This document shows positions 1 to 64,000 of a DNA stretch of 64,000 bases, piece by piece (positions within the stretch are counted from its first letter, which is position 1; the number at the start of each line of letters is the position of its first letter). The notes under the pieces were generated by a model that was given only the letters and a program-made list of their open reading frames with translations, made no database searches and was not told the origin of the DNA. The stretch is taken from NCBI RefSeq assembly GCF_002214505.1, contig NZ_CP015103.1, positions 248,001-312,000 on the forward strand. Direction: 5' to 3'. A program made the position numbers and the translations under genes. The stretch comes from Thermococcus siculi. Its GTDB lineage: Archaea > Methanobacteriota_B > Thermococci > Thermococcales > Thermococcaceae.

Positions 1-816
<816 letters not shown>

Positions 817-855
817 GGTTTTTATCCTTTCATTTCCAGTGTTTGGGGGAGAACG

Positions 856-1599
856 ATGCGCCGGGACTACACCCTCTACCTCTTCGCCGCACTCGGGAGC
901 TTCCTCATTATCTACATAGCCCTCCCCCTGGTCGTTATCTTCCTCAAGCAGGCCGCTGACCCGGGGATGCTGGTAAAAACGCTCCATGACCCTCTGGTCC
1001 TTGAATCCCTCCGCAACTCCCTCCTAACCGCGACTGCCACTGCTCTTATAGCGCTCCTCTTTGGCGTCCCCCTCGGCTACGTCCTGGCCAGGAGGGAATT
1101 TCCCGGAAAGAGCCTCGTCCAGGCCCTCGTGGATGTGCCCATAGTCATCCCCCACTCCGTCGTCGGTATAATGCTCCTCGTGACCTTTTCAAGTTCAATC
1201 CTCGACAGCTACACGGGCATAATAGCGGCCATGCTCTTCGTTTCGGCGCCCTTCACGATAAACGCCGCACGCGATGGGTTTCTCGCGGTTGACGAGAAAC
1301 TGGAGCACGTTGCGAGAACCCTTGGAGCTTCCAGGCTGAGGGCCTTCTTCTCCGTTTCCCTTCCGATGGCGTTTCCCGCGATAGCGAGCGGGGCGATAAT
1401 GACTTGGGCGAGGGCAATAAGCGAGGTCGGTGCCATACTGATTGTTGCCTACTACCCTAAGACGGCCCAGATTCTCGTCATGGAGTACTTCAACAACTAT
1501 GGCCTGAGAGCCTCGCGTCCGATATCAGTGATACTCATAGCCATGAGCCTTACCATCTTCGTGCTCCTTCGCTGGCTGGTGGGGAGGAAAAATGCTTGA
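856..1599 (+). CDS. wtpB: Tungstate/molybdate ABC transporter permease WtpB
   Basis: A 247-residue integral membrane protein with about six hydrophobic segments. The cytoplasmic EAA-type loop that contacts the ATPase lies near residues 150-170 ([15 protein letters not shown]). The length is normal for ModB/WtpB permeases. Its last 8 bases overlap the start of wtpC, and wtpA ends 39 bases upstream, so the three genes are probably cotranscribed and translationally coupled. It should form the membrane channel for tungstate or molybdate import. Confidence 0.93.
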
Positions 1600-2626
1600 G
1601 GTAAAATCCGTTTCCAAGGATTACAGGGAGTTCCGCCTGAGGGATATCACTTTCAGTGTGGAGGGGGGCGAGCACTTCATAATCCTCGGCCCGAGCGGGG
1701 CGGGGAAGACCGTTCTGCTCGAAATCATAGCCGGTATCATAGAGCCGGACTCCGGGAGGGTGTACTTAAACGGGGAGGACGTGACGGACCTGCCCCCGGA
1801 GAAGCGCGGCCTCGCTTATATCCCCCAGAACTACGCCCTCTTCCCGCACATGAGCGTCTTCGACAACATAGCCTTCGGGCTGAAGCTGCGGAAGCTCCCG
1901 AAGGCTGAGATCGATAGGAAAGTTAAGGAAACCGCTGAAGTCCTTGGCATAGATCACCTTCTGGCCAGAAAGCCGAAGACCCTTAGCGGCGGGGAGAGCC
2001 AGCGCGTTGCGATAGCGAGGGCTTTGGTGGTTGAGCCTCCCCTCATCCTCATGGACGAACCCTTCGCGAACCTCGACGTCCAGACCCGCTCGAAACTCAT
2101 CGGCGAGATGAAGTGCTGGAGGAAGGAGCTGGGCTTCACAGCTTTGCACGTTACCCACTCCTTCGAGGAGGCTGTGAGTCTAGGTGACCGCGTGGGGGTC
2201 ATGCTTAACGGAAGGCTCACCCAGGTCGGGAGCGTGAGGGAGGTCTTCTCAAGGCCCACGGGCGAGGAGGTTGCCAGGTTTTTGGGCTTCGAGAACATAA
2301 TCGAGGGCACCGCCGAGGGGAGAACGCTGAGGGCCAACGGCGTTGAGATTGAGCTTCCGGTTGAGGCCAGCGGAAGAGTCCGCGTGGGCATAAGGCCGGA
2401 GGACATCATACTGTCCCTCAGACCTATCAGAACCTCTGCGAGGAACGAGTTCAAAGCGGTGGTCGATTCCGTTGAGGAGCTAGGCCCCCTCGTGAGGGTT
2501 CACATCCTCGTTGGTAGCCTTTCCCTCAGGGCCTTCATTACCCGGTCGTCCATGCTGGAGATGGGGATAGAAAAGGGAAAAACTGTTTACGCCAGCTTCA
2601 AGGCGACCGCCCTTCACGTGTTCTGA
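1592..2626 (+). CDS. wtpC: Tungstate/molybdate ABC transporter ATP-binding protein WtpC
   Basis: A 344-residue ABC ATPase with Walker A GPSGAGKT at residues 33-40, signature LSGGE at 131-135 and Walker B LILMDEP at 151-157. The C-terminal 110 residues match the position of the TOBE oxyanion-binding domain used for regulation in ModC/WtpC proteins. The gene overlaps wtpB by 8 bases. Its 3' end overlaps the convergent trmO gene by 29 bases, so the two transcripts must be antisense at their ends. Confidence 0.93.
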
Positions 2627-3275
2627 GCCTGTCCCTTATCTCCACTGGAAGGCCCTCGTAGGCTTCCTTTAGAGCTTCAATGAGTTCAACCAGCTCCTTG
2701 GCAGTCAGCGTCGTCGTCTTCGGCCCAATCTCTAGAATGACCGCATCGTACTCCGCTGGAGAGACCTCTTCAAGCTCATCGAGGTGCTCGCCCTTCCTCG
2801 GAATGACGTTCACCTCGCCTATCATCCTGCCCTCTCTTATGTGGGCCTCCCTCTCCTCTATTGGGATCTCCTTTGGGCAGTCGTAGCGCTCAACGAATAT
2901 CTTGATGTCGATGACCGGCGTCCCGTCGTGAGCGTCAATCCAGTCTATGTAGAGCCTGTTATCCTCAATGCGGTGTATTCGAACGGTGTACAGGGCTATC
3001 GGGTTCGGCCTGTAGGGGGAGCGCGTCGCGAAGACCCCGGTTAGGGGGTTCGCAGGGTTGCCGTAGGGGTGGACTTTGAGGATTCTCCTCCTTTCCGGTG
3101 TGTCGCTCTCGTGGAACCAGAGGACGAGCTTTATCCAGTCTCCCTCGCGGAGGCCGTCCATGGCGGCTTTAAACTCCGGGAGGATTTCGATAAAAACCTC
3201 GTGTAGCTCATCGTTCTTTCTCACGTAGCCGACTGGGGTGATTTTTAAGGGTTCAAATGTCACCTGTACCACCAT
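2598..3275 (-). CDS. trmO: tRNA (N6-threonylcarbamoyladenosine-37) methyltransferase, TrmO/TsaA family
   Basis: The protein (up to 225 residues) has the TsaA/UPF0066 signature: an N-terminal TPVGYV strand, then [15 protein letters not shown] and [12 protein letters not shown], which in TrmO form the SAM and tRNA binding surfaces. TrmO methylates t6A37 in tRNA-Thr. The archaeal copy carries about 70 extra C-terminal residues. The start is uncertain: ATG at 3275 has no clear ribosome binding site. A TATA-like element at 3291-3299 would place transcription start near 3269, favouring the GTG at 3263. It converges on and overlaps wtpC. Confidence 0.85.
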
Positions 3276-3314
3276 CCATTCTTGGCATATCAGGTTAAAT
3301 ACCTGCCCATAAAA

Positions 3315-3324
3315 CTTTTAAACC
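3315..3324 (+). promoter_or_regulatory. Promoter of the moxR operon
   Basis: AACTTTTAAA forms a TATA-like box about 55-64 bases before the chosen moxR start. Initiation near 3345 would give a leader of about 34 bases containing the CTGGGGAG ribosome binding site. This also makes the upstream in-frame ATG codons at 3325 and 3340 unlikely starts. Confidence 0.45.
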
Positions 3325-3378
3325 GTGTTGGTCTTTTTTATGTGCAATAGTAAAGAGCATCTGCTGGGGAGATGTATT

Positions 3379-4353
3379 ATGATGACCGTTGAAGAATTTA
3401 AGCCATTGGTCGATGAAATAATTGAGGCGGTTTCTTCGGTTTATATTGGGAATGAGGTTGTGGTTAGGAAGACGCTCGCGGCGGCTTTGGTCAACGGGAA
3501 CGTCCTCTTCGAGGATTACCCGGGGTTAGGCAAAACACTCCTGGCAAAAGCCTTTGGGAGAGCCTTAGGCCTCAAATACACGCGAGTACAATTTACACCA
3601 GACTTACTCCCGGCTGACATCCTCGGAACAAAAGTCTGGCGCCAAAACCTCGGAACCTTCGAACTAATCAAAGGCCCAATCTTCACGCACGTTCTCTTGG
3701 CAGACGAGATCAACCGAGCACCACCAAAAACCCAATCCGCTTTGCTAGAGGCGATGGAAGAACGACAAGTCACCATCGAGGGGGAAACATTCCCGCTGGA
3801 GAGGCCGTTCTTCGTCATAGCAACGCAAAACCCGATTGAATTCGAGGGGACGTACCCCCTCCCGGAGGCTCAACTGGATAGATTCCTCCTCAGGCTCAGG
3901 GTTGGTTATCCTAAAACCGAGGAGGACGAGTTGGCTATCCTGGAGGCTCGCTTGAGGTGGGGGAAGGACGATCCGACCGTAGATTTGAAACCCGTCATTG
4001 ACCGGGAAACCTTCGTGGGGATACAGGATTTGGTTGAGTCGGGTATTTACGTGGATAGGAGTGTTCTCAAGTACATTGTGGGCCTGGTCAGGAATGCTAG
4101 GAGTGATTCGCGGGTGGAGGCCGGGCCGAGTCCGCGCGGGGCGATTGCCTTGATGAAGGTCGCGAAGGCTAATGCCTTGCTCGATGGGAGGAATTTTGTT
4201 CTTCCGGATGACGTGAAGGCTTACGCGGTTGATGCTCTGGCTCACAGGATTGTTGTGAAGGCGGAGTACTCTTTCGAGGGTGTTACTGGAGAAGAGGTTG
4301 TGAGGGAGGCTTTGGAGAAGACTCCCGTCCCCAAAGGAGCTGAGAAAAGATGA
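3379..4353 (+). CDS. MoxR-family AAA+ ATPase
   Basis: A 324-residue AAA+ ATPase counted from the ATG at 3379, which lies 7 bases after GGGGAG. Walker A is DYPGLGKT at residues 46-53, Walker B VLLADE at 105-110 and sensor-1 ATQNP at 148-152, with the typical LPEAQLDRF segment near 161-169. MoxR proteins act as chaperones that insert cofactors or remodel partners, usually encoded beside a DUF58 protein, as here (4-base ATGA overlap). The stretch 3530-3800 is unusually A-rich and uses CGA, CTA and CAA codons that the flanking parts of the gene avoid. The substrate is unknown. Confidence 0.9.
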   Translation: MMTVEEFKPLVDEIIEAVSSVYIGNEVVVRKTLAAALVNGNVLFEDYPGLGKTLLAKAFGRALGLKYTRVQFTPDLLPADILGTKVWRQNLGTFELIKGPIFTHVLLADEINRAPPKTQSALLEAMEERQVTIEGETFPLERPFFVIATQNPIEFEGTYPLPEAQLDRFLLRLRVGYPKTEEDELAILEARLRWGKDDPTVDLKPVIDRETFVGIQDLVESGIYVDRSVLKYIVGLVRNARSDSRVEAGPSPRGAIALMKVAKANALLDGRNFVLPDDVKAYAVDALAHRIVVKAEYSFEGVTGEEVVREALEKTPVPKGAEKR

Positions 4354-5594
4354 AGAAAAGCCTGATGGGCTATCTCCTCTGGGCACTGATCCTGGGGACA
4401 CTGTTCATATCCCCCGGAATGATAGGCCTGGCCATAGTCCCCCTCTCCATCCTCGCCGTTGGGACGCTCGTGGACCCGCCCAAGGGAGTGACGGTAAGGA
4501 GAACCATCGACCGGAGAGAGATACGGCTCGGCGGGGAGATCGAGGTGAGGGTTAGCCTCAGGGTGGAAAGAGGAATAGGCATGGTGCTCGTGAGGGACGT
4601 GCTCCCGAAGAGCGTTGAGCTGACCGGCGGGAGCAACGTCGGGGTGTTCTTCAAGGGGCTGAAACCCCTCGAGGTCGAGTACTCCTACAGGATAAGGCCC
4701 GCCCTCAGGGGCTTCTACACACTCCCAAGGAGCGAGGTAACCACGAGGAACCCCCTCGGAACGCGCCACCACTGGGGACTCTACGGTGAAGACCTGAGCA
4801 TCAGGGTGGTTCCGGAGGTTCTGAAGGCAGTCCCCGTTAGGGGGGCGCGGAGAAAATCAAGAATAAGCGTTCCCGAGACGAGCTACGCTGTCAGGGGGCC
4901 GCTCTCGACTGACTTCAAGGAGATAAGGAGCTATCGGACCGGGGACCCAATGAAGCTCATAAACTGGAAGGCCACCGCCAGAACCGGCGAGGTCCTCGTC
5001 AACGAGTTCGAAAAGGAAGGGAAAAAGACCGTGGTCTTCATAGTGGACGCGAGGGACGAGATGAAGGCCGGGAGGGCCGGGGAGAGTCCCTATGAGAGGG
5101 CCATGATGCTGGTGGCCTCAATGGCCCACAGTTTTCTGAGAAAGGACTACCACGTGGGCCTGTACCTGCTCGGGGCCGGGAAGTTCCTGCCCCCTGCAAC
5201 CGGCGAGAGACAGCTCCACAAGATCGTCAGGACGCTGATGGAGTTTGAGAGGGTTCACGCGGGGGAGGAGAGCTTCAGCGACGCCGTGGAGAGGCTCAAG
5301 GGGGTTCTGATCCGGTACACCCCCCTCGTCATCTACGTCTCAAACGTCCTGGAGGGAACAAAGGAGGACACGAGGAGGGGCCTTACTGTGATAAGGGCCA
5401 TGGGGAGGGGGCTGACCAGGCCGGTACTGGTTGACGTATCGTACCCGGCGCTCGACACCAAAGCGGGGACACTCGTCGAGCTGGAGAAGAGGGCCATCCT
5501 CCGGGAGTTGAGGGGGGTGGCCTACATCATCCGGTGGGTTCCGGAGGAGGAGTCGGGAAGGATCCTTAGCAGACTGCTGGGGGAGATAGGATGA
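4350..5594 (+). CDS. DUF58 family protein
   Basis: A 414-residue protein with an N-terminal hydrophobic hairpin (about residues 5-40), a beta-rich middle and the diagnostic DUF58 motif EIRSYRTGDPMKLINWKATA near residues 190-210. The C-terminal half resembles a von Willebrand A-like fold (VVFIVDARDEM). DUF58 proteins are encoded with MoxR ATPases and probably act as membrane-linked partners. Both ends overlap neighbours by 4 bases, so the three genes form a coupled operon. The exact role is unknown. Confidence 0.88.
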   Translation: MKKSLMGYLLWALILGTLFISPGMIGLAIVPLSILAVGTLVDPPKGVTVRRTIDRREIRLGGEIEVRVSLRVERGIGMVLVRDVLPKSVELTGGSNVGVFFKGLKPLEVEYSYRIRPALRGFYTLPRSEVTTRNPLGTRHHWGLYGEDLSIRVVPEVLKAVPVRGARRKSRISVPETSYAVRGPLSTDFKEIRSYRTGDPMKLINWKATARTGEVLVNEFEKEGKKTVVFIVDARDEMKAGRAGESPYERAMMLVASMAHSFLRKDYHVGLYLLGAGKFLPPATGERQLHKIVRTLMEFERVHAGEESFSDAVERLKGVLIRYTPLVIYVSNVLEGTKEDTRRGLTVIRAMGRGLTRPVLVDVSYPALDTKAGTLVELEKRAILRELRGVAYIIRWVPEEESGRILSRLLGEIG

Positions 5595-6424
5595 ACTTCA
5601 GGGTGGCAAAGCTTGTGGTCGTCCTTCCGGTCGTCGTCATCACAGGGATGGCATACTCAAGCATCGTGGACAGTCACCTCTTTTCCGTCGCCCTCGGAGC
5701 GATCCTGCTCGGAATATTCGTCTCAAGCGGCTCCCTATCAAAGACGGTCTTCCTCGCCACGGTCATCTACACGGTCCCGTTCACGATAGCGGCGTCGCAG
5801 TTTCTCCCCGTGGCGTTTCCCGAGGCGTATCGGGAGCTGGGAGAGGTAATACTCAAAAGTCCGTACTTCTCGACGGCGATACCGGTCTTCGTACTCCTGG
5901 GACTGTGCGTGCTTGCAGATTACATCGAGGCATCGGAGAGCTGGGAAAAGGCCCTGAGGAACATTGGCTGGAAAGGCTCCGGTGAAAAAACGCTGGTCTA
6001 CGGTGCCATAATGATAATCCTTGGCCTCCTCTCGTCGCTGGGCATACTGTGGCTCGGAGGCATGGGGAGAACCGCGGGCATCTCCGCCGGGGCGCCCCTG
6101 CTCCCCCTCCTGGTGCTGGCCCTCGGACTCGTCGTGTACTACTCCTCGATCGAGGGGGGAACCTACAGGAAGGCTCTGGTGGCGGTCGAAGTCCCACCCG
6201 GGAACGGGAGCGTGCTAATCGAGACCCCCAGCGAAAGGCTGGCCCTCCAGGTGAGCCGCTCGATGGGGTTTGAGTGGAACACCGTGCGGCTCGAGAGGGA
6301 GATGAAACAGCGGCCGTGGCGCGTGGTCTTCGCCGACGAGAGGGGGGAGCGCGTCCTAAGCCCCCTCGTGGAGAGCGTCGATGGAAAAACGCTCTTCCTG
6401 CTCTACCGCATGGAGGAAGGTTAA
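5591..6424 (+). CDS. Membrane protein of unknown function in the moxR-DUF58 operon
   Basis: A 277-residue protein with about six hydrophobic segments in residues 5-190, followed by a soluble domain of roughly 90 residues rich in charged residues. It overlaps the DUF58 gene by 4 bases (ATGA), so it is the third gene of the MoxR operon. I do not recognise the family. Its position suggests it anchors or receives the MoxR/DUF58 machinery in the membrane, which is only inference. Confidence 0.75.
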   Translation: MNFRVAKLVVVLPVVVITGMAYSSIVDSHLFSVALGAILLGIFVSSGSLSKTVFLATVIYTVPFTIAASQFLPVAFPEAYRELGEVILKSPYFSTAIPVFVLLGLCVLADYIEASESWEKALRNIGWKGSGEKTLVYGAIMIILGLLSSLGILWLGGMGRTAGISAGAPLLPLLVLALGLVVYYSSIEGGTYRKALVAVEVPPGNGSVLIETPSERLALQVSRSMGFEWNTVRLEREMKQRPWRVVFADERGERVLSPLVESVDGKTLFLLYRMEEG

Positions 6425-6460
6425 TATACGTTGGTGAGGATTACCGTCAGGGTGAGAAAC

Positions 6461-7039
6461 GTGAGTGAAAAACTTCCAAAGGCCGCCTCCAAGATACTGG
6501 AGCCGGATGAGAAGGTCCTGTTCACAGTGAGGAAGAAGATAAGCCTCGAGAAGCCCAAGTGGCTCCTCGTGACTGACAGGAGGATAATCTACCTCGACGA
6601 GAAGATACTCGGAAGGTACGAGGTGAAGGCGATACCCTACCAGAAGCTGGAGAGAGTAGAGGTGGAACTCGGCATAATGTCCTCGGAGTTCATCATCAAG
6701 GGGGAGGAGGACATAAGGCTCAAGGTCGGCTGGATGAACAAGGAGCAGGCGAGGAACACGATAAACGCAATAAAGGATGCCCTCAACGCAATAGCCGTCG
6801 AGCCGGTGGGGGTCGAGATAAACAAGGGACTCACCCACGAGACGTGGGTTCTCAAGAAGCCCAAGGAGCTGGTTACCCGCTTCGCACCGGCAGGGGAGAC
6901 CATAACACACCCACCCGCGACGGCCGAGAAAGAGGACCCGCTGGAGAAGCTCAAAAAGCTCAAGGAACTCTACGACATGGGCGTCATAAGCCCGGAGGAG
7001 TACGAGGAGAAGAGGAAGAAGCTGCTGGAGCAGATCTAA
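6461..7039 (+). CDS. PH-domain protein with C-terminal SHOCT motif
   Basis: The protein begins with a bacterial PH-like domain (LLVTDRRIIYLDEKILGRYEVKAI, then IKGEEDIRLKVGW) and ends with a short SHOCT-type helical motif (LEKLKKLKELYDMGVISPEEYEEKRKKLLEQI region). Such proteins are small cytoplasmic factors of unknown function that oligomerise. The GTG at 6461 is chosen because GGTGAG lies 4 bases upstream and a TATA-like element (about 6420-6428) would start transcription near 6450. A TTG at 6431 would add 10 residues but lacks a site. It follows the MoxR operon but may have its own promoter. Confidence 0.78.
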   Translation: MSEKLPKAASKILEPDEKVLFTVRKKISLEKPKWLLVTDRRIIYLDEKILGRYEVKAIPYQKLERVEVELGIMSSEFIIKGEEDIRLKVGWMNKEQARNTINAIKDALNAIAVEPVGVEINKGLTHETWVLKKPKELVTRFAPAGETITHPPATAEKEDPLEKLKKLKELYDMGVISPEEYEEKRKKLLEQI

Positions 7040-7078
7040 CCTGCGGCAACCTTTTAAGTTTCTTCCCCAACTTCCCCC

Positions 7079-8356
7079 ATGTTTGCCATCGTGGCCCGGG
7101 CGAGAAAGGACGCCAAAGCCCTTCAGTACATAAACGAGAGGAATTACGGCGGGTTTCTGAGGGTGGAGAGCCTCGGCGGCGGAAGGAGATTCGAAGATGT
7201 CGAGGGAAAGCTCCGCGAGATTTTGAGAGGCCCCTATATCCCGATACTCCTCTTCGGGGAGAAGGAAAGGGACCTGATGGAGGAGGTTCTGCCCGTCGTG
7301 GAAGAGAGCGGGAGGCCATTCTACGCTAGACTCTTGAGGACGAAGCGCGTCAGGAACATGCGCGTCGACGAGCTTCACGCCAATTTGGAGGAGATAAAGG
7401 CCCGCTTTAGGCTCGGAATCGAGTGGAGGGGAACCTACGCGCTCAGCCCGGCCAACCCCTTTGGCATCGAGATACACCCGGACTACGACGTCTACCTGGC
7501 CATCGGAGATGGCTTTAGAAAAGCCATGAAGTCGCTCCTGGATGTTGACCTCGGGGAGAACTCGCTCGTTCTGAGAAAGCTCATGAACCAGGAGGTCTAC
7601 TACTCAGGCCCCAACAGGGTCGCCGAGGTAAGCAAGAGACTCGGCGTCCCAACGGAGGTCCTCTGGAGGTGCCCCTGCGTCGAGGACGTTTCGCTGGAGT
7701 CTCTCATTGAGGCCAACAGGAGTTACATTGAGGCCTTCGCTGAGGCGAGCAGGGCTTTTCTAACCCAGTTCAGCGACCGCGACATCGTCGTCCCATGGAG
7801 CGGGGGAAAGGACTCGACGGCCGCTCTCATCCTCGCCAGCCAGGTCTTCGATAATGTAAGGGCGATCTACGTGAGGATGGAGTACGAGATGCCGATGACG
7901 GACGAATACGTGGAGGAACTGGCGAAGAAGCTCGGCGTCGAGCTGGTACGTGTCGATGTCCCGATGCCAATCGAGAAGTTCGGGATGCCGAGCCACGGAA
8001 ACCGGTGGTGCACAAGGATGAAGGTTGAGGCCCTCTATAATGCGGTCAGCGACCTTGAGAGGCCGGTTCTCGTTGTCGGCGACAGAGACGGCGAGAGCGC
8101 GAGAAGGAGGCTCAAGCCGCCGGTTGTGGTGAGGAGAAACGAGATCCTCGGAGAGTTCCTGGAGATAATGCCCGTAAAGTTCTGGAGCGGGATGATGGTC
8201 CAGCTATTCATACTCATGAACGGGTTTGAGCTGCACCCCCTCTACTACGAGGGCTTCTACAGGCTGGGGTGCACCATATGCCCGAGCCTGGCGGAGTGGG
8301 AGCTGGACCTCCTGGAGAATCTCGGAATGCTGCCGGAAATTATGAGGAGGGCCTAA
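7079..8356 (+). CDS. PAPS reductase-like PP-loop protein
   Basis: A 425-residue protein with the ATP-pyrophosphatase PP-loop SGGKDS at residues 241-246 and later cysteines in RWCTRMK and GCTICPS. The first 230 residues form an extra domain not found in classical CysH. The family is annotated as phosphoadenosine phosphosulfate reductase-like, but related archaeal proteins could act in thiolation or other adenylation chemistry, so sulfate reduction is not shown. A TATA-like CTTTTAAG at 7050-7057 lies about 25 bases before the ATG, implying a leaderless message. The stop codon shares CTAA with the convergent amylase-family gene. Confidence 0.8.
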   Translation: MFAIVARARKDAKALQYINERNYGGFLRVESLGGGRRFEDVEGKLREILRGPYIPILLFGEKERDLMEEVLPVVEESGRPFYARLLRTKRVRNMRVDELHANLEEIKARFRLGIEWRGTYALSPANPFGIEIHPDYDVYLAIGDGFRKAMKSLLDVDLGENSLVLRKLMNQEVYYSGPNRVAEVSKRLGVPTEVLWRCPCVEDVSLESLIEANRSYIEAFAEASRAFLTQFSDRDIVVPWSGGKDSTAALILASQVFDNVRAIYVRMEYEMPMTDEYVEELAKKLGVELVRVDVPMPIEKFGMPSHGNRWCTRMKVEALYNAVSDLERPVLVVGDRDGESARRRLKPPVVVRRNEILGEFLEIMPVKFWSGMMVQLFILMNGFELHPLYYEGFYRLGCTICPSLAEWELDLLENLGMLPEIMRRA

Positions 8357-10527
8357 CCCCTCCTCTTCCATAGAACGGCCACCACGAGGAAGACCACCAA
8401 AACCGCAACGATGTACGGAACCGGATTCGTTCCTATGGGGCGGTGGGTTATCGTTGTCGTCGGAGTGGGGCTGACGGTTTCCGTGGGCGTTTCTGGAGGC
8501 TCCGAAGTCAGTATCACCGTTCCGTTGCCCACCCCGTAGAGGGTGACGTTGAGGGCTTCCAGCTTCCCCCAGGCGGAGCCGCGGTAGAGCCGAACCGAGA
8601 AGGGCTTCCCCTCCGGAACGGGGGCGACCGTGAAGTAGTAGCCCGTTGACGACCTGAAAAGGGGCCTAGGCTCCGCCAGTTCGGAGATGTTTCCGACTAG
8701 CCAGAGCTGGCCGGTTAGACCCGTCGCGTTCACCGCTATAAGGGCGGGAACCTCGTTTCCGGAGTAGTAGCGAAGCCTGGCGGCGTTGCTCTTCCTGCCG
8801 TTGGCCTCAACGACGACGTCCACCCACGCGCTTGACGTCTTGATTTCGGGAACGCGGACGAGTATCTCGCTCGAATTCCACGAAATGACCCGTGCCTCAA
8901 TGCCGCCGATGAGAACCCTGCCACCATCCCCGAAGCCCGCTCCCGCTATCAGAACCTCCTGGCCCGGCTGGACGGCGTAGGGGGTTAGGGAGCCGATGAG
9001 GGGCCTGTCCTGCTCCCTTTCAAGGTGGAAGATGTAGACGCTGTTCCTCGGAAGCTCCAGGGATGCCTTCCCGTTCTCAACGACCATCCCGGCCCCGTAG
9101 AGGGCATCAGAGTATGTCCCGTCCGGCCAGTCCAGATCGAGGCTGAGAGTGGTTGGGAAACCCTTGTTCACGGCAACCAGGAGCCTGTGGGTTCCAAAGG
9201 CCCTCTCGAAGACCCAGAGGGAGTAATTCGCGTAGAGCGTCCTGAAATCGCCGTAGGCGAGGGCGTCATTGGTCTTCCTGAGTTCAGCCAGGGTCCTTAT
9301 TATCCTCGCCACCTCTGTCGTGTTGTTGAAGACCATCATGGGCCTGTTGTAGGGGTCGCCCTTCCCGTCGTGGCTTACCAAATAGCTCTCGTCGCCGTAG
9401 TAGATGACCGGAATCCCGGGCAGGGTCATCGTCACCGCCAGCGCCATGTGGAACCTCTCAACCGCATCATCGCGCTTCGCCGCGTTGAGGAAGCGAACGA
9501 GGTCGTGGCTGTCGAGGAAGTTGAGTTCCTTGTTCGGGTAAACGAAGCGGGAGTAGTAGCCCGAAAGCTTCTCCGCGAGGACATCGAAGCCCCCGACGAA
9601 GCCGAAGGTTCTGACTAAATCCTCCCTTATCGGGATGTTGAGGACCGGGGAGACGTTGGAGTAGCGGTACAGCTCGTGGAGGTCGTCCGTTTTGTCGGTC
9701 GAGAGGGAATAGTACTCGCCGTAGATGAAGAGCGGCCCTTCCGAGTAGAGTCGTAGATAAAAGGTCTCGAGCCAGCCCAGCTCCATGTGCTTGACCGCGT
9801 CGATCCTCAGGCCGCAGGCGCCGGAGCTTATGAAGAGCCTCGCCCCCTCTGTGAGGTAGGAATCCACCCATGGATTGAGCTGGTTGAAGTCGGCCAGACC
9901 GTAGAGGTTAGCGTACTTGAGCTGAATCCCCTCCCAGCGGAAGATGTTGCCGTTGTGGTGGTATATTGCCTCCCTGATTCCGGTTATCGGGTTCACGGTG
10001 GCGTTCCTCGTGTCCTCGTAGTAGTCCGTGATTTTGGTCCCGTTGTCGTAGAGGGCCCCGAACTCCCCGTCCGTTGCGGGGCCGGCGTGGTTGGGAACGT
10101 AATCAACGATAACACAGATTCCGCACTTTCTCGCCTCCTCGACGAGCCTTTTGAAGTCTTTCCAATCGCCGAAGTGCTCGTCTATGCGCTTGTAGTCGCG
10201 CGTCCAGTAGCCGTGGTAGGGAGCGCTGCCGTGGGCCATTTTGTTGATGTTGTCGTTGAGCGGGGAGACCCATATCATTGAGACTCCAAGGCTTTTGATG
10301 TAGTCGAGCTTCTCGGTGATGCCCTCTATGTCGCCGCCCCAGTAGAGGCGGTAGTTTCTGTGGTCGGGGTCATAGAGAGGGTTGTTATTCGAGCTGTTCC
10401 CATCGTAAAAGCGATCCACCATTATTTGATAGACGACGCCCCTCTCTGGAACCTGATACGCCCCGGCGAGGGGCGAAACGAGGAGCAGGATAAGCGCCAT
10501 GACGGGTAAAAACCTTCCGGCTCCCAC
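8353..10527 (-). CDS. Secreted, membrane-anchored GH13 enzyme, cyclodextrin glucanotransferase-like
   Basis: A 724-residue secreted enzyme. Residues 1-23 are a signal peptide. The GH13 barrel carries region I VDYVPNH (141-147), the nucleophile Asp243 in GLRIDAVKHM, the acid/base Glu271 in FIYGE and Asp342 in FLDSHD. The KHM after the nucleophile is typical of CGTases and maltogenic amylases. An IPT/TIG-like domain (about 500-600) and a starch-binding-like domain follow, then a Thr/Pro linker and a C-terminal membrane helix ending KRRG. It should degrade or cyclise starch outside the cell. The GTG start at 10527 has GGTGAT 6 bases upstream, inside a glycolytic-motif operator. An alpha-amylase activity is the main alternative. 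Confidence 0.87.
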   Translation of the reverse strand: MGAGRFLPVMALILLLVSPLAGAYQVPERGVVYQIMVDRFYDGNSSNNNPLYDPDHRNYRLYWGGDIEGITEKLDYIKSLGVSMIWVSPLNDNINKMAHGSAPYHGYWTRDYKRIDEHFGDWKDFKRLVEEARKCGICVIVDYVPNHAGPATDGEFGALYDNGTKITDYYEDTRNATVNPITGIREAIYHHNGNIFRWEGIQLKYANLYGLADFNQLNPWVDSYLTEGARLFISSGACGLRIDAVKHMELGWLETFYLRLYSEGPLFIYGEYYSLSTDKTDDLHELYRYSNVSPVLNIPIREDLVRTFGFVGGFDVLAEKLSGYYSRFVYPNKELNFLDSHDLVRFLNAAKRDDAVERFHMALAVTMTLPGIPVIYYGDESYLVSHDGKGDPYNRPMMVFNNTTEVARIIRTLAELRKTNDALAYGDFRTLYANYSLWVFERAFGTHRLLVAVNKGFPTTLSLDLDWPDGTYSDALYGAGMVVENGKASLELPRNSVYIFHLEREQDRPLIGSLTPYAVQPGQEVLIAGAGFGDGGRVLIGGIEARVISWNSSEILVRVPEIKTSSAWVDVVVEANGRKSNAARLRYYSGNEVPALIAVNATGLTGQLWLVGNISELAEPRPLFRSSTGYYFTVAPVPEGKPFSVRLYRGSAWGKLEALNVTLYGVGNGTVILTSEPPETPTETVSPTPTTTITHRPIGTNPVPYIVAVLVVFLVVAVLWKRRG

Positions 10528-10532
10528 TGTGA

Positions 10533-10549
10533 TATCACCGGAAGTGATA
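10533..10549. promoter_or_regulatory. Thermococcales glycolytic motif (Tgr/TrmBL1 operator)
   Basis: TATCACCGGAAGTGATA is an exact match to the known consensus TATCAC-N5-GTGATA bound by the sugar-responsive regulator Tgr (TrmBL1). It lies between the minus-strand TATA box (10559-10569) and the GTG start of the glucanotransferase gene, over the expected transcription start. A site downstream of the TATA box fits repression that is relieved by maltodextrins. The GGTGAT half-site also serves as the ribosome binding site. Confidence 0.9.
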
Positions 10550-10558
10550 AGAAATGGG

Positions 10559-10569
10559 AGTTAAAAACG
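10559..10569 (-). promoter_or_regulatory. TATA box of the glucanotransferase gene
   Basis: The minus strand reads CGTTTTTAACT here, about 32-42 bases upstream of the GTG start and just upstream of the Tgr operator. Initiation is expected near 10537-10540, inside the operator. Confidence 0.5.
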
Positions 10570-10575
10570 TTCCCC

Positions 10576-11238
10576 TCAGGTCTTGAGGATGTCCTTGAAG
10601 CTGAAGGAGACGCTCGAACCCATAATGCCCGCGTTCACGGCCTTTACGACCCTTAACCTGTACTTGTTACCGTCGAACTCCCACCTGAGGACTGTGGTGG
10701 CGGTCTCCTCGAAGAGGGGTATTATCTCCGGGGAGTATCTCTCAATTGCGTCCCTGTTGATGAAGTAGAGCGCTATCCGGCTCTTTTTACCCACGAACGT
10801 CGATATGTTGCGCAGGAGCCTGATGACGTCGCGCCTCTCGAGGGCGACGAAGAGCTTGTGCATGCCCAGAACGGGGTTAAAGACGACCTGCTGGGGCACG
10901 ACCTTCTCGTATATCTCGCCGTAGTACTTGAAGTCGAGGGAGTACTTGTCAACCTCAACACGGCCGAAGACGCTCCCCGCGTCGCGGTTACCGCCTATCT
11001 TTATCACCGGGACGTTGGACAGCCCTTCGAGTTCGAGTCCCATGAGTTCAAGCCGGGTGAGCGCCTCGGCAAAGGAGTCGGAGATGTCGTCCAGGAGAAC
11101 CGGCCTCTTCTCCGCCCTGCACCTGCGGCATATTATGTAGAGGAGAATCTCGGGGGAAGAAGTCGAGCCGTACTCAACGAGAACCGTCTCGCCGGGCCTG
11201 AGGCCAAACAAAATGGAGTCCATAGCCTGAATCGACAT
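10576..11238 (-). CDS. DUF257 family protein
   Basis: A 220-residue protein matching the Thermococcales-specific DUF257 family: an N-terminal LRPGETVLVEYGSTSSPE segment like a RecA/KaiC-type core with a degenerate nucleotide loop, and a conserved VLLDDISDSF strand. The function is unknown. The ATG at 11238 has GGTGGTGG 5 bases upstream and a TATA box (CCTTTTATAC, about 11274-11283). It is downstream of no visible partner and is probably transcribed alone. Confidence 0.82.
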   Translation of the reverse strand: MSIQAMDSILFGLRPGETVLVEYGSTSSPEILLYIICRRCRAEKRPVLLDDISDSFAEALTRLELMGLELEGLSNVPVIKIGGNRDAGSVFGRVEVDKYSLDFKYYGEIYEKVVPQQVVFNPVLGMHKLFVALERRDVIRLLRNISTFVGKKSRIALYFINRDAIERYSPEIIPLFEETATTVLRWEFDGNKYRLRVVKAVNAGIMGSSVSFSFKDILKT

Positions 11239-11304
11239 TTTGCCACCACCCTCATGATTTTTGCAACATCAAAGTATAAAAGGTTAGCGAGAGCGGGGAG
11301 GTTT

Positions 11305-12582
11305 TCACACTATCCTGGCACTCACGAGAACCCGCGGCGAGAGGAAGGAGCCTCTGCGGACGACGGACTTTCCGACCGCGCCTATCGAGTTCAGGAGATC
11401 GAAGACGTTTCCAACTATCATGTTGTCCCTGAAGGGCCTCACCTCCCCGTTCCTCACGACGTACCCGAGACCGACCGTCAGCGAGAAGTCGCCGCTCACC
11501 GGGTTGGCGGTGTGCTCGCCGAAGACGTCCTTGACCACAATCCCCTCAAAGTCCCCAAGGTCGTCTTCACCCGGCTCAACCACGAGGTTGCTCGTCCCTA
11601 TGTGGGGGGTCGTCCTGAAGTCCCGGACGGCGTTACCGGTGCTCTCCATGCCAAGGAAAGAGGCGTAGGTGAAATCCAGAAGGAACGACTTCAGAGTGCC
11701 GTTCTCGACCAGGGGGGTTCTCTCCGCAGGAACGCCCTCGCCGTCGAAGGGATAGCTCCCTGAGCCGCCTTCCAGCGTGGCGTCGTCGAGAAGGGTGAGC
11801 CTATCGCTCGCGACGGTTTCACCGGGGCTTGAAAAGCGGCTCCTACCGCGGTAAACGCTGTCGCCGAAGATGTTCTCAAGGAATATCCCCAAGACGGCCC
11901 GGAAAGCTTCAGGCTCAAAGAGCACCTCACCGGAATGCCCCCCGAGGGGCTTCGCCCCCGCGCTCAGTTCTGCGTCACGGAGGGCCTCGCGAACGGCCAC
12001 CTCAAGCTCCCCAACGTCCTGGAGAGAGCGGTATGACTGGTAGTAGGAACCCGTGCCCCTTCCGAGGACGGCGTAAACGGAGACGCTCATGCCTGTGGAG
12101 CGACTTTCAAGCTCTACGCCGTTGGAGTTCAGCACTCCGAACTCGTTGACCCCAAAGGCCAGGGAGCCGGAGAGCGTTGCCTCACCCTTAAGCTCTCTCA
12201 TGAGCTTCGAAAACTCGCCGGCCAGTCCATAGGACTCATCGAAGGGCATCTCATCGATTTTCCTGTCGTAAAGGCCACCGACGGATGGGGGCTTTTTTGG
12301 TGTTGGAAAGCCGACGAAGGGCACCTCGCTTACCCTGGCCAGCTTGATGGTTCTCTCAACGAATTCCTCAAGGGTTTCCCTGTCGTGATTGAGGCCCGTG
12401 ATGTAGGAGAAGCCGAGCCTGCCCCGGTAGCCAATCCTGAGGCCCATTCCGGAGTAAAACTTCCTCTGGGAGCGCTCAAGTCTCTCGCGCTCTATCCTGA
12501 AGGAACCACCCCTCCCGCGCTCCCAGTAAAGCTCCCACTCGACGTTCCTGTCGTCTAGTATTCGCACCAGCTCGTCTATCAT
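11305..12582 (-). CDS. tldE: TldE/PmbA-type subunit of the TldD/TldE protease
   Basis: A 425-residue PmbA/TldE family protein. It lacks the HExxxH zinc motif found in TldD but has the fold markers such as GLRIGYRGRLGFSY near the N-terminus and HIGTSNLVVEPG near the C-terminus. TldD and TldE form a heterodimeric metalloprotease that unfolds and degrades peptides. The TldD partner lies 1.2 kb away at 13804-15165 on the same strand, with two genes between them. A TATA-like ACCTTTTAAG at about 12609-12619 suggests its own promoter. Confidence 0.88.
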   Translation of the reverse strand: MIDELVRILDDRNVEWELYWERGRGGSFRIERERLERSQRKFYSGMGLRIGYRGRLGFSYITGLNHDRETLEEFVERTIKLARVSEVPFVGFPTPKKPPSVGGLYDRKIDEMPFDESYGLAGEFSKLMRELKGEATLSGSLAFGVNEFGVLNSNGVELESRSTGMSVSVYAVLGRGTGSYYQSYRSLQDVGELEVAVREALRDAELSAGAKPLGGHSGEVLFEPEAFRAVLGIFLENIFGDSVYRGRSRFSSPGETVASDRLTLLDDATLEGGSGSYPFDGEGVPAERTPLVENGTLKSFLLDFTYASFLGMESTGNAVRDFRTTPHIGTSNLVVEPGEDDLGDFEGIVVKDVFGEHTANPVSGDFSLTVGLGYVVRNGEVRPFRDNMIVGNVFDLLNSIGAVGKSVVRRGSFLSPRVLVSARIV

Positions 12583-12628
12583 CGGCCCACCCGGCTGGAC
12601 TAGCGGGGAGAACTTAAAAGGTATTCGA

Positions 12629-13114
12629 CTACCCAGAGGTCACCGATTCGTAAAGCTCAAGGAGTTTCCTGTAAGCCTCGTCCTTTATCTCGGCGAGCCT
12701 TCCAAAGAGTTCCGCCACCTCCTCGTCTCCCGTCATCCTCTGGAGCTTCCTGTAAACGTCCCTGCCTATCGCCTCCGAGAGGAGGGCCATCGCGAGGGCG
12801 TTCTCGACGTCCTCGACCTTGAGCATCTCCCCGCACACCGGAAGGGTGTCGAGGGGAGGAGCGTTGAAGTCAATGGGCTTCATCTTCGGGTAGAGCCTCT
12901 CGAAGAGTTCCCTTATCTGGGCCGCGTGCTTCCTCCTCTCTTTGGCGAGGTGCCTGAACTCGTCCACGAGGAGGCCCTCGACACGCTCCGCCAGCCATTC
13001 GTAGGTCTCCGCTCCACACTCCTCGTTACATATCGCGTAGCTGAGCAGCTCGTAGCCGTTGAGGTTCTTCAGGAGGATCTCCACGTCTTGGATAATATCA
13101 ACGTCTATCGCCAT
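12629..13114 (-). CDS. Ferritin-like/rubrerythrin-type diiron protein
   Basis: A 161-residue all-helical protein from the ATG at 13114, which has GGTGGTG 4-5 bases upstream. Helical Glu/His motifs (YELLSY near residue 21, DEFRH at 51-55, ERRKH at 59-63, SEAIGRDVYRKL later) resemble the four-helix bundle of ferritin-like proteins, though the canonical ExxH spacing is altered. No rubredoxin domain is present. A TATA box GTATATAC at 13147-13154 fits a start near 13122 and rules out the longer reading frame from 13156. It may store iron or remove peroxide; the role is inferred. Confidence 0.75.
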   Translation of the reverse strand: MAIDVDIIQDVEILLKNLNGYELLSYAICNEECGAETYEWLAERVEGLLVDEFRHLAKERRKHAAQIRELFERLYPKMKPIDFNAPPLDTLPVCGEMLKVEDVENALAMALLSEAIGRDVYRKLQRMTGDEEVAELFGRLAEIKDEAYRKLLELYESVTSG

Positions 13115-13146
13115 CTTCACCACCAAATATTGTGTAAAACCTTGAA

Positions 13147-13154
13147 GTATATAC
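13147..13154 (-). promoter_or_regulatory. Promoter of the ferritin-like gene
   Basis: GTATATAC is a strong archaeal TATA box 33-40 bases upstream of the ATG at 13114, placing transcription start about 8 bases before the start codon. Confidence 0.6.
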
Positions 13155-13231
13155 ACTTTTGCCCCGATTGGTTCAAGCCAGATTGAAGCAGTGGGAAGGG
13201 TTAAAATCTTGGGTGAAGATAAAGGACAACG

Positions 13232-13807
13232 ATGAAAATGGAAACAAAGACTCTGGTTTCCTCCCTGGTGCTTCTCCTGCTCCTCGGCGCCGGCTGCATT
13301 GGAAGCCCTGAAAGGAGTGGAACTTCAACGCCTACCATATTCCCGGGCTACGGTGAGTTCAACGCCGGCAACGTCCTCGTCGGGGACGGTGAGGTTGTGA
13401 GGAACTACTACGGGCTGGTCGTTCCCCAAAACAGGACAGTGGTTCTCAGAGGGTTTGTTTTCTCGAAGGAGTACGCAGTCTCGTCAACGGGCGGAAACAC
13501 CACCACCGGCTACTACAGCGGCAGGGTAAGGCTCAGGGCCTATCTCGCCGATATCGTCGTTTCCTACGCCTGGAACGGTCTGGAGCCTAGACTGAAGCCG
13601 GTTTCCGAACTGAAAGTGGAGATAACGCCGGAAACCGTTGACGTGGAACCGGGAAAGAACACGACCTTCGAGATCAGGATAGACACTTCCAGCGCCGTCC
13701 CAGGAAAGACCTACTACCTCTACATCGTCGCCTTCGGCGAGGACGGCTGGAAGGGGTGGGCGGTCGTTGAGATAACGATAGGGAACACAACATTAAAATC
13801 TTCCTAA
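13232..13807 (+). CDS. Lipoprotein of unknown function
   Basis: A 191-residue protein with a signal peptide ending in the lipobox LGAGC (Cys22), followed by a Ser/Thr/Pro-rich spacer and a beta-rich domain. The C-terminal half (VDVEPGKNTTFEIRI and KTYYLYIVAFGEDGW) looks like an immunoglobulin-like or CARDB-like fold. It should be anchored to the outer face of the membrane. The start could be codon 1 or codon 3 (13238). Its TAA shares the four bases CTAA with the TAG of the convergent tldD gene. Confidence 0.75.
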   Translation: MKMETKTLVSSLVLLLLLGAGCIGSPERSGTSTPTIFPGYGEFNAGNVLVGDGEVVRNYYGLVVPQNRTVVLRGFVFSKEYAVSSTGGNTTTGYYSGRVRLRAYLADIVVSYAWNGLEPRLKPVSELKVEITPETVDVEPGKNTTFEIRIDTSSAVPGKTYYLYIVAFGEDGWKGWAVVEITIGNTTLKSS

Positions 13808-15165
13808 CGCATCCCGCCCACCAGTGCCCTCGTGAGCACGTGGGGGCCGCCGTCGTCGACGGGAACGACCTGCCCCTTGCCGCAGTAGCCTGGGAACTCT
13901 ATCCTCAAATCGTTCCCGATGGCGCGGATGTTCCTGAGAACCTCGAGTATCTTTCCGGAGAGGGCCACGTCCCTCACCTGGGCCTTTATCTCCCCGTTCT
14001 CGATTATGTAGCCCTCCTTGGCCCCGAAGGTGAAGGTTCCTCCGGCGGTGTCAACCTGACCGCCCTTGTCGCCTATCATGTAGAGGCCGCTCTTCACCTC
14101 TTCGAGCATCTCCTCAAATGACCACTCCCCCGGCTCAACGTAGGTGTTGCCCATCCTCACGAGGGGCTGGTAGGCGTAGCCCTGGGCCCTGCCGTGGCCG
14201 TTCGGCTCGAGTCCGAGGAGCGCGCTCGTCTCGCGGTCGTTCAGATAATTGACGAGAACCCCGTCCTTTATCAGCTCGACGCGCTTCGCCTTGACCCCCT
14301 CGTCATCGTAAGCGTAGGAGCCGAACTTTCCGGGAAGGGTTGGGTCGTCCACCACCGTGAGGCCTTCGACAGTTATCTTCTCCCCTAGCTTTCCGGCCAG
14401 GATGCTGTCGCCGTTCTTGACTGAATCAGCCTCGACGGCGTGCCCCAGGGCCTCGTGGATGAAAACCCCCGTCAGCTCGGGGTCCATTATGACGTCGAAG
14501 GTTCCAGATGGCGGTGCTTCCGCATTGAGGAGCGAGAGGGCCTTCTCCCTCACGAAGCCCGTCCAGCGCTCCAGGTCTATGTCCTCAACCAGCTCCCATC
14601 CGGTTGTCCCGCCGAAGCCCTTCCAGTACTGCTGCATCCCCCCGTTCCCCCTGGCGGTGACGGAGAAGCCGAAGCGAAGCCTCGGAACGACGGTCCTTAT
14701 TTCACTCCCCAGGGAGTTGAAGTAGAACTGCTCCTTGACCCCGTCGCCGTAGTAAACCGTCCTGCTCGATATCCCCTCACCGGCCAGGAGCGAGTCCGTT
14801 TCCTTTATAACTCCCAGCTTGTCCTCGACGTCTATCTCGCTGAAGGGCCTCTTGGCGGGTATCTCAACGTCATCCACCACCGGATCGCCAAGATGTATTC
14901 TCGAATCCCCCTTCGATAACCTGGCTATCTTCATGGCCGTTTTGATGGCCTCCTCCGCCCTGCTCATGTCGTTGGCGCTTGAGAAGCCCCACGCCCCGTT
15001 GAACGCCCTTACACCTATCCCCACCTCGGTGTTGAGGGAGAGTTCCTCGAGCTGGCCGTTGGCCATCGTCAGGTGTGAAGCCGTTACGCGCGTTATCCTG
15101 ATCTCATAATACCGTACACCGTAGCGCCTCGCCAGATCCTCCGCCTTCCTCACGAGTTTCTCCAT
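13804..15165 (-). CDS. tldD: TldD-type zinc metalloprotease subunit
   Basis: A 453-residue TldD family protein with the zinc motif HEALGH at residues 237-242 (HExxxH). In the known TldD/E complex this subunit holds the metal and active site. The start at 15165 is preceded by GGTGGGG, and a TATA box (CATATAAG on the minus strand, about 15198-15205) implies transcription start near 15175; the longer frame from 15228 would begin upstream of it. The tldE partner is at 11305-12582. Confidence 0.9.
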   Translation of the reverse strand: MEKLVRKAEDLARRYGVRYYEIRITRVTASHLTMANGQLEELSLNTEVGIGVRAFNGAWGFSSANDMSRAEEAIKTAMKIARLSKGDSRIHLGDPVVDDVEIPAKRPFSEIDVEDKLGVIKETDSLLAGEGISSRTVYYGDGVKEQFYFNSLGSEIRTVVPRLRFGFSVTARGNGGMQQYWKGFGGTTGWELVEDIDLERWTGFVREKALSLLNAEAPPSGTFDVIMDPELTGVFIHEALGHAVEADSVKNGDSILAGKLGEKITVEGLTVVDDPTLPGKFGSYAYDDEGVKAKRVELIKDGVLVNYLNDRETSALLGLEPNGHGRAQGYAYQPLVRMGNTYVEPGEWSFEEMLEEVKSGLYMIGDKGGQVDTAGGTFTFGAKEGYIIENGEIKAQVRDVALSGKILEVLRNIRAIGNDLRIEFPGYCGKGQVVPVDDGGPHVLTRALVGGMR

Positions 15166-15196
15166 TTCCCCCACCGATGGCCATAAAAGGGACGGG

Positions 15197-15206
15197 CTTA
15201 TATGGG
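15197..15206 (-). promoter_or_regulatory. Promoter of tldD, possibly shared with the divergent HTH gene
   Basis: CTTATATGGG on the plus strand (CCCATATAAG on the minus strand) is a TATA box about 32-41 bases from the tldD ATG. It is also 42-51 bases before the HTH gene start at 15248, so it could serve either direction; the minus-strand spacing is the better fit. Confidence 0.5.
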
Positions 15207-15247
15207 TTCTCATAGATGGATGAACCACAAGGGTTTAAGGGTTGCCT

Positions 15248-15757
15248 ATGGAGAGGCGGAGTGAGATACTGAGAACCATTGAGACAAAGCCGGGAATAAC
15301 CTTCAGGGAGCTGGCAAGGGAGCTTGGGATAGGCATAGGAGACCTCCAGTACCACCTCTACAGGCTTGAGAGGGAGGGCAGGGTCTTTTCAAGGAAGGTC
15401 GGGAAGAAGCGCTACATATTTCCCGGGGGCTTCGAGAGAGATGCCCAGAGGCTGCTCATAGCGATCTCCACGGGGACTCGGAGAAAGATACTGCTCCGCC
15501 TCATGGAGGGACCGATGAGCCAGAAGGAGATCGCCGAGAGTCTGGGCATCAGTCAGCCAACGGTCAGCTACCACATGGGGGAACTGTTAAAGCTTGGCAT
15601 GGTAAAGGCGGAGAGGAGAGGAAAGAACGTGGTGTACACACTGGAGTACGACCCCGAAACCGTGGTCAGGCTCATAAGAGAATACAGGCCGGGCCTCTGG
15701 GAGAGGCTGGCGGACAACCTCATAGACCTTCTGGCGGGTATGGGTGATGAGAAATGA
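15248..15757 (+). CDS. Transcriptional regulator with two winged-helix domains
   Basis: A 169-residue protein with two winged helix-turn-helix domains in series: ITFRELARELGIGIGDLQYHLYRLEREG (residues 16-43) and MSQKEIAESLGISQPTVSYHMGELLKLG (about 91-118). This tandem arrangement is common among archaeal ArsR/MarR-like regulators paired with a membrane protein. The ATG at 15248 is preferred to the TTG at 15242. It overlaps the next gene by 4 bases, suggesting that the pair works together as a sensor and regulator. Confidence 0.82.
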   Translation: MERRSEILRTIETKPGITFRELARELGIGIGDLQYHLYRLEREGRVFSRKVGKKRYIFPGGFERDAQRLLIAISTGTRRKILLRLMEGPMSQKEIAESLGISQPTVSYHMGELLKLGMVKAERRGKNVVYTLEYDPETVVRLIREYRPGLWERLADNLIDLLAGMGDEK

Positions 15758-16008
15758 TAGAGATGGTGCTCGTGGCCCTAACCATCGCGCTATCCCTCGT
15801 CCTGGCGGGAATATCCTTCATGGCCTACAGAAAGAGCCACCTCCGCCCGGCTCTGTACCTCCTCATAGCCTTTCTGCTGCTCGCGCTCAAGAAGGTGATA
15901 GAGGGCCTGAAACTGGCCTCGTGGATAGAGAGGGATGTGGGGGTAATAACCGGCCTGCTGGAGGTTCTCATCCTGGGACTGCTGGTCCTCTCGCTCTGGA
16001 GGCGCTAG
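15754..16008 (+). CDS. Small membrane protein paired with the HTH regulator
   Basis: An 84-residue protein with three predicted membrane segments (about residues 4-24, 31-49 and 62-81) joined by short basic loops. It begins in an ATGA overlap with the double-HTH gene, so the two are coupled. I do not recognise a named family. Its TAG shares CTAG with the stop codon of the convergent Usp gene. Confidence 0.7.
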   Translation: MIEMVLVALTIALSLVLAGISFMAYRKSHLRPALYLLIAFLLLALKKVIEGLKLASWIERDVGVITGLLEVLILGLLVLSLWRR

Positions 16009-16454
16009 CGGACGATCATGACGGGAGGCTCTATCAGGCCGACGATGTCCTCGAGGAGCGAGCCTATCCTCGTTTTTCCGCTCCGCCCGTAGGCCCCCAT
16101 GACGACGAGGGAGTAGTTCCCGGAGTTGGCCTCCTCCAGTATCTTCTCCTTGGCCGGACCTTCCACTATCCTGAAGGAGCAGTTCACGCCCTCCTCCTGG
16201 CAGAATTCGAGGAGATTGACCATGATGTCCCTGATGCTCTTCTTCATGTCCCTCCATATCGTCTCCTCGAACTTCTGAACGTCGGCGAGGTTCTCGCTTA
16301 TCATTCCCATGTTGAAGGCCATGGCTTTGGCCTCCCTCCTGTCGAGGGCCGAGAAGAGTATGACCTTGCCCCTCTTCTTCTTTGCCACTGCCAGGGCGTG
16401 AAGCGCCGCCTTCTGGCTCCACTTCGAACCGTCTATGAGCACGAGTATCCTCAT
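16005..16454 (-). CDS. Universal stress protein (UspA) domain protein
   Basis: A 149-residue single UspA domain: N-terminal MRILVLIDGSKWSQKA and the C-terminal nucleotide-binding segment VVMGAYGRSGKTRIGSLLEDIVGLIEPPVMIV. The start at 16454 lies 4 bases after the stop of the upstream transporter, and its GGGGTG ribosome site lies inside that gene. With a second Usp gene upstream it forms a Usp-transporter-Usp operon, which suggests ATP-dependent regulation of the transporter. Confidence 0.85.
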   Translation of the reverse strand: MRILVLIDGSKWSQKAALHALAVAKKKRGKVILFSALDRREAKAMAFNMGMISENLADVQKFEETIWRDMKKSIRDIMVNLLEFCQEEGVNCSFRIVEGPAKEKILEEANSGNYSLVVMGAYGRSGKTRIGSLLEDIVGLIEPPVMIVR

Positions 16455-16458
16455 GGAA

Positions 16459-17745
16459 TCACACCCCCACGTACCTAACCCACAGCATGCCGAGGCCGAC
16501 GGCAACCGTAACGGCCATCACTATGGCACCTATCTTGAGGAAGTCCATGAAGCTTATTTTAACGCCCTCGCGCGCGGCTATTCCTATGACGACGACGTTG
16601 GCGCTCGCACCTATGGCGGTACCGTTTCCACCGAGGCACGCGCCGAGGGAGAGCGCCCACCAAAGCGGGTATATGTCCATCGAGCTTCCCATCGCCTTTA
16701 TGAGGGGTATCATCGCCGCGGTGAGGGGTATGTTGTCCACCACTGCCGATGAGATGGCTGAGAACCACGTGATTATGAGGAGGGCCTCCCCCGTGTTGTC
16801 TATGTAACCCATTATCCACCGGGCGGCCCTGTCTATAACCCCCGTCTGAACCAGGGCACCAACGAGAATGAAGAGGCCAACGAAGAAGAATATAGCCGAC
16901 CACTCAACCTTCTCCAGGATTTCATCAGGCTCCATCCTGCTCCAGAGGAGCAGCGTAGAGGCCCCCAGGAGCGCCACGACTGCCGGCTCTATGCCCAGCC
17001 TGTCGTGGACGAAGAAGAGCGCCACGACCCCGAGGATGACTATCACAGATTTCTTGAAGAGGGGATAGTCATGTATGGCCTCGTCCTCCCTAAGGGCATC
17101 TATCGTCGATACTATCCTGTTCCTTTTGTCCGCACTCACCTTCATGGCACCGCGATAGAGGAGGTATATCAGGCCAAAGGAGAGCACCAAGTCAACCGCC
17201 GCTATCGGCCCCATGTTCACCAGGAACTCGTTGAAGCTCAGCCCGGCGGCGGAGCCTATCATTATGTTGGGCGGATCGCCGATGAGCGTCGCCGTTCCGC
17301 CGATGTTGGAGGCGAAGACCTCCGCGAGGAGGAACGGAACGGGGTTGACGTCCATGAGTCTGGTTATGTAGAGGAGCATCGGCGTGAGCAGGAGAACTGT
17401 GGTAACGTTATCGAGGACCGAACTCACCAGCGCTGTGACGAGCGAAAACAGGAGCAGAACCTTCATGGGGTTTCCCTTTGCGAGTTTGGCGGTCTTTATG
17501 GCTATGTACTCGAAGAGACCGCTCTCCTTGGCGGTGTTGACGATTATCATCATGCCGATGAGCAGGAACAGCGTGTCAAGGTCCAGGTACTCGGGAAGGC
17601 TCTCCCACGGAACTATGCCCAGAAACAGTATTACAGCCGCCCCGAAGAGGGCCGCTACCGTCCTGTGAACCCTCTCACTGATTATGAGGGCGTAGGTAAA
17701 CAGGAACACTGAAACGGCTATCGCTGTGATAACGGTCTGCTCCAT
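16459..17745 (-). CDS. ArsB/NhaD superfamily ion transporter
   Basis: A 428-residue membrane protein with about 11-12 hydrophobic segments and two inverted-repeat halves. The family signature SSVLDNVTTVLLLTPM is followed by GTATLIGDPPNIMIGSAAG, and the second half has SSAVVDNIPLTAAMIPL with GGNGTAIGASANVVVIG. These features are typical of the ArsB/NhaD ion transporter superfamily; the ion could be sodium, arsenite or a carboxylate. ATG 17745 has GAGGTGG 5 bases upstream. It is sandwiched between two Usp genes. Confidence 0.85.
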   Translation of the reverse strand: MEQTVITAIAVSVFLFTYALIISERVHRTVAALFGAAVILFLGIVPWESLPEYLDLDTLFLLIGMMIIVNTAKESGLFEYIAIKTAKLAKGNPMKVLLLFSLVTALVSSVLDNVTTVLLLTPMLLYITRLMDVNPVPFLLAEVFASNIGGTATLIGDPPNIMIGSAAGLSFNEFLVNMGPIAAVDLVLSFGLIYLLYRGAMKVSADKRNRIVSTIDALREDEAIHDYPLFKKSVIVILGVVALFFVHDRLGIEPAVVALLGASTLLLWSRMEPDEILEKVEWSAIFFFVGLFILVGALVQTGVIDRAARWIMGYIDNTGEALLIITWFSAISSAVVDNIPLTAAMIPLIKAMGSSMDIYPLWWALSLGACLGGNGTAIGASANVVVIGIAAREGVKISFMDFLKIGAIVMAVTVAVGLGMLWVRYVGV

Positions 17746-17755
17746 TTCAACCACC

Positions 17756-18307
17756 TCAGTACACTATAGCCGGCCTCTCAACGTGCTGGACTATCTTGAG
17801 GACAACGGGACTTATCGGGGACGTTCTGGTAACCTCGGAACCGTAGCTCCTCGAAACGACCAGCAGATCTATATCCTCGTCCTCTATTATCTCGATGACG
17901 TCGTCACTCTTACTCCCTATGAAGTGCCTGTGCTCCACGCGGAGGCCGAGGCTCTCCAGCCTGGAGGCTATCTCCTCAGAAAGTCTTCTGGCGTGCTCCA
18001 TCTTGGCCTTTCTCAGCTTTTCAGCCTCTTCCTTCCCGAGGGTCTGCTCTATAAGCTCAAGGGTTTTCTTCTCGGAGATGTAGACCACTATGGCCTTGGC
18101 CCCTTCGTATGCACTCAGGGTCTCGTAGAGGCCCTCCGGCATCTCTCTGGAGAAGCGGTCTACCGGTATGAGTATCGAACGAACCTCAGGGAGAACGAAC
18201 TCCTCCGGAAGGAGCAGGAACTCCTGGTACCTCTTCGCGATCTCTTCGTATCTCTCGCTTGCGATGTTTCGGAACTTCCTCTGTATCAGCCTGCTGAACA
18301 CGTCCAT
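17756..18307 (-). CDS. Universal stress protein domain protein
   Basis: A 183-residue protein with a short N-terminal helical extension (residues 1-42) before the Usp fold (SILIPVDRFSREMPEGL onward). The C-terminal nucleotide loop is degenerate (VVSRSYGSEVTRTSPISPVVLKIVQHVERPAIV) compared with the usual GxxGxxxxxxxGS. A TATA box GCTTTATATA at 18341-18350 marks the promoter of this three-gene operon. It is 10 bases upstream of the transporter start. Confidence 0.82.
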   Translation of the reverse strand: MDVFSRLIQRKFRNIASERYEEIAKRYQEFLLLPEEFVLPEVRSILIPVDRFSREMPEGLYETLSAYEGAKAIVVYISEKKTLELIEQTLGKEEAEKLRKAKMEHARRLSEEIASRLESLGLRVEHRHFIGSKSDDVIEIIEDEDIDLLVVSRSYGSEVTRTSPISPVVLKIVQHVERPAIVY

Positions 18308-18340
18308 GGCCCTCTCCCCGTCCCCGGACTGGGTGGGGAG

Positions 18341-18350
18341 TATATAAAGC
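18341..18350 (-). promoter_or_regulatory. Promoter of the Usp-transporter-Usp operon
   Basis: The minus strand reads GCTTTATATA, a strong TATA box 34-43 bases upstream of the ATG at 18307. Confidence 0.6.
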
Positions 18351-18479
18351 TTTTGTTACATTTATCCAAACTGTCGGAATTTATCGACACTTAAGCCTCG
18401 GCAGCAGTTATCCTCAATTTCAAAGATGAACCACAAACGCTTTATTAAAGGCCCCGTTGAGTTATATGGGGGTGAAAAA

Positions 18480-20423
18480 ATGAGAAAACTGACAGCACTG
18501 GCGTTTATTCTGCTCCTCATACTGCCCTTTGCAGGGTTCACGAGCGCCCAGTGCCCATCCGAGGGACACACGGTCGTTCTAAAGGCCCCGGCGGTGTCAA
18601 AGACCGCCGACGGTCAGCTAATCGGAGTTGCGACGGACTTCGTCATAACCGTAGCTCCTGGCAGTGGACACGTCTACGTCGAGACCTGGCCCCTGGCGGA
18701 GGTTGACATGCAGGCGAGCGCGAGGCTCGCCGCCCAGATGGCGGGAAAGGTTCTGGGCGTTGACATGAGCAATTACGATGTCTTCATCCACATAAAGGCT
18801 GATTCTCCAATCATCGGCGGTCCCTCCCCGGGGGGAACCATGACCGTCGGAATAATAGCGGCCCTGGAAGGCTGGGCCGTCAATCCAAAGGTGATGATGA
18901 CGGGCATGATAAACCCGGACGGGACGATAGGCCCGGTTGGTGGAATCCTCGAGAAGGCATCCGCCGCTCACGACGTCGGGGCAGAGGTCTTCCTGATCCC
19001 GGAGGGCCAGAGGGTACAGTACGTCCAGGAGACCCAGAGGAGGGAGATAGGCGGGATAGTCGAGATAAACACCCAGACGAAGAGAGTTGATGTAGTCCAG
19101 TACGCGAAGGAACGCTGGGGATTAACGGTCATCGAGATAAAGGACATCTACGAAGCCGTTTACTACTTCACAGGGCACAGGATCCCGAGGCCCGAGGCGC
19201 CTTCCTACACCAAGATCGACACCTCCTTCCTCAAGGAGGACGCCCTGAAGGACTACGAGAACACCACAGGTTATTACGAGGCCACACTGGAGAAGCTCAA
19301 AGACAGCGACGTGAGCTACGGAACCTACGCCACCCTCATGGAGGCCCTGAACGAGGCGAAGGGGATACTCAACCAGTCCAAGGAGTCGATAGACGGGGGA
19401 ATGTACTACACCGCCCTCAGCAAGGACTTCCAGGCGAGGATCATAATAAGGCACGTCGACTGGTACCTGGACGTTAAGGGACAGGACGACGTCCAGAGGC
19501 TCCTCAAGAGGACGGAGACCCAGATAAACGTGTCGGAGAAGGTAGTCGAGGGCATGGACATCAAGGGCATCACCATGCTACAAGCGGTTGCCGCCGCGGA
19601 GGAGAGGGTTGAGGAAGCTAAGGGTCTCCTCGACGAGGCCTGGAAGTACTACTACTCCGGTGACTACTGGAACGCCATTGGCGATGCTGCCTACGCCTAC
19701 GAGAGAGCCAAGACTGCCGAATTCTGGGCGAAGCTCGGCGAGAGGTTCGCAAACGGCCAGGAGATAAGCAGGGAGACAGTTAAGACGACCGCCAGGGACT
19801 ACATAGACGAGTCCAACCTCATAGTGACCTACATAGAATCGATGTACGGGAGCGCCGGAGGAGATCTGAGCGATAACATCGTTCAGGCGGAGCAGTACTA
19901 CGAGGATGGAAAATATTCCGCGGCGCTGTTCACTGCCATGGAGGCCCGCGTACAGGCCCAGGTCTTCCTCGACACCCTAGGAATAGACAACATGACCGTC
20001 CTCATGGACAAGCTGAAGGCCATGAAAGAGGACGCGAAGACCGCCATAGGCCTGGCCCAGAGCAACGGGGTAACCCCGATACTGGCGATGGCGTACTACG
20101 AGTTCGCGGAGAGCTACGAGAAGAGCGCCGAGGAGAACAACAGCCCGGGCGACCTCCAGACGGCCATGATATTCTACCAGTACGCGAGGGAAACGGCGGG
20201 CCTCTTCATCAGCGGGCACCCGAGTCCGGTGGAGCAGGTTTCGAACGGCTCAACGGAGGTGCCCCCGATAATAATCCCGACCGGAACCGGCACTCCGGAG
20301 AGTCCCTCAGAAGCAGGCACAGATAACGGAGGAAGTGACATATCCGGCGAGATCTGGGGGGCAATAGCCGCCATAGGCATCGGAGCGTTCCTTATCGGAG
20401 CACTCGTCGGAAAGAAACTCTGA
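18480..20423 (+). CDS. Secreted S16 (Lon-type) protease with C-terminal membrane anchor
   Basis: A 647-residue protein starting at 18480, with GGGGGTG just upstream and a TATA box (GCTTTATTAAAG, about 18438-18449). Residues 1-22 form a signal peptide. A Lon-type S16 protease domain follows: the catalytic Ser116 in GGPSPGGTM and Lys159 in GGILEKASAAH are both kept. There is no AAA+ domain. A long helical region with Tyr/Ala-rich, TPR-like repeats (about 240-590) precedes a Ser/Gly/Pro linker and a C-terminal membrane helix. It should act outside the cell; substrate unknown. Confidence 0.85.
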   Translation: MRKLTALAFILLLILPFAGFTSAQCPSEGHTVVLKAPAVSKTADGQLIGVATDFVITVAPGSGHVYVETWPLAEVDMQASARLAAQMAGKVLGVDMSNYDVFIHIKADSPIIGGPSPGGTMTVGIIAALEGWAVNPKVMMTGMINPDGTIGPVGGILEKASAAHDVGAEVFLIPEGQRVQYVQETQRREIGGIVEINTQTKRVDVVQYAKERWGLTVIEIKDIYEAVYYFTGHRIPRPEAPSYTKIDTSFLKEDALKDYENTTGYYEATLEKLKDSDVSYGTYATLMEALNEAKGILNQSKESIDGGMYYTALSKDFQARIIIRHVDWYLDVKGQDDVQRLLKRTETQINVSEKVVEGMDIKGITMLQAVAAAEERVEEAKGLLDEAWKYYYSGDYWNAIGDAAYAYERAKTAEFWAKLGERFANGQEISRETVKTTARDYIDESNLIVTYIESMYGSAGGDLSDNIVQAEQYYEDGKYSAALFTAMEARVQAQVFLDTLGIDNMTVLMDKLKAMKEDAKTAIGLAQSNGVTPILAMAYYEFAESYEKSAEENNSPGDLQTAMIFYQYARETAGLFISGHPSPVEQVSNGSTEVPPIIIPTGTGTPESPSEAGTDNGGSDISGEIWGAIAAIGIGAFLIGALVGKKL

Positions 20424-20442
20424 TTTTATTTCCATTTTCAAC
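20424..20442 (+). terminator. Oligo-T terminator after the S16 protease gene
   Basis: GATTTTATTTCCATTTTCA immediately follows the stop codon. Runs of T on the coding strand are enough for transcription termination in Thermococcales. It sits between two convergent genes. Confidence 0.4.
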
Positions 20443-20455
20443 AGCGAAACATCGC

Positions 20456-21562
20456 TCAGACGAGGGCCTTTAGGAACTCCACGTACAGCTCCTTCACCCT
20501 TTTCACGGACTCAACGCTGACCCACTCGTCCGGGGAGTGCCAGTTACCGCCCGCCGGGCCGTAGACGAGCGTTGGCTTGCCCAGGTAGGTGCCGAAGTAG
20601 TTGAAGTCCCCGACGCTCCTCCCGTAGATAATCTCCGGCTCCCCTCCGAGGATGGCCCTGTGGACGGACTTGAAGATGTTCACGAACCTGTCGTTCTCCC
20701 TCACGGTGTACGGGAGCATGTCAGGCGTCGGCCTGGGGAACCTCCCCACCTTTATCTTCGCGCGGAGCTTTATCCGCTCGGCCAGGCGGAGCAACTCGCC
20801 CTCGACCTTCTCCCAGTCCTCACCGATGACGATGTGCCTGTCGATTATGGCCCTCGCGTAGTCCGGGACGCTCAGGCCGTCGGCGGATCCCTCGATGCTC
20901 AGGGTGCAGTAGGAGCCGATGCCAAGCTTTCTGTGGTTCCTAAAGCGTATCTTCCACAGGCTCCCTACGAAACGACCGAGTTCCTCGATGGCGTTGAGGC
21001 CCTCGTGTGGTCTGGCGGCGTGTGCCCTCTTGCCGAAGACCTCGACCTGGACTATGAACCTTCCCCTTGCACCCAGCATCAGCCTCTCGTCGGTTGGCTC
21101 GGCCACGAGGACTAAATCAGCACCATCCAGTTTTCCGCTCTTTATCAGCTCCCAGGCCCCCCTCGAGTAGCCCTCCTCGTCACTCACCGCGGTGAAGATC
21201 ACTGTGGGCCTTTCGTTCTTGGACAGCTCCCCCATCTCGACGAACGCACTCATGAGTGCCGTCAGTCCGCCCTTCATGTCCGCACTTCCGAGGCCGTAAA
21301 AGCGGTCGCCGTCCAGCTCGCCCCGTGGATTTCGCGTCCAGCCCTGGGAGAGGTTGACCGTGTCCATGTGACCGTTGAGGACAACGGTGTGCCCCCGGCC
21401 AGGGAGGTAGGCGATAACGTCATCGGCGGAGCCTTCCACCGGCAGAAGTTCAACGTTAAAGCCGTGCTCCTCCAGAAAAGAAGCGATGAATCGGGAGACT
21501 TTTTCCTCCCGTCCGAAGGGGGAGCTGATGGACACCAGCTCCTTCAGGAGGTCGAATTCCAT
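20456..21562 (-). CDS. M20 family peptidase/deacylase (ArgE/DapE/ACY1 type)
   Basis: A 368-residue zinc aminoacylase-type protein. Metal ligands are visible: His65 and Asp67 in NGHMDT, Asp95 in GSADMKGG, and the catalytic Glu pair in SDEEG near residues 129-130, with a later dimerisation domain (KRAHAARPHEG). The substrate, an acylated amino acid or small peptide, cannot be told. The ATG at 21562 lies after GGGTGGTGGTT, and a TATA-like ACTTAAGC at 21592-21599 gives a very short leader. Confidence 0.85.
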   Translation of the reverse strand: MEFDLLKELVSISSPFGREEKVSRFIASFLEEHGFNVELLPVEGSADDVIAYLPGRGHTVVLNGHMDTVNLSQGWTRNPRGELDGDRFYGLGSADMKGGLTALMSAFVEMGELSKNERPTVIFTAVSDEEGYSRGAWELIKSGKLDGADLVLVAEPTDERLMLGARGRFIVQVEVFGKRAHAARPHEGLNAIEELGRFVGSLWKIRFRNHRKLGIGSYCTLSIEGSADGLSVPDYARAIIDRHIVIGEDWEKVEGELLRLAERIKLRAKIKVGRFPRPTPDMLPYTVRENDRFVNIFKSVHRAILGGEPEIIYGRSVGDFNYFGTYLGKPTLVYGPAGGNWHSPDEWVSVESVKRVKELYVEFLKALV

Positions 21563-21787
21563 AACCACCACCCGACAATAAAAACGACAAAGTGCTTAAG
21601 TAATTTTCCCCAATGTAACAAAACAAATTTTGACTAAGGGCCAAAGTCTTGAACAGAAACGACAGAAAAAACCGGTTGGTACGTCAGTTCGATATATACA
21701 GTGGTAAACGATTACTCACCGCTCAATGCCATAGAGACACCGCAGAAACAGACCACAGGAAGGAGAGAGACTGCCAGAAGATCGTTA

Positions 21788-21865
21788 TGGTGGACCGGGC
21801 GGGATTTGAACCCGCGGCCTCCGCCTTGCGAGGGCGGCGCTCATACCAGGCTGAGCTACCGGCCC
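21788..21865 (-). tRNA. tRNA-Ala (CGC)
   Basis: The minus strand folds into a standard 78-base tRNA with encoded CCA (21788-21790). The acceptor stem GGGCCGG/CCGGTCC contains the G3:U70 pair that identifies alanine tRNAs. The anticodon stem CCGCC/GGCGG encloses CTCGCAA, giving anticodon CGC. The T arm is GCGGG-TTCAAAT-CCCGC. No intron is present. A TATA-like ACTTTTTAAAC on the minus strand at about 21892-21902 is correctly placed as promoter. Confidence 0.97.
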
Positions 21866-22121
21866 GCACCCGTATTAGTGAACCCGCGAGAGGTTTAAAA
21901 AGTTTTGGGCCTGGGCGGTTCATTGTTGGACAAATTTGAGTTTATTTTCCACTGGAACTGCGAGAAGTTTGAAACGTAAATGTCAATAAACGGAGAACGG
22001 CATGGATTCAGAAAAAGGTGTGTTACCCTTATGCTCCCATTCAGAAGCTTCCATTATACCGGCAAACTTTTCTCAAAAGTTTTCTACCATGCTGGTAAAG
22101 TTTAGAAAAAGGGAAGGGAAA
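21866..22121. other. Intergenic region between tRNA-Ala and serA
   Basis: This 256-base A/T-rich gap holds the tRNA promoter and, close to the serA 3' end, two inverted repeats: AAACTTTT/AAAAGTTT at 22064-22082 with a 3-base spacer, and TACCA/TGGTA at 22085-22097. On the minus strand the sequence just after serA contains CCCTTTTTCT, so part of it is probably the serA terminator. No convincing gene was found. Confidence 0.5.
21892..21902 (-). promoter_or_regulatory. Promoter of tRNA-Ala
   Basis: ACTTTTTAAAC on the minus strand lies 27-37 bases upstream of the tRNA 5' end. Confidence 0.6.
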
Positions 22122-23039
22122 TCAGCCCTTCAGAATCTCGACGACCTGCTCGGCCACCTGAACCCCAGCCCTCATCTGGGCCTCTACGGTCGAGGCGCCG
22201 ATGTGAGGCGTTAGGACCACGTTATCGAGCCTGGTGAGCGGGTGGTCCGCAGGGAGCGGCTCCTCCTCGAAGACGTCCAGGCCCGCCCCAGCAATCCAGC
22301 CCTCCTTCAACGCTTTTACGAGGGCGTCGGTGTCGACGACGGCGCCCCTGGCGGCGTTGATGAGTATGGCCGTCGGCTTCATGAGCCTGAGACGCTCCTC
22401 GTTTATGAGGTGGTACGTGGCGTCGACGAGCGGGACGTGGAGCGTAACGACGTCGCTCTCCCTCAGGAGGGTCTCGAGGTCGACGAACCTCCCCCCGACT
22501 TCCTTCGCCCTCTCGTCGTTCGGGTAGGGGTCGTAGAGGAGGATGTTCATTCCGAGGGCGTGGGCAATCTTTGCCACCTCGTAGCCTATCCTTCCGAAGC
22601 CGATTACCCCCATCGTCTTTCCTTCAAGCTCGATTCCCATGGCCTGCTTCTTGGCCCAGGTTCCTTCCCTCATCTTCCTGTCGGCGAAGGCTATCTTCCT
22701 CGCCACGTTGAAGGTGAGGGCTATCGCCAGCTCGGCGACGCTCCTGCTTGAGGCGCCCGGGCTGTTGACGACCTTTATACCCCTCTCCTTGGCGGCCTCA
22801 AGGTCGATGTTGTCGAGACCGACGCCCGCCCTGGCTATAACCCTGAGCTTCGGGGCGGCCTCTATGACCTTCCTGGTAACCTTCGGCTTGCTCCTGACTA
22901 TGATGGCCTCCACGTCCCCGACGAGCTGGACGAGCCTCTCCTCGTCGGGATACTCCTCGTAAAGAACCTCAAAGCCAGCGTTCTTCAAAACCTCAATGGC
23001 CTTCTCGTGCAGCGGTGCCGCAACCAGAACCTTCACCAT
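22122..23039 (-). CDS. serA: D-3-phosphoglycerate dehydrogenase
   Basis: A 305-residue NAD-dependent 2-hydroxyacid dehydrogenase. The Rossmann motif GVIGFGRIG lies near residues 143-151; the active site contains NAARGAVVD, FEEEP and the catalytic His in LTPHIGAS. It is the short form without a C-terminal ACT domain, as usual in Thermococcales. It catalyses the first step of serine synthesis; hydroxypyruvate or glyoxylate reduction is an alternative. ATG 23039 follows GAGGTGG. It is the last gene of the panE-DUF47-serA operon. Confidence 0.86.
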   Translation of the reverse strand: MVKVLVAAPLHEKAIEVLKNAGFEVLYEEYPDEERLVQLVGDVEAIIVRSKPKVTRKVIEAAPKLRVIARAGVGLDNIDLEAAKERGIKVVNSPGASSRSVAELAIALTFNVARKIAFADRKMREGTWAKKQAMGIELEGKTMGVIGFGRIGYEVAKIAHALGMNILLYDPYPNDERAKEVGGRFVDLETLLRESDVVTLHVPLVDATYHLINEERLRLMKPTAILINAARGAVVDTDALVKALKEGWIAGAGLDVFEEEPLPADHPLTRLDNVVLTPHIGASTVEAQMRAGVQVAEQVVEILKG

Positions 23040-23049
23040 TCCAACCACC

Positions 23050-23697
23050 TCATCCCCTTCTCTTAATCGCCATCAGCATGACCTGGTCGGAGGCATCCTC
23101 GGCCCTGTCCGCTATGTCCCCGACCTTCGTCAGTATCTGGTTCCAGACCAGCTTGGCGTAGGTCGTAACCGTCTCGCTCTCAAAAACTTTGCCCTTCACG
23201 TCGTACTCGACCTCGTCGGCACTTTCCTCCGCGTCTTCAACCGCCTTGGCCAGCTCCGTGGCCCTATCGACGTCGGAGTTTAGGGCGTTGACGGCCTCAA
23301 CGAGAACCGCATAGGTCTTGATGGCAGAATCCACGAGATTCAAAATCTCCTCCTTCAGCTCCTCCGGAACCTTTGGCCTCGCGAGTATAAGGGTGTGGGC
23401 CGCGCTCTCTGCTGCATCGGCGACCTGGTCGATCAGCTCACTCAGCCTGACGTAGTCGCCCCTGTTGGCGGGCAGAAAAGCCCCTTCGTAGAGCATGGTC
23501 TCGATGCTCCTCCTCAGAGTGTCGGCCTTGCTCTCCAGCTCATCAACCTCCCTCTCAAAGGCCCTCGCCCTCTCAAAGTCCCCCTCGAGGTAGGCGACCA
23601 TAAGCTCCCTGAAGGCAACCAGGGACTCGTTCACCACGTTGAGATGGTTCTCAATCGCCTCAAAAACGCTGCTCTCTTTACCGCCGAATATGGGCAT
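23050..23697 (-). CDS. DUF47 (TIGR00153) PhoU-like protein
   Basis: A 215-residue all-helical protein of the DUF47/TIGR00153 family, which resembles PhoU and usually accompanies PiT phosphate permeases. Acidic helix motifs EREVDELESKAD and EDAEESADEVEYD are the likely metal-binding sites. Here it sits between panE and serA, while a PiT permease lies 8 kb away at 30897-31859. It probably modulates phosphate uptake. Confidence 0.84.
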   Translation of the reverse strand: MPIFGGKESSVFEAIENHLNVVNESLVAFRELMVAYLEGDFERARAFEREVDELESKADTLRRSIETMLYEGAFLPANRGDYVRLSELIDQVADAAESAAHTLILARPKVPEELKEEILNLVDSAIKTYAVLVEAVNALNSDVDRATELAKAVEDAEESADEVEYDVKGKVFESETVTTYAKLVWNQILTKVGDIADRAEDASDQVMLMAIKRRG

Positions 23698-23712
23698 TCC
23701 AATCCCCCCTGT

Positions 23713-24627
23713 CTATGTTTCACCGTCCCGCTTATTTAGGTTTTCCTTCGCCTTGATCAACCCCCACAGGAGTTCGTTCCTGGGGGCTTCGAGGCCGACC
23801 GATTGGGCGTACTCCACTATCTTCCCGTGGATGTAGTCCACCTCCGTTCTCTTCCCCCGCATTATGTCCTGCAGGGTGGAGTTGTAGTTCTCCCGGGTTC
23901 TCTCTATCGTGTCCCAGAGGAGTTCCAGAGGGTGCATCTCAAACTCTATTCCAAGCTGCTGGGCGACGAGGCAGCCCTCCCTCGCTATGTCCACCGAGAC
24001 CCCCTCCAGGTAGGGGTCGTCCTTGAGGACGCCGTTCTTCACCCCCAGAACCGTTCCAAGACCGTTGATTACGGAATTGACTATCGCCTTCGCCCACTTC
24101 CAGCCGATTATGTTGTCGCTGACCGAGACCTCTAGGCCCGCATCCCTGAAAACCTCCGCCACATCGTCCACGAAGGGGTCGTGTCCGGTGGGATACTTCC
24201 CGATAACGGTCACTCCCCTACCAGTCCAGCGCACGTGGCCCCACTCGACGAGCATCGCCCCGTTGGTTGTCACGCCGCCCATAACGTTGGGCGTCTCCTT
24301 CAAAGCCAGCTCCTCGTTTCCAAGGCCGTTCTGGACGCTCAGAATCCACGTGTCAGGACCTAGGCACTTCCTCGCGCATTCGAGGGCGGCCTTTGTGGAG
24401 TAGGACTTCGTGGCCAGAATCAGCAGATCGGGGGGTTCCTCCGGGGCGTAGAGGCTCGCCTTCGGGTGAACCGTGAACTCTTCAGCACCTGAAACCCTCA
24501 GACCTTTCTCATTTATCGCCCTCACCTGCGGCTCGCGCCCGATGAGAGTCACATCGTTTCCGGCCCTTGCCAGGAGGGCGCCGAACAGGGAACCTATGCT
24601 CCCCGCACCGAGTACGTAAATCCTCAT
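23713..24627 (-). CDS. panE: 2-dehydropantoate 2-reductase
   Basis: A 304-residue ketopantoate reductase with the N-terminal dinucleotide motif GAGSIGS (residues 7-13), the GNDVTLIGR strand, SVQNGLGN and the C-terminal helical domain containing [15 protein letters not shown], which carries the catalytic lysine. It reduces 2-dehydropantoate to pantoate in CoA synthesis. It is first in an operon with DUF47 and serA. Its promoter region (24628-24672) also serves the divergent RNA methyltransferase gene. Confidence 0.88.
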
Positions 24628-24672
24628 CTCACCACCAAAAGCGTTTAAAGCCCCATCCTTAAAGCCTTAGCG

Positions 24673-25389
24673 ATGATCGGCGTCGTTCTCGTGGAGCCGG
24701 AGGGGCCGGCCAACATCGGCATGGTCGCCAGAACCATGAAGAACTTCGGATTCTCCAGGCTAGTCCTCGTGAATCCAAACATAACAGAGGAGAGCTACTC
24801 CTACGCGGTTCATGCAAGGGATGTGCTTGAGAACGCGGTAATTCTGGAGGAGTTTGACGAGGCTCTCGAACTCTTCGACCTGGCCGTCGGAACCACAGGA
24901 AAGCCCGGGAAGAGCTACATCCCGGATAGAGCGCCGCTGATGCCCTGGGAGCTGAGGGAGACGCTCGAAGGCTACCCTGGCAGGGCGGGCATCTTCTTCG
25001 GCAGGGAGAGCATCGGACTGAAGAACAACGAGCTGGCAGGGATGGATTTCACGGTAACCATTCCGACGAGCGATGACTACCCGGTAATGAACCTCGCCCA
25101 GGCTGTTGCGGTGATCCTCTACGAGCTTTCCAGAAGGAGGCCGGAGCCAGCCGTCGAGGCGCTAAAGCCAGCCACCCGGAGGGAGAGGGAGAAACTCGTT
25201 GAAACATGGGCTGGTCTTCTCGAGGTACTGAACTATCCCAAAGACGTTGAACGGAGGGAGATCTTCGTCAAAATCTTCGGGCGGCTCGTCGGGAGGGCGG
25301 TTCTCTACGGAAGGGAGGTTCACACCCTCATAGGTCCGCTGAGGAAGGCCCGGATTAAGCTGGAGGAATGCCCCGATGCTGAGCGTTGA
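24673..25389 (+). CDS. SPOUT RNA 2'-O-methyltransferase, TrmJ/TrmH family
   Basis: A 238-residue SpoU-class methyltransferase. Motif 1 is the Asn/Arg segment GPANIGMVARTMKNFG (residues 12-27); motif 2 GIFFGRESIGL and motif 3 DDYPVMNLAQAVAVILYEL form the trefoil-knot SAM site. The C-terminal 70 residues form a helical extension like that of TrmJ, which methylates position 32 of tRNAs. The exact target is not shown by sequence. It overlaps ogt by 14 bases. Confidence 0.82.
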   Translation: MIGVVLVEPEGPANIGMVARTMKNFGFSRLVLVNPNITEESYSYAVHARDVLENAVILEEFDEALELFDLAVGTTGKPGKSYIPDRAPLMPWELRETLEGYPGRAGIFFGRESIGLKNNELAGMDFTVTIPTSDDYPVMNLAQAVAVILYELSRRRPEPAVEALKPATRREREKLVETWAGLLEVLNYPKDVERREIFVKIFGRLVGRAVLYGREVHTLIGPLRKARIKLEECPDAER

Positions 25390-25912
25390 AAGGTTTGAGG
25401 TAGCCGGAAGGAGCGTATGGATAGCGGTTTTCTGGGGGAAGAAAATTCAGGGAATAACCTTCTCCCTCGATGAAGGGCAGTTCGAGAGGAACATCGGACG
25501 TCTGACGGAGTTTCTGAAGAGGAGGGGAGTGGGGGTAGACTTGACCCTGGAGGAGTCGGACTATCCAGCCCTCGTCCGCGACGTTGTGCTGGGGAAGGTG
25601 GATAATCCGGACGTCCTCCCCGAGCTTTCCTTCGAGGGTGTTACACCCTTTGAGAGGCGCGTTTACGAATGGCTCACGAAAAACGTTAAAAGAGGGAGTG
25701 TTATAACCTACGGTAGCCTTGCCAAGGCCATAGGAACCTCACCCCGGGCAATAGGGGGTGCCATGAAACGGAATCCCTACCCGATAGTCGTTCCCTGCCA
25801 CAGGGTTGTGGCCAGAGACGGAATCGGCCACTACACCCCAAGGCTTGAGGAAAAGGTGTTCCTGCTCAAAACAGAGGGGGTGGAAGGATGGACAAGGTCA
25901 AAGCTTATCTGA
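25376..25912 (+). CDS. ogt: Methylated-DNA-[protein]-cysteine S-methyltransferase
   Basis: A 178-residue DNA repair protein with the active site PCHRVV (nucleophile Cys141), preceded by the DNA-binding helix region TYGSLAKAIGTSPRAIGGAM. It transfers alkyl groups from O6-alkylguanine to its own cysteine. It overlaps the upstream methyltransferase gene by 14 bases and the downstream TPR gene by 25 bases, so the three are probably one transcript. Confidence 0.92.
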   Translation: MLSVERFEVAGRSVWIAVFWGKKIQGITFSLDEGQFERNIGRLTEFLKRRGVGVDLTLEESDYPALVRDVVLGKVDNPDVLPELSFEGVTPFERRVYEWLTKNVKRGSVITYGSLAKAIGTSPRAIGGAMKRNPYPIVVPCHRVVARDGIGHYTPRLEEKVFLLKTEGVEGWTRSKLI

Positions 25913-26934
25913 TTGGATTTCTGATAGCGGTGATAGCGATAGCCGCCGGTATAGTCTGGTACGGCGGCTGGAAGCTGCTGCTCCAGGTGATCCTGGCCCT
26001 GGGATTCCTCGGCGTTACAATTATGCTGCTCTTCTTCACGGGACTGACGTTCTACGCTGAGAGCTGGAAGTACGGCACGATACTGGCGGTCTTCACCGCC
26101 ATAAGCGGGTACGGCCTCTATCTGAGCGCCACATGGAACAGGGTCGGCTGGGAGTACCTGTATCCGGTCTTCGGGATAATCGTCTTCTTCGTAGCGGTGG
26201 TTGCCTTCGGCATCTGGTACATCAGCGAACCGGATCTAAGCCTGACCGACCGCTTCCGCTCCGCTGAGAAGCTCGAGAAGATGGGCAAGTACAAGGCGGC
26301 CGCCAGAAAGTACGAGAAGGCCGGCAACTACCTGAAGGCCGCTGAGATGTACGAGAAGCTCGGCTGGATGGAGAGCGCGGCCTGGGCCTACGAGAAGGCC
26401 GAGAAGTACGATAGGGCCGCCGAAATCTACGAACAGCTATACGAGAAGGAGAAGGACACCTACTACCTCAAGGAGGCCCACGAGTACTGGAAGAAGGCCG
26501 GGAACATGGACAGGGCAGCGAAGGCCCTTGAGAAGTACGCCGAGGAAGAACCCTGGTTCTGGGAGGACGTCGCCAAGCTCTACGAGGAGCTTGGAAACCA
26601 GGAGAAGGCCAGGGAAGCCTGGGAGAGGGCGCTTGAGTACTACAAGAAGGAGGCCCAGGAGGAGGGTGTCTTCTGGGAGGACGTCGGCAACATAGCGAGG
26701 AAGCTCGGCATGGAGGACCTTGCCAGGGAGGCCTACGAAAAGTTCCTTGAGTACTGCATGAAGGAAGCGGAAGAAGACCCGATGTGGTGGAAGCACGTGG
26801 CGGAGGCCTACGACTACCTCGGCGAGAAGGAGAAGGCTGAAGAGGCTAGAACGAAGTACGAGGAGTACAGGCAGAAGATCATGAAGGCGAACGAGGAGAC
26901 TTCGAAGTTCCCTGAGGAAGAGAAGGAGGAATAA
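25888..26934 (+). CDS. Membrane-anchored TPR repeat protein
   Basis: A 348-residue protein with four hydrophobic segments (about residues 5-24, 29-51, 58-76 and 87-109) and then a series of TPR-like repeats rich in Tyr, Ala and Glu (for example YKAAARKYEKAGNYLKAAEM, about residue 135). The C-terminal repeats contain PWFWEDVAKLYEELG-type units. It probably scaffolds a complex at the inner face of the membrane. It overlaps ogt by 25 bases. The partner is unknown. Confidence 0.78.
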   Translation: MDKVKAYLIGFLIAVIAIAAGIVWYGGWKLLLQVILALGFLGVTIMLLFFTGLTFYAESWKYGTILAVFTAISGYGLYLSATWNRVGWEYLYPVFGIIVFFVAVVAFGIWYISEPDLSLTDRFRSAEKLEKMGKYKAAARKYEKAGNYLKAAEMYEKLGWMESAAWAYEKAEKYDRAAEIYEQLYEKEKDTYYLKEAHEYWKKAGNMDRAAKALEKYAEEEPWFWEDVAKLYEELGNQEKAREAWERALEYYKKEAQEEGVFWEDVGNIARKLGMEDLAREAYEKFLEYCMKEAEEDPMWWKHVAEAYDYLGEKEKAEEARTKYEEYRQKIMKANEETSKFPEEEKEE

Positions 26935-26962
26935 AGCCTAAAGGCCCTTTTATTGTCCTTTT

Positions 26963-27328
26963 CTAAAACACCCTTTTTATGTTAACTCTGTCGAAGTCCC
27001 CGTCGTTTGAGAGGATAACCTTGATTCCGTGCGCCTTCATCGTGGCGTAGTGTATGGCATCGTCGAAGTCGAGCTTCTTGCATTCTTCCGCTATTTTGAG
27101 GATCTCAGGGGTTAGGGCAACGACTTTTACACCCAAATCCTCTAAAACTTGGCTTATCCTGAGCTTGGCTCCCGTGCGCCGGAGAAGGACGTAGAGCTGC
27201 CAGGCGGTCAGTGCCGAGGTTATCATCCTGCCGTAGTACTCCTCAACCAGTTCCTTCGCTCTCGGGCCGAACTCTTCGTTAGCCGTCAGGATGTAGTATA
27301 TCACGTTGACGTCCACGTAGGCCCTCAA
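26963..27328 (-). CDS. vapC: VapC-family PIN-domain toxin
   Basis: A 121-residue PIN-domain protein, paired by a 4-base overlap with an AbrB-type antitoxin. Asp6 (VDVNVI), Asp90 (DFDDAIHYATM) and Asp109/Asp111 (SNDGDFD) match the acidic site of VapC ribonucleases. The position usually held by the second acidic residue is Gln44 (SALTAWQ), so catalysis may be weakened or the acid may come from elsewhere. VapC toxins cut tRNA or rRNA. Confidence 0.82.
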   Translation of the reverse strand: MRAYVDVNVIYYILTANEEFGPRAKELVEEYYGRMITSALTAWQLYVLLRRTGAKLRISQVLEDLGVKVVALTPEILKIAEECKKLDFDDAIHYATMKAHGIKVILSNDGDFDRVNIKRVF

Positions 27329-27567
27329 AGCTCATCCCTCAGGAGCTTTTCGGTTTCTTTCTCAATCACTCTGTCAATCTCCTCAGCGTTCAGCTTCTCT
27401 CCTTTTACAATGCCCCAGTACTTCTCGATCTTTTTCCTGGCTGGGATGAGAACTATTTCTCCGTTCCTCTCCTCAACGTAGAACTCCCTTGCCTTCAGCC
27501 TCTTCCGAAGGGATGCAGGAAGGTACAGCCTGCCGTTTTCATCCAGTCTAACAACTTCGACATTCAT
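27325..27567 (-). CDS. vapB: VapB-family AbrB/MazE-type antitoxin
   Basis: An 80-residue protein whose N-terminal half is an AbrB swapped-hairpin DNA-binding domain (VVRLDENGRLYLPASLRKRL). The acidic C-terminal tail should bind and block the PIN toxin. It overlaps vapC by 4 bases. A TATA-like CACTTAAATG on the minus strand near 27587-27596 leaves almost no leader, as expected for an autoregulated pair. Confidence 0.82.
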   Translation of the reverse strand: MNVEVVRLDENGRLYLPASLRKRLKAREFYVEERNGEIVLIPARKKIEKYWGIVKGEKLNAEEIDRVIEKETEKLLRDEL

Positions 27568-27610
27568 GGGAATAACTAGGATTTTGTCATTTAAGTGATT
27601 TTTGGAAAAT

Positions 27611-27807
27611 TTATGTAACGTGAGAATCAGTAAACCCTGCCCCCCTCTTCAATCTCTCTAACCTCTTCTCAAGCTCCTCCTCCTTTTTCTCAGCATATCC
27701 CCTCATCCACCGTAAAAGTGCCCAGTAGAGAATGGCCATCCGAGAAGCCCCAGAACGCCAAGAATTATACCCCTATCGGTCGGGACTGACTGGGGAACGG
27801 AGGGCAT
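27611..27807 (-). pseudogene. Frameshifted small membrane protein gene
   Basis: From ATG 27807 the minus strand encodes MPSVPQSVPTDRGIILGVLG then LLGWP, a membrane-like segment. Near 27733-27738 the frame breaks; the frame shifted by one base continues as ILYWALLRWMRGYAEKKEEE and a basic, coiled-coil-like tail to TAA at 27611. Restoring one base in the TGGCCA stretch gives a plausible 65-residue protein with a hydrophobic helix and charged tail. It has a ribosome site (GTGAGATGA) and a TATA box (CCTTTAAAGC, about 27839-27848). It may be a recent pseudogene or a sequencing error; I do not know the function. Confidence 0.6.
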
Positions 27808-27860
27808 TCATCTCACTTAAACCAGCTATCTTGAAGATGCTTTAAAGGTTGTTTCTCCCA

Positions 27861-27873
27861 ACCTTTTTAAAAT
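27861..27873 (+). promoter_or_regulatory. Promoter of the NAC gene
   Basis: ACCTTTTTAAAAT lies 30-42 bases upstream of the NAC start. The region between 27808 and 27902 also holds the divergent promoter of the frameshifted small gene. Confidence 0.5.
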
Positions 27874-27902
27874 CCCCTTCCAATTCTCTCCGGGTGGTAA
27901 GG

Positions 27903-28238
27903 ATGATGGGAATGAACCCGAGGCAGATGAAGAAGCTCATGCGCCAGATGGGCATAAAGATGGAGGAGATGGAGGGCGTCAAGGAGGTCGTGATCAGGCT
28001 CGAGAACAAGGAGATAGTCCTCAAAGACCCCGCAATCACGATAATAACCGCCCAGGGCGAGAAGAGCTATCAGATAATCCCGGGAAGCGAGGAGGTCAGG
28101 GCGATAGTGAACGTCTCGGAGGAGGACATAAAGCTGGTCATGGAGCAGGCGGGCGTCGACTACGAGGCCGCAAGGAAGGCCCTCATAGAGGCCGATGGCG
28201 ATCTGGCAGAGGCCATCCTAAAGCTGACGGAAGAATGA
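27903..28238 (+). CDS. nac: Nascent polypeptide-associated complex protein
   Basis: A 111-residue archaeal alpha-NAC. The basic ribosome-binding N-terminus ([13 protein letters not shown]) leads into the beta-barrel NAC domain ([23 protein letters not shown]) and ends in a UBA domain ([22 protein letters not shown]). It binds nascent chains at the ribosome as a homodimer. ATG 27903 follows GGTGG by 5 bases; the second ATG at 27906 is an alternative. Confidence 0.93.
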
Positions 28239-28250
28239 AAAGGGGAAGAC

Positions 28251-28610
28251 TCACTCTTTCTCATGCTCTTTCTTGAAGGCCTCTATGGCCTTCGTGAGCG
28301 GGATGAGGTGCATCAGTGCCGGACCGCCGGCCATCAGCACCGCGACAAGGCCGGCCTCTATAAGCTCCTCTGGCTTTGCTCCGGCCTCGAGGGCCTTCTG
28401 GGCATGGAGGTATATGCACCACTCGCAGCCGGCTGAGATGCCGAGGGCAAGGGCTATCAGCTCCTTCTCCCTCGTCGTCAATGCCTTGTTGTCCAGGGTC
28501 TCGCGGAGGAAGCGGGAGAATGCTGATATCTCCTTGGGATGCTCCTTTCCGAGTTTGTTGAGAAGCTCCTCAATCTCGAGGAGTTTGACGTTAACATCGT
28601 CGTAATCCAT
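28251..28610 (-). CDS. Carboxymuconolactone decarboxylase/AhpD-like protein
   Basis: A 119-residue CMD-family protein with the AhpD-type redox motif CEWC followed by IYLHAQKALEAG. The paired cysteines and the later His suggest a thiol peroxidase or disulfide reductase role in oxidative defence rather than decarboxylation. ATG 28610 has GGTGG 5 bases upstream. It converges with the NAC gene. Confidence 0.83.
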   Translation of the reverse strand: MDYDDVNVKLLEIEELLNKLGKEHPKEISAFSRFLRETLDNKALTTREKELIALALGISAGCEWCIYLHAQKALEAGAKPEELIEAGLVAVLMAGGPALMHLIPLTKAIEAFKKEHEKE

Positions 28611-28721
28611 GGGGACCACCGTGTATAGCTCTCGTTCTGGGTTTAAAGGCGTATCTTCAACTTTTGGTTAGAAACTGACCGTTCCAAAAGACTATAAACC
28701 CCCCAGGGGAAGGTAAAAGCG

Positions 28722-30008
28722 ATGCGAGCGATAGGTGTCATAAGGCGCTCAAGGCGCGAGGGGACAAGCCGGGAGGAGTTCGAGGAGCTCCTCAGGAGTG
28801 CGGGCTACGAGGTAGTGGCCATTATCGAGCAGAACCGTGAGGAGCACCCGCGTTACAACATAGGAAAGGGCAAGCTGGAGGAGCTTAGGAAGCTTGTGGA
28901 GGAGCTGAAGCCTGACAAGGTGATATTCGCGAACCGGCTCACGCCAAGCCAGGCCTACAACCTCTGGAAGGAGCTACGCGTTGAGGTCATAGACAGGTGG
29001 CAACTCGTCCTCGAGATATTCGAGAAGCGCGCCCACTCCAAGGAGGCTAAACTCCAGGTGGAGCTGGCTTCTCTCCAGTACGAGGTTCCGCTCGTCAAAG
29101 AGGCAATAAGGAGGATAAAGCTCGGTGACAGGGCCGGTTTCAAGGGAATGGGTGAGTACCAGACGAGACAGTACCTCAAGCACATCCGCTACAGGATGGG
29201 AAGGATAAGGAAGGAGCTGGAGAGGGTCAGGGCCGACCGCGAGGTTAAGAGGAAGCGCCGCGAGGAGGTCGGCTTCATACTCATAGCCCTGGCCGGCTAC
29301 ACCAACGCTGGAAAATCGACGCTTCTAAACGCCCTCGCGAGGGAGGACATAGAGGCCAGGAACCAGATGTTCACGACACTCGATACGACCACGAGGCGCT
29401 TCAAGCTCGGCGGAAAGAGGGTTCTGGCAACTGACACGGTAGGATTCATAGACGGCCTCCCACCGTTCATAGTTGAGGCCTTCCACTCGACGCTGGAGGA
29501 GATTGTGAAGGCAGATATCATCCTCCTCGTCCTCGACGCCAGCGAGCCGTGGGCAGAAATAAAGAGGAAGTTCCTGGCTTCCATCAACGTTCTCAGGGAG
29601 CTGAAGGCCCTCGACAAGCCAATGATAGTAGCGCTCAACAAGAGGGACCTGACGACGGAGGAGGACGTCAGGGACAAGGCCGAGAGGATAGAGGAAATAG
29701 TCGAGGAGAGAGGGATAAACGTACACAGGGTGGTTTCCATCTCGGCCAAGCTCGGCCAGCTGGAGGAGCTATACGATGCCCTCGAGGAGGTAATCCTGAC
29801 CCTGCCAAAGTACGGGGCCTTTGAGATAACCGTGAGCGAGCCGGAGAAGGTTCCCCAGGTAATGGCCATGATAAACGCCATCGGGGAGGTTCTGGAGGTC
29901 GAGTACGGGGCCGAGACGAGGATAAGGGCCTACGTCCAGACGGGAATGATAAAGGAGCTGACGAGGCTGGGCGTGGAAATAAAGAGACAGTCGAGAGAGG
30001 ACGAGTAA
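28722..30008 (+). CDS. hflX: GTPase HflX
   Basis: A 428-residue GTPase. The N-terminal HflX domain contains NIGKGKLEEL (46-55) and the long helical region around EKRAHSKEAKLQVELASLQYE. The G domain has G1 AGYTNAGKST (191-200), the G2 threonines TTLDTTTRR, G3 DTVGF and G4 NKRD. A C-terminal ferredoxin-like domain follows. HflX binds 50S subunits and can split stalled or heat-damaged ribosomes. Confidence 0.93.
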   Translation: MRAIGVIRRSRREGTSREEFEELLRSAGYEVVAIIEQNREEHPRYNIGKGKLEELRKLVEELKPDKVIFANRLTPSQAYNLWKELRVEVIDRWQLVLEIFEKRAHSKEAKLQVELASLQYEVPLVKEAIRRIKLGDRAGFKGMGEYQTRQYLKHIRYRMGRIRKELERVRADREVKRKRREEVGFILIALAGYTNAGKSTLLNALAREDIEARNQMFTTLDTTTRRFKLGGKRVLATDTVGFIDGLPPFIVEAFHSTLEEIVKADIILLVLDASEPWAEIKRKFLASINVLRELKALDKPMIVALNKRDLTTEEDVRDKAERIEEIVEERGINVHRVVSISAKLGQLEELYDALEEVILTLPKYGAFEITVSEPEKVPQVMAMINAIGEVLEVEYGAETRIRAYVQTGMIKELTRLGVEIKRQSREDE

Positions 30009-30051
30009 AGATTTTATACAATGAACCCCAAGAAGTAGTATGGGTGAGGGA

Positions 30052-30900
30052 ATGTCCAAGCGTCTTTATCTCCTCGTGATTGCCCTCATAGTAGTGGCTA
30101 CCATTGGAGGATACCTCTTCTCAGGAAATCCCGAGACAGCTTCCGAAAGCGCTCCGGGGGTTAACATGCGGTTCTACACCCACAACGGGGAGAGGCTCAT
30201 CGAATTCACCCTTACCTCAAACGGCACGTCCTTCTCCTACACCCTGCGCGGGGAACAGGGCTATTCGGACGAGCTCCCCGAAGGTTCCCTCATCTATGCC
30301 CACGACTTTCAGACGGGAAGGAGCGATTACGCGCTGGTGAGGGTCGAGGACAAAGAGGTCAAAGTCATCTGGAAGAAGAGCTTCAACGAACTTGTGCAAT
30401 ACTTTGGATACCAGAATGGAAGCCTGATCCTCGTCAGACAGGGAAACGACACCTCAGAGACCACTGAAGTTTACCTAATCGACGCCTCCACAGGGCATGA
30501 AAGGAAAGTCGTCATCAGCGAGAGGGCCTTCCAAGTTTCTGATGTCCTTCTGTTCAATGGCACCGCGTACATAGCCGGGGCAAGCGCCTTCACGGGGGAT
30601 GCCGTGCTCTACGTCTACAATGGAAGTGGCCTCAAAAGACTCGTGGTGGACTCGGCCGGTGACCGGCTCGTTGGGATAAAGGTTCTCCTCGATGTCGATG
30701 AGTGGCACGTCGCCTTTGCCTACGGCCTCGACGCGTGGGACGGAAACGTCACCAGCGGCCTATGCATCCTGAACGTTGAGAATCTTAGTGAAGTGAGCCG
30801 CTTTGGGCTTCCTGAGGGAATGCTCAGGGAAGTACGGCTGGAATGGAAGAAGGTCGTGGTTGAGACCGACCGGGAGATTAGAACTTACGACATCGATTAA
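30052..30900 (+). CDS. Membrane-anchored extracytoplasmic protein of unknown function
   Basis: A 282-residue protein with one N-terminal membrane helix (about residues 4-22) and a large beta-rich domain carrying several N-glycosylation sites (NGT, NDT, NGS). Repeating strand patterns such as LIDASTGHERKV suggest a beta-propeller-like fold. ATG 30052 is chosen because GGGTGAGGG directly precedes it, and ATTTTATAC at 30011-30019 is a likely TATA box. Its TAA shares TTAA with the convergent PiT gene. Confidence 0.72.
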   Translation: MSKRLYLLVIALIVVATIGGYLFSGNPETASESAPGVNMRFYTHNGERLIEFTLTSNGTSFSYTLRGEQGYSDELPEGSLIYAHDFQTGRSDYALVRVEDKEVKVIWKKSFNELVQYFGYQNGSLILVRQGNDTSETTEVYLIDASTGHERKVVISERAFQVSDVLLFNGTAYIAGASAFTGDAVLYVYNGSGLKRLVVDSAGDRLVGIKVLLDVDEWHVAFAYGLDAWDGNVTSGLCILNVENLSEVSRFGLPEGMLREVRLEWKKVVVETDREIRTYDID

Positions 30901-31859
30901 ACCAGCCCCACCAGGGCGAAGGCCTTGAAGATGGCCAGAGAGATGAAGATTGCGGTTAGCGGCGTCGCCACCCAGCCAAAGACTATGTCCCTTATCACCG
31001 ACTTCTCGACGCCCTGACCCGCCAGGAGACCCACTCCAACGACGCCACCAACTATCGACTGGCTCGAGCTTACCGGAAGGCCGAAGAAGTTGGCGAGGCT
31101 CACCGCTATGGCCGAGCCGAATTGGGCCGCAAAGGCTGATATGGGGCCGAGCGCGGTTATCTTCTTCCCAACGGTGTGCATGACGGCGTAGCTGAAGGTG
31201 AGGGCACCAACGGAGAGGGATATTGCCCCGAAGATGCCGGCAACCTTCGGTTCCATGAAGCCGGCCCCGACCAGCGGACCGGAGGCGTTTGCGACCTCGT
31301 TGGTCCCGAAGTTGAAGGCCATGTAGGAGCCGCCGAGTATGGCCAAAGCCTTGTACATGGCCTCGATCGTTGATACAGTCTTTATCCTGGAGACGACCCA
31401 GGCGTAGAACTTGAAGAGCACCATTGCAAGGATTCCCGAGAGAACGGGGGAAACCACCCACGCGGCCGCGATCTTGAGCAGGGTGTACCAGTTCACCGGT
31501 GCGTGGGTTGCGAGGCCAACGCCGATGACACCGCCGACGATGGCCTGGGTGGTGGAAACGGGGAGGCCCTTTATCGTCGCTATCGTAACCCAGACGCCGG
31601 CAGCCAGGAGGGCTATGACGGCCATCTCCATCGTGAGGTAGCCTTCGGGGACTATGCCCTTGCCGACCGTCTTCATGACCTTGTAGCCCTTGAGGTATGC
31701 ACCCATCAGGACGAAGATAGCTATGGTTAGAGTCGCCTGTCTGAAGCTGAGTATGCCCGCGCCAACGGCCGTTCCCATAGCGTTGGCTGAATCGTTGGAA
31801 CCGATGTTCCATGCAATGTAGAATGCCACTGCAATGGCTGCCAGCGCAAGCGCATCCAT
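30897..31859 (-). CDS. PiT-family inorganic phosphate transporter
   Basis: A 320-residue membrane protein with about ten hydrophobic segments and the two PiT signature repeats: NIGSNDSANAMGTAVGAG near the N-terminus and NFGTNEVANASGPLVGAG in the middle. Each is followed by a VSTTQAIVGG or VSSSQSIVGG motif. It should import phosphate with sodium or protons. ATG 31859 follows GGTGGTC; the longer frame to 31973 would begin upstream of the likely TATA box (CTTTTAAATC, about 31904-31913). A DUF47 regulator gene is at 23050. Confidence 0.9.
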   Translation of the reverse strand: MDALALAAIAVAFYIAWNIGSNDSANAMGTAVGAGILSFRQATLTIAIFVLMGAYLKGYKVMKTVGKGIVPEGYLTMEMAVIALLAAGVWVTIATIKGLPVSTTQAIVGGVIGVGLATHAPVNWYTLLKIAAAWVVSPVLSGILAMVLFKFYAWVVSRIKTVSTIEAMYKALAILGGSYMAFNFGTNEVANASGPLVGAGFMEPKVAGIFGAISLSVGALTFSYAVMHTVGKKITALGPISAFAAQFGSAIAVSLANFFGLPVSSSQSIVGGVVGVGLLAGQGVEKSVIRDIVFGWVATPLTAIFISLAIFKAFALVGLV

Positions 31860-32026
31860 TTTGACCACCGCTATATAGTCTATATACCCCCGTATAGCTG
31901 GGAGATTTAAAAGTCTAGCGGACGAAGTTTTTTCGGGAAACGATGCGCGCTTTTCTCCATCGGAGACTGACAACGTTCACCCTTACCCAAAGACACCTGC
32001 CGAAGGGAGCTTAAGCCAATACCGAA

Positions 32027-32036
32027 ACTTAAATAA
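32027..32036 (+). promoter_or_regulatory. Promoter of the porG-vorDAB operon
   Basis: ACTTAAATAA is a TATA-like element 47-56 bases before the porG start. AAGGAGG at 32068-32074 is an unusually complete ribosome binding site, 8 bases before ATG. Confidence 0.55.
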
Positions 32037-32082
32037 ATGCATTGGATGAATAAACTTTGACAAATTTAAGGAGGCAGAGAAG

Positions 32083-32640
32083 ATGATCGAGATTCGTTTT
32101 CACGGTAGGGGTGGACAGGGTGCAGTTACTGCCGCCAACATACTAGCTTCCGCAGCTTTCCTCGAGGGCAAGTACGTCCAGGCGTTCCCGTTCTTCGGTG
32201 TTGAGAGGCGTGGAGCGCCGGTTACCGCCTTCACCAGGATCGACGAGAAGCCGATCAGGATAAAGACTCAGATCTACGAGCCGGACATAGTCGTCGTCCT
32301 CGACCCGAGCCTTCTCGACACCGTCGACGTTACCGCCGGTCTCAAGGAGGGCGGAACCGTCATAGTCAACACCGAGAAGAGCAAGGAGGAGGTCCTTGAG
32401 AAGCTCAAGAAGAAGCCGGCCAAGCTTGCCCTCGTCGACGCAACCACCATAGCCCTCGACGTCCTCGGTCTTCCGATCACAAACACCGCCATCCTCGGTG
32501 CGGTCGCCAAGGCCACCGGCGTCGTTACCCTCGAGCACGTCCAGAAGGCCATTAAGGACGTCTTCTCAGGAACCCTCGGCGAGAAGAACGCCAAGGCCGC
32601 AGAGGAGTCCTTCAACAAGACTGTGGTCTACGAGCTCTGA
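32083..32640 (+). CDS. porG: Shared gamma subunit of pyruvate and 2-oxoisovalerate ferredoxin oxidoreductases
   Basis: A 185-residue gamma subunit with the family motif [17 protein letters not shown] (residues 6-22), which helps bind CoA. In Pyrococcus furiosus one gamma gene serves both POR and VOR; only one copy is present here ahead of both sets, so the same sharing is likely. It begins the order porG-vorD-vorA-vorB-porD-porA-porB known from that genus. Confidence 0.95.
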
Positions 32641-32685
32641 TCTTCTTTCACTTACTTCCTTAAACTTAAACGGGTGGTGATAAGG

Positions 32686-33003
32686 TTGAACACGTTGTTT
32701 GGCGAAAAGAAAGAGGGGGCCACCAAAATCGTCCTCACCAAGGTGGATGAGTACCCCGAGGCCCCCATAAGCTTGGGCACGACCCTGAGCAACTTCACCG
32801 GTGACTGGAGGACCTTCATACCGGTCATAGACGACAGCAAGTGCGTCAAGTGCTACATCTGCTGGAAGTTCTGTCCGGAGCCGGCCATATACATCCGCGA
32901 GGACGGCTACGTCGCGGTGGACTACGACTACTGTAAGGGATGCGGCATCTGCGCGAACGAGTGCCCGACGAACGCGATAACCATGGAGAAAGAGGAGAAG
33001 TGA
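32686..33003 (+). CDS. vorD: 2-oxoisovalerate ferredoxin oxidoreductase delta subunit
   Basis: A 105-residue ferredoxin-like subunit with two [4Fe-4S] motifs: CVKCYICWKFCP and CKGCGICANECP. TTG 32686 is chosen because GGTGGTGAT lies upstream and the resulting N-terminus (MNTLFGEKKEG) and length match known VorD; a GTG at 32674 lies inside the ribosome site. It carries electrons from the TPP site to ferredoxin. Confidence 0.92.
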   Translation: MNTLFGEKKEGATKIVLTKVDEYPEAPISLGTTLSNFTGDWRTFIPVIDDSKCVKCYICWKFCPEPAIYIREDGYVAVDYDYCKGCGICANECPTNAITMEKEEK

Positions 33004-33013
33004 GGTGTTGGTT

Positions 33014-34201
33014 ATGGAGTACAAACCCATTAGGAAGGTCGTGAGCGGTAACTACGCCGCCGCTTACGCCGTCAAGCACGCCCGTGTTGAGGTGGTCGCA
33101 GCTTATCCGATCACCCCTCAGACCAGCATCATCGAGAAGATAGCCGAGTTCCTGGCCAACGGAGAGGTTGAGAACCTCCAGTACGTCCCGGTGGAGAGCG
33201 AGCACTCCGCCATGGCCGCCACCATCGGTGCCTCGGCCACCGGAGCGAGGGCCTTCACGGCAACCTCGGCCCAGGGTCTCGCCCTCATGCACGAAATGCT
33301 CCACTGGGCGGCCGGTGCGAGGCTTCCCATAGTCATGGTCGACGTTAACAGGGCAATGGCTCCCCCGTGGAGCGTCTGGGACGACCAGACCGACAGCCTC
33401 GCCCAGAGGGACACCGGCTGGATGCAGTTTTACGCCGAGAACAACCAGGAGGTTTACGACGGTGTTCTCATGTCCTTCAAGGTCGCGGAGAAGGTCAACG
33501 TCCCGGCCATGGTCATCGAGAGCGCCTTCATACTGAGCCACACCTACGACGTCGTCGAGATGATCCCGCAGGAGCTCGTCGACGAGTTCCTCCCGCCGAG
33601 GGAGCCGCTCTACACCCTCACCGACTTCGACAACCCGAAGGCCATAGGCGCCCTCGCCACCCCGAACGACTACTACGAGTTCCGCTACAAGCTCGCGAAG
33701 GCCCATGAGGAGGCCAAGAAGGTCATTAAGGAGGTCGGTAAGGAGTTCGGCGAGCGCTTTGGAAGGGACTACAGCCAGATGATAGAGCTGTACAGGACCG
33801 ACGATGCCGACTTCGTCTTCATGGGCATGGGTTCGCTCATGGGAACCGTCAAGCAGGCAGTTGACATACTCCGCGAGGAGGGCTACAAGGTTGGAGCCGC
33901 TAAGGTGCGCTGGTTCAGGCCGTTCCCGAGCGAGGAACTCTACGAGCTGGCAAAGAACGTCGAAGGCATAGCCGTCCTCGACAGGAACTACTCCTTCGGA
34001 ATGGAGGGGATACTCTTCACCGAGGCCAAGGGAGTGCTCTACAACACCGACGCCAAGCCGCTCATGAAGAACTACATCGTTGGCCTTGGAGGCAGGGACT
34101 TCACCGTCGACGACGTCAGGAAGATCGCCGAGAACATGAAGGCAATCATTGAGAAGGGAGAGCTTGATGTAGAGGTGGACTGGTACCACCTTAAGAGGTG
34201 A
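33014..34201 (+). CDS. vorA: 2-oxoisovalerate ferredoxin oxidoreductase alpha subunit
   Basis: A 395-residue alpha subunit. The N-terminal domain has AAYPITPQTSIIEK and the conserved VESEHSAMAATIGASATGARAF helix, followed by a C-terminal domain with MGSLMGTVKQAVD. With the beta subunit it holds TPP and oxidises branched-chain 2-oxoacids to acyl-CoA during amino acid breakdown. It starts 10 bases after vorD; the stop overlaps the ribosome site of vorB. Confidence 0.94.
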   Translation: MEYKPIRKVVSGNYAAAYAVKHARVEVVAAYPITPQTSIIEKIAEFLANGEVENLQYVPVESEHSAMAATIGASATGARAFTATSAQGLALMHEMLHWAAGARLPIVMVDVNRAMAPPWSVWDDQTDSLAQRDTGWMQFYAENNQEVYDGVLMSFKVAEKVNVPAMVIESAFILSHTYDVVEMIPQELVDEFLPPREPLYTLTDFDNPKAIGALATPNDYYEFRYKLAKAHEEAKKVIKEVGKEFGERFGRDYSQMIELYRTDDADFVFMGMGSLMGTVKQAVDILREEGYKVGAAKVRWFRPFPSEELYELAKNVEGIAVLDRNYSFGMEGILFTEAKGVLYNTDAKPLMKNYIVGLGGRDFTVDDVRKIAENMKAIIEKGELDVEVDWYHLKR

Positions 34202-34206
34202 GAAAG

Positions 34207-35142
34207 ATGGAGATTCCCGAGAACGTTAAGAAGAGGCTGAGCATCCCGGCGGAGGAGTACTTCTACGCCGGCCACACCGCGTGCCAGGGCTGCGGTGCTT
34301 CCCTCGGACTCCGCTACGTCCTCAAGGCGTACGGAAAGAAGACCATATTCGCGATCCCCGCGTGCTGTTCAACCATCATAGCGGGAGCCTGGCCCTACTC
34401 GACCCTCGAGGCCAACCTCTTCCACACCGCCTTCGAGACCACCGGTGCCGTCATAGGCGGTATCGAGGCGGCCCTCAAGGCCAAGGGCTACAAGGTCAAG
34501 GGTGAGGACGGTGTTATGGTCGTCGGCTGGGCCGGCGACGGTGGTACCGCCGACATAGGCCTGCAGGCCCTCTCCGGGTTCCTCGAGAGGGGCCACGACG
34601 CGGTCTACATAATGTACGACAACGAGGCCTACATGAACACCGGAATCCAGAGGTCCGGTTCAACCCCCTACGGTGCCTGGACTACCAACACCCCGGGCGG
34701 AAAGAAGCACTTCCTCGAGAAGAGGCACAAGAAGAAGGTCATCGACATAGTCATAGCCCACGAGATACCCTACGCGGCAACCGCCAGCGTCGCCTTCCCG
34801 GAGGACTTCATGAGGAAGCTCAAGAAGGCTCAGAAGACCCCAGGACCCAGCTTCATCCAGCTCTTCAGCCCGTGCCCGACCGGCTGGCGCTCACCGACCG
34901 ACAAGAGCATCGAGATAGCCAGGCTCGCGGTTCAGACCGCCTACTTCCCGCTCTTCGAGTACGAGAACGGGAAGTACAAGATAAACATGCCGAGCACCAA
35001 GAAGGAGCCGAAGCCCATCGAGGAGTTCCTCAAGTACCAGGGCAGGTTCAAGTACATGACCAAGGAGGACATCGAGGTCCTCCAGCAGTGGGTCAACCAC
35101 GAGTGGGAGAAGCTCAAGAAGCTCGCCGAGGTCTTCGGCTGA
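34207..35142 (+). CDS. vorB: 2-oxoisovalerate ferredoxin oxidoreductase beta subunit
   Basis: A 311-residue beta subunit with the TPP/Mg motif [15 protein letters not shown] and the segment [18 protein letters not shown], which is nearly the same in PorB. Cysteines in ACQGCGAS near the N-terminus and in ACCST bind an iron-sulfur cluster. ATG 34207 follows GGTGAGAAAG. VorA and VorB together form the catalytic site. Confidence 0.94.
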   Translation: MEIPENVKKRLSIPAEEYFYAGHTACQGCGASLGLRYVLKAYGKKTIFAIPACCSTIIAGAWPYSTLEANLFHTAFETTGAVIGGIEAALKAKGYKVKGEDGVMVVGWAGDGGTADIGLQALSGFLERGHDAVYIMYDNEAYMNTGIQRSGSTPYGAWTTNTPGGKKHFLEKRHKKKVIDIVIAHEIPYAATASVAFPEDFMRKLKKAQKTPGPSFIQLFSPCPTGWRSPTDKSIEIARLAVQTAYFPLFEYENGKYKINMPSTKKEPKPIEEFLKYQGRFKYMTKEDIEVLQQWVNHEWEKLKKLAEVFG

Positions 35143-35160
35143 GCTTTCCCTCTTTACCCC

Positions 35161-35170
35161 AAGGTTTAAG
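35161..35170 (+). promoter_or_regulatory. Internal promoter before porDAB
   Basis: AGGTTTAAGT lies 34-43 bases before porD in the only sizable gap (61 bases) of the cluster. It suggests the POR-specific genes can be transcribed separately from porG-vorDAB. Confidence 0.45.
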
Positions 35171-35203
35171 TTTCCATCTGATAATTCACCCGAGGTGATA
35201 AGC

Positions 35204-35521
35204 ATGGCCGAGAGTCCGTTTAAGGCCGACATTGAGAGGGTTCAGAAGGAGTATAGCGAAAAGATGACGCCGGGAGCGATAGCAACCATACCTGGAAGCA
35301 GCGTCGTGAACAAGACCGGTTCCTGGCGTGTTTTCATGCCGGAGTTTAACAGGGACAAGTGCGTCCGCTGCTACCTCTGCTACATCTACTGCCCGGAGCC
35401 GGCCATCTACCTCGACGAGGAGAACTACCCGGTCTTCGACTACGACTACTGTAAGGGATGCGGTATTTGCGCTAACGAGTGCCCGACCGATGCCATAATC
35501 ATGGTTAGGGAGACCAAGTGA
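35204..35521 (+). CDS. porD: Pyruvate ferredoxin oxidoreductase delta subunit
   Basis: A 105-residue subunit with two [4Fe-4S] motifs, CVRCYLCYIYCP and CKGCGICANECP. ATG 35204 follows GAGGTGATAAGC. It is a paralog of VorD with a different N-terminus (AESPFKADIERVQKEYSEK). Confidence 0.94.
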   Translation: MAESPFKADIERVQKEYSEKMTPGAIATIPGSSVVNKTGSWRVFMPEFNRDKCVRCYLCYIYCPEPAIYLDEENYPVFDYDYCKGCGICANECPTDAIIMVRETK

Positions 35522-35532
35522 GGTGGTGAAAG

Positions 35533-36717
35533 ATGCCGATGAGAAAGGTTATGAAGGCCAACGAGGCGGCCGCCTGGGCCGCTAAGCTCGCCAAGCCGAA
35601 GGTTATTGCAGCCTTCCCAATTACGCCGTCGACCCTGGTTCCAGAGAAGATAAGCGAGTTCGTCGCGGATGGAGAGCTTGACGCTGAGTTCATCAAGGTC
35701 GAGAGCGAGCACTCAGCGATTTCGGCCTGTGTTGGAGCAAGCGCCGCCGGAGTCAGAACCTTCACCGCGACCGCCTCCCAGGGTCTCGCCCTCATGCACG
35801 AGATACTCTTCATAGCTGCTGGAATGAGGCTTCCGATAGTCATTGCAGTCGGAAACCGTTCCCTCAGCGCCCCGATCAACATCTGGAACGACTGGCAGGA
35901 CAGCATAAGCGAGCGCGACACCGGATGGCTCCAGTTCTACGCCGAGAACAACCAGGAGGCCCTCGACCTCATACTCATAGCCTTCAAGGTCGCCGAGGAC
36001 GAGAGGGTCCTCCTTCCGGCAATGGTCGGCTTCGACGCGTTCATCCTCACCCACACGGTCGAGCCGGTTGAGATTCCCGACCAGGAGGTAGTTGACGAGT
36101 TCCTCGGCGAGTACGAGCCAAAGTACGCCTACCTCGACCCGGCCAGGCCGATAACCCAGGGCACCCTCGCCTTCCCGGCCCACTACATGGAGGCTCGTTA
36201 CACCGTCTGGGAGGCCAACGAGAACGCCAAGAAGGTCATCGACGAGGTCTTCGCCGAGTTCGAGAAGAAGTTCGGAAGGAAGTACCAGAAGATAGAGGAG
36301 TACCGCACTGACGATGCTGAGATAGTCTTCGTCACCATGGGTTCCCTCGCCGGAACCGTCAAGGAGTACGTCGACCACCTCCGCGAGCAGGGAATCAAGG
36401 CCGGAGCTGCAAAGCTCACCGTCTACAGGCCGTTCCCGACCGAGGAAGTCAGGGAGCTGGCGAAGAAGGCGAAGGTTCTCGCGCTCCTCGAGAAGAACGT
36501 CACCTTCAGCGTCGGTGGTGCACTCTTCCAGGACTTCAGCAGGGCACTCGTGAACGAGAAGGAGAAGCCGATACTCGTTGACTTCATCCTCGGCCTCGGT
36601 GGCAGGGACGTCACCTTCAAGGACCTCGATGAGGCCCTCGAGATCAGCAGGAAGGCCCTCGCCGGAGAGGAGTTTGAGGAAGTCAACTGGATTGGACTAA
36701 GGAAGGAGATACTGTGA
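35533..36717 (+). CDS. porA: Pyruvate ferredoxin oxidoreductase alpha subunit
   Basis: A 394-residue alpha subunit, paralogous to Vor[37 protein letters not shown] and [13 protein letters not shown]. It binds pyruvate and helps hold TPP. POR converts pyruvate to acetyl-CoA and reduced ferredoxin, the last oxidative step of sugar fermentation in this group. It starts 11 bases after porD. Confidence 0.95.
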
Positions 36718-36727
36718 GGTGAGGAAG

Positions 36728-37723
36728 ATGGCCGTTAGGAAGCCCCCGATTACCACTCGCGAGTACTGGGCACCCGGACACGCCGCCTGTGCCGGCTGTG
36801 GGTGTGCCACTGCTCTCAAGCTCGCCACCAAGGCGTTCAGCGAGGCCATGGAGGAGAAGTTTGGAGACCCCAACGCCTTCGCCATAGCCCAGGCCACCGG
36901 ATGTATGGAGGTCGTCAGCGCCGTCTTCCCGTACACCGCCTGGAAGGCCCCGTGGGTTCACGTCGCCTTTGAAAACGCCGCCGCCGCTGCCAGCGGTGTT
37001 GAGGCCGCCTGGAAGAAGCTCGGCAGGAAGGGCAAGATACTCGCCATAGGCGGTGACGGTGGTACGGCAGACATAGGTATGCAGGCCCTCAGCGGTATGC
37101 TCGAGAGGCGCCACAACGTGGTCTACCTCATGTACGACAACGAGGCCTACATGAACACCGGAATCCAGAGGAGTTCCTCGACCCCCTACGGTGCCTGGAC
37201 CACCACCAGCCCGCCCGGAAAGTACTCCATCGGTGAGGACAAGCCCAAGAAGTGGGTAGCCCTCATCGCCGCCGCCCACCAGATTCCCTACGTCGCCACC
37301 GCGAGCATAGGCAACCCCTTCGACTTCGTCAAGAAGATGAAGAAGGCCGCCAAGGTCGACGGCCCGGCCTTCGTCCAGGTCCACTGCACCTGCCCGACCG
37401 GCTGGAAGAGCCCGCTCGAGAAGGGTGTCGAGATAGCCAGGCTCGCCATAGAGACCGGTATCTGGCCGCTCTTCGAGATAGAGAACGGCGACTTCTTCAA
37501 CATCAAGATACAGGCACCGGGTGGAGGCGCCAAGGTCAAGCGCGAGGGCGGCAGGGTCGTTGCCATCGAGTTCAAGAAGCCCATCGAGGAGTACCTCAAG
37601 CTCCAGGGCAGGTTCAAGCACCTCTTCAAGCAGCCGGAGGCCATCGACGAGATGCGCGAGCAGATCAAGGCCATGTGGAAGGTTCTCGGTGTCGACGTCA
37701 CCCTCCCGAAGCCGGAGGAGTGA
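36728..37723 (+). CDS. porB: Pyruvate ferredoxin oxidoreductase beta subunit
   Basis: A 331-residue beta subunit with the TPP motif [15 protein letters not shown] and the cluster cysteines AACAGCGCAT (residues 19-28). [18 protein letters not shown] is shared with VorB. ATG 36728 follows GAGGTGAGGAAG; a GTG at 36719 is inside the ribosome site. It is the last gene of the POR/VOR cluster. Confidence 0.95.
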
Positions 37724-37744
37724 ACCTCCCTCCCCTTTTGTTTC
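37724..37744. terminator. Oligo-T terminator between convergent porB and hydrogenase-protease genes
   Basis: After porB the sequence runs through CCCCTTTTGTTTC at 37732-37744, a T-rich stretch in the 39-base gap between convergent operons. It should stop the POR transcript. Confidence 0.4.
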
Positions 37745-37762
37745 TACCATTCTGAACGGCGC

Positions 37763-38224
37763 TCAGTCAACCGCATCTTTAAACGCTATTGCCAAAGCCC
37801 TCACGCAGTTCTTGACCTCCTCGGTCACCCCCTCCTCGCTTCCCGGCTGGGAGCCAAGGAGTTCAAAGCGAGTTGCGGGCAAAAGACCCCTCAGATAGTC
37901 GAGGGTGACCTTCAGCTGAAACCTGAACTCCTCCGGAACATCATCGAGGGCATCCCATGGGTCAGCGACCACCACAGTCCCGGGTCTACCCCCAAAATCC
38001 AGCGAAACGGCAATTATCAGCAGGTCAGGCCTAAAACGAACGATTGCTCCTGCCTGGCTCTCGGGGACGTCATGGCAGTTGAGGGTGAGAAAGCTGGGGT
38101 TCCTCACCGCCTTCAGCAGGGCCTCGGCCAGGTACACACCGAACCCCAGGTCGCCCCTCTCAACGTTCCCAACACCGCACAGGGCTATCCTTCCGGCATC
38201 CCCGATTATCTCATTGACTCTCAC
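37763..38224 (-). CDS. HycI-like hydrogenase maturation protease
   Basis: A 153-residue peptidase M52 family protein: the N-terminal CGVGNVERGDLGFGVYLAEAL contains the conserved Asp of the nickel-sensing motif, and HDVPES matches the second conserved segment. Such proteases trim the C-terminus of NiFe-hydrogenase large subunits. GTG 38224 has GGAGGG 6 bases upstream. It is the last gene of the CO dehydrogenase operon, yet no hydrogenase gene lies in the window, so its client is elsewhere or has been lost. Confidence 0.82.
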   Translation of the reverse strand: MRVNEIIGDAGRIALCGVGNVERGDLGFGVYLAEALLKAVRNPSFLTLNCHDVPESQAGAIVRFRPDLLIIAVSLDFGGRPGTVVVADPWDALDDVPEEFRFQLKVTLDYLRGLLPATRFELLGSQPGSEEGVTEEVKNCVRALAIAFKDAVD

Positions 38225-38245
38225 GCAGAACCCTCCAAAAAGGAA

Positions 38246-38770
38246 TCAGAGGAGAACGTAGCCGGAACTCACGCTCTTCCTCAGCTCTTCTTTGGTGATC
38301 TCACGCCGGTGCTCGGGTATGTTCTTGGCGCGCCTCTCGTTCACAAGCTCGAGAACCATCTCAAGCGGCCCGTACTGGATTGCCTCGGCGGGACACATCT
38401 CGGCGCAGGCAGGCTCAAGGCCCTCCTCACGCCTTTCCGCGCACATGTCGCACTTGGTTATAGCCTTCACCTTGAGGCTGTAGAATGGGACACCGTACGG
38501 GCAGACCTGGAGGCAGGCGAGACAGCCTATGCACCTGTTCTCGGCTATCCTGACGGCCCCATCCTCGTCGCGGTAGATCGCGTTCGTTGGGCAGACCCTG
38601 AGGCAGGGGGCGTCGTCGCAGTGCTTGCAATTTATCGGCAGATACTGCTTGTTCTCGGTGACGTAAATCCTGATGTGTGGATTCCCGCCGTGAATGAAGT
38701 CGCAGACCGTCTCGCAGGTTTCGCACCCGATGCACGTCAGGTAGTCGAGGTAGAGGTACTTTCTCTCCAT
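38246..38770 (-). CDS. CooF/HydN-like four-cluster ferredoxin
   Basis: A 174-residue iron-sulfur protein with four [4Fe-4S] motifs of the CooF/HycB/HydN type: CIGCETCETVC, CKHCDDAPCLRVCP, CIGCLACLQVCP and CDMCAERREEGLEPACAEMCP. It begins in a TGATG overlap with the flavoprotein gene. It is a paralog of the CooF at 42262-42867 and probably moves electrons between CO dehydrogenase and the flavoprotein or a hydrogenase. Confidence 0.87.
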   Translation of the reverse strand: MERKYLYLDYLTCIGCETCETVCDFIHGGNPHIRIYVTENKQYLPINCKHCDDAPCLRVCPTNAIYRDEDGAVRIAENRCIGCLACLQVCPYGVPFYSLKVKAITKCDMCAERREEGLEPACAEMCPAEAIQYGPLEMVLELVNERRAKNIPEHRREITKEELRKSVSSGYVLL

Positions 38771-39822
38771 CAAAGCTCACCCCTGAGCCATTCGTCGATA
38801 GAAACTGCCGCGTACAGGCCGTCTTTTATGGCCCTCCCCACCTTTGTGGGTCCGTTGACGACGTCCCCGGCAGCGAAGATGCCCTCGACGCTCGTCATGT
38901 GCCTGCCATCCACCACGATCCTGCCCCTGTTGTCGGTCGCGAGGTACTCCCCGTTGACCGGCGGCGTCGAGACCATGCCTATTGCGAAGACGAGGTAATC
39001 AACGGGAACCTGGAACTCCGAGCCTTCTATTGGAATCGGCCTCCTCCTTCCAGTCTCGTCCGGCTTTCCAAGGCGCGTTCTTAGAAGCTCAATGGCCTTA
39101 ACGCGGCCGTTTTCCCCGATGACCCTCTTGGGGGTTACCAGCTCGAACCACTTGACCCCCCTGTTCCTGAGGATGTTTATCTCGTATGCCCCCGCCGGAG
39201 CCTCCCGTATGGTCCTGCGGTAGAATATCTCAACATCCGCACCGAGGCGGCTGCACTCAAAGGCAGTATCCACCGCCGTAAGGCCGGCCCCGATTATTCC
39301 AACCTTCTTGCCCTTCAAGTCGGGAACCTTCTCCCCCGGTACGTAGCCAAGTTCGTGTCCCTTTATCCAGAAGAGCAACTCCAGAGGCGAGAGGATTCCC
39401 TCCAGGTCGTCCCCCGGGATGCCTATCCTCCTGACGTTCCAGATTCCAGTCGCTATCAAGACGGCATCGTAGTTCTCCCTCAGCTCATCCAGCCCAACTA
39501 CCCTCTCGTAGAACTCGTCGCCCTCGTCGAGCCTCTCCCCCTCCATGACCTTCGTCCTCGGATAGTAGGTTACCTCGAACTCCTCCTCAAGCTCCTTTGC
39601 CCCAAGGCGAACCCTCTCCACGGGGATCCTGAACTCGGGGATGACGAAGAGCATCAGCCCGCCAGGCTCGGGCATCTTGTCGTAGATGTCAACGTTGTGC
39701 CCCTTGCAGACGAGGTAGCCGGCGGCAGTAAGGCCAGCTGGCCCGGCCCCAACTATCGCTACCCTCTTTCCGGTCGGCTGGGGCTTCTTCTTGCAGAGAA
39801 AGGAGAACTTCATGCCCTTCAT
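38770..39822 (-). CDS. GltD-like NAD(P)/FAD oxidoreductase of the CO dehydrogenase operon
   Basis: A 350-residue flavoprotein with two dinucleotide motifs, VAIVGAGPAGLTAAG near residue 20 (FAD) and GIIGAGLTAVDTA near 180 (NAD(P)), and the C-terminal FAD motif GIFAAGDVVNGP. It matches the small subunit of glutamate synthase without the N-terminal iron-sulfur domain; that part is supplied by the upstream ferredoxin gene (4-base overlap). In bacteria CODH-CooF-oxidoreductase clusters are thought to pass CO electrons to NAD(P). No glutamate synthase large subunit is nearby. Confidence 0.87.
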   Translation of the reverse strand: MKGMKFSFLCKKKPQPTGKRVAIVGAGPAGLTAAGYLVCKGHNVDIYDKMPEPGGLMLFVIPEFRIPVERVRLGAKELEEEFEVTYYPRTKVMEGERLDEGDEFYERVVGLDELRENYDAVLIATGIWNVRRIGIPGDDLEGILSPLELLFWIKGHELGYVPGEKVPDLKGKKVGIIGAGLTAVDTAFECSRLGADVEIFYRRTIREAPAGAYEINILRNRGVKWFELVTPKRVIGENGRVKAIELLRTRLGKPDETGRRRPIPIEGSEFQVPVDYLVFAIGMVSTPPVNGEYLATDNRGRIVVDGRHMTSVEGIFAAGDVVNGPTKVGRAIKDGLYAAVSIDEWLRGEL

Positions 39823-40262
39823 CGGGAGGTCCCCCCAAAGAAGCGAAGGTACTCGCTCGGGAACTCCTTGACGCGGTCGTGCTTGCACTTGTCGCACATG
39901 AAAACTACCTCTGGATGATCGTAGAACTTCTCAAGCTTGTGGTAGAGGAACTCGGCCGTTTTAACGGTGTAATCCAGCTTTTTACCGCACACACTGCAGT
40001 GGGCGTACTCGAACTCGAGGTCGACCCTCCTCGGATGGCCCTCTATTGCCTTGGTCGGACATATGTCGTTGCACTCGAACTTGCACTCCCCGCAGAGTTC
40101 GGGATGGAAGGATATAACCTTCCTGTCGTCGTCGATAACGAATATCGCGTTGTGGGGGCAGACCTGGGCGCAGAGGGCGCAGCCTATGCACTCCTCGGTT
40201 TTCAGAACCCCCTCATCCACGTCGGGCTTCTTCATCCCCAGTAACCCTCTGATGCGCTCCAT
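39819..40262 (-). CDS. Two-cluster ferredoxin with C-terminal CxxC ribbon
   Basis: A 147-residue protein with two cluster motifs: CIGCALCAQVCP (residues 25-36) and a looser CGECKFECNDICP. A C-terminal half with CSVCGKK and CDKCKHD looks like a metal-bound ribbon. It overlaps the flavoprotein gene by 4 bases, consistent with a two-subunit ferredoxin-NAD(P) oxidoreductase. It lies 32 bases downstream of cooS. Confidence 0.83.
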   Translation of the reverse strand: MERIRGLLGMKKPDVDEGVLKTEECIGCALCAQVCPHNAIFVIDDDRKVISFHPELCGECKFECNDICPTKAIEGHPRRVDLEFEYAHCSVCGKKLDYTVKTAEFLYHKLEKFYDHPEVVFMCDKCKHDRVKEFPSEYLRFFGGTSR

Positions 40263-40294
40263 CGTCCCACCTCAAAAAGAGAGGAGAAAGAGGC

Positions 40295-42265
40295 TCAGAT
40301 GCCGAGCTCCTTCCTCTTCTTCATTATGTGGTCGTACATGAGCCTGGCAGCCTTGTACGGGTCCGGCTCGACTATGAAGGCCGCTCCAACGATATCGTAG
40401 AGGTCCTGCGTTAGTATCTTGACCACCTTCGGGCCGCCGAGGACGGGCGGGACTATTCCAAGGTGGGTCGTTATTCCGCTCGCGACGAAGTAGGTTCCAA
40501 TCGAGACGGCCTTCTCCGTCATGGCCTCGGGTGCAGAGCCAACGACCGGGAGGGCCGATATCGGAACGTTGAGGTCCCTCGCTATGAGGTCTGCCAGGAC
40601 CAGCATCCTCGTACAGTCAACGCACGATCCCATGTTGAGCGCCGGTGGGATTCCCCACTCCTTGGCGAACTCCCTCAATCCAGGCCCTACATTGTCTGTA
40701 TCGGCGTACTCCGGCAGGAAGATGCCGTACTTCATAGCAGCAGTCGCCCAGCAGCCGGTTCCGATTAGGAGCACGTCCCTCTTCATGAGTTCGTTGGCTA
40801 TCTTGATGTGGTTGTGATCCTGCTTTATCTTCGGGTTGTTGCAGCCGACGAGACCGGCAACGCCCTTGATCTTGCCCTCAACGATGGCCTCTTCGATGGG
40901 CTTCAGGTTACCACCGAAATGCTTGAGTATCGCCTCGACACTGAAGCCGACGTAGCCGGCCATCTTCTCCTTCGGAATCTCCACCCTCTTTTTGGACCTG
41001 TTCGGGAAGTTCTCCACAGCGGTCCTGACTATCTCCTTTGCTATCTCGTCGGCCCTTCTCTCGTCGAACTTGATGTGTATTGCTCCCGGGAAGGTGGCAA
41101 GCGGGCTGGTGTCGATTATCTTGGTGTGGAAGCACCTTGCAACGTCGACCGTTGCGGGCATTATACACTGCACATCGACCACCATCGCCTCGACGGCACC
41201 GGTAACTATGGCCATCTCCTGCTGGAGGAAGTTGCCCGCTATCGGGATGCCGTGCCTCATGAGGACTTCGAGGCCAGTACAGCACATTCCGACGACGTTT
41301 ATTCCCTTGGCGCCGTACTTCTGGGCAAGCTCTATCAGCTCGGGGTCCTGGGCCGCCTCGACTATCTTCTCCGAGAGTACCGGCTCGTGGCCGTGGACGA
41401 CTATGTTGACGTAGTCCTCCTTGAGGACGCCGAGGTTGGCCTCGGCCTTTATGACCTGAGGAGTTCCGAAGAGTATGTCCTGAAGCTCGGTGGCTATGAG
41501 CGAGCCGCCCCAGGCGTCGCCGAGGGAAGTTTTGAGGCCGTGGAGGAGTATGCTGACCGGGTCGTGGTCGGTTCCTATGTGCGTTCTGTGGAGGCTCTCG
41601 ACTATCTCCCTGTCGATCCCCCTCGGGAGGATTCCGTTCTCGAACCACGGCATACCTGCTTTGGCGGCAGCGGTCTCGAATACCTCATAGGTCTTGGGGT
41701 TGAGGTAGGCTTTCAGGAATCTCAAAGCTTCCTCGTCCTGCTTTCCGAAGTCGTGGAGCGCTACCTCAGCGACCTCCTTGGCGAGTTCTCTAATGGTCTT
41801 GCCCTCTGTTTCAATCCCAAGCCGCTCCGCAACGGCCTTCAGTTTTTCAGCATCCCTCACCTGGTACGGGAGCGTGTTCGAGGCCATGTTGTCAAGCTCA
41901 AGAACCGGTTTGCCCTCCTTCTTGAACTTCTCCGCCATCTCCGCCGCTATGAGAAGGGTCAAAGCCACGTGCCTTCCATGGTCACTGTGGGCTGCCGCTC
42001 CGGCCGCTATCATCCTGAGGAGGTTTCTTGCAACTATGGTGTCGGCGTCGGCACCGCAGACACCCCTGGTTGGCTCGCCGCCGAAGGGGTTTATCCTGCA
42101 CGGACCCATCATACAGTTCCTGCAGCAGACGCCAAGTAGACCGTAGCCGCACTGCGGCTGCTGTTTCTCGAGCCTCTCCCAGACGGTCTCAATGCCCATC
42201 TCCTGAGCGCGCTCATACATCTGCTGGGTGGTACTATCTATGGAAACTTCCTTATACTTCTTCAT
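40295..42265 (-). CDS. cooS: Ni-containing carbon monoxide dehydrogenase catalytic subunit
   Basis: A 656-residue CooS. All known metal ligands can be placed: Cys39 and Cys47 for the D-cluster, Cys48, Cys51, Cys56 and Cys70 for the B-cluster, the same numbers as in Carboxydothermus CODH-II. For the Ni-Fe-S C-cluster: His293 (HGHEPVLSE), Cys329, Cys367 (VQCIMP), Cys475 (GCNNPK), Cys505 (GTGCWA) and Cys548 (MGSCVDC). It oxidises CO to CO2. It overlaps cooF by 4 bases. The complete ligand set argues for an active enzyme. Confidence 0.97.
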   Translation of the reverse strand: MKKYKEVSIDSTTQQMYERAQEMGIETVWERLEKQQPQCGYGLLGVCCRNCMMGPCRINPFGGEPTRGVCGADADTIVARNLLRMIAAGAAAHSDHGRHVALTLLIAAEMAEKFKKEGKPVLELDNMASNTLPYQVRDAEKLKAVAERLGIETEGKTIRELAKEVAEVALHDFGKQDEEALRFLKAYLNPKTYEVFETAAAKAGMPWFENGILPRGIDREIVESLHRTHIGTDHDPVSILLHGLKTSLGDAWGGSLIATELQDILFGTPQVIKAEANLGVLKEDYVNIVVHGHEPVLSEKIVEAAQDPELIELAQKYGAKGINVVGMCCTGLEVLMRHGIPIAGNFLQQEMAIVTGAVEAMVVDVQCIMPATVDVARCFHTKIIDTSPLATFPGAIHIKFDERRADEIAKEIVRTAVENFPNRSKKRVEIPKEKMAGYVGFSVEAILKHFGGNLKPIEEAIVEGKIKGVAGLVGCNNPKIKQDHNHIKIANELMKRDVLLIGTGCWATAAMKYGIFLPEYADTDNVGPGLREFAKEWGIPPALNMGSCVDCTRMLVLADLIARDLNVPISALPVVGSAPEAMTEKAVSIGTYFVASGITTHLGIVPPVLGGPKVVKILTQDLYDIVGAAFIVEPDPYKAARLMYDHIMKKRKELGI

Positions 42266-42867
42266 TTCGACTCCCCCTCATTAACGCGGATTATCTCGGC
42301 GTACATGGATCTGTAAAGATCCCAGCCGTTGTATTCCTCCTCGTATTCACCCTCCTTCAGCTTGATTATCTTCTCCGCCGTTTCCTTCCTGACCCTTCCC
42401 ACTATCTCGTCTATGGTTCCGAACTGAAGCGCCCCCGTCTTGCACGCCTCGACGCAGGCAGGGACCCTTCCCTCGGCCCTCCTGTCCGGACACATGTCAC
42501 ACTTGAACATCACGCCATTGAGGGCTTCGAACTCGGGGATACCGAAGGGGCAGACTATGGCACACATCTTGCAGCCGATGCACTTCTCGGGAGTTATCAT
42601 GACGGCCCCATCCTCGTCGTGGAAGAGAGCCCCCGTGGGACAGACCTCAACGCACGGGGCGCCGTCACAGTGGCGGCAGTTCATTGGAACGTTGTAGGCA
42701 CCCATCGGGAGAATGTGTATCCTGGGCAGGGGCAGGGGGTCCTCAAATATCGCCGAGAAGAGGTCTTTGCTCTGGGAGTGTTCAACGGCACACGCTATCT
42801 CACACTGCCGGCAACCTATGCACTTCGCTGGATCTATGAAGATTGTGGGCGTTGAATCGGTGGGCAT
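42262..42867 (-). CDS. cooF: CooF-like iron-sulfur electron transfer protein
   Basis: A 201-residue protein with four [4Fe-4S] motifs: CIGCRQCEIAC, CRHCDGAPCVEVCP, CIGCKMCAIVCP and CDMCPDRRAEGRVPACVEAC. It is the first gene of the operon and its stop overlaps cooS. CooF takes electrons directly from CO dehydrogenase. ATG 42867 has GGTGATGCC upstream and a TATA box at 42902-42909. A helical C-terminal tail of about 45 residues ends the protein. Confidence 0.92.
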   Translation of the reverse strand: MPTDSTPTIFIDPAKCIGCRQCEIACAVEHSQSKDLFSAIFEDPLPLPRIHILPMGAYNVPMNCRHCDGAPCVEVCPTGALFHDEDGAVMITPEKCIGCKMCAIVCPFGIPEFEALNGVMFKCDMCPDRRAEGRVPACVEACKTGALQFGTIDEIVGRVRKETAEKIIKLKEGEYEEEYNGWDLYRSMYAEIIRVNEGESK

Positions 42868-42901
42868 AAGGCATCACCGTTTCATTTCTTGACAAATTTG
42901 T

Positions 42902-42909
42902 ATAAAGTA
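42902..42909 (-). promoter_or_regulatory. Promoter of the CO dehydrogenase operon
   Basis: The minus strand reads ACTTTATA here, 35-42 bases upstream of cooF, with transcription start expected near 42880. The palindrome ACAAATTTGT at 42892-42901 adjoins it on the downstream side and could be an operator. Confidence 0.6.
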
Positions 42910-43160
42910 GTTTCGGTTGTTGGAAAAAACTGGGGAAAAATTTTTGATAAATCACATAATTTTCACGACATATATCAAAAAGATTGAACCCAGAGATTAC
43001 CCAACGTTGGGTAGTCTGGATTAACCAAAAATGTGTAACCTATGGTTATAATCGAATGAATCCCATTGAGAACGGGGCATTTCTTGTACCCCAGTAACCA
43101 CTTTTGGCATAGCAACTACACATGTATGCCCCATGCATTGGTTCGAAGTTACAACTAAAG

Positions 43161-43170
43161 GCATATATAC
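43161..43170 (+). promoter_or_regulatory. Promoter of cooC
   Basis: GCATATATAC is a strong TATA box 34-43 bases before the cooC ATG; initiation is expected near 43192. Confidence 0.6.
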
Positions 43171-43203
43171 AAAGTTGATTATCAAATTATCTGGTGTCTA
43201 TGT

Positions 43204-44109
43204 ATGTCAAAAAACCTTAGTCCCGAGGTTGAAGAACGAAGAAAAAAGATTTTCCAACTCGCGGATGAACTCAACAGGAAAACCCAGAAGCTGGGGCCGG
43301 AGGAGGGTTTTCGGGTCGTCATAACTGGAAAGGGTGGAGTCGGAAAGACCACCATGACCGCACTTCTGGCCAGACTGCTTGCGAGGGACGGTTACCGGGT
43401 TCTGGCAGTTGACGAAGACCCCCAAATGAACCTGGCCCATGCCCTTGGCGTTCCCAGGGAGGTAAGGGACAGCATAGTCCCCCTCAACAGGAACCTGGAT
43501 TACATTGAGGAGAAAACCGGTGCCCGGCCCGGAACAAACTGGGGCCTCTACTTCTCCCTAACCCCAGACGTGAGGGACGTGGTGGACCGTTTTGGAGTCG
43601 TTGGACCCGATGGTGTCATGCTGCTGGTAATGGGAAGTGTGGTTCAGGCCGCCGCGGGCTGCTTGTGCCCGGAGAACGCACTGCTCGATGCCGTGATCAA
43701 GTACATAAACCTCAGGAAGGGGGAAATAATCCTGATGGACACCCAGGCGGGGCTGGAGCATTTTGGAAGGGCCCTCGCGAGGGGATTCAAACAGGCCATC
43801 ATCCTGACCGAGCCGACCTACAACTCGGTTCAAGTGGCAGTTGACGCTGCCAGACTCGCGGAGGGGCTTGGAATAAAACACATACACCTCGTGATGAACA
43901 AGGTGAAGAAACCCGCCCACGTTGAAAAGGTGGAGAGGGTTCTGAACGAACTCGGATTCAACGATTTCACAACCAAAACCGTGATCCCCTACGATGAACT
44001 GGTGGAGGAGTACGATCCGGAGATAGAGGCCATCCTCTCCAACCCGGAGTCACCGACTTACCAGAAGGCCCTTGAGCTGAAGAATATTCTCCTCGAATAC
44101 GCGGAATGA
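43204..44109 (+). CDS. cooC: CO dehydrogenase nickel-insertion ATPase CooC
   Basis: A 301-residue MinD/SIMIBI-class ATPase. The P-loop is GKGGVGKTT at residues 42-50 and the CxC motif GCLCPEN (Cys153, Cys155) is the nickel or zinc site shared by CooC proteins at the dimer interface. A charged N-terminal extension of about 35 residues precedes the fold. CooC matures the C-cluster of CooS. It diverges from the cooFS operon, so its expression can be set separately. Confidence 0.92.
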   Translation: MSKNLSPEVEERRKKIFQLADELNRKTQKLGPEEGFRVVITGKGGVGKTTMTALLARLLARDGYRVLAVDEDPQMNLAHALGVPREVRDSIVPLNRNLDYIEEKTGARPGTNWGLYFSLTPDVRDVVDRFGVVGPDGVMLLVMGSVVQAAAGCLCPENALLDAVIKYINLRKGEIILMDTQAGLEHFGRALARGFKQAIILTEPTYNSVQVAVDAARLAEGLGIKHIHLVMNKVKKPAHVEKVERVLNELGFNDFTTKTVIPYDELVEEYDPEIEAILSNPESPTYQKALELKNILLEYAE

Positions 44110-44136
44110 TTCTTCCCAACCTTTTGTTTATAACAC

Positions 44137-44148
44137 TCATATTTAAAA
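44137..44148 (+). promoter_or_regulatory. Promoter of the fmdE-transporter operon
   Basis: CATATTTAAAAA is a TATA-like box 43-54 bases before the FmdE gene; GGTGATACC precedes its ATG. Confidence 0.5.
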
Positions 44149-44190
44149 ATCGTTAAAAATCGTGCTACTCTAGCCCACATTGGTGATACC

Positions 44191-44883
44191 ATGCTCACGC
44201 TCAACAGGCTCGTTGATGAGGGGGACGCGGAGGGCATCCTCGAGTACGCGAGGGAGTTCCACGGGCACGCCTGTCCCTACCTCGCGCTCGGAATCAGGGC
44301 GTCGCTGGTGGCGATGGAGGAACTCGGCGTCGGCAGGCTCGACTACTCCGGAAGCGTTGACGAATCGATCCTGGCGGTAGTCGAGATAAACAGCTGCTTC
44401 ACCGACGGCGTCCAGGTAACGACCGGATGCACGCTAGGAAACAACTCCCTGATCTACCTCGACCTCGGAAAGACGGCCCTGACCCTCGTGAAGCGCTCCA
44501 CATGGGAGGGTGTGAGGGTTTACGCAGACGCGGAGAGGCTCGCCAAGTACTACCCGCCCGGAGCCAGGGAGCTTTTTGACAAAGTCGTCAGGGAGAGGAA
44601 GGGAACGGATGAGGAGAGGAAAAGGCTGTGGAAGCTCTGGGAGGAGATAGCCCACTCTATGCTCACCCTTCCAAAGGAGGAGTTCAAGGTCGAGCGCGTG
44701 AAAGTGCCGCCGATGGAGCAGGCTCCCATCTTCAGCAGCCTCCGGTGCTCGAAGTGTGGAGAGCTGGTCATGGAAACGAGGGCCGTTCACGTGGACGGGA
44801 AGCCCTATTGTCTCTCGTGCGCCGGGGAGAGGTACCTGGGAGTCCTCGGCCGCGGAATAGTCGAACTCGGAGGGAGGGAATGA
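44191..44883 (+). CDS. FmdE family protein with C-terminal zinc finger
   Basis: A 230-residue protein. The N-terminal FmdE domain has [15 protein letters not shown] (residues 23-37) and [18 protein letters not shown], whose His and Cys residues are likely metal ligands. A C-terminal zinc ribbon has CSKCGE and CLSCAGE. FmdE was named from the formylmethanofuran dehydrogenase operon, but Thermococcales lack that pathway. Here it overlaps a metal-type importer by 4 bases, suggesting a role in sensing or trafficking a metal or metal cofactor. Confidence 0.82.
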
Positions 44884-46004
44884 GGATGAGGAAGCTACTG
44901 GCGCTTTTCCTCGTGTTCCTCGTGGTGGCGGTCAGCGGGTGCATGGGCAGCACTCAAACCGCCGAAGCTGGCAAGGACACCGTAACGGTTACCGACGCCC
45001 TTGGGAGGACGGTTGAGGTGCCTGCGAAGGTAACCAAGGTCGTCGCCGCTGGACCGGGCGCTCTGAGGCTGCTGGTCTACCTCAACGCGAGTGACATGGT
45101 CGTTGGAGTGGAGGACTTTGAGAAGCGCTACTCCTTTGGAAGACCCTACATAATCGCCCACCCAGAGCTGAAGGACCTGCCGAGCATAGGACCCGGGGGC
45201 CCGGGAAAGCTTCCGGACTTCGAGGCGCTCATAAACCTCAAGCCGGACGTGATATTCCTGACCTACGTTGACGAGAAGACGGCTGATGAGATAGAGGAGA
45301 AAACCGGCATCCCCGTCGTCGTCCTCAGCTACGGCCGGCTGGCCACCTTCGAGGACGAGGAACTCTTCAGGTCAATCGAACTGGCCGGGAAGATACTCGG
45401 GAAGGAGAAGCGGGCCGGGGAGGTTGTAGAGTTCATCAAGTCCGTCCAGGCCGACCTCGTGAAGCGCACGGAGGGCGTTGAGCCGAAGAGGGCCTACGTC
45501 GGCGGGATAGGCTACAAGGGCGCCCACGGGATAGAGAGCACAGACGGGAGCTATCCGCCGTTCAGGGTTGTCCACGCCGACAACGTGGCAAAGGAACTCG
45601 GCGACGGCCACCACATGATAGACAAGGAGAAGCTCCTGGAGTGGGAGCCGGACTACATATTCATAGACGAAGGAGGACTGAAGCTCACCCTCGACGATTA
45701 TTCCAAGAACCCGGACTTCTACAACTCCCTCAAAGCCGTGAAGAACGGCAACGTCTATGGAATACTGCCCTTCAACTTCTACACCACCAACATAGGAACC
45801 GCCCTCGCCGATGCCTACTACATCGGCAAAGTCCTTTATCCCGGGCGCTTCGAGGATGTTGACCCGGCAAAGAAGGCCGACGAGATATACGCCTTCCTCG
45901 TTGGGAAGCCCGTCTACGGGGAGATGGCGGCTCAGTTCGGCGGCTTCGGGAAGATAGACCTCGAGAACGGGACTGTTAAATACTCACTGCCAACGTCGCC
46001 GTGA
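44880..46004 (+). CDS. ABC transporter substrate-binding lipoprotein (iron/cobalamin type)
   Basis: A 374-residue lipoprotein starting in the ATGA overlap with the fmdE gene (ATG 44886 is an alternative). The signal peptide ends in VSGC (Cys20). It has the BtuF/FepB-type fold: [21 protein letters not shown] at the start of the mature part, then [13 protein letters not shown] and later [11 protein letters not shown]. It should bind a metal chelate, heme-like or corrinoid ligand, or a metal oxyanion; the ligand is unknown. Confidence 0.87.
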
Positions 46005-47044
46005 TGCCCATGGACTACGAGGGGTACGTCAGGAGGAAGGTCCTCATAGGTTTATTTTTACTCCTCTCAATCCTCCTGGTTAGCCTGTACTCCCTCTCAA
46101 GGGGATCCTACCATCTCTCGCTCCAAGAGGTTCTTGAGGCTCTAATCGGGAACGGCACCGAGGCCGCGGCCCTCGTCGTGTGGAAGGTTCGCCTGCCTCG
46201 CATAGTGGCCGGTCTCCTGGTTGGGGGCGCTCTTGCGGTTGCGGGGGCGGTTATGCAGGGCTTCCTGAGGAACCCGCTGGCGACGCCATTCACGATGGGC
46301 GTTTCTCACGGGGCGATGTTCGGGGCTTCCCTCGCGATAATCCTCGGCGCCGGCTACGCGGAAAGCTCCGGCAGGATATCCCTGAACAACCCCTACGCGG
46401 TGGTGCTGTTCGCTTTCATGGGCGCCATGGCCGCGGTGGGCGTAATTCTTCTCCTCGCGAGGCTCAGGGGGCTTTCTCCAGAGGCCATAATCCTCGCGGG
46501 AGTGGCGATGAGTTCCCTCTTCGTTGCCCTCACCACCCTCGTCCAGTACTTCGCGGACGAGCTTCAGCTCGCCGCCATGGTTTACTGGAGCTTCGGCGAC
46601 CTCGGGAGGGCCACGTGGCGTGAGAACGCCATAATGCTCCTCGTCTTTGTCCCGGTGTTCGTCTACTTCGTCGTGAGGAGGTGGGATTTGAACGCGTCAG
46701 CCGCAGGTGAGGAAGTTGCAAAAAGCGTCGGGGTGGATGTCGAGAGGGTCCGTTTGGTATCCACGTTCCTCGCGGCGCTCATAACCGCCGTGGGCGTCGC
46801 CTTCGTTGGAGTCATAGGCTTCATCGGCCTCATAGCCCCCCACGCGATAAGGCTCGTTGCGGGGGGCGACTACCGCTTCCTGGTGCCCCTCTCAGCACTG
46901 GCCGGAGCGCTCCTCCTGGTCACCGCTGATACAGTAGCGAGACTCGTCCTCGCGCCCATGATACTTCCCGTTGGTATAGTGACGTCCTTCCTGGGCGCCC
47001 CTGCGTTCATATACCTCCTTGTGAGGCTGGAGGGAAGGAGATGA
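46004..47044 (+). CDS. FecCD/BtuC-family ABC transporter permease
   Basis: A 346-residue permease with about nine to ten membrane helices and family motifs LRLPRIVAGLLVGGALAVAG-like (residues 60-80), GFLRNPLATPFTMGVSHGA and GVIGFIGLIAPHAIRLV, the coupling region. ATG 46004 forms a TGATG junction with the binding-protein gene; ATG 46010 is possible. It is the membrane part of a type II importer. Confidence 0.9.
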   Translation: MPMDYEGYVRRKVLIGLFLLLSILLVSLYSLSRGSYHLSLQEVLEALIGNGTEAAALVVWKVRLPRIVAGLLVGGALAVAGAVMQGFLRNPLATPFTMGVSHGAMFGASLAIILGAGYAESSGRISLNNPYAVVLFAFMGAMAAVGVILLLARLRGLSPEAIILAGVAMSSLFVALTTLVQYFADELQLAAMVYWSFGDLGRATWRENAIMLLVFVPVFVYFVVRRWDLNASAAGEEVAKSVGVDVERVRLVSTFLAALITAVGVAFVGVIGFIGLIAPHAIRLVAGGDYRFLVPLSALAGALLLVTADTVARLVLAPMILPVGIVTSFLGAPAFIYLLVRLEGRR

Positions 47045-47787
47045 AGGTCATCAAAGCCAGGAACCTCAGATTCTCCTACAACGGCGCCGACGTCCTTAGA
47101 GGGGTGAACCTTGAGGTGGAGGAGGGCGAGTTCGTAGCGATCCTAGGCCCGAACGGTGCCGGTAAGAGCACGCTCCTGAAGTGCATCTCAGGGGTTCTGA
47201 AGTGCGAGGGCGTTGAGATCTTCAACAGACCGATCGGAGAGTACTCCCGGAACGAGCTGGCGAGGCTCATAGCCTACGTCCCCCAGAGGGTAGAGCCGGG
47301 CTTCATGACGGTCTTTGACACAGTCCTGCTCGGAAGGAGGCCATACATGGGACTGAGGCCTTCAGTCAGGGACGTTGAGGCCGTCAGGGTGGCACTCAGA
47401 AGGCTCGGAATAGAGGACCTCGCCCTCAAGGTCACCAACAGGGTGAGCGGCGGCGAGCTGCAGAAGGTGAACATAGCCCGGGCCTTAGCGCAGGAACCGA
47501 AAATCCTCATGATGGACGAGCCGACCAACAACCTCGATATAAAGAGCCAGCTCGAGGTGATGAGGATAGCCAGGAAGTTCTCGGCAGACGGCGGCACGGT
47601 CGTCATGGTGATGCACGACATTAACCTGGCCATCCGCTTCGCCAAGAGGTTCATCTTCCTCAAGGAGGGGAAAATAGTGGCCAGCGGCGGCCTGGAAGTC
47701 CTAACCCCCGGGATATTCAGGGAAATCTACGGGGTTGACGTCAAAATAGAGGATGTTAAGGGAGTCCCCGTGGTAATACCGTTCTGA
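47041..47787 (+). CDS. FecE/BtuD-family ABC transporter ATP-binding protein
   Basis: A 248-residue ATPase with Walker A GPNGAGKST (residues 37-45), signature VSGGELQK and Walker B KILMMDEPTNNLD. It overlaps the permease gene by 4 bases and completes the importer whose operon starts with fmdE. Confidence 0.92.
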   Translation: MKVIKARNLRFSYNGADVLRGVNLEVEEGEFVAILGPNGAGKSTLLKCISGVLKCEGVEIFNRPIGEYSRNELARLIAYVPQRVEPGFMTVFDTVLLGRRPYMGLRPSVRDVEAVRVALRRLGIEDLALKVTNRVSGGELQKVNIARALAQEPKILMMDEPTNNLDIKSQLEVMRIARKFSADGGTVVMVMHDINLAIRFAKRFIFLKEGKIVASGGLEVLTPGIFREIYGVDVKIEDVKGVPVVIPF

Positions 47788-47870
47788 CTACCCACATATG
47801 AGTAACACTGTCGAATTTTGGGACAAAGCTTTTAAGTGCTTTAGGGCAACCTAAGCCGGAGGTGTTAGAC

Positions 47871-48764
47871 ATGACGATCAAAGCCCCCACACTCAACATA
47901 GGCGGTCTCGGTGCGGATCCGCTCACCCAGAGGATAAACGAGAAACAGACTAAGTGGAAGTACAAGATAGCAGTCCTCAGCGGAAAGGGCGGCGTCGGAA
48001 AGAGCACTGTCGCGGTGAACCTCGCGGCGGCACTGGCCAAGAAGGGCTACTTCGTCGGCGTCCTCGATGCCGACATACACGGCCCGAACGTCGCCAAGAT
48101 GCTCGGCGTTGACAAGGCGGACGTCCTCGCCGAGAAGATGGAGGACGGCAGGTTCGAGATGATACCGCCGATGAACGACTTCCTCGGACAGGTGACGCCG
48201 ATAAAGGTCATGAGCATGGGCTTCCTCGTTCCAGAAGACCAGCCCATCATCTGGCGCGGCTCCCTCGTCACCAAGGCAATAAAGCAGCTCCTCGGCGACG
48301 TCAAGTGGGGCGAACTGGACTTCATGATAATCGACTTCCCGCCCGGAACCGGCGACGAGATACTCACCGTCACCCAGACACTCCAGCTCGACGCGGCAGT
48401 TATAGTCACCACTCCGCAGGACGTTGCCCTCCTCGACACCGGCAAGGCCGTCAACATGATGAAGAAGATGGAGGTGCCCTATGTAGCCGTCGTCGAGAAC
48501 ATGAGCTACCTCATCTGCCCGCACTGCGGCAACGAGATAGACCTCTTCGGTAAGGGCGGCGGAAGGAAGCTCGCCGAGAAGGAGGGCGTCGACTTCCTCG
48601 GCGAGATTCCCATCGACCTCAAGGCAAGGGAAGCGAGCGACGCCGGAATCCCGATAGTCCTCTACGAGGACACCGTCGCCGCGAAGGCCTTCATGGAGAT
48701 CGTCGACAAGCTCGTTGCGAAGCTCGAGGAGATGAAGGGGAAGGAGGAGCAGGAATCGGAGTGA
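47871..48764 (+). CDS. Mrp/NBP35-family iron-sulfur carrier ATPase
   Basis: A 297-residue P-loop protein with GKGGVGKST at residues 38-46, the DFPPGTGDE switch and the cysteine pair CPHC (about residue 218), where a bridging [4Fe-4S] cluster binds between two monomers. It delivers iron-sulfur clusters to apoproteins. ATG 47871 follows GGAGGTG, with a TATA box GCTTTTAAGT at about 47828-47837. Confidence 0.9.
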   Translation: MTIKAPTLNIGGLGADPLTQRINEKQTKWKYKIAVLSGKGGVGKSTVAVNLAAALAKKGYFVGVLDADIHGPNVAKMLGVDKADVLAEKMEDGRFEMIPPMNDFLGQVTPIKVMSMGFLVPEDQPIIWRGSLVTKAIKQLLGDVKWGELDFMIIDFPPGTGDEILTVTQTLQLDAAVIVTTPQDVALLDTGKAVNMMKKMEVPYVAVVENMSYLICPHCGNEIDLFGKGGGRKLAEKEGVDFLGEIPIDLKAREASDAGIPIVLYEDTVAAKAFMEIVDKLVAKLEEMKGKEEQESE

Positions 48765-48837
48765 CCCCCCTTCATTCTTTCTGTTTGAGAGTTTCCAGTT
48801 TATTAGACCGAAAAGCCCTTCAATCCGGAGACCAAAC

Positions 48838-48903
48838 CTCGAATGTGCGCGGCTCAGGCCGGCGGGGGCCGTTGCGATGGGGCCGCGCTGGGCCGGGCTA
48901 CAT
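48838..48903 (+). ncRNA. Candidate structured RNA in a GC-rich intergenic island (strand uncertain)
   Basis: Between mrp and the next gene lies a stretch of roughly 75 percent G+C in an otherwise A/T-rich gap, a known mark of structural RNAs in hyperthermophiles. GCGCGGCT near 48848 can pair with GGCCGCGC near 48882, and AATGT (48842-48846) with ACATT (48900-48904). The 3' end GGGCTACATT contains an ACA that could be an H/ACA box. I could not derive a full H/ACA fold, so this is only a candidate. Confidence 0.35.
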
Positions 48904-48946
48904 TAACTTTTTAACCACTTCGGGGTATCCACGTGAGAGGGAGAGC

Positions 48947-50311
48947 ATGAGGAAGGCCATTCTAATAACGCTCATCCTTCTGCTCCTGGTTCCCACCGTA
49001 TCGGCGGGGGAGCTGGCCTATTACCCAAACCGCGAAACGTTCCAGGCTTTTTTGAACTCCAGCTCGACCTACACGGTGGTTGCCGGGAGCGACGACTGGG
49101 CCAGGGGCTGGGCATACTACGTCGATGAAAAGCTGTACACGATAAAACCCCACGGAAACGACACCCTGGTACTCGTCGGCAACGCCTACAACAACCGGCT
49201 CATGGCGGTTATCTGGAACCGCACGGGCCTCCCGAAGAACGCCTCCCTTCTGCCATCGATTATCGTCCTCAACAACACCCTTCTGATAACCGGCTCCGAG
49301 GACAACATCTACCTCACTGAGAGGGCCTTCGAGGACCTGTGGAATCCCCCGAGGGACTCCCTCGTTGTCTTCACACTCCTGATCATTACGATATTCGTGT
49401 TGTTCCTCGTCTCCCTGGGCAGTGAGGGCGGCCACGCGGGTAGGTTCTACGTACTGGCTTTCTCCCTCTACGCCCTCTGGTACCTCACGGCGGACGTGCC
49501 CAGACTGACCGAAGGGTTCCTCGCCCAGCTGCTCTCCTCCCTCGAGTTCGCCGTTGGCGGTGTGCCCAGCTCCCCCCTTAGCGCGTTGATGGGGGGTGTT
49601 TTCAGGGTCGTCCCCCCAATAGAGGAGAACATTGTCTTCATCCACTGGCTGCTGGTGCTCCTCGTGCTCTCGTTCTCGTTCTACCTCGCCCCAAGACGTG
49701 CCCGCGAACTTGGCTTTCTCGTTTTCGGGCTGGCCTTCGTCGCCCCCATGTTCAGGGCGGGGTTCGGTCACGTCAGCGGTAGTGTCCTGGGAATGGCCGG
49801 GTTCGTCATAACGCTCGCAATAATCAGCAACGTGACGTTCTCACCCGAGGCTTGGAAGGCCCTGCTCCAGACCGGCGTGATGTCCATGTTCACGCTGCTC
49901 GCCGTGGCAATAAACCCCTACCTCACCCTGGTCCCATTGGCATTCGTGGCCGCGTTCCCCAAGAGGCACGTCAGGAACTACGCGTACCTCATAATAACCG
50001 GTGCCGGAGCCTTTCTGCTCTACGAGGCCTTCGGAATGCCCATCAGTCTGCCCCCAGAGATGGACCCCAGAGCAGCCGAGTACCTCAAGGAGTTCCTCCT
50101 CAATGGAGGCCTTATCGTTGTAACGGCCCTTTACGCGGCGTTCAATAGAAAAGGGAGAATAACGATGAAGGGCATGCCCGCCTTCCTGATTCTCCCCCCC
50201 ATCGTCTCCCTGCCGATGGCTTTCTTCGTGCCCTCCCTGTTCCCGTACTGCATCCTCCTCCTTGCTGCCATGACCGTGAGGCTGATCCACGCCCTCACTC
50301 CTGGAACTTGA
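48947..50311 (+). CDS. Polytopic membrane protein of unknown function with N-terminal signal and extracytoplasmic domain
   Basis: A 454-residue protein. Residues 1-20 look like a signal peptide and are followed by an extracytoplasmic domain of about 120 residues with several N-glycosylation sites; then about ten hydrophobic helices fill residues 150-450. ATG 48947 follows GTGAGAGGGAGAGC and a TATA-like AACTTTTTAACC at 48905-48916; the frame is open upstream to 48761 but that part crosses the GC-rich island and is not expected to be translated. Family unknown. The 3' end overlaps the convergent DUF2110 gene by 17 bases. Confidence 0.72.
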   Translation: MRKAILITLILLLLVPTVSAGELAYYPNRETFQAFLNSSSTYTVVAGSDDWARGWAYYVDEKLYTIKPHGNDTLVLVGNAYNNRLMAVIWNRTGLPKNASLLPSIIVLNNTLLITGSEDNIYLTERAFEDLWNPPRDSLVVFTLLIITIFVLFLVSLGSEGGHAGRFYVLAFSLYALWYLTADVPRLTEGFLAQLLSSLEFAVGGVPSSPLSALMGGVFRVVPPIEENIVFIHWLLVLLVLSFSFYLAPRRARELGFLVFGLAFVAPMFRAGFGHVSGSVLGMAGFVITLAIISNVTFSPEAWKALLQTGVMSMFTLLAVAINPYLTLVPLAFVAAFPKRHVRNYAYLIITGAGAFLLYEAFGMPISLPPEMDPRAAEYLKEFLLNGGLIVVTALYAAFNRKGRITMKGMPAFLILPPIVSLPMAFFVPSLFPYCILLLAAMTVRLIHALTPGT

Positions 50312-51029
50312 TGGCACCTATGAGTGTCCCCTTCAGGTGGGGGCCTATCTCCTTGATTATGCCCGGGGCCTGGGTGCCCTTCTTGAGTACGAGGAGCGTC
50401 TCCATGAGGCCAAGCTCCTCTATCCTCTTCACGTCCCTTCCGTGGCCCGTCTGTATGAGTGCCTTCTCCACGTTCTCGCTCACCGTTCCGGTTACGAAGA
50501 GCTTGTCATGGCCGTCCTCAAGCCAGCCCCTGATGCGCTTCAGCTGGGCATCGCTGAATGCCAGCTCGACCTCCCTGGCACCGAACTCGACCTTGGTTGC
50601 GACGACCTCAACCGGAAGGTTGTCGACCCAGCCGAACCTGGATATCATCTGCCTTACGGGCATGTCCCCAAAGGTCTCCTTCAGGTAGTAGAGCGGGAGT
50701 AAAGCGTCCTTGGGCCTCGGCCTGAAAATCCCGATGTCGACGTAGGCACCGTAGCCGACCTTTCCGAGGTCGACGAAGCGGCCGCGATAGATCTTTCCTT
50801 CCTCAACGGCCTTGAGGCTGTAGGGAACCTCCCCAAGCTCCTCGCGGACGAGGTTGGCGCTTATCTCCTCGTCCTCGCCCCTGAGCGAAACCTTCACCCA
50901 GTTCTTCTTTACAGCCGAGAGCTTCCACTCAACTTCCAGCTCCCCGAGAAGGGCCTTAAGCTTCCTGTCGAGCTTAAGAAAACCGCTCCTGTCCCCGTAA
51001 ACTTTCTCAAGAATAACCACTTCTTCCAT
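50295..51029 (-). CDS. DUF2110 family protein
   Basis: A 244-residue protein of the archaeal DUF2110 family, recognised by its motif set (GRFVDLGKVGYGAYVDIGIFRP and GQ/GT-rich C-terminus TLLVLKKGTQAPGIIKEIG). The central part looks like an S1/OB-type RNA-binding fold. It lies 44 bases downstream of tfe, a pairing seen across Euryarchaeota, so it may act in transcription or RNA handling. ATG 51029 follows GGTGAGA. Confidence 0.8.
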   Translation of the reverse strand: MEEVVILEKVYGDRSGFLKLDRKLKALLGELEVEWKLSAVKKNWVKVSLRGEDEEISANLVREELGEVPYSLKAVEEGKIYRGRFVDLGKVGYGAYVDIGIFRPRPKDALLPLYYLKETFGDMPVRQMISRFGWVDNLPVEVVATKVEFGAREVELAFSDAQLKRIRGWLEDGHDKLFVTGTVSENVEKALIQTGHGRDVKRIEELGLMETLLVLKKGTQAPGIIKEIGPHLKGTLIGAIKFQE

Positions 51030-51073
51030 TCTCACCATCCCCGAAGTTCATTAAGGAAAGAAAGCCATTCAAA

Positions 51074-51619
51074 TCAGTCCGACTTCTTCTTGGACTTCCT
51101 CGGCTTCTTCCTGAGGCCCAGCTCTATCTCCAGCTCCTCGATGCGCTTCTTAAGCTCCTCGACGACCTCTGTGTTGTCGTACTGCATGAGCATCTGGCCG
51201 CATATCGGGCACTGGAACTCGTACTCCATAGCCTCGTCGAAGGTCAGCTTCGGGTGCCCCGGCGTTCCGCAGTGGTAGTATATCTCGCTGGTCTCCTCCT
51301 CGAGCATCTCCTTGAGCCTCTTAAGCTCGGCCATCTTCTTGGCGCGGAGTATCTCGGGAAGACGCTTGGTCTCAAGGCGCCAGTAGTAGTAATACCAGCC
51401 GGTTTCCTTGTCCCTTATGCGCTTGAACTCCGCCAGCCCCTGGTCGTAGAGCATGTAAAGTACCTTCCTGACGGTGTTGACCCGTATCTCCGTCATCTCT
51501 GCGAGTTCTTCATCAGTTGCTTCTTTCTTCTTCTCGAGTGCCTTGATTACCTCAACGGCCTCCTCTCCGCCCATGTCCATTGCGAGTTCGAGGAGCTCCT
51601 TGTTCTTCCGCCTTGCCAC
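51074..51619 (-). CDS. tfe: Transcription initiation factor E alpha subunit
   Basis: A 181-residue TFE with an N-terminal winged helix ([32 protein letters not shown], about residues 33-65), a zinc-ribbon region and an acidic/basic coiled C-terminus. Only three ribbon cysteines are visible (HCGTPGH and CPICG), so a His or a nearby residue probably supplies the fourth ligand. TFE helps TBP/TFB and RNA polymerase open promoters. GTG 51619 follows GGAGGTC. A TATA box ACCTATATATAG near 51700-51711 implies a leader of about 60 bases. Confidence 0.93.
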
Positions 51620-51761
51620 AGTAACGACCTCCAGAGAATATTCGAGCCTCTGAGTAGATGCCAGCAGAGCTGTCCAATATTAAACTATGTGGGCTGGACT
51701 ATATATAGGTTTTTGTCAAATTTCCAACCACACTGCACAGAAAAGAACATTGAATAAAAGT

Positions 51762-52049
51762 TCAATCCGTGAAGTACTCGTTGAGGAGCTCCTTGGCCGA
51801 GGGCTTGTACAGCTCGAGAACCTCTATGTGCTCTATGACGTTTCCCTCACGGAGACTGAGCTTGACCTTCCCGCCGTAGACCTGGAGGTCGTCCAGCATG
51901 CCGTATATAGCATCCTCCGCCTCCAGCGGGCTTTTAAACTTCATTATGTACTCGTCACCGTCGGCCAGGATAAGCTTGACCCAGTACTCGTTCTTCCTCT
52001 TGAAGGGACGGGTGATCTTGGGCTTGAAGTTGTCGATTATGATTTCCAA
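51762..52049 (-). CDS. Conserved small protein of unknown function
   Basis: A 95-residue protein with alternating beta strands and helices (KNEYWVKLILADGDEYIMKFKSPLEAEDAIYGMLDDLQVYGG) and no known motif. TTG 52049 is chosen because GGAGGTGG lies 5 bases upstream; the GTG at 52058 sits inside that ribosome site. A TATA-like ACCCTTAAAAATC near 52106-52118 provides a promoter. I do not recognise the family. Confidence 0.68.
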   Translation of the reverse strand: MEIIIDNFKPKITRPFKRKNEYWVKLILADGDEYIMKFKSPLEAEDAIYGMLDDLQVYGGKVKLSLREGNVIEHIEVLELYKPSAKELLNEYFTD

Positions 52050-52246
52050 GAGCGCCACCTCCAGCCTAAGGACTTTTGGCCTCTCTAAAGCTGTTAGGGC
52101 ACGGATTTTTAAGGGTTTCCTAAGGGACTTGCGAGAAAATAGACAAACCGGTATTTAAACGTTGTGAAGGGAACCGTTTTATCTCCCTGGTTAGTTGCAG
52201 GAGGCCAGGAGTGAGGAAGGGAAGAGAAACGAACCGCCGGGGACCA

Positions 52247-53128
52247 TCAGAAAGGAAGCTCAAAGTTCATCTCTTCCGCAATCCCCTTCACCTCATCGAG
52301 GGCAACGACCGCGCTCCTGGCACCGACCCTCTGGACCGTTAGATAGGCGAGGAGCATGCCGAGCCTGGCGGAGTCTTCCAGAGTCCAGCCGTTCAGGACG
52401 CCGTAGATAACCCCCGCATCGAAGGAGTCTCCAGCGCCCGTGGAATCGACCACCTCTGCGCTCAGCCCCCTTATCTCGCTGACGTTTCCATTCTCGTCCC
52501 TCACCATCGCCCCTCCTCCATTGAGGGTAACGACGAGGTTCTTGGCCCTCGAGAGGGAGAGGTCGAGGGAGCCGTACTTCCTCCGGTACTCGTCCTCGTT
52601 CATCATGAGGTAGTCCACCTTCCCCTCGACTTCCTTCGATAGAGGGGCTTCTCCGATGTCGAGGGAAACCGTTATGCCCCGCCCGCTGGCAAAGTTGACG
52701 ATCTTCTCGATAAGCTCCAGCGGATTGGAGGACATGTGGATGTGCTTAGCCCGCGAGAGGTAGCCAAAATCGGGCTTTTTGAAGAGGTTCGCGCCCGGGT
52801 ACTTGACTATCCTCTTGTCGTCGCCGTGAACCATAGCCACCGCCACACCGGAGGGGGCATCGACGATTTGAATGCCGGAGGTGTCAACGCCTATCCTCCT
52901 GAAGTACGAGATGTGGGCCTCGCCTATCTCGTCCCTCCCGACTGCGCCGAGATAGCCCGTCTTAAGTCCAAAGTGCGCGAGCCAGGTTATCGTGTTTGCC
53001 GCGGCCCCCCCGAGGCCAAAGAAAGCTTCCCTTGCATTCACCTTCTCGTGGAACTCCGGAAACCTGTCCAAGAGCATGATGATGTCGTAGTTGAGGTTTC
53101 CAACGCCTATAACGTCGAGCTTTTCCAT
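52247..53128 (-). CDS. PfkB-family carbohydrate or nucleoside kinase
   Basis: A 293-residue ribokinase-family kinase. The N-terminal signature is [10 protein letters not shown] and the C-terminal catalytic motif is [12 protein letters not shown], containing the catalytic Asp. The substrate cannot be read from sequence: in Thermococcus related PfkB kinases phosphorylate ribose-1-phosphate or nucleosides, some using ADP. ATG 53128 follows GGTGAGC. Its 3' end is followed by a 200-base gap with promoters for neighbouring genes. Confidence 0.83.
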
Positions 53129-53189
53129 TCCGCTCACCCCTCAAACTGACCCCTACGCTCAGGGGGTTAATAACCTTGCCTCCGAGGGG

Positions 53190-53202
53190 AAAGATTTAAA
53201 TA
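53190..53202 (+). promoter_or_regulatory. Promoter of the ACT-domain regulator gene
   Basis: AAGATTTAAATAT is a TATA box about 39-51 bases before the start codon at 53241, with GAGGTG as ribosome site. Confidence 0.5.
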
Positions 53203-53240
53203 TCCATTTCTACTCAGTTATGGGTAAGAGGTGAACAAAA

Positions 53241-53831
53241 ATGATGCTCATACTTGAGGCCTACTTCAAGAACTATCCGGCTAGGAAGAAGGTGGCCGAG
53301 TTCCTCTTTGAGAACGGTCTCAGCGTCAAGAACGGCAAGATATACCTCAGGGACGTCGAGGTTCCCATAAGCGAGCTAGCCAGGATAATCGGCGTCAACA
53401 GGAAGATAGTCTATCACACCATCGAGTACATCGAGAAGACCTACCCCCTCAAGCTCATCTTCGAGAAGCTCAACCCGCTGCCGAGCCTGATCGACGTCGC
53501 CCCGCTGATGGGCTGGGAGGTTCTGGAGATAGAGCTTGACAAGGAAAAGTACCTCCGGGGCTTCTCCGAGGTTCTGAGACTTCTCTACGAGAACGGTGTT
53601 CCCGTGATGGAGGTCTTCAGCAGGAACCTCCGCGAGGAACCGAGCAAGCTCTACATCGTCATCGACGGAACGCTCCCTGTGGAGGTCTTCGTGAGGGTAA
53701 AGGAGATGGAAGGCTTCAGGAAGCTCATCCTCCACACACCTGAAAAGGACAAGGAGAAGTTCGTCTGCAACTACTGCGAGGTCAAATACTGCCCCAAGAG
53801 GATACTGATAGAGAAGATGGCTAGCCTGTGA
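53241..53831 (+). CDS. HTH and ACT domain regulator of amino acid metabolism
   Basis: A 196-residue protein of the family described as predicted regulators of amino acid metabolism. An N-terminal helix-turn-helix ([25 protein letters not shown], residues 42-66) leads into an ACT-like ligand domain. The C-terminus has [13 protein letters not shown], a three-cysteine cluster that may bind metal. It probably senses an amino acid. Start may be 53241 or 53244. It overlaps the convergent acylphosphatase gene by 11 bases. Confidence 0.8.
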
Positions 53832-54096
53832 CCCTGAAGCCCTCGAGCCCTTCAGGCTCTTCCCATTTTACCTCGACCTTCGTGACCCTGGCCATCGGCG
53901 GCCCCTGGTGCGCCCACCCGATTAGAGCCTCGACCCTCTCCTCTTCTCCCTCTACGACGGCCTCGACTGTCCCGTCCGGAAGGTTTCTGACCCAGCCCTG
54001 GACGCCGAGCTTCCTAGCCTCCCTCTGCATGCTCCACCTGAAGCCGACGCCCTGAACGCGCCCGTGGATTCTGAGGTGCGCCCTTACCCAAGCCAT
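53821..54096 (-). CDS. acyP: Acylphosphatase
   Basis: A 91-residue acylphosphatase with the phosphate loop [10 protein letters not shown] containing the catalytic Arg, and the conserved Asn in [14 protein letters not shown]. It hydrolyses acyl phosphates. ATG 54096 gives the standard length; the frame extends to 54123 but that would add an unusual N-terminus. It diverges from cutA, and the two TATA boxes overlap in TTTAAGCTTA at 54130-54139. Confidence 0.92.
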
Positions 54097-54129
54097 GCCA
54101 CATCCCGGGATTATTACTCCCACAACCGA

Positions 54130-54139
54130 TTTAAGCTTA
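54130..54139. promoter_or_regulatory. Overlapping divergent TATA boxes of acylphosphatase and cutA
   Basis: TTTAAGCTTA is nearly symmetrical and lies 34-43 bases from the acylphosphatase ATG (54096) and 30-39 bases from the cutA ATG (54169). One element could serve both directions or make the two promoters compete. Confidence 0.45.
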
Positions 54140-54168
54140 TCCGTCGATTATCCAACGGGGGTGAGAGA

Positions 54169-54483
54169 ATGGAGGCCATTTTCGTCTACACAACCTTCCC
54201 TGACTGGGAGAGCGCAAGGAAGGTGGTAAGGAAGCTCCTCGAGAGGAAGCTCATAGTGTGCGCCAACCTGCGCGAGCACGAGGCGATGTACTGGTGGGAG
54301 GGAAAGATCGAGGAGGGCAGAGAAGTCGGCGCGATCCTCAAGACCGAGGTGAGCAGATGGAAAGAACTCAGGGAGGCCATAAAGGAGCTGCACCCCTACG
54401 AGGTACCGGTCATAGCGAGGATAGACCTCGACAAACTCAACAGGGAGTACTCCGAATGGATGGCGAGGGTGCTCTTCGGATGA
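54169..54483 (+). CDS. cutA: CutA divalent cation tolerance protein
   Basis: A 104-residue CutA. Conserved segments are [30 protein letters not shown], the MYWWEGKI strand and the HPYEVPVI motif, with the C-terminal YSEWM. It forms very stable trimers; its role in metal tolerance is uncertain. ATG 54169 follows GGGGGTGAGAGA. It overlaps the DUF99 gene by 4 bases. Confidence 0.93.
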
Positions 54484-55067
54484 TAAGGAAGGTCAAGCCC
54501 CAGATAAGGGTCGTCGGCTTCGACGATGGGACGTTTTCCTTTTCCTCCAAGCTTAAGCGCGAGAAGACCGTCCTGATAGGGGTCGTCATGAAGGGTTCCC
54601 AGGAGGTCGTCGGGGTTCTCTCGCGCTGGATAACCGTCGACGGAAGCGACGCCACGGAGGAAATGATAAATGCGGTCAACTCCTCCCGCTTCAAGGACCT
54701 GAGGGTCATCCTTCTCAAGGGAATAACCTACGCGGGCTTCAACGTCGTCGATCTAGAGCGGCTCCACAGTGAAACGGGTCTTCCCGTCATCGTCGTTGTG
54801 AGGAAGAAGCCAGACCTTATGGCAATGGAGGAGGCGCTCAGGAAGCACTTTCCGGACGCGGGGGAGAGGATGAAGCTCCTCAGAAAGGCCCCTCCGCTCG
54901 TTGAGCTAATCCCGGAAAAGCTCTACCTCCAAGCGGTAGGCGTTGATGATGTAACCGCCGCGGAGATAGTCCGCGTTACTACCAGGACGGGGCTGATTCC
55001 GGAGCCGCTGAGGCTGGCCCACATGATAGCGAGTGCCGTCATGACCGGCGAGAGCACGAGGGAGTAG
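54480..55067 (+). CDS. DUF99 family protein, endonuclease V-like
   Basis: A 195-residue DUF99 protein: [13 protein letters not shown] at the N-terminus (the Asp pair may be part of an RNase H-like active site), [18 protein letters not shown] and [12 protein letters not shown]. The family is related to endonuclease V and has been proposed to act on deoxyuridine in DNA. It begins in the ATGA overlap with cutA. Confidence 0.82.
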
Positions 55068-55077
55068 GTTTATAAGA
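55068..55077 (+). promoter_or_regulatory. Promoter of the C/D box RNA
   Basis: GTTTATAAGA overlaps the end of the DUF99 gene's flank. It is centred about 25 bases before 55097, where the RNA's terminal stem begins. Confidence 0.65.
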
Positions 55078-55096
55078 CGGGATGAAAAGAGAGAAA

Positions 55097-55162
55097 CGAC
55101 CGATGATGGCAACAGGGTAGCTACCGAATCTTGATGTGGAAGCCGTTCCAGTCTGAGGTCTC
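55097..55162 (+). ncRNA. C/D box small guide RNA
   Basis: All boxes are in the right order and spacing: C box ATGATGG (55103-55109), D' box CCGA (55124-55127), C' box TTGATGT (55131-55137) and D box CTGA (55153-55156). GACC before C (55098-55101) pairs with GGTC after D (55157-55160) to form the terminal stem of the kink-turn. Guide regions are the 14 bases before D' and about 15 bases before D. The RNA would direct 2'-O-methylation of rRNA or tRNA at the base paired to the fifth position before each D box. The 3' end meets the stop codon of the convergent Usp gene. Confidence 0.88.
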
Positions 55163-55994
55163 ATTCGCACGGCACAAGCAGTACCGGGACCCTCGAGTCC
55201 CTTATGACCCTCTCCGCGGTCGAACCGAGGAGCAAATCCTTGAGGAAGCTCCGTCCCTTCTTGCCAATTACTATCAGCGTTGAGCCTTTGGCTATCGACG
55301 TCCCTATTATCGCCTGGCTGGCCGACCCCACCATCACCTCGGTCTCGAACTCCGCCCTGAGGCCCTTTGAAGACTTCTCAAGATTCTTCTTCGCCACCTC
55401 TATGTTGTGCTCCAGCTCGTCCACGTTACCGTAGTCGACCGAGTGGAGAAGGATTCCACCTTCGATCAGCTCCTCGAACTTCTTAACAGTCTTGATGACC
55501 CTTATCGAACACTTTGAGAAGTCCAGCGTTACGAGAGGTCTCTTGAAGACCTCTGAGCAGTCCCCCGAAAGCTCAAAGCCATCCTCCTTCTGGACGTACT
55601 TGAGGAGAAGCACAGGTCTCTTCGTGGCCCTCGCCAGGTTCGAGGCGGTGCTCCCAACGAACATCCTCCTCCATATGTTCTCGCCCACGCTCGGAATTAT
55701 TATCAGGTCTATGTTCCGCTCCTCCGCGGCCTCGGCAATCTCTATGGAGGGTATCCCTATCCTAACGACCGCCTCAACCCTGGCAGAGCCTTCAAGCTCC
55801 CTCGCAAGCCCCTCCAGCTTCTCCCGGTATATGTCCTCAAGCTCAAAGGCCTCGAACTCGGCTATGGTTATGTCGATGACGTGAATGAGGTGGAGCTCCT
55901 TGACCCCCTGGGCTATGAGCTTCGGGATGCAGTTCCGGAGCGCGTGGAGCGAAACGTCCGAGAAATCGGTCGGGTACAAAACCTTCTCAAACAT
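55161..55994 (-). CDS. Tandem universal stress protein
   Basis: A 277-residue protein with two Usp domains. The first (residues 1-140) has [31 protein letters not shown], the second (about 141-277) [31 protein letters not shown]; both carry the GxxG-N-GS nucleotide loop, the first in degenerate form. ATG 55994 follows GGGGTGAACTGG. It probably binds ATP and acts in stress control. Confidence 0.86.
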
Positions 55995-56056
55995 CCAGTT
56001 CACCCCGGTATTAATTTGTACGTCAATGCTTATTACGGTTGCCCATGCATTGGAAA

Positions 56057-56066
56057 GTATTATAAC
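56057..56066 (+). promoter_or_regulatory. Promoter of gcvT
   Basis: AGTATTATAA is a TATA-like box 31-40 bases before the gcvT ATG. The preceding sequence ATGCATTGG (56045-56053) recurs at the porG and cooC promoters. Confidence 0.5.
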
Positions 56067-56096
56067 GCTCAGGTCGGAGTTTTATCGGTGATGTCG

Positions 56097-57293
56097 ATGG
56101 TCAAGAGGGTTCACATATTCGACTGGCATAAGGAGCACGCCAAGAAGGTTGAGGAGTTCGCCGGCTGGGAGATGCCCATCTGGTACTCCAGCATAAAGGA
56201 GGAGCATTTGGCTGTTAGAAACGGCGTCGGAATCTTCGACGTTTCCCACATGGGCGAGTTCATCTTCCGCGGTAAGGACGCCCTTGAGTTCCTCCAGTAC
56301 GTCACAACCAACGATATAAGCAAGCCGCCCGCAATAAGCGGAACCTACACCCTCGTCCTCAACGAGAGGGGCGCTGTGAAGGACGAGACCATCGTCTTCA
56401 ACATGGGCAACGACACCTACATGATGGTCTGCGATTCAGATGCCTTTGAGAAACTGGAGGCCTGGTTCAACGCTATCAAAGGCGGAATAGAGAAGTTCGG
56501 CGACCTCGACCTTGAGATAGAGAACAAGACCTACGACATGGCCATGTTCTCGATTCAGGGTCCGAAGGCGAGAGACCTTGCCAAGGACCTCTTTGGAATC
56601 GACATCAACGAACTCTGGTGGTTCCAGGCGAAGGAGGTCGAGCTGGACGGCATAAAGATGCTCCTCTCAAGGAGCGGCTACACCGGCGAGAACGGCTGGG
56701 AGATTTACTTTGAGGACGCTAACCCCTACCACCCAGATGAGAGCAAGCGCGGAAAGCCGGAGAAGGCCCTCTATGTCTGGGAAAAGATACTCGAGGCCGG
56801 CGAGAAGTACGGCATAAAGCCGGCCGGACTTGGGGCGAGAGACACGCTCAGGCTTGAGGCCGGCTACACCCTCTACGGCAACGAGACCAAGGAGAAGCAG
56901 CTCCTCAGCACTGACATCGACGAGGTTACTCCCCTCCAGGCCAACCTCGACTTCGCCCTCTTCTGGGACAAGGAGTTCATAGGCAAGGACGCCCTCCTCA
57001 AGCAGAGGGAGCGCGGACTGCCGAGCAAGATGGTGCACTTCAAGATGGTCGACAAGGGCATTCCAAGGGAGGGTTACAAGGTCTACGCCAACGGCGAGAT
57101 CCTCGGAGAGGTCACCAGCGGAACCCTCTCGCCGCTCCTCGGCATAGGAATCGGGATAGCCTTCGTTAAGCCGGAGTACGCCAAGCCGGGCGTCGAAATC
57201 GAGGTTGAGATAAGGGGCAAGCCCAAGAAAGCCCTCACCGTTGCGCCGCCCTTCTATGACCCGAAGAAGTACGGCGCCTTCAGGGAGGAGTGA
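56097..57293 (+). CDS. gcvT: Glycine cleavage system aminomethyltransferase (T protein)
   Basis: A 398-residue GcvT, highly similar in remembered sequence to the Pyrococcus protein: [21 protein letters not shown] near the N-terminus, FDVSHMGE, the folate-binding [14 protein letters not shown] and [19 protein letters not shown]. It transfers the methylene of aminomethylated H protein to tetrahydrofolate-like carriers. ATG 56097 follows GGTGATGTCG and matches the usual start ([15 protein letters not shown]). No other gcv gene is adjacent. Confidence 0.94.
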
Positions 57294-57296
57294 CTC

Positions 57297-57316
57297 CCCC
57301 TCTTTTCTTCCTCTTC
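57297..57316 (+). terminator. Pyrimidine-rich terminator after gcvT
   Basis: CCCCTCTTTTCTTCCTCTTC directly follows the gcvT stop codon (57291-57293), a T-rich run typical of termination in this group. Confidence 0.4.
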
Positions 57317-57352
57317 AATTCACACAAGGACACCCCATCACAAAAGATTTAT

Positions 57353-57391
57353 AGGTAATGGGGGCGTTACTTAGTAACGGGGGCATTACCT
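57353..57391. promoter_or_regulatory. Duplicated palindromic operator over the ATPase gene start
   Basis: Two direct copies of an interrupted palindrome, GTAATGGGGGCGTTAC (57355-57370) and GTAACGGGGGCATTAC (57374-57389), are separated by TTA. The whole block is also symmetrical, AGGTAATG at the left end and CATTACCT at the right end next to the ATG. It starts inside the TATA-like GATTTATAGG (57347-57356) and covers the expected transcription start, so a bound protein would block initiation. Autoregulation by the ATPase or a partner is plausible. Confidence 0.75.
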
Positions 57392-58468
57392 ATGCTATTT
57401 GACCCGAGACCTAAAAAGAGTAGAGAGGAGTTGTTTGATAGGGAGAAGGAGATAAACGCCCTTGTAAACTCTAAAGAACCGTTAACACTTCTTTTAGGTC
57501 TGAGGAGGGTCGGTAAAAGTTCTCTCCTGAGGGTGGCCCTTAATGAAGTTGAGAACGGCATTTACATAGACGCCAGGAAGATGTACTTCGACTCTGGTGG
57601 GTGGATCACGGTAGAATCTTTGAAGAGGGAATTTGAGAAGTCTCTGAATTCATTGAAGGGGCCAATAAGAGAGCATCTCTCGAGAGTTCTCAAAAAGGTT
57701 AAGGGAGTCTCTGTATCGGGTTTAAGTTTTACTCTTGAAAACGACGCTTCCCTCTCAGAAGTTCTTGCAGGCCTCAATGAGATAGGAGCCATGATAGGGA
57801 TAGATGAGGCACAGTATCTTCGCTTCTACGGTGCCCGGGGTGGAAGGGAGTTTTTGGCCCTTCTTGCATGCGCTTACGACAATCTTGAAAACATTCGCTT
57901 TGTACTAACCGGCTCGGAAGTCGGCCTCTTGCATGATTTCCTCGCTCTAGAAAATTATGAGAGTCCACTGTATGGAAGAAGCTATGAGGAGGTAATTCTT
58001 AAACCGTTTCCCAGAGAGCTTTCGATTGAGTTCCTCAGACAGGGCTTTTTTGAGGTTGGTATGACGGTTTCTGATGAAATCATCATGCGTGCCGTTGACT
58101 ACATCGATGGAATACCCGGCTGGCTGGTGGAGTTTGGAAGGAGCTACCTGAGGACGGGTGATTTTGATAAAGCCATTGAAAATGTCCTGAAAACCGCCCG
58201 AGGCTTTGTCAGAGGAGAGTTGGGGGAACTTGAGAAGAGAAGTCCCAGATATCCCGTGATTCTCAAAGCCATCGCCCACGGCTTTGATAGATGGAACCTT
58301 ATACGGGATTACCTTCTCTCTAAGGGCACGCGAGTTCCGAATTCGAGGCTCGCAAACCTCCTCCGCAACCTTGAGAAGATGAGCTGGATTGAAAAGGACT
58401 TCAGCTCGGGAGAAAAGAGATATAGAATCGTTGACCCCGTAATTGAACGCGTTCTTAGGGATCAATAA
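57392..58468 (+). CDS. Archaeal ATPase (PF01637-type P-loop protein)
   Basis: A 358-residue ATPase of the archaeal STAND-like family: FDREKEINALV (residues 15-25), Walker A GLRRVGKSSLL (36-46), Walker B MIGIDEAQY and sensor FVLTGSE, followed by a C-terminal winged-helix domain (DRWNLIRDYLLSKGTRVPNSRLANLLRNLEKMSW). The family occurs in many copies in Thermococcales and is often horizontally moved; its role is unclear. Codon use is more A/T-rich than its neighbours. The message is nearly leaderless and its start lies under a duplicated operator. Confidence 0.87.
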   Translation: MLFDPRPKKSREELFDREKEINALVNSKEPLTLLLGLRRVGKSSLLRVALNEVENGIYIDARKMYFDSGGWITVESLKREFEKSLNSLKGPIREHLSRVLKKVKGVSVSGLSFTLENDASLSEVLAGLNEIGAMIGIDEAQYLRFYGARGGREFLALLACAYDNLENIRFVLTGSEVGLLHDFLALENYESPLYGRSYEEVILKPFPRELSIEFLRQGFFEVGMTVSDEIIMRAVDYIDGIPGWLVEFGRSYLRTGDFDKAIENVLKTARGFVRGELGELEKRSPRYPVILKAIAHGFDRWNLIRDYLLSKGTRVPNSRLANLLRNLEKMSWIEKDFSSGEKRYRIVDPVIERVLRDQ

Positions 58469-58500
58469 CCTTTTTTATCTCTCCCGCTTTTATATTCCTC

Positions 58501-59334
58501 ATGTCCAAAAAGCACGCCATCGGCGCTGTACTGCTTTGGTCAACGGTCGCCTCCGCCTTCAAGGTCTCGCTTAGGTATTTAACTCCCTTCCAGCTTCTCT
58601 TCTACGCTTCCCTTACTTCGCTGATTCTCTTCGCCCTTCTGTACGCCCGTGAGTTCTCTCCAAGGAGGGAGAACCTCCGCTCGGCTTACCTCGGGCTGAT
58701 AAACCCCCTCCTCTACTACACCGTCCTCTTCTCGGCCTACGACCGGCTTCCAGCCCAGGAAGCGCAGGCTCTCAACTACACATGGCCCCTCATGCTCGTC
58801 CTGCTCTCGATTCCCCTCCTCGGGAGAAGGCCGGGGACGAGGACAGTGCTGGGTCTCTTTATAGGGTTCCTCGGTGCCATTGTGGTAGCCACCAAGGGCA
58901 ACATACTGGGTATGAGCTTCTCTGATCCCGTTGGCGTGGCCCTCGGCCTCGGGAGCGCGGTGATATGGGCCTCCTACTGGCTCCTCAACCTTAGGGATAG
59001 AAGGCCGCTCGTCGAGAAGATGTTCTGGAACTTCCTGTTCGGGTTTGCCTACGTCTCCATTCTCCTCCCGTTCTCGGGCGAATTCGTCGTTCCTCCCCTT
59101 GAGGGTCTCGCAGGCGCCATCTACGTCGGCCTCTTTGAAATGGGAGTAACCTTCCTCCTCTGGTATCGCGCCGTTGAGGGTAACATGGCCTTCGCCTCGA
59201 ACCTCGCCTACCTTGTACCCTTCCTGAGCCTGTTCTTCATAACCATCGTCGTGGGTGAATCCATAGCCCCGGCGACCGTTCTGGGGCTGGCGATGATAGT
59301 TGGGGGAATCCTGCTCGGCAGAAGTGAAAAGTAA
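58501..59334 (+). CDS. EamA/DMT-family transporter
   Basis: A 277-residue membrane protein with ten predicted helices in two EamA repeats (WSTVASAFKVSLRYLTPFQLLFY and later GSAVIWASYWLLNL). DMT permeases move amino acids, nucleotide sugars or other metabolites, usually outward; the substrate is unknown. A TATA-like CCTTTTTTATC (58469-58479) lies 22-32 bases before ATG, implying a leaderless message. Confidence 0.85.
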   Translation: MSKKHAIGAVLLWSTVASAFKVSLRYLTPFQLLFYASLTSLILFALLYAREFSPRRENLRSAYLGLINPLLYYTVLFSAYDRLPAQEAQALNYTWPLMLVLLSIPLLGRRPGTRTVLGLFIGFLGAIVVATKGNILGMSFSDPVGVALGLGSAVIWASYWLLNLRDRRPLVEKMFWNFLFGFAYVSILLPFSGEFVVPPLEGLAGAIYVGLFEMGVTFLLWYRAVEGNMAFASNLAYLVPFLSLFFITIVVGESIAPATVLGLAMIVGGILLGRSEK

Positions 59335-59378
59335 AGCTTTTAAAGTTCGGACGTGCCCTATATAGTGGGCTGGACGGA

Positions 59379-59456
59379 GCGGTGGTAGTCTAGCCTGGTC
59401 TAGGACACCGGCCTCCCAAGCCGGTAACCCGGGTTCGAATCCCGGCCACCGCACCA
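59379..59456 (+). tRNA. tRNA-Gly (CCC)
   Basis: A 78-base tRNA with encoded CCA (59454-59456). Acceptor stem GCGGTGG/CCACCGC, anticodon stem ACCGGC/GCCGGT enclosing CTCCCAA (anticodon CCC), and T arm CCGGG-TTCGAAT-CCCGG. No intron. A TATA-like GCTTTTAAAG at 59335-59344 lies 35-44 bases upstream. Confidence 0.97.
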
Positions 59457-59856
59457 CAACAACAAACTTCGCCTGCGCGACGTTGAAGCTCCGCTTCAAC
59501 GCACGGGACGACAGTCCCGTTGAGTTTGATCAAGGCTCGTGGTTCCTTCTAAAATTACTCTCATACAAGGATTTTCACGTAAATGGCCGATAAGCATTGA
59601 ATCCCTCCCATTAACATCCAATTCAAAATGAGTTTCTGTCGCCTCGACGCCCTTCGGGCGTCTTTTACAAAGCAAACTCATAAATAAAACGCCTGCCAAA
59701 AATTAGGATTCAAAACTGAGAGGCACGTTTTTTAGGGGAAATCCCTCCTAACAAGCTCACGAACAAGAACCACGAACTTTGATGAGACTTTTTTCAAAAA
59801 GCTTTAGCGCCGCTTTCAATTCCGTCCAGGCGCCCAATGGTCCATGAGAGGAAGCA
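59457..59856. other. 400-base intergenic region with three strong hairpins
   Basis: No gene is supported in this A/T-rich gap after tRNA-Gly. It contains three perfect hairpins in order: GTTGAAGC/GCTTCAAC with loop TCC (about 59484-59502), ACGGGAC/GTCCCGT with loop GACA (about 59504-59521), and GACGCCC/GGGCGTC with loop TTC followed by TTTT (about 59647-59668), which looks like an intrinsic terminator. The first two could be tRNA processing or termination signals. No second copy of the tRNA 3' end was found, so an integrated element is not shown. Confidence 0.5.
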
Positions 59857-60465
59857 TCAACTTTTCTTGGGTTTCCTGGCCACTATCAGCCGTACTATCC
59901 CCTTGTAGTGGCTCTCCTCGTGCTCCACCTCAAAGTACTCCCTCACCAGCCTGTGGGTCTCCCTCAGAGTGTCATCCTCCAGGAGGAAGCCGAGGAATAC
60001 GTCAAGGGGCTTGAGGAAAAGCCAGTTTATAAGCCTGCAGTCACTCCTCGTGTGCTCCAGAAAGACCGCCCTTCCACCGGCCTTCAGGACGCGGTACACT
60101 TCCCTCATTGCCCTCTCCGGATCGGGCACCGTGCAGAAGACGAAGGTGGAAACGATGGTGTCGAAGCTCTCGTCTGGAAACTCAAGGTTCTCGGCTTCCA
60201 TGATGTAGAAGCGGGCGTTCAGGCCGAGTTCTCTCGCCCTCCTTCTGGCGGCTTCCAGCATCTCGGGGACTGCGTCTATCGCGTGGAGCTCGATGTCCCT
60301 CGGGTAGTACGGTAGCATGAAACCCGTTCCGACACCTACCTCGAGAACCTTCCCGGAGACAAACCCGGCCGCCTTCCTCCTCAGGGGATCGAAGAACCTC
60401 TCCAGTGGGCCGTCTATCCTCTCGTACCTCTCCCCGAGCCTCGCGTACTTCTCCTTGAAGCTCAT
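59857..60465 (-). CDS. Class I SAM-dependent methyltransferase
   Basis: A 202-residue methyltransferase of the UbiE/Methyltransf_11 type: motif I VLEVGVGTGFMLPYYP (about residues 40-55), the acidic Asp in HAIDAVPEMLE, and SFDTIVSTFVFCTVPDPERAMREVYRVLKAGGRAVFLEH. The substrate is unknown. A TATA-like GGGTTTTAACC near 60486-60496 places the start of transcription at the ATG 60465, so a longer frame from 60507 is unlikely. Confidence 0.83.
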   Translation of the reverse strand: MSFKEKYARLGERYERIDGPLERFFDPLRRKAAGFVSGKVLEVGVGTGFMLPYYPRDIELHAIDAVPEMLEAARRRARELGLNARFYIMEAENLEFPDESFDTIVSTFVFCTVPDPERAMREVYRVLKAGGRAVFLEHTRSDCRLINWLFLKPLDVFLGFLLEDDTLRETHRLVREYFEVEHEESHYKGIVRLIVARKPKKS

Positions 60466-60563
60466 AAGCTGAACTTCCCTCTGGGGGTTAAAACCCTTGC
60501 TGGACATCGCTGTGAAGTCGGCAGGCTTTTAAGGCCCAGCCCTAAAGCTCCCCCGGTGAGAGC

Positions 60564-61199
60564 ATGCCATACCTGATAATCGAGCACCTTGAGGATATAA
60601 GCGAGTGGCTCTGGCTGGAGTACTCCCATGTCTCCAAGTGGTGGGGAGACAAGCTCATCTTCACGAACGTCCGCGAGGACGAGAGGGAAAAACTCGCGAA
60701 GCTGGGGAGCGTTATAACCGAGAGCGTAACCAAATTCCCCTTCGACCGCTCAAAGCTCATCGTTCTCGACCTCCAGGCGGAGGAGGAGCTGAAGCCGGAG
60801 GATGTAGATGAGGACACCATGATAGTCGTCGGCGGAATCCTCGGCGATGCGGTTCCTCGCGGGAGAACAAGGGAGTTCATAACCTCCAAGATGGAAGGCG
60901 TGAAGGTGAGGCACATCGGGAAGCCCCAGTATTCGATAGACGGGGCGAGCATAGTGACCAAGCTCATAGCGGACGGAAAACGGCTGGAGGAGATTGACTA
61001 CGAGGAGAATCCGACGATAAGGCTCGACGAGTTCAGCGAGATAACGCTCCACTATGCGGTTCCGAAGCTGGACGGGAGGTTACTTTTAACGCCAGGCCTC
61101 ATAGACCTCCAGAGGAGGGAGCTGGGCTATACAGAGGCAGATGATGGTATAAGCGACGAGGAGCTTGAGGCCTTCTTCGAGGGAAAGGGAGAGCTTTAG
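60564..61199 (+). CDS. SPOUT methyltransferase, Sfm1/DUF431 family
   Basis: A 211-residue protein with the family marks of DUF431/COG2428: YLIIEHLEDISEWLWLEY at the N-terminus and the SAM-binding knot VVGGILGDAVPRGRTREF near residues 92-109. Yeast Sfm1 in this family methylates an arginine of ribosomal protein S3; archaeal members are annotated as RNA methylases, so the target is open. ATG 60564 follows GGTGAGAGC; TATA box GGCTTTTAAG about 60524-60533. Confidence 0.82.
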   Translation: MPYLIIEHLEDISEWLWLEYSHVSKWWGDKLIFTNVREDEREKLAKLGSVITESVTKFPFDRSKLIVLDLQAEEELKPEDVDEDTMIVVGGILGDAVPRGRTREFITSKMEGVKVRHIGKPQYSIDGASIVTKLIADGKRLEEIDYEENPTIRLDEFSEITLHYAVPKLDGRLLLTPGLIDLQRRELGYTEADDGISDEELEAFFEGKGEL

Positions 61200-61354
61200 G
61201 TCAGTTCCAAATTCAGCGGGTTCACTAAAAGATCCCGCTATCCGTATTCTTGTTTCTCACCGCGTGCCTGTATGATCCCGAATCCGTGTTACTATAGTGG
61301 GGTAAACGGACGAGTTTATAATCCCCGACTGTAATACGGACTCCAGCATACAGT

Positions 61355-61366
61355 AAAACTTTTAAG
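61355..61366 (+). promoter_or_regulatory. Promoter of the surface-protein gene array
   Basis: AACTTTTAAGGA is a TATA-like box 43-54 bases before the small secreted-peptide gene at 61409. No comparable box precedes the following three genes, so it may drive the whole array. Confidence 0.5.
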
Positions 61367-61408
61367 GATTCTGGCGTTATTATTAACACCTATTTGAGGA
61401 GTGATACT

Positions 61409-61582
61409 ATGGAGCGTGGGGCGTTGTCCGGAGTCCTCCTGGTGGGAGGACTTCTTGTAGGCCTCGTGAACGCCGCGGGCAGTGTTTCAACCCAAAGCTG
61501 CTGGGCGCCATGGGGCCACTACATCAGATACACTGGAGAAACCGGAACTGCACTCTCGGATATTCCAAATTATTTCAGATGA
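61409..61582 (+). CDS. Small secreted protein heading the surface-protein array
   Basis: A 57-residue protein with a signal peptide (residues 1-22, ending in VNA) and a mature part of about 34 residues containing one Cys and the segment WAPWGHYIRYTGETG. That segment loosely resembles the PYWF-EG-Y-RY start of the mature proteins encoded next, so it may be a shortened relative; an independent small peptide is equally possible. ATG 61409 follows GAGTGATAC. The next gene begins 15 bases later. Confidence 0.6.
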   Translation: MERGALSGVLLVGGLLVGLVNAAGSVSTQSCWAPWGHYIRYTGETGTALSDIPNYFR

Positions 61583-61597
61583 CTCGGGGGGAAATCC

Positions 61598-62614
61598 ATG
61601 CGAAAACTCTTCGCTTTAATTTTTGTAGTCCTGGTCTCATTGTGGTACCTTCCCTTCGTAAACTCCTCCCCGTATTGGTTTCATGAGGGAGCTTATGTTA
61701 AATATGCCCTTCTCTCGCCAGGGGGAAAGGATAACGAGAAGGCCAATATTTTTGAGGTTTATCCGCCTTTGATACCCTCAAGTGCAAGGAAGAAGCTGTT
61801 GGCAATTGAAGAAGTCAGCGAAGATGAACCGGCGTCCATTTTTGTTAGAGGGGACGTGTTCCTGACGTTTAGGGTCGTGTCTATAAAGAATGACTCTGCC
61901 AAAATTAACATTACGCTGGAACTCAACGACGCCTGGGTGTACAACAGACACAGAATAGGCGTGCTAAAGCTCAGTAGGGTTCTGTTGCTCAACCGGAGCG
62001 ACATGAGGTATTATGATGAAAACGGAGCCGCATTTGGAAGACCCATCTTCTTTATGAATCCTTTAAGTCCGCCCCGTCGGGATGAACTTTGGATGAACGT
62101 TTCGCCGCTGGTTAAGTTGGGGATATCCACAAAAGATCTTGTGGTAAAAAACGTATCCTATTCCTGGATGGCGGATAAAACTCTTCACACGTACTACCGA
62201 GATTTTGTTTCGCCGTACATCTATATTGAGAGCAACCGGGCACCCTTTTTCTGGAAACTTCCCGATGGATACATCTCAGGAAGCCTCCATATTGGCGCTG
62301 TTTACGACTTTGATACCGGGATAATGCTAACCTCTGTGTTTACCAAATCCTCCCCTGAACTCCTCTCATTGGGTATTGTGCTTGGGAGCGACTATGATTA
62401 CCAGGCAGGCGAAAAACTATCAAAACTTTTTGATGAGGAGAAAAGCGACAGGGAATGGTGGCAACCGGGATTTAATCTCTACGACACAAACATCAAGTTT
62501 CCAGAGTACAACGTCAGCGACTCCGAATCAACTCCTTCGAAATACTTCTTCCTAGCTGCCCTTCTCGCCCTGTTAATCTCTGCACTCATAGGCTGGAGGT
62601 GTAGAGGGGAATGA
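61598..62614 (+). CDS. Surface protein of a tandem paralogous family (copy 1)
   Basis: A 338-residue protein with a signal peptide (1-23), a mature start SPYWFHEGAYVKYALL, a large beta-rich extracellular domain with several N-glycosylation sites, and a single C-terminal membrane helix followed by WRCRGE. Family marks shared with the next two copies include DMRYYDENG, HTYYRDFVSPYIYIES, FDTGIMLTS and FNLYDTNIKFPE. Function unknown. Its stop overlaps the next start by 4 bases. Confidence 0.78.
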   Translation: MRKLFALIFVVLVSLWYLPFVNSSPYWFHEGAYVKYALLSPGGKDNEKANIFEVYPPLIPSSARKKLLAIEEVSEDEPASIFVRGDVFLTFRVVSIKNDSAKINITLELNDAWVYNRHRIGVLKLSRVLLLNRSDMRYYDENGAAFGRPIFFMNPLSPPRRDELWMNVSPLVKLGISTKDLVVKNVSYSWMADKTLHTYYRDFVSPYIYIESNRAPFFWKLPDGYISGSLHIGAVYDFDTGIMLTSVFTKSSPELLSLGIVLGSDYDYQAGEKLSKLFDEEKSDREWWQPGFNLYDTNIKFPEYNVSDSESTPSKYFFLAALLALLISALIGWRCRGE

Positions 62615-63645
62615 AAAAGAGCATTATAATTCCAATTTCAATTATTCTAATCACCTCAGTGGCCCCGGTCTCTTCCGCAGCTCCCTATTGGTTCAGGGAA
62701 GGAACCTACCTCAGGTACGCCGCAAAAATGCCCGAACACCCAGACCGGCACGAGGTGAACGTATTCCCCGTGTGGCCGCAGCTTCTTCCCGGGGATGCAT
62801 ACTCCAGAATAAAGAAGGCCTACGAGGGAACCTCAAGCTTGATTAAGATGGATAACAACTCCATAGTGTCCCTAATAGTACAGGGAGATTCGTATCTGAC
62901 TTTTGAAATTTTTAACGTCACTAATGAGAGTGCCCTTGTGAGGGTTACTCTGGAGTTGAACAACGTGAGTGTGAGGTCGGGAGCAACACTCCCCCGCCTG
63001 GTTCTATCGAAGGTTCTCCGCTTAAATCTGACTGACATGATGTACTACGAGGAGGACGGCACACCAATCGGACCCCCAACTTTCTTCATAGATCCCAGCA
63101 ATCCCCCAACCAAAGGGGAGCACGTTCTCTCGCCCGAGTTTATGAAAAAACACCGTTTACTGGGAGACGATATTGTTGTGACGAACGTCTCCTTCACGTG
63201 GATGGAGGACAAAATCCTCCACACCCATTACAGGGATTTTCTGCCTCCTTATCTCTACATCGAGGGGAGAAGCAGGTACCTAGTCTATGACCTAAAAACT
63301 GGGGACAGTGTGGAAACCATAACCCAGCTGGTCTACGATATTGACACGGGAATATTGATAACGACGCTGTTCTGTGATGCCACCCCCGAACTCGCCAGCA
63401 TCGGGGTCATCGACCCATCTCCCCTGGATCGGGTTAACTCCAGGAGGCTTGAAAGAACCGTTGAGGAAGGGAAAGCTGACAGGGAGTGGTATGCTCAGGG
63501 TTTCAACCTCTATGACACAAACATTAAGTTCCCGGAGACTTCGTCAACAGCAACTCCAAACACGGGGATGAAGTACTTCTTCGCGGTTTCCCTCGTCTGC
63601 CTGCTCCCCACCATCATTCTCACCTGGAGGTGGAGAAGAGGATGA
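62611..63645 (+). CDS. Surface protein of a tandem paralogous family (copy 2)
   Basis: A 344-residue paralog of copy 1 with the same layout: signal peptide (1-23), APYWFREGTYLRYAAKMPE, N-glycosylation sites, DMMYYEEDGTPIGPPTFFIDP, HTHYRDFLPPYLYIE, FNLYDTNIKFPE and a C-terminal helix followed by WRWRRG. It overlaps both neighbours by 4 bases. Bases 62883-62969 are almost identical to the matching part of copy 3. Function unknown. Confidence 0.78.
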   Translation: MKKSIIIPISIILITSVAPVSSAAPYWFREGTYLRYAAKMPEHPDRHEVNVFPVWPQLLPGDAYSRIKKAYEGTSSLIKMDNNSIVSLIVQGDSYLTFEIFNVTNESALVRVTLELNNVSVRSGATLPRLVLSKVLRLNLTDMMYYEEDGTPIGPPTFFIDPSNPPTKGEHVLSPEFMKKHRLLGDDIVVTNVSFTWMEDKILHTHYRDFLPPYLYIEGRSRYLVYDLKTGDSVETITQLVYDIDTGILITTLFCDATPELASIGVIDPSPLDRVNSRRLERTVEEGKADREWYAQGFNLYDTNIKFPETSSTATPNTGMKYFFAVSLVCLLPTIILTWRWRRG

Positions 63646-64000
63646 GAAAAACCGCCATCATAGTCCTCGCGGTAATAACGCTCTCAATAATAATACCTCC
63701 CGCCTACTCCCACCCATACTGGTTCAAAGAAGGAGCCTACATCAAATACGTAATGAAAATGCCCGACAACCCCGAGAAAAACGAGGTAAACATCTTTATG
63801 ATCTGGCCAAGACTCCTTCCAAAGGACGCTTACGAGCAGATTAGGGAGATTTATGAGAAGGACACCAACCCCACCAAAATTGACAACCGCAGCATGATAT
63901 CGCTCTTCGTTACGGGAGATTCGTATCTAACTTTTGAAATTTTTAACGTCAGTAATGAGAGTGCCCTCGTGAGGGTTACTCTGGAGTTGAACAACGTGAG
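63642..64000 (+). CDS. Surface protein of a tandem paralogous family (copy 3, 3' truncated by window)
   Basis: About 119 residues are visible before the window ends: a signal peptide, then HPYWFKEGAYIKYVMKMPD, EVNIFMIWPRLLPKDAYEQI and SLFVTGDSYLTFEIFN. The start overlaps copy 2 by 4 bases. It is most like copy 2, and the last 87 visible bases differ from copy 2 at only three positions. More copies may follow outside the window. Confidence 0.75.
   Translation, partial: MRKTAIIVLAVITLSIIIPPAYSHPYWFKEGAYIKYVMKMPDNPEKNEVNIFMIWPRLLPKDAYEQIREIYEKDTNPTKIDNRSMISLFVTGDSYLTFEIFNVSNESALVRVTLELNNV

Follow-up and report, generated by a model that had tools for sequence, protein, structure and literature searches.

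Because the known CO regulator is missing from the genome of Thermococcus siculi, how solitary Thermococcus CO dehydrogenases are controlled is still a question. The coo locus of this species lies in the 64,000-nucleotide stretch analysed here (the window; G000:C1:248001-312000 of the 2.03-Mb chromosome, a Thermococcus-type genome), and its gene cluster is of the solitary, TcCODH-I-like type of Thermococcus, a type assigned by gene order. Two divergent operons are arranged around one intergenic region:

40295–42265, minus strand: cooS, the catalytic subunit of an anaerobic CO dehydrogenase (TIGR01702, above cut-off)
42262–42867, minus strand: cooF, a ferredoxin-like electron-transfer protein, heading the cooF-cooS operon
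42868–43203: cooF/cooC divergent intergenic control region, 336 bp, length-locked (333–339 bp across 18 species)
42901–42906, minus strand: cooF TATA element (TTTATA on the cooF strand), kept in 18 of 18 species
43162–43170, plus strand: cooC TATA element, from the aligned coo regions
43204–44109, plus strand: cooC, a P-loop ATPase of the Ni-insertion type (MinD/ParA-like P-loop; name from context)

As one part of the explanation developed below, which we hold at about even chances, the stretch from 42868 to 43203 would control the cooF-cooS and cooC operons jointly. The conserved coo cassette includes a HycI-like hydrogenase-maturation protease gene (window 37763-38224) and is without a hydrogenase gene. 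Between cooC and mrp (window 44191-47787) lie genes for an FmdE-type protein that carries a DksA/TraR-like zinc finger and for an iron/metal ABC transporter; transporter genes are also found 3' of cooC in L081, L085, L088, L090 and L091, and mrp directly follows cooC in L077-L079, L084 and L087.

The initial annotation had drawn attention to the palindromes of this region, and they are present where it had placed them: a 16-base core TACCCAACGTTGGGTA (42998-43013) sits inside the 24-base AGATTACCCAACGTTGGGTAGTCT (42994-43017) with one mismatched pair, TAACC-TAT-GGTTA occupies 43036-43048, the inverted repeat TTTTTGATA (42941-42949) and TATCAAAAA (42973-42981) encloses 23 bases, and ACAAATTTGT (42892-42901) abuts or overlaps the cooF TATA element, in keeping with the promoter position ascribed to it. 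The distances given for the main palindrome were also correct, as it ends ∼92 bases from the cooF TATA element and ∼149 from that of cooC. It is rare, since only two gap-free 24-base palindromes with at most one mismatched pair occur in 364 kb of this genome (at coo and at genome position 437822); once spacers of 0–6 are permitted, its palindrome score is equalled in 8 of 300 dinucleotide-shuffled versions of the region, so that, taken alone, the palindrome is notable and not overwhelming. The other palindrome of this quality, AACTTTCGGAAATTTCCGAAAGTT, is located at G000:C1:437822-437845 (L103).

A CooF search of 94 Thermococcaceae genomes returned the window and 17 further loci with the same divergent arrangement (18 species), whose coo regions are 42–53% identical to that of the window. 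The 16-base core, the presumed centre of the region, is absent at all 17 orthologous loci: conservation around the main palindrome is poor, and none of the relatives has its letters at coo. Searching the genome and its relatives for the core, as the initial annotation had proposed, gave several 20-mer look-alikes elsewhere that are coding (e.g. a GTPase P-loop). The inverted repeat is not kept at orthologous loci either, its stretch being poorly conserved, and the element at the cooF TATA box was found again in four relatives (L013, L016, L017, L019); TAACC-TAT-GGTTA is conserved, as part of a larger box. The features first noted are real, and the one placed at their centre is the least conserved. 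Five blocks of the region are conserved, namely the ribosome-binding side of cooF, the cooF TATA element with TTTCnGTT, a short AAC, a central box (43020-43050) and the cooC promoter, and outside them the sequence is near saturation. The sites in and around the central box are as follows:

42998–43013, no strand assigned: exact TACCCA-N4-TGGGTA dyad, proposed second operator, present at coo in the window species only
43020–43050, plus strand: conserved central coo box ATTAACCAAAAATGTGTAACCTATGGTTATA, from the alignment of coo regions
43022–43037, plus strand: box left half, a two-mismatch TACCCA-N4-TGGGTA dyad (matrix match), proposed ancestral operator
43036–43048, no strand assigned: box right half, TAACC-TAT-GGTTA, conserved
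43117–43132, plus strand: TACACATGTATGCCCC, weak counterpart (poor score here) of a site that several relatives have ∼94 bp downstream of the box operator

The conserved box is a firm feature of the locus. Its consensus TWMCCAAAAGTGTGAAACCNAWGGTTA (≤3 mismatches) is matched once per genome in 12 genomes, every time at coo, and the reversed pattern has no match in the same search; at six further coo loci the box is more diverged. In G054, where it is the most degraded, cooS (L092:418-2389) is split across two reading frames, by a frameshift or an assembly error, and in G043 the gap of a CODH variant (CooS identity 70%) is short and the box is missing from it. The left half reads TACCCA-AAAG-TGTGAA and lies 24 bp from the exact palindrome; the latter copy is not conserved at orthologous loci, whereas the box copy is conserved in most relatives. 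Eleven relatives carry an unlike dyad, TGACY-N4-RGTCA, centred 32–34 bp upstream of the box AACC, which is the place of the window palindrome (centre 31 bp upstream) in unrelated letters; in L020 and L017, for example, this dyad precedes the centre of the box dyad by ∼38 bp.

Each promoter has, in addition, a dyad of its own:

42911–42930, minus strand: cooF-proximal dyad region (cooF strand: GTT ... AACCG), laid out as at cooC
43140–43156, plus strand: cooC-proximal dyad GGTT-N9-AACt, against the BRE

The two coo promoters firmly share this layout, in which GGTT (or GTT) is followed after 9–10 bases by AAC against the BRE. When the cooC composite GGTT-N9-AACCTAAARGCATTTATA was searched with up to three mismatches in the 94 genomes, it was found at the cooC promoter of 17 relatives, on the other strand at the cooF promoter in two (G013, G036), and in two other places; the cooC promoter of the window is more than three mismatches away from the composite, yet retains GGTT and AAC. 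A DtxR-type or NikR-type site was considered for the AACC/GGTT and GTGT/ACAC pairs and dropped, as the spacing does not suit. The mrp/NBP35 promoter also has a second dyad, TGTC-N9-GACA, between its TACCCA site and the BRE (L006, L007, L249-L268; window 47805-47830), with a geometry equal to that of GGTT-N9-AACC at cooC.

The outer 12 bases of the 16-base core, TACCCA-N4-TGGGTA, extend the analysis beyond coo. This dyad occurs exactly at 33 sites in the 94 genomes, compared with 5 for the reversed control, and the genes downstream include, most often, mrp/NBP35, an Fe-S carrier gene (ten sites), besides sufC (at least four), deoC (three, this genome included) and, with single sites, an fprA-like gene, wtpA and a PALP-family gene. 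In the 2 Mb of this genome the exact form is found twice, one copy being that at coo, 24 bp from the weaker box copy. If one mismatch is tolerated, the genome holds seven sites, every one of them intergenic; they lie at coo, deoC, mrp, a thioredoxin-reductase-like gene and the gene of an XRE-CBS regulator, close to a histone gene, and at window 53211. Sites with two mismatches, such as the box copy in the window, are at background genome-wide (47 versus 41 for the control). Away from coo, the window holds two one-mismatch dyads:

47789–47804, plus strand: TACCCACATATGAGTA, in the mrp/NBP35 promoter (mrp start 47862 or 47871)
53211–53226: TACTCAGTTATGGGTA, between a PfkB-family kinase gene and a divergent unnamed 196-aa gene (start 53241)

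The initial annotation had missed that TACCCA-N4-TGGGTA is, to judge from these occurrences, a general promoter motif of Thermococcaceae; its family-wide recurrence is firm, and a literature search for its letters yielded nothing relevant. The mrp promoters of coo-bearing relatives often read TACCCA-N4-TGTGTAA, which closely resembles the box left half at coo. As the target genes are mixed (deoC, wtpA), an 'Fe-S regulon' is a tendency only. At deoC, the fprA-like gene and the trxB-like gene, and in two genomes also at sufC, the dyad stands directly upstream of BRE/TATA, where archaeal activators are usually located (PMC7408454). A repressor position, downstream of TATA, is seen at sufC of G038 and G066 and at window 53211, where the dyad falls between the TATA element and the start of the 196-aa gene. 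With most of the other motif sites just upstream of BRE/TATA, activation would be more likely than repression. Elsewhere the dyad is within ∼40 bp of TATA and the coo sites are 90–160 bp away, hence not next to BRE/TATA. A one-mismatch dyad is seen just upstream of the TATA element of the XRE-CBS regulator gene (L308, genome 1373260-1373275), whose product would be a candidate binding protein if it is self-regulating.

We then scored the coo regions with a matrix built only from non-coo promoters. Its sites were gathered by likeness to the window palindrome, so the high score of the palindrome itself is not independent evidence, whereas the fit to the boxes of the relatives is independent. For 10 of the 18 coo regions, the best match fell exactly on the box left half. 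Averaged over relatives, the peak at the box was reached by only 2 of 300 symmetric permutations. Weaker peaks appeared 25 and 94 bp downstream of the box left half, and the box scored poorly in L011, L013, L016, L018 and L022.

We favour an explanation in which a putative dimeric regulator recognises TACCCA-N4-TGGGTA-type dyads both at coo and at mrp/NBP35, sufC and other genes, and we consider it, as a whole, about as apt to prove right as wrong. This regulator would occupy the central box (43022-43037) and, in the window species, also the consensus copy at 42998-43013, and the same protein would serve the promoters of mrp/NBP35, sufC and the other genes; each coo promoter additionally has its own GGTT-N9/10-AAC dyad against the BRE. 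Because the palindrome is 24 bp from a weaker copy in the conserved box, we take it to be most plausibly an additional operator of consensus grade, next to the ancestral one. Binding, and by one and the same regulator, is what we infer from the shared motif, and a regulator common to coo, mrp/NBP35 and sufC would tie CO dehydrogenase expression to Fe-S-cluster supply or redox state. Alternatively, the central box might serve a regulator that acts at coo alone; its similarity to the mrp/sufC dyad would then be coincidental, and the exact palindrome in the window species would have arisen by chance or be transient. That the whole box occurs once per genome, that the palindrome is not conserved at coo and that eleven relatives have an unrelated dyad in its place all speak for such a protein; however, the exact 12-base dyad is present only twice in 2 Mb with one copy so close to the box, and a matrix from other genes selects the box in more than half of the species. 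On balance we regard a dedicated regulator as unlikely, if still deserving of serious attention.

A second property of the locus is its geometry. In all 18 species the coo intergenic length is 333–339 bp (sd 1.5), with 124–126 bp from the box to the cooC TATA element, 133–140 bp from the cooF TATA element to the box and 259–265 bp from TATA to TATA. Two control divergent gaps from the same species (n=2, thus few) varied more: the histone-rbcL gap measured 297–392 bp (sd 27) and that between an HTH gene and an acyl-CoA synthetase gene 130–222 bp (sd 21), and for pairs below 60% identity the mean length difference was 1.8–1.9 bp at coo versus 37–43 bp at the controls. The histone-rbcL gap is near-constant inside a group at 60–70% identity, so some length conservation exists outside coo; among the three gaps only coo is constant at the lowest identities, and its length lock is firm. 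The histone-rbcL gap (L142-L157; G000 218225-218615) is 391–392 bp in seven species and 350–352 bp in five, and is possibly another length-constrained region.

The fixed length might come from an unrecognised transcript, or from chromatin packing by histones, between the two promoters, without any loop. The near-constancy of the histone-rbcL gap within species groups lends this some weight. Against it, no Rfam family matches the coo region near threshold, the sequence between the blocks is close to saturation, and, of the gaps compared, only coo keeps its length below 60% identity; a hidden coding sequence was rejected, as lengths of 334, 337 and 338 bp break the frame across species. We consider a transcript or packing quite unlikely as the cause. 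In the favoured explanation of a shared dimeric regulator, the central array would be joined to both promoters by a wrapped or looped, phase-dependent complex, which the fixed spacing would reflect, as a centrally bound protein would have to face both promoters on a given helix side. The idea of an activator or a looped complex had come with the initial annotation, which had attached it to the strongest palindrome. The shared divergent region and the unusual, strictly held distance of the main sites to both promoters stand, and strict spacing would fit a wrapped, looped or phase-dependent complex; the part assigned to the palindrome as conserved centre does not. The 24–25 bp between neighbouring sites, which is no whole number of helical turns, counts against our explanation, as do the greater distance of the coo sites from TATA, the background frequency of two-mismatch dyads, the poor box scores in five relatives and the restriction of the exact palindrome at coo to the window species. 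In its most specific form, which we put forward only tentatively and think doubtful as it stands, an undescribed Thermococcaceae regulator of Fe-S-cluster supply and redox genes, with the operator TACCCA-N4-TGGGTA, would act at coo from a central array at fixed helical phase, 90–160 bp from two divergent promoters, making this a length-locked, enhancer-like region in an archaeon.

Could a described regulator act here instead? Sites for EnfR, SurR and TGM in the coo regions were absent or not above chance; the SurR operator GTT-N3-AAC is absent from the window region, and among the 18 coo regions one pair was found in L013 and L016 only. The T. onnurineus codh cluster is repressed by EnfR (Tfx family), which binds a 36-bp pseudo-palindrome at the codh promoter there (PMC10570040), and an EnfR-type (TFX_C) protein is encoded in this genome (G000:348390-348632) and in 86 of the 94 genomes. 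Nevertheless, the 18 conserved letters of its site match none of the 18 coo regions better than shuffles, and the palindrome and box are unlike AATCTTTTTGTTTACATT, which makes a role for EnfR at this locus highly improbable. CorQR, the CO-responsive activator pair of T. onnurineus and, as cited in PMC4791640 and PMC13077300, the only CO-responsive regulator described for the genus, can practically be dismissed, as V4R (CorQ) and LysR-type HTH (CorR) proteins are absent from this genome (assembly 99.94% complete) and from most box-bearing relatives and, where present, the pair adjoins the other, hydrogenase-linked cluster type (e.g. in G032, with both CODH kinds).

No regulator gene travels with the coo cassette among the compared loci: cooC, cooF, cooS, a ferredoxin, a GltA-like oxidoreductase, a second ferredoxin and the HycI-like protease keep together where the contig allows, and the flanking genes differ. 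The analysis names concrete candidate sites and suggests that CO oxidation may be tied to Fe-S-cluster supply. The dyad sequence provides a bait for the putative regulator, which our literature search did not turn up, and the coo region offers a natural case for archaeal control at a distance.

In bacterial regulation of the IscR/SufR type, a dyad operator is common to Fe-S assembly genes and Fe-S enzymes. The logic of the shared operator proposed here is alike, although the motif is unrelated as far as known and the targets here include deoC and wtpA. In T. onnurineus NA1, where CorQR and EnfR regulate the CODH cluster (PMC4791640, PMC10570040), CooF, CooS and CooC genes are likewise under transcriptional control, and the EnfR operator is a pseudo-palindrome, akin to the palindromic site described here. 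In that type (L094, L096), however, cooF, cooS and cooC run in one direction with corQR upstream, whereas at our locus cooC is divergent, corQR is absent and an EnfR site was not found. Similar in gene order is the TcCODH-I operon of Thermococcus sp. AM4. According to PMC13056359 (citing Benvenuti 2020), it encodes a solitary CODH of the clade-E type whose cooC gene lies apart from the operon and on the other strand, an arrangement also seen in the window; our literature search found no regulatory analysis of the AM4 intergenic region. CooC and CooS of T. gammatolerans were detected even in rich medium with sulfur (PMC2718504), and if its locus is of this coo type, such detection would fit control beyond CO alone. 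Ss-LrpB of Sulfolobus (PMC7408454), which has another motif and belongs to another lineage, is a known archaeal regulator that acts at several operators, and for it wrapping or a repression loop has been proposed; the coo arrangement would be a variant of this kind of control, with two divergent promoters on either side of a central array in a region of fixed length.
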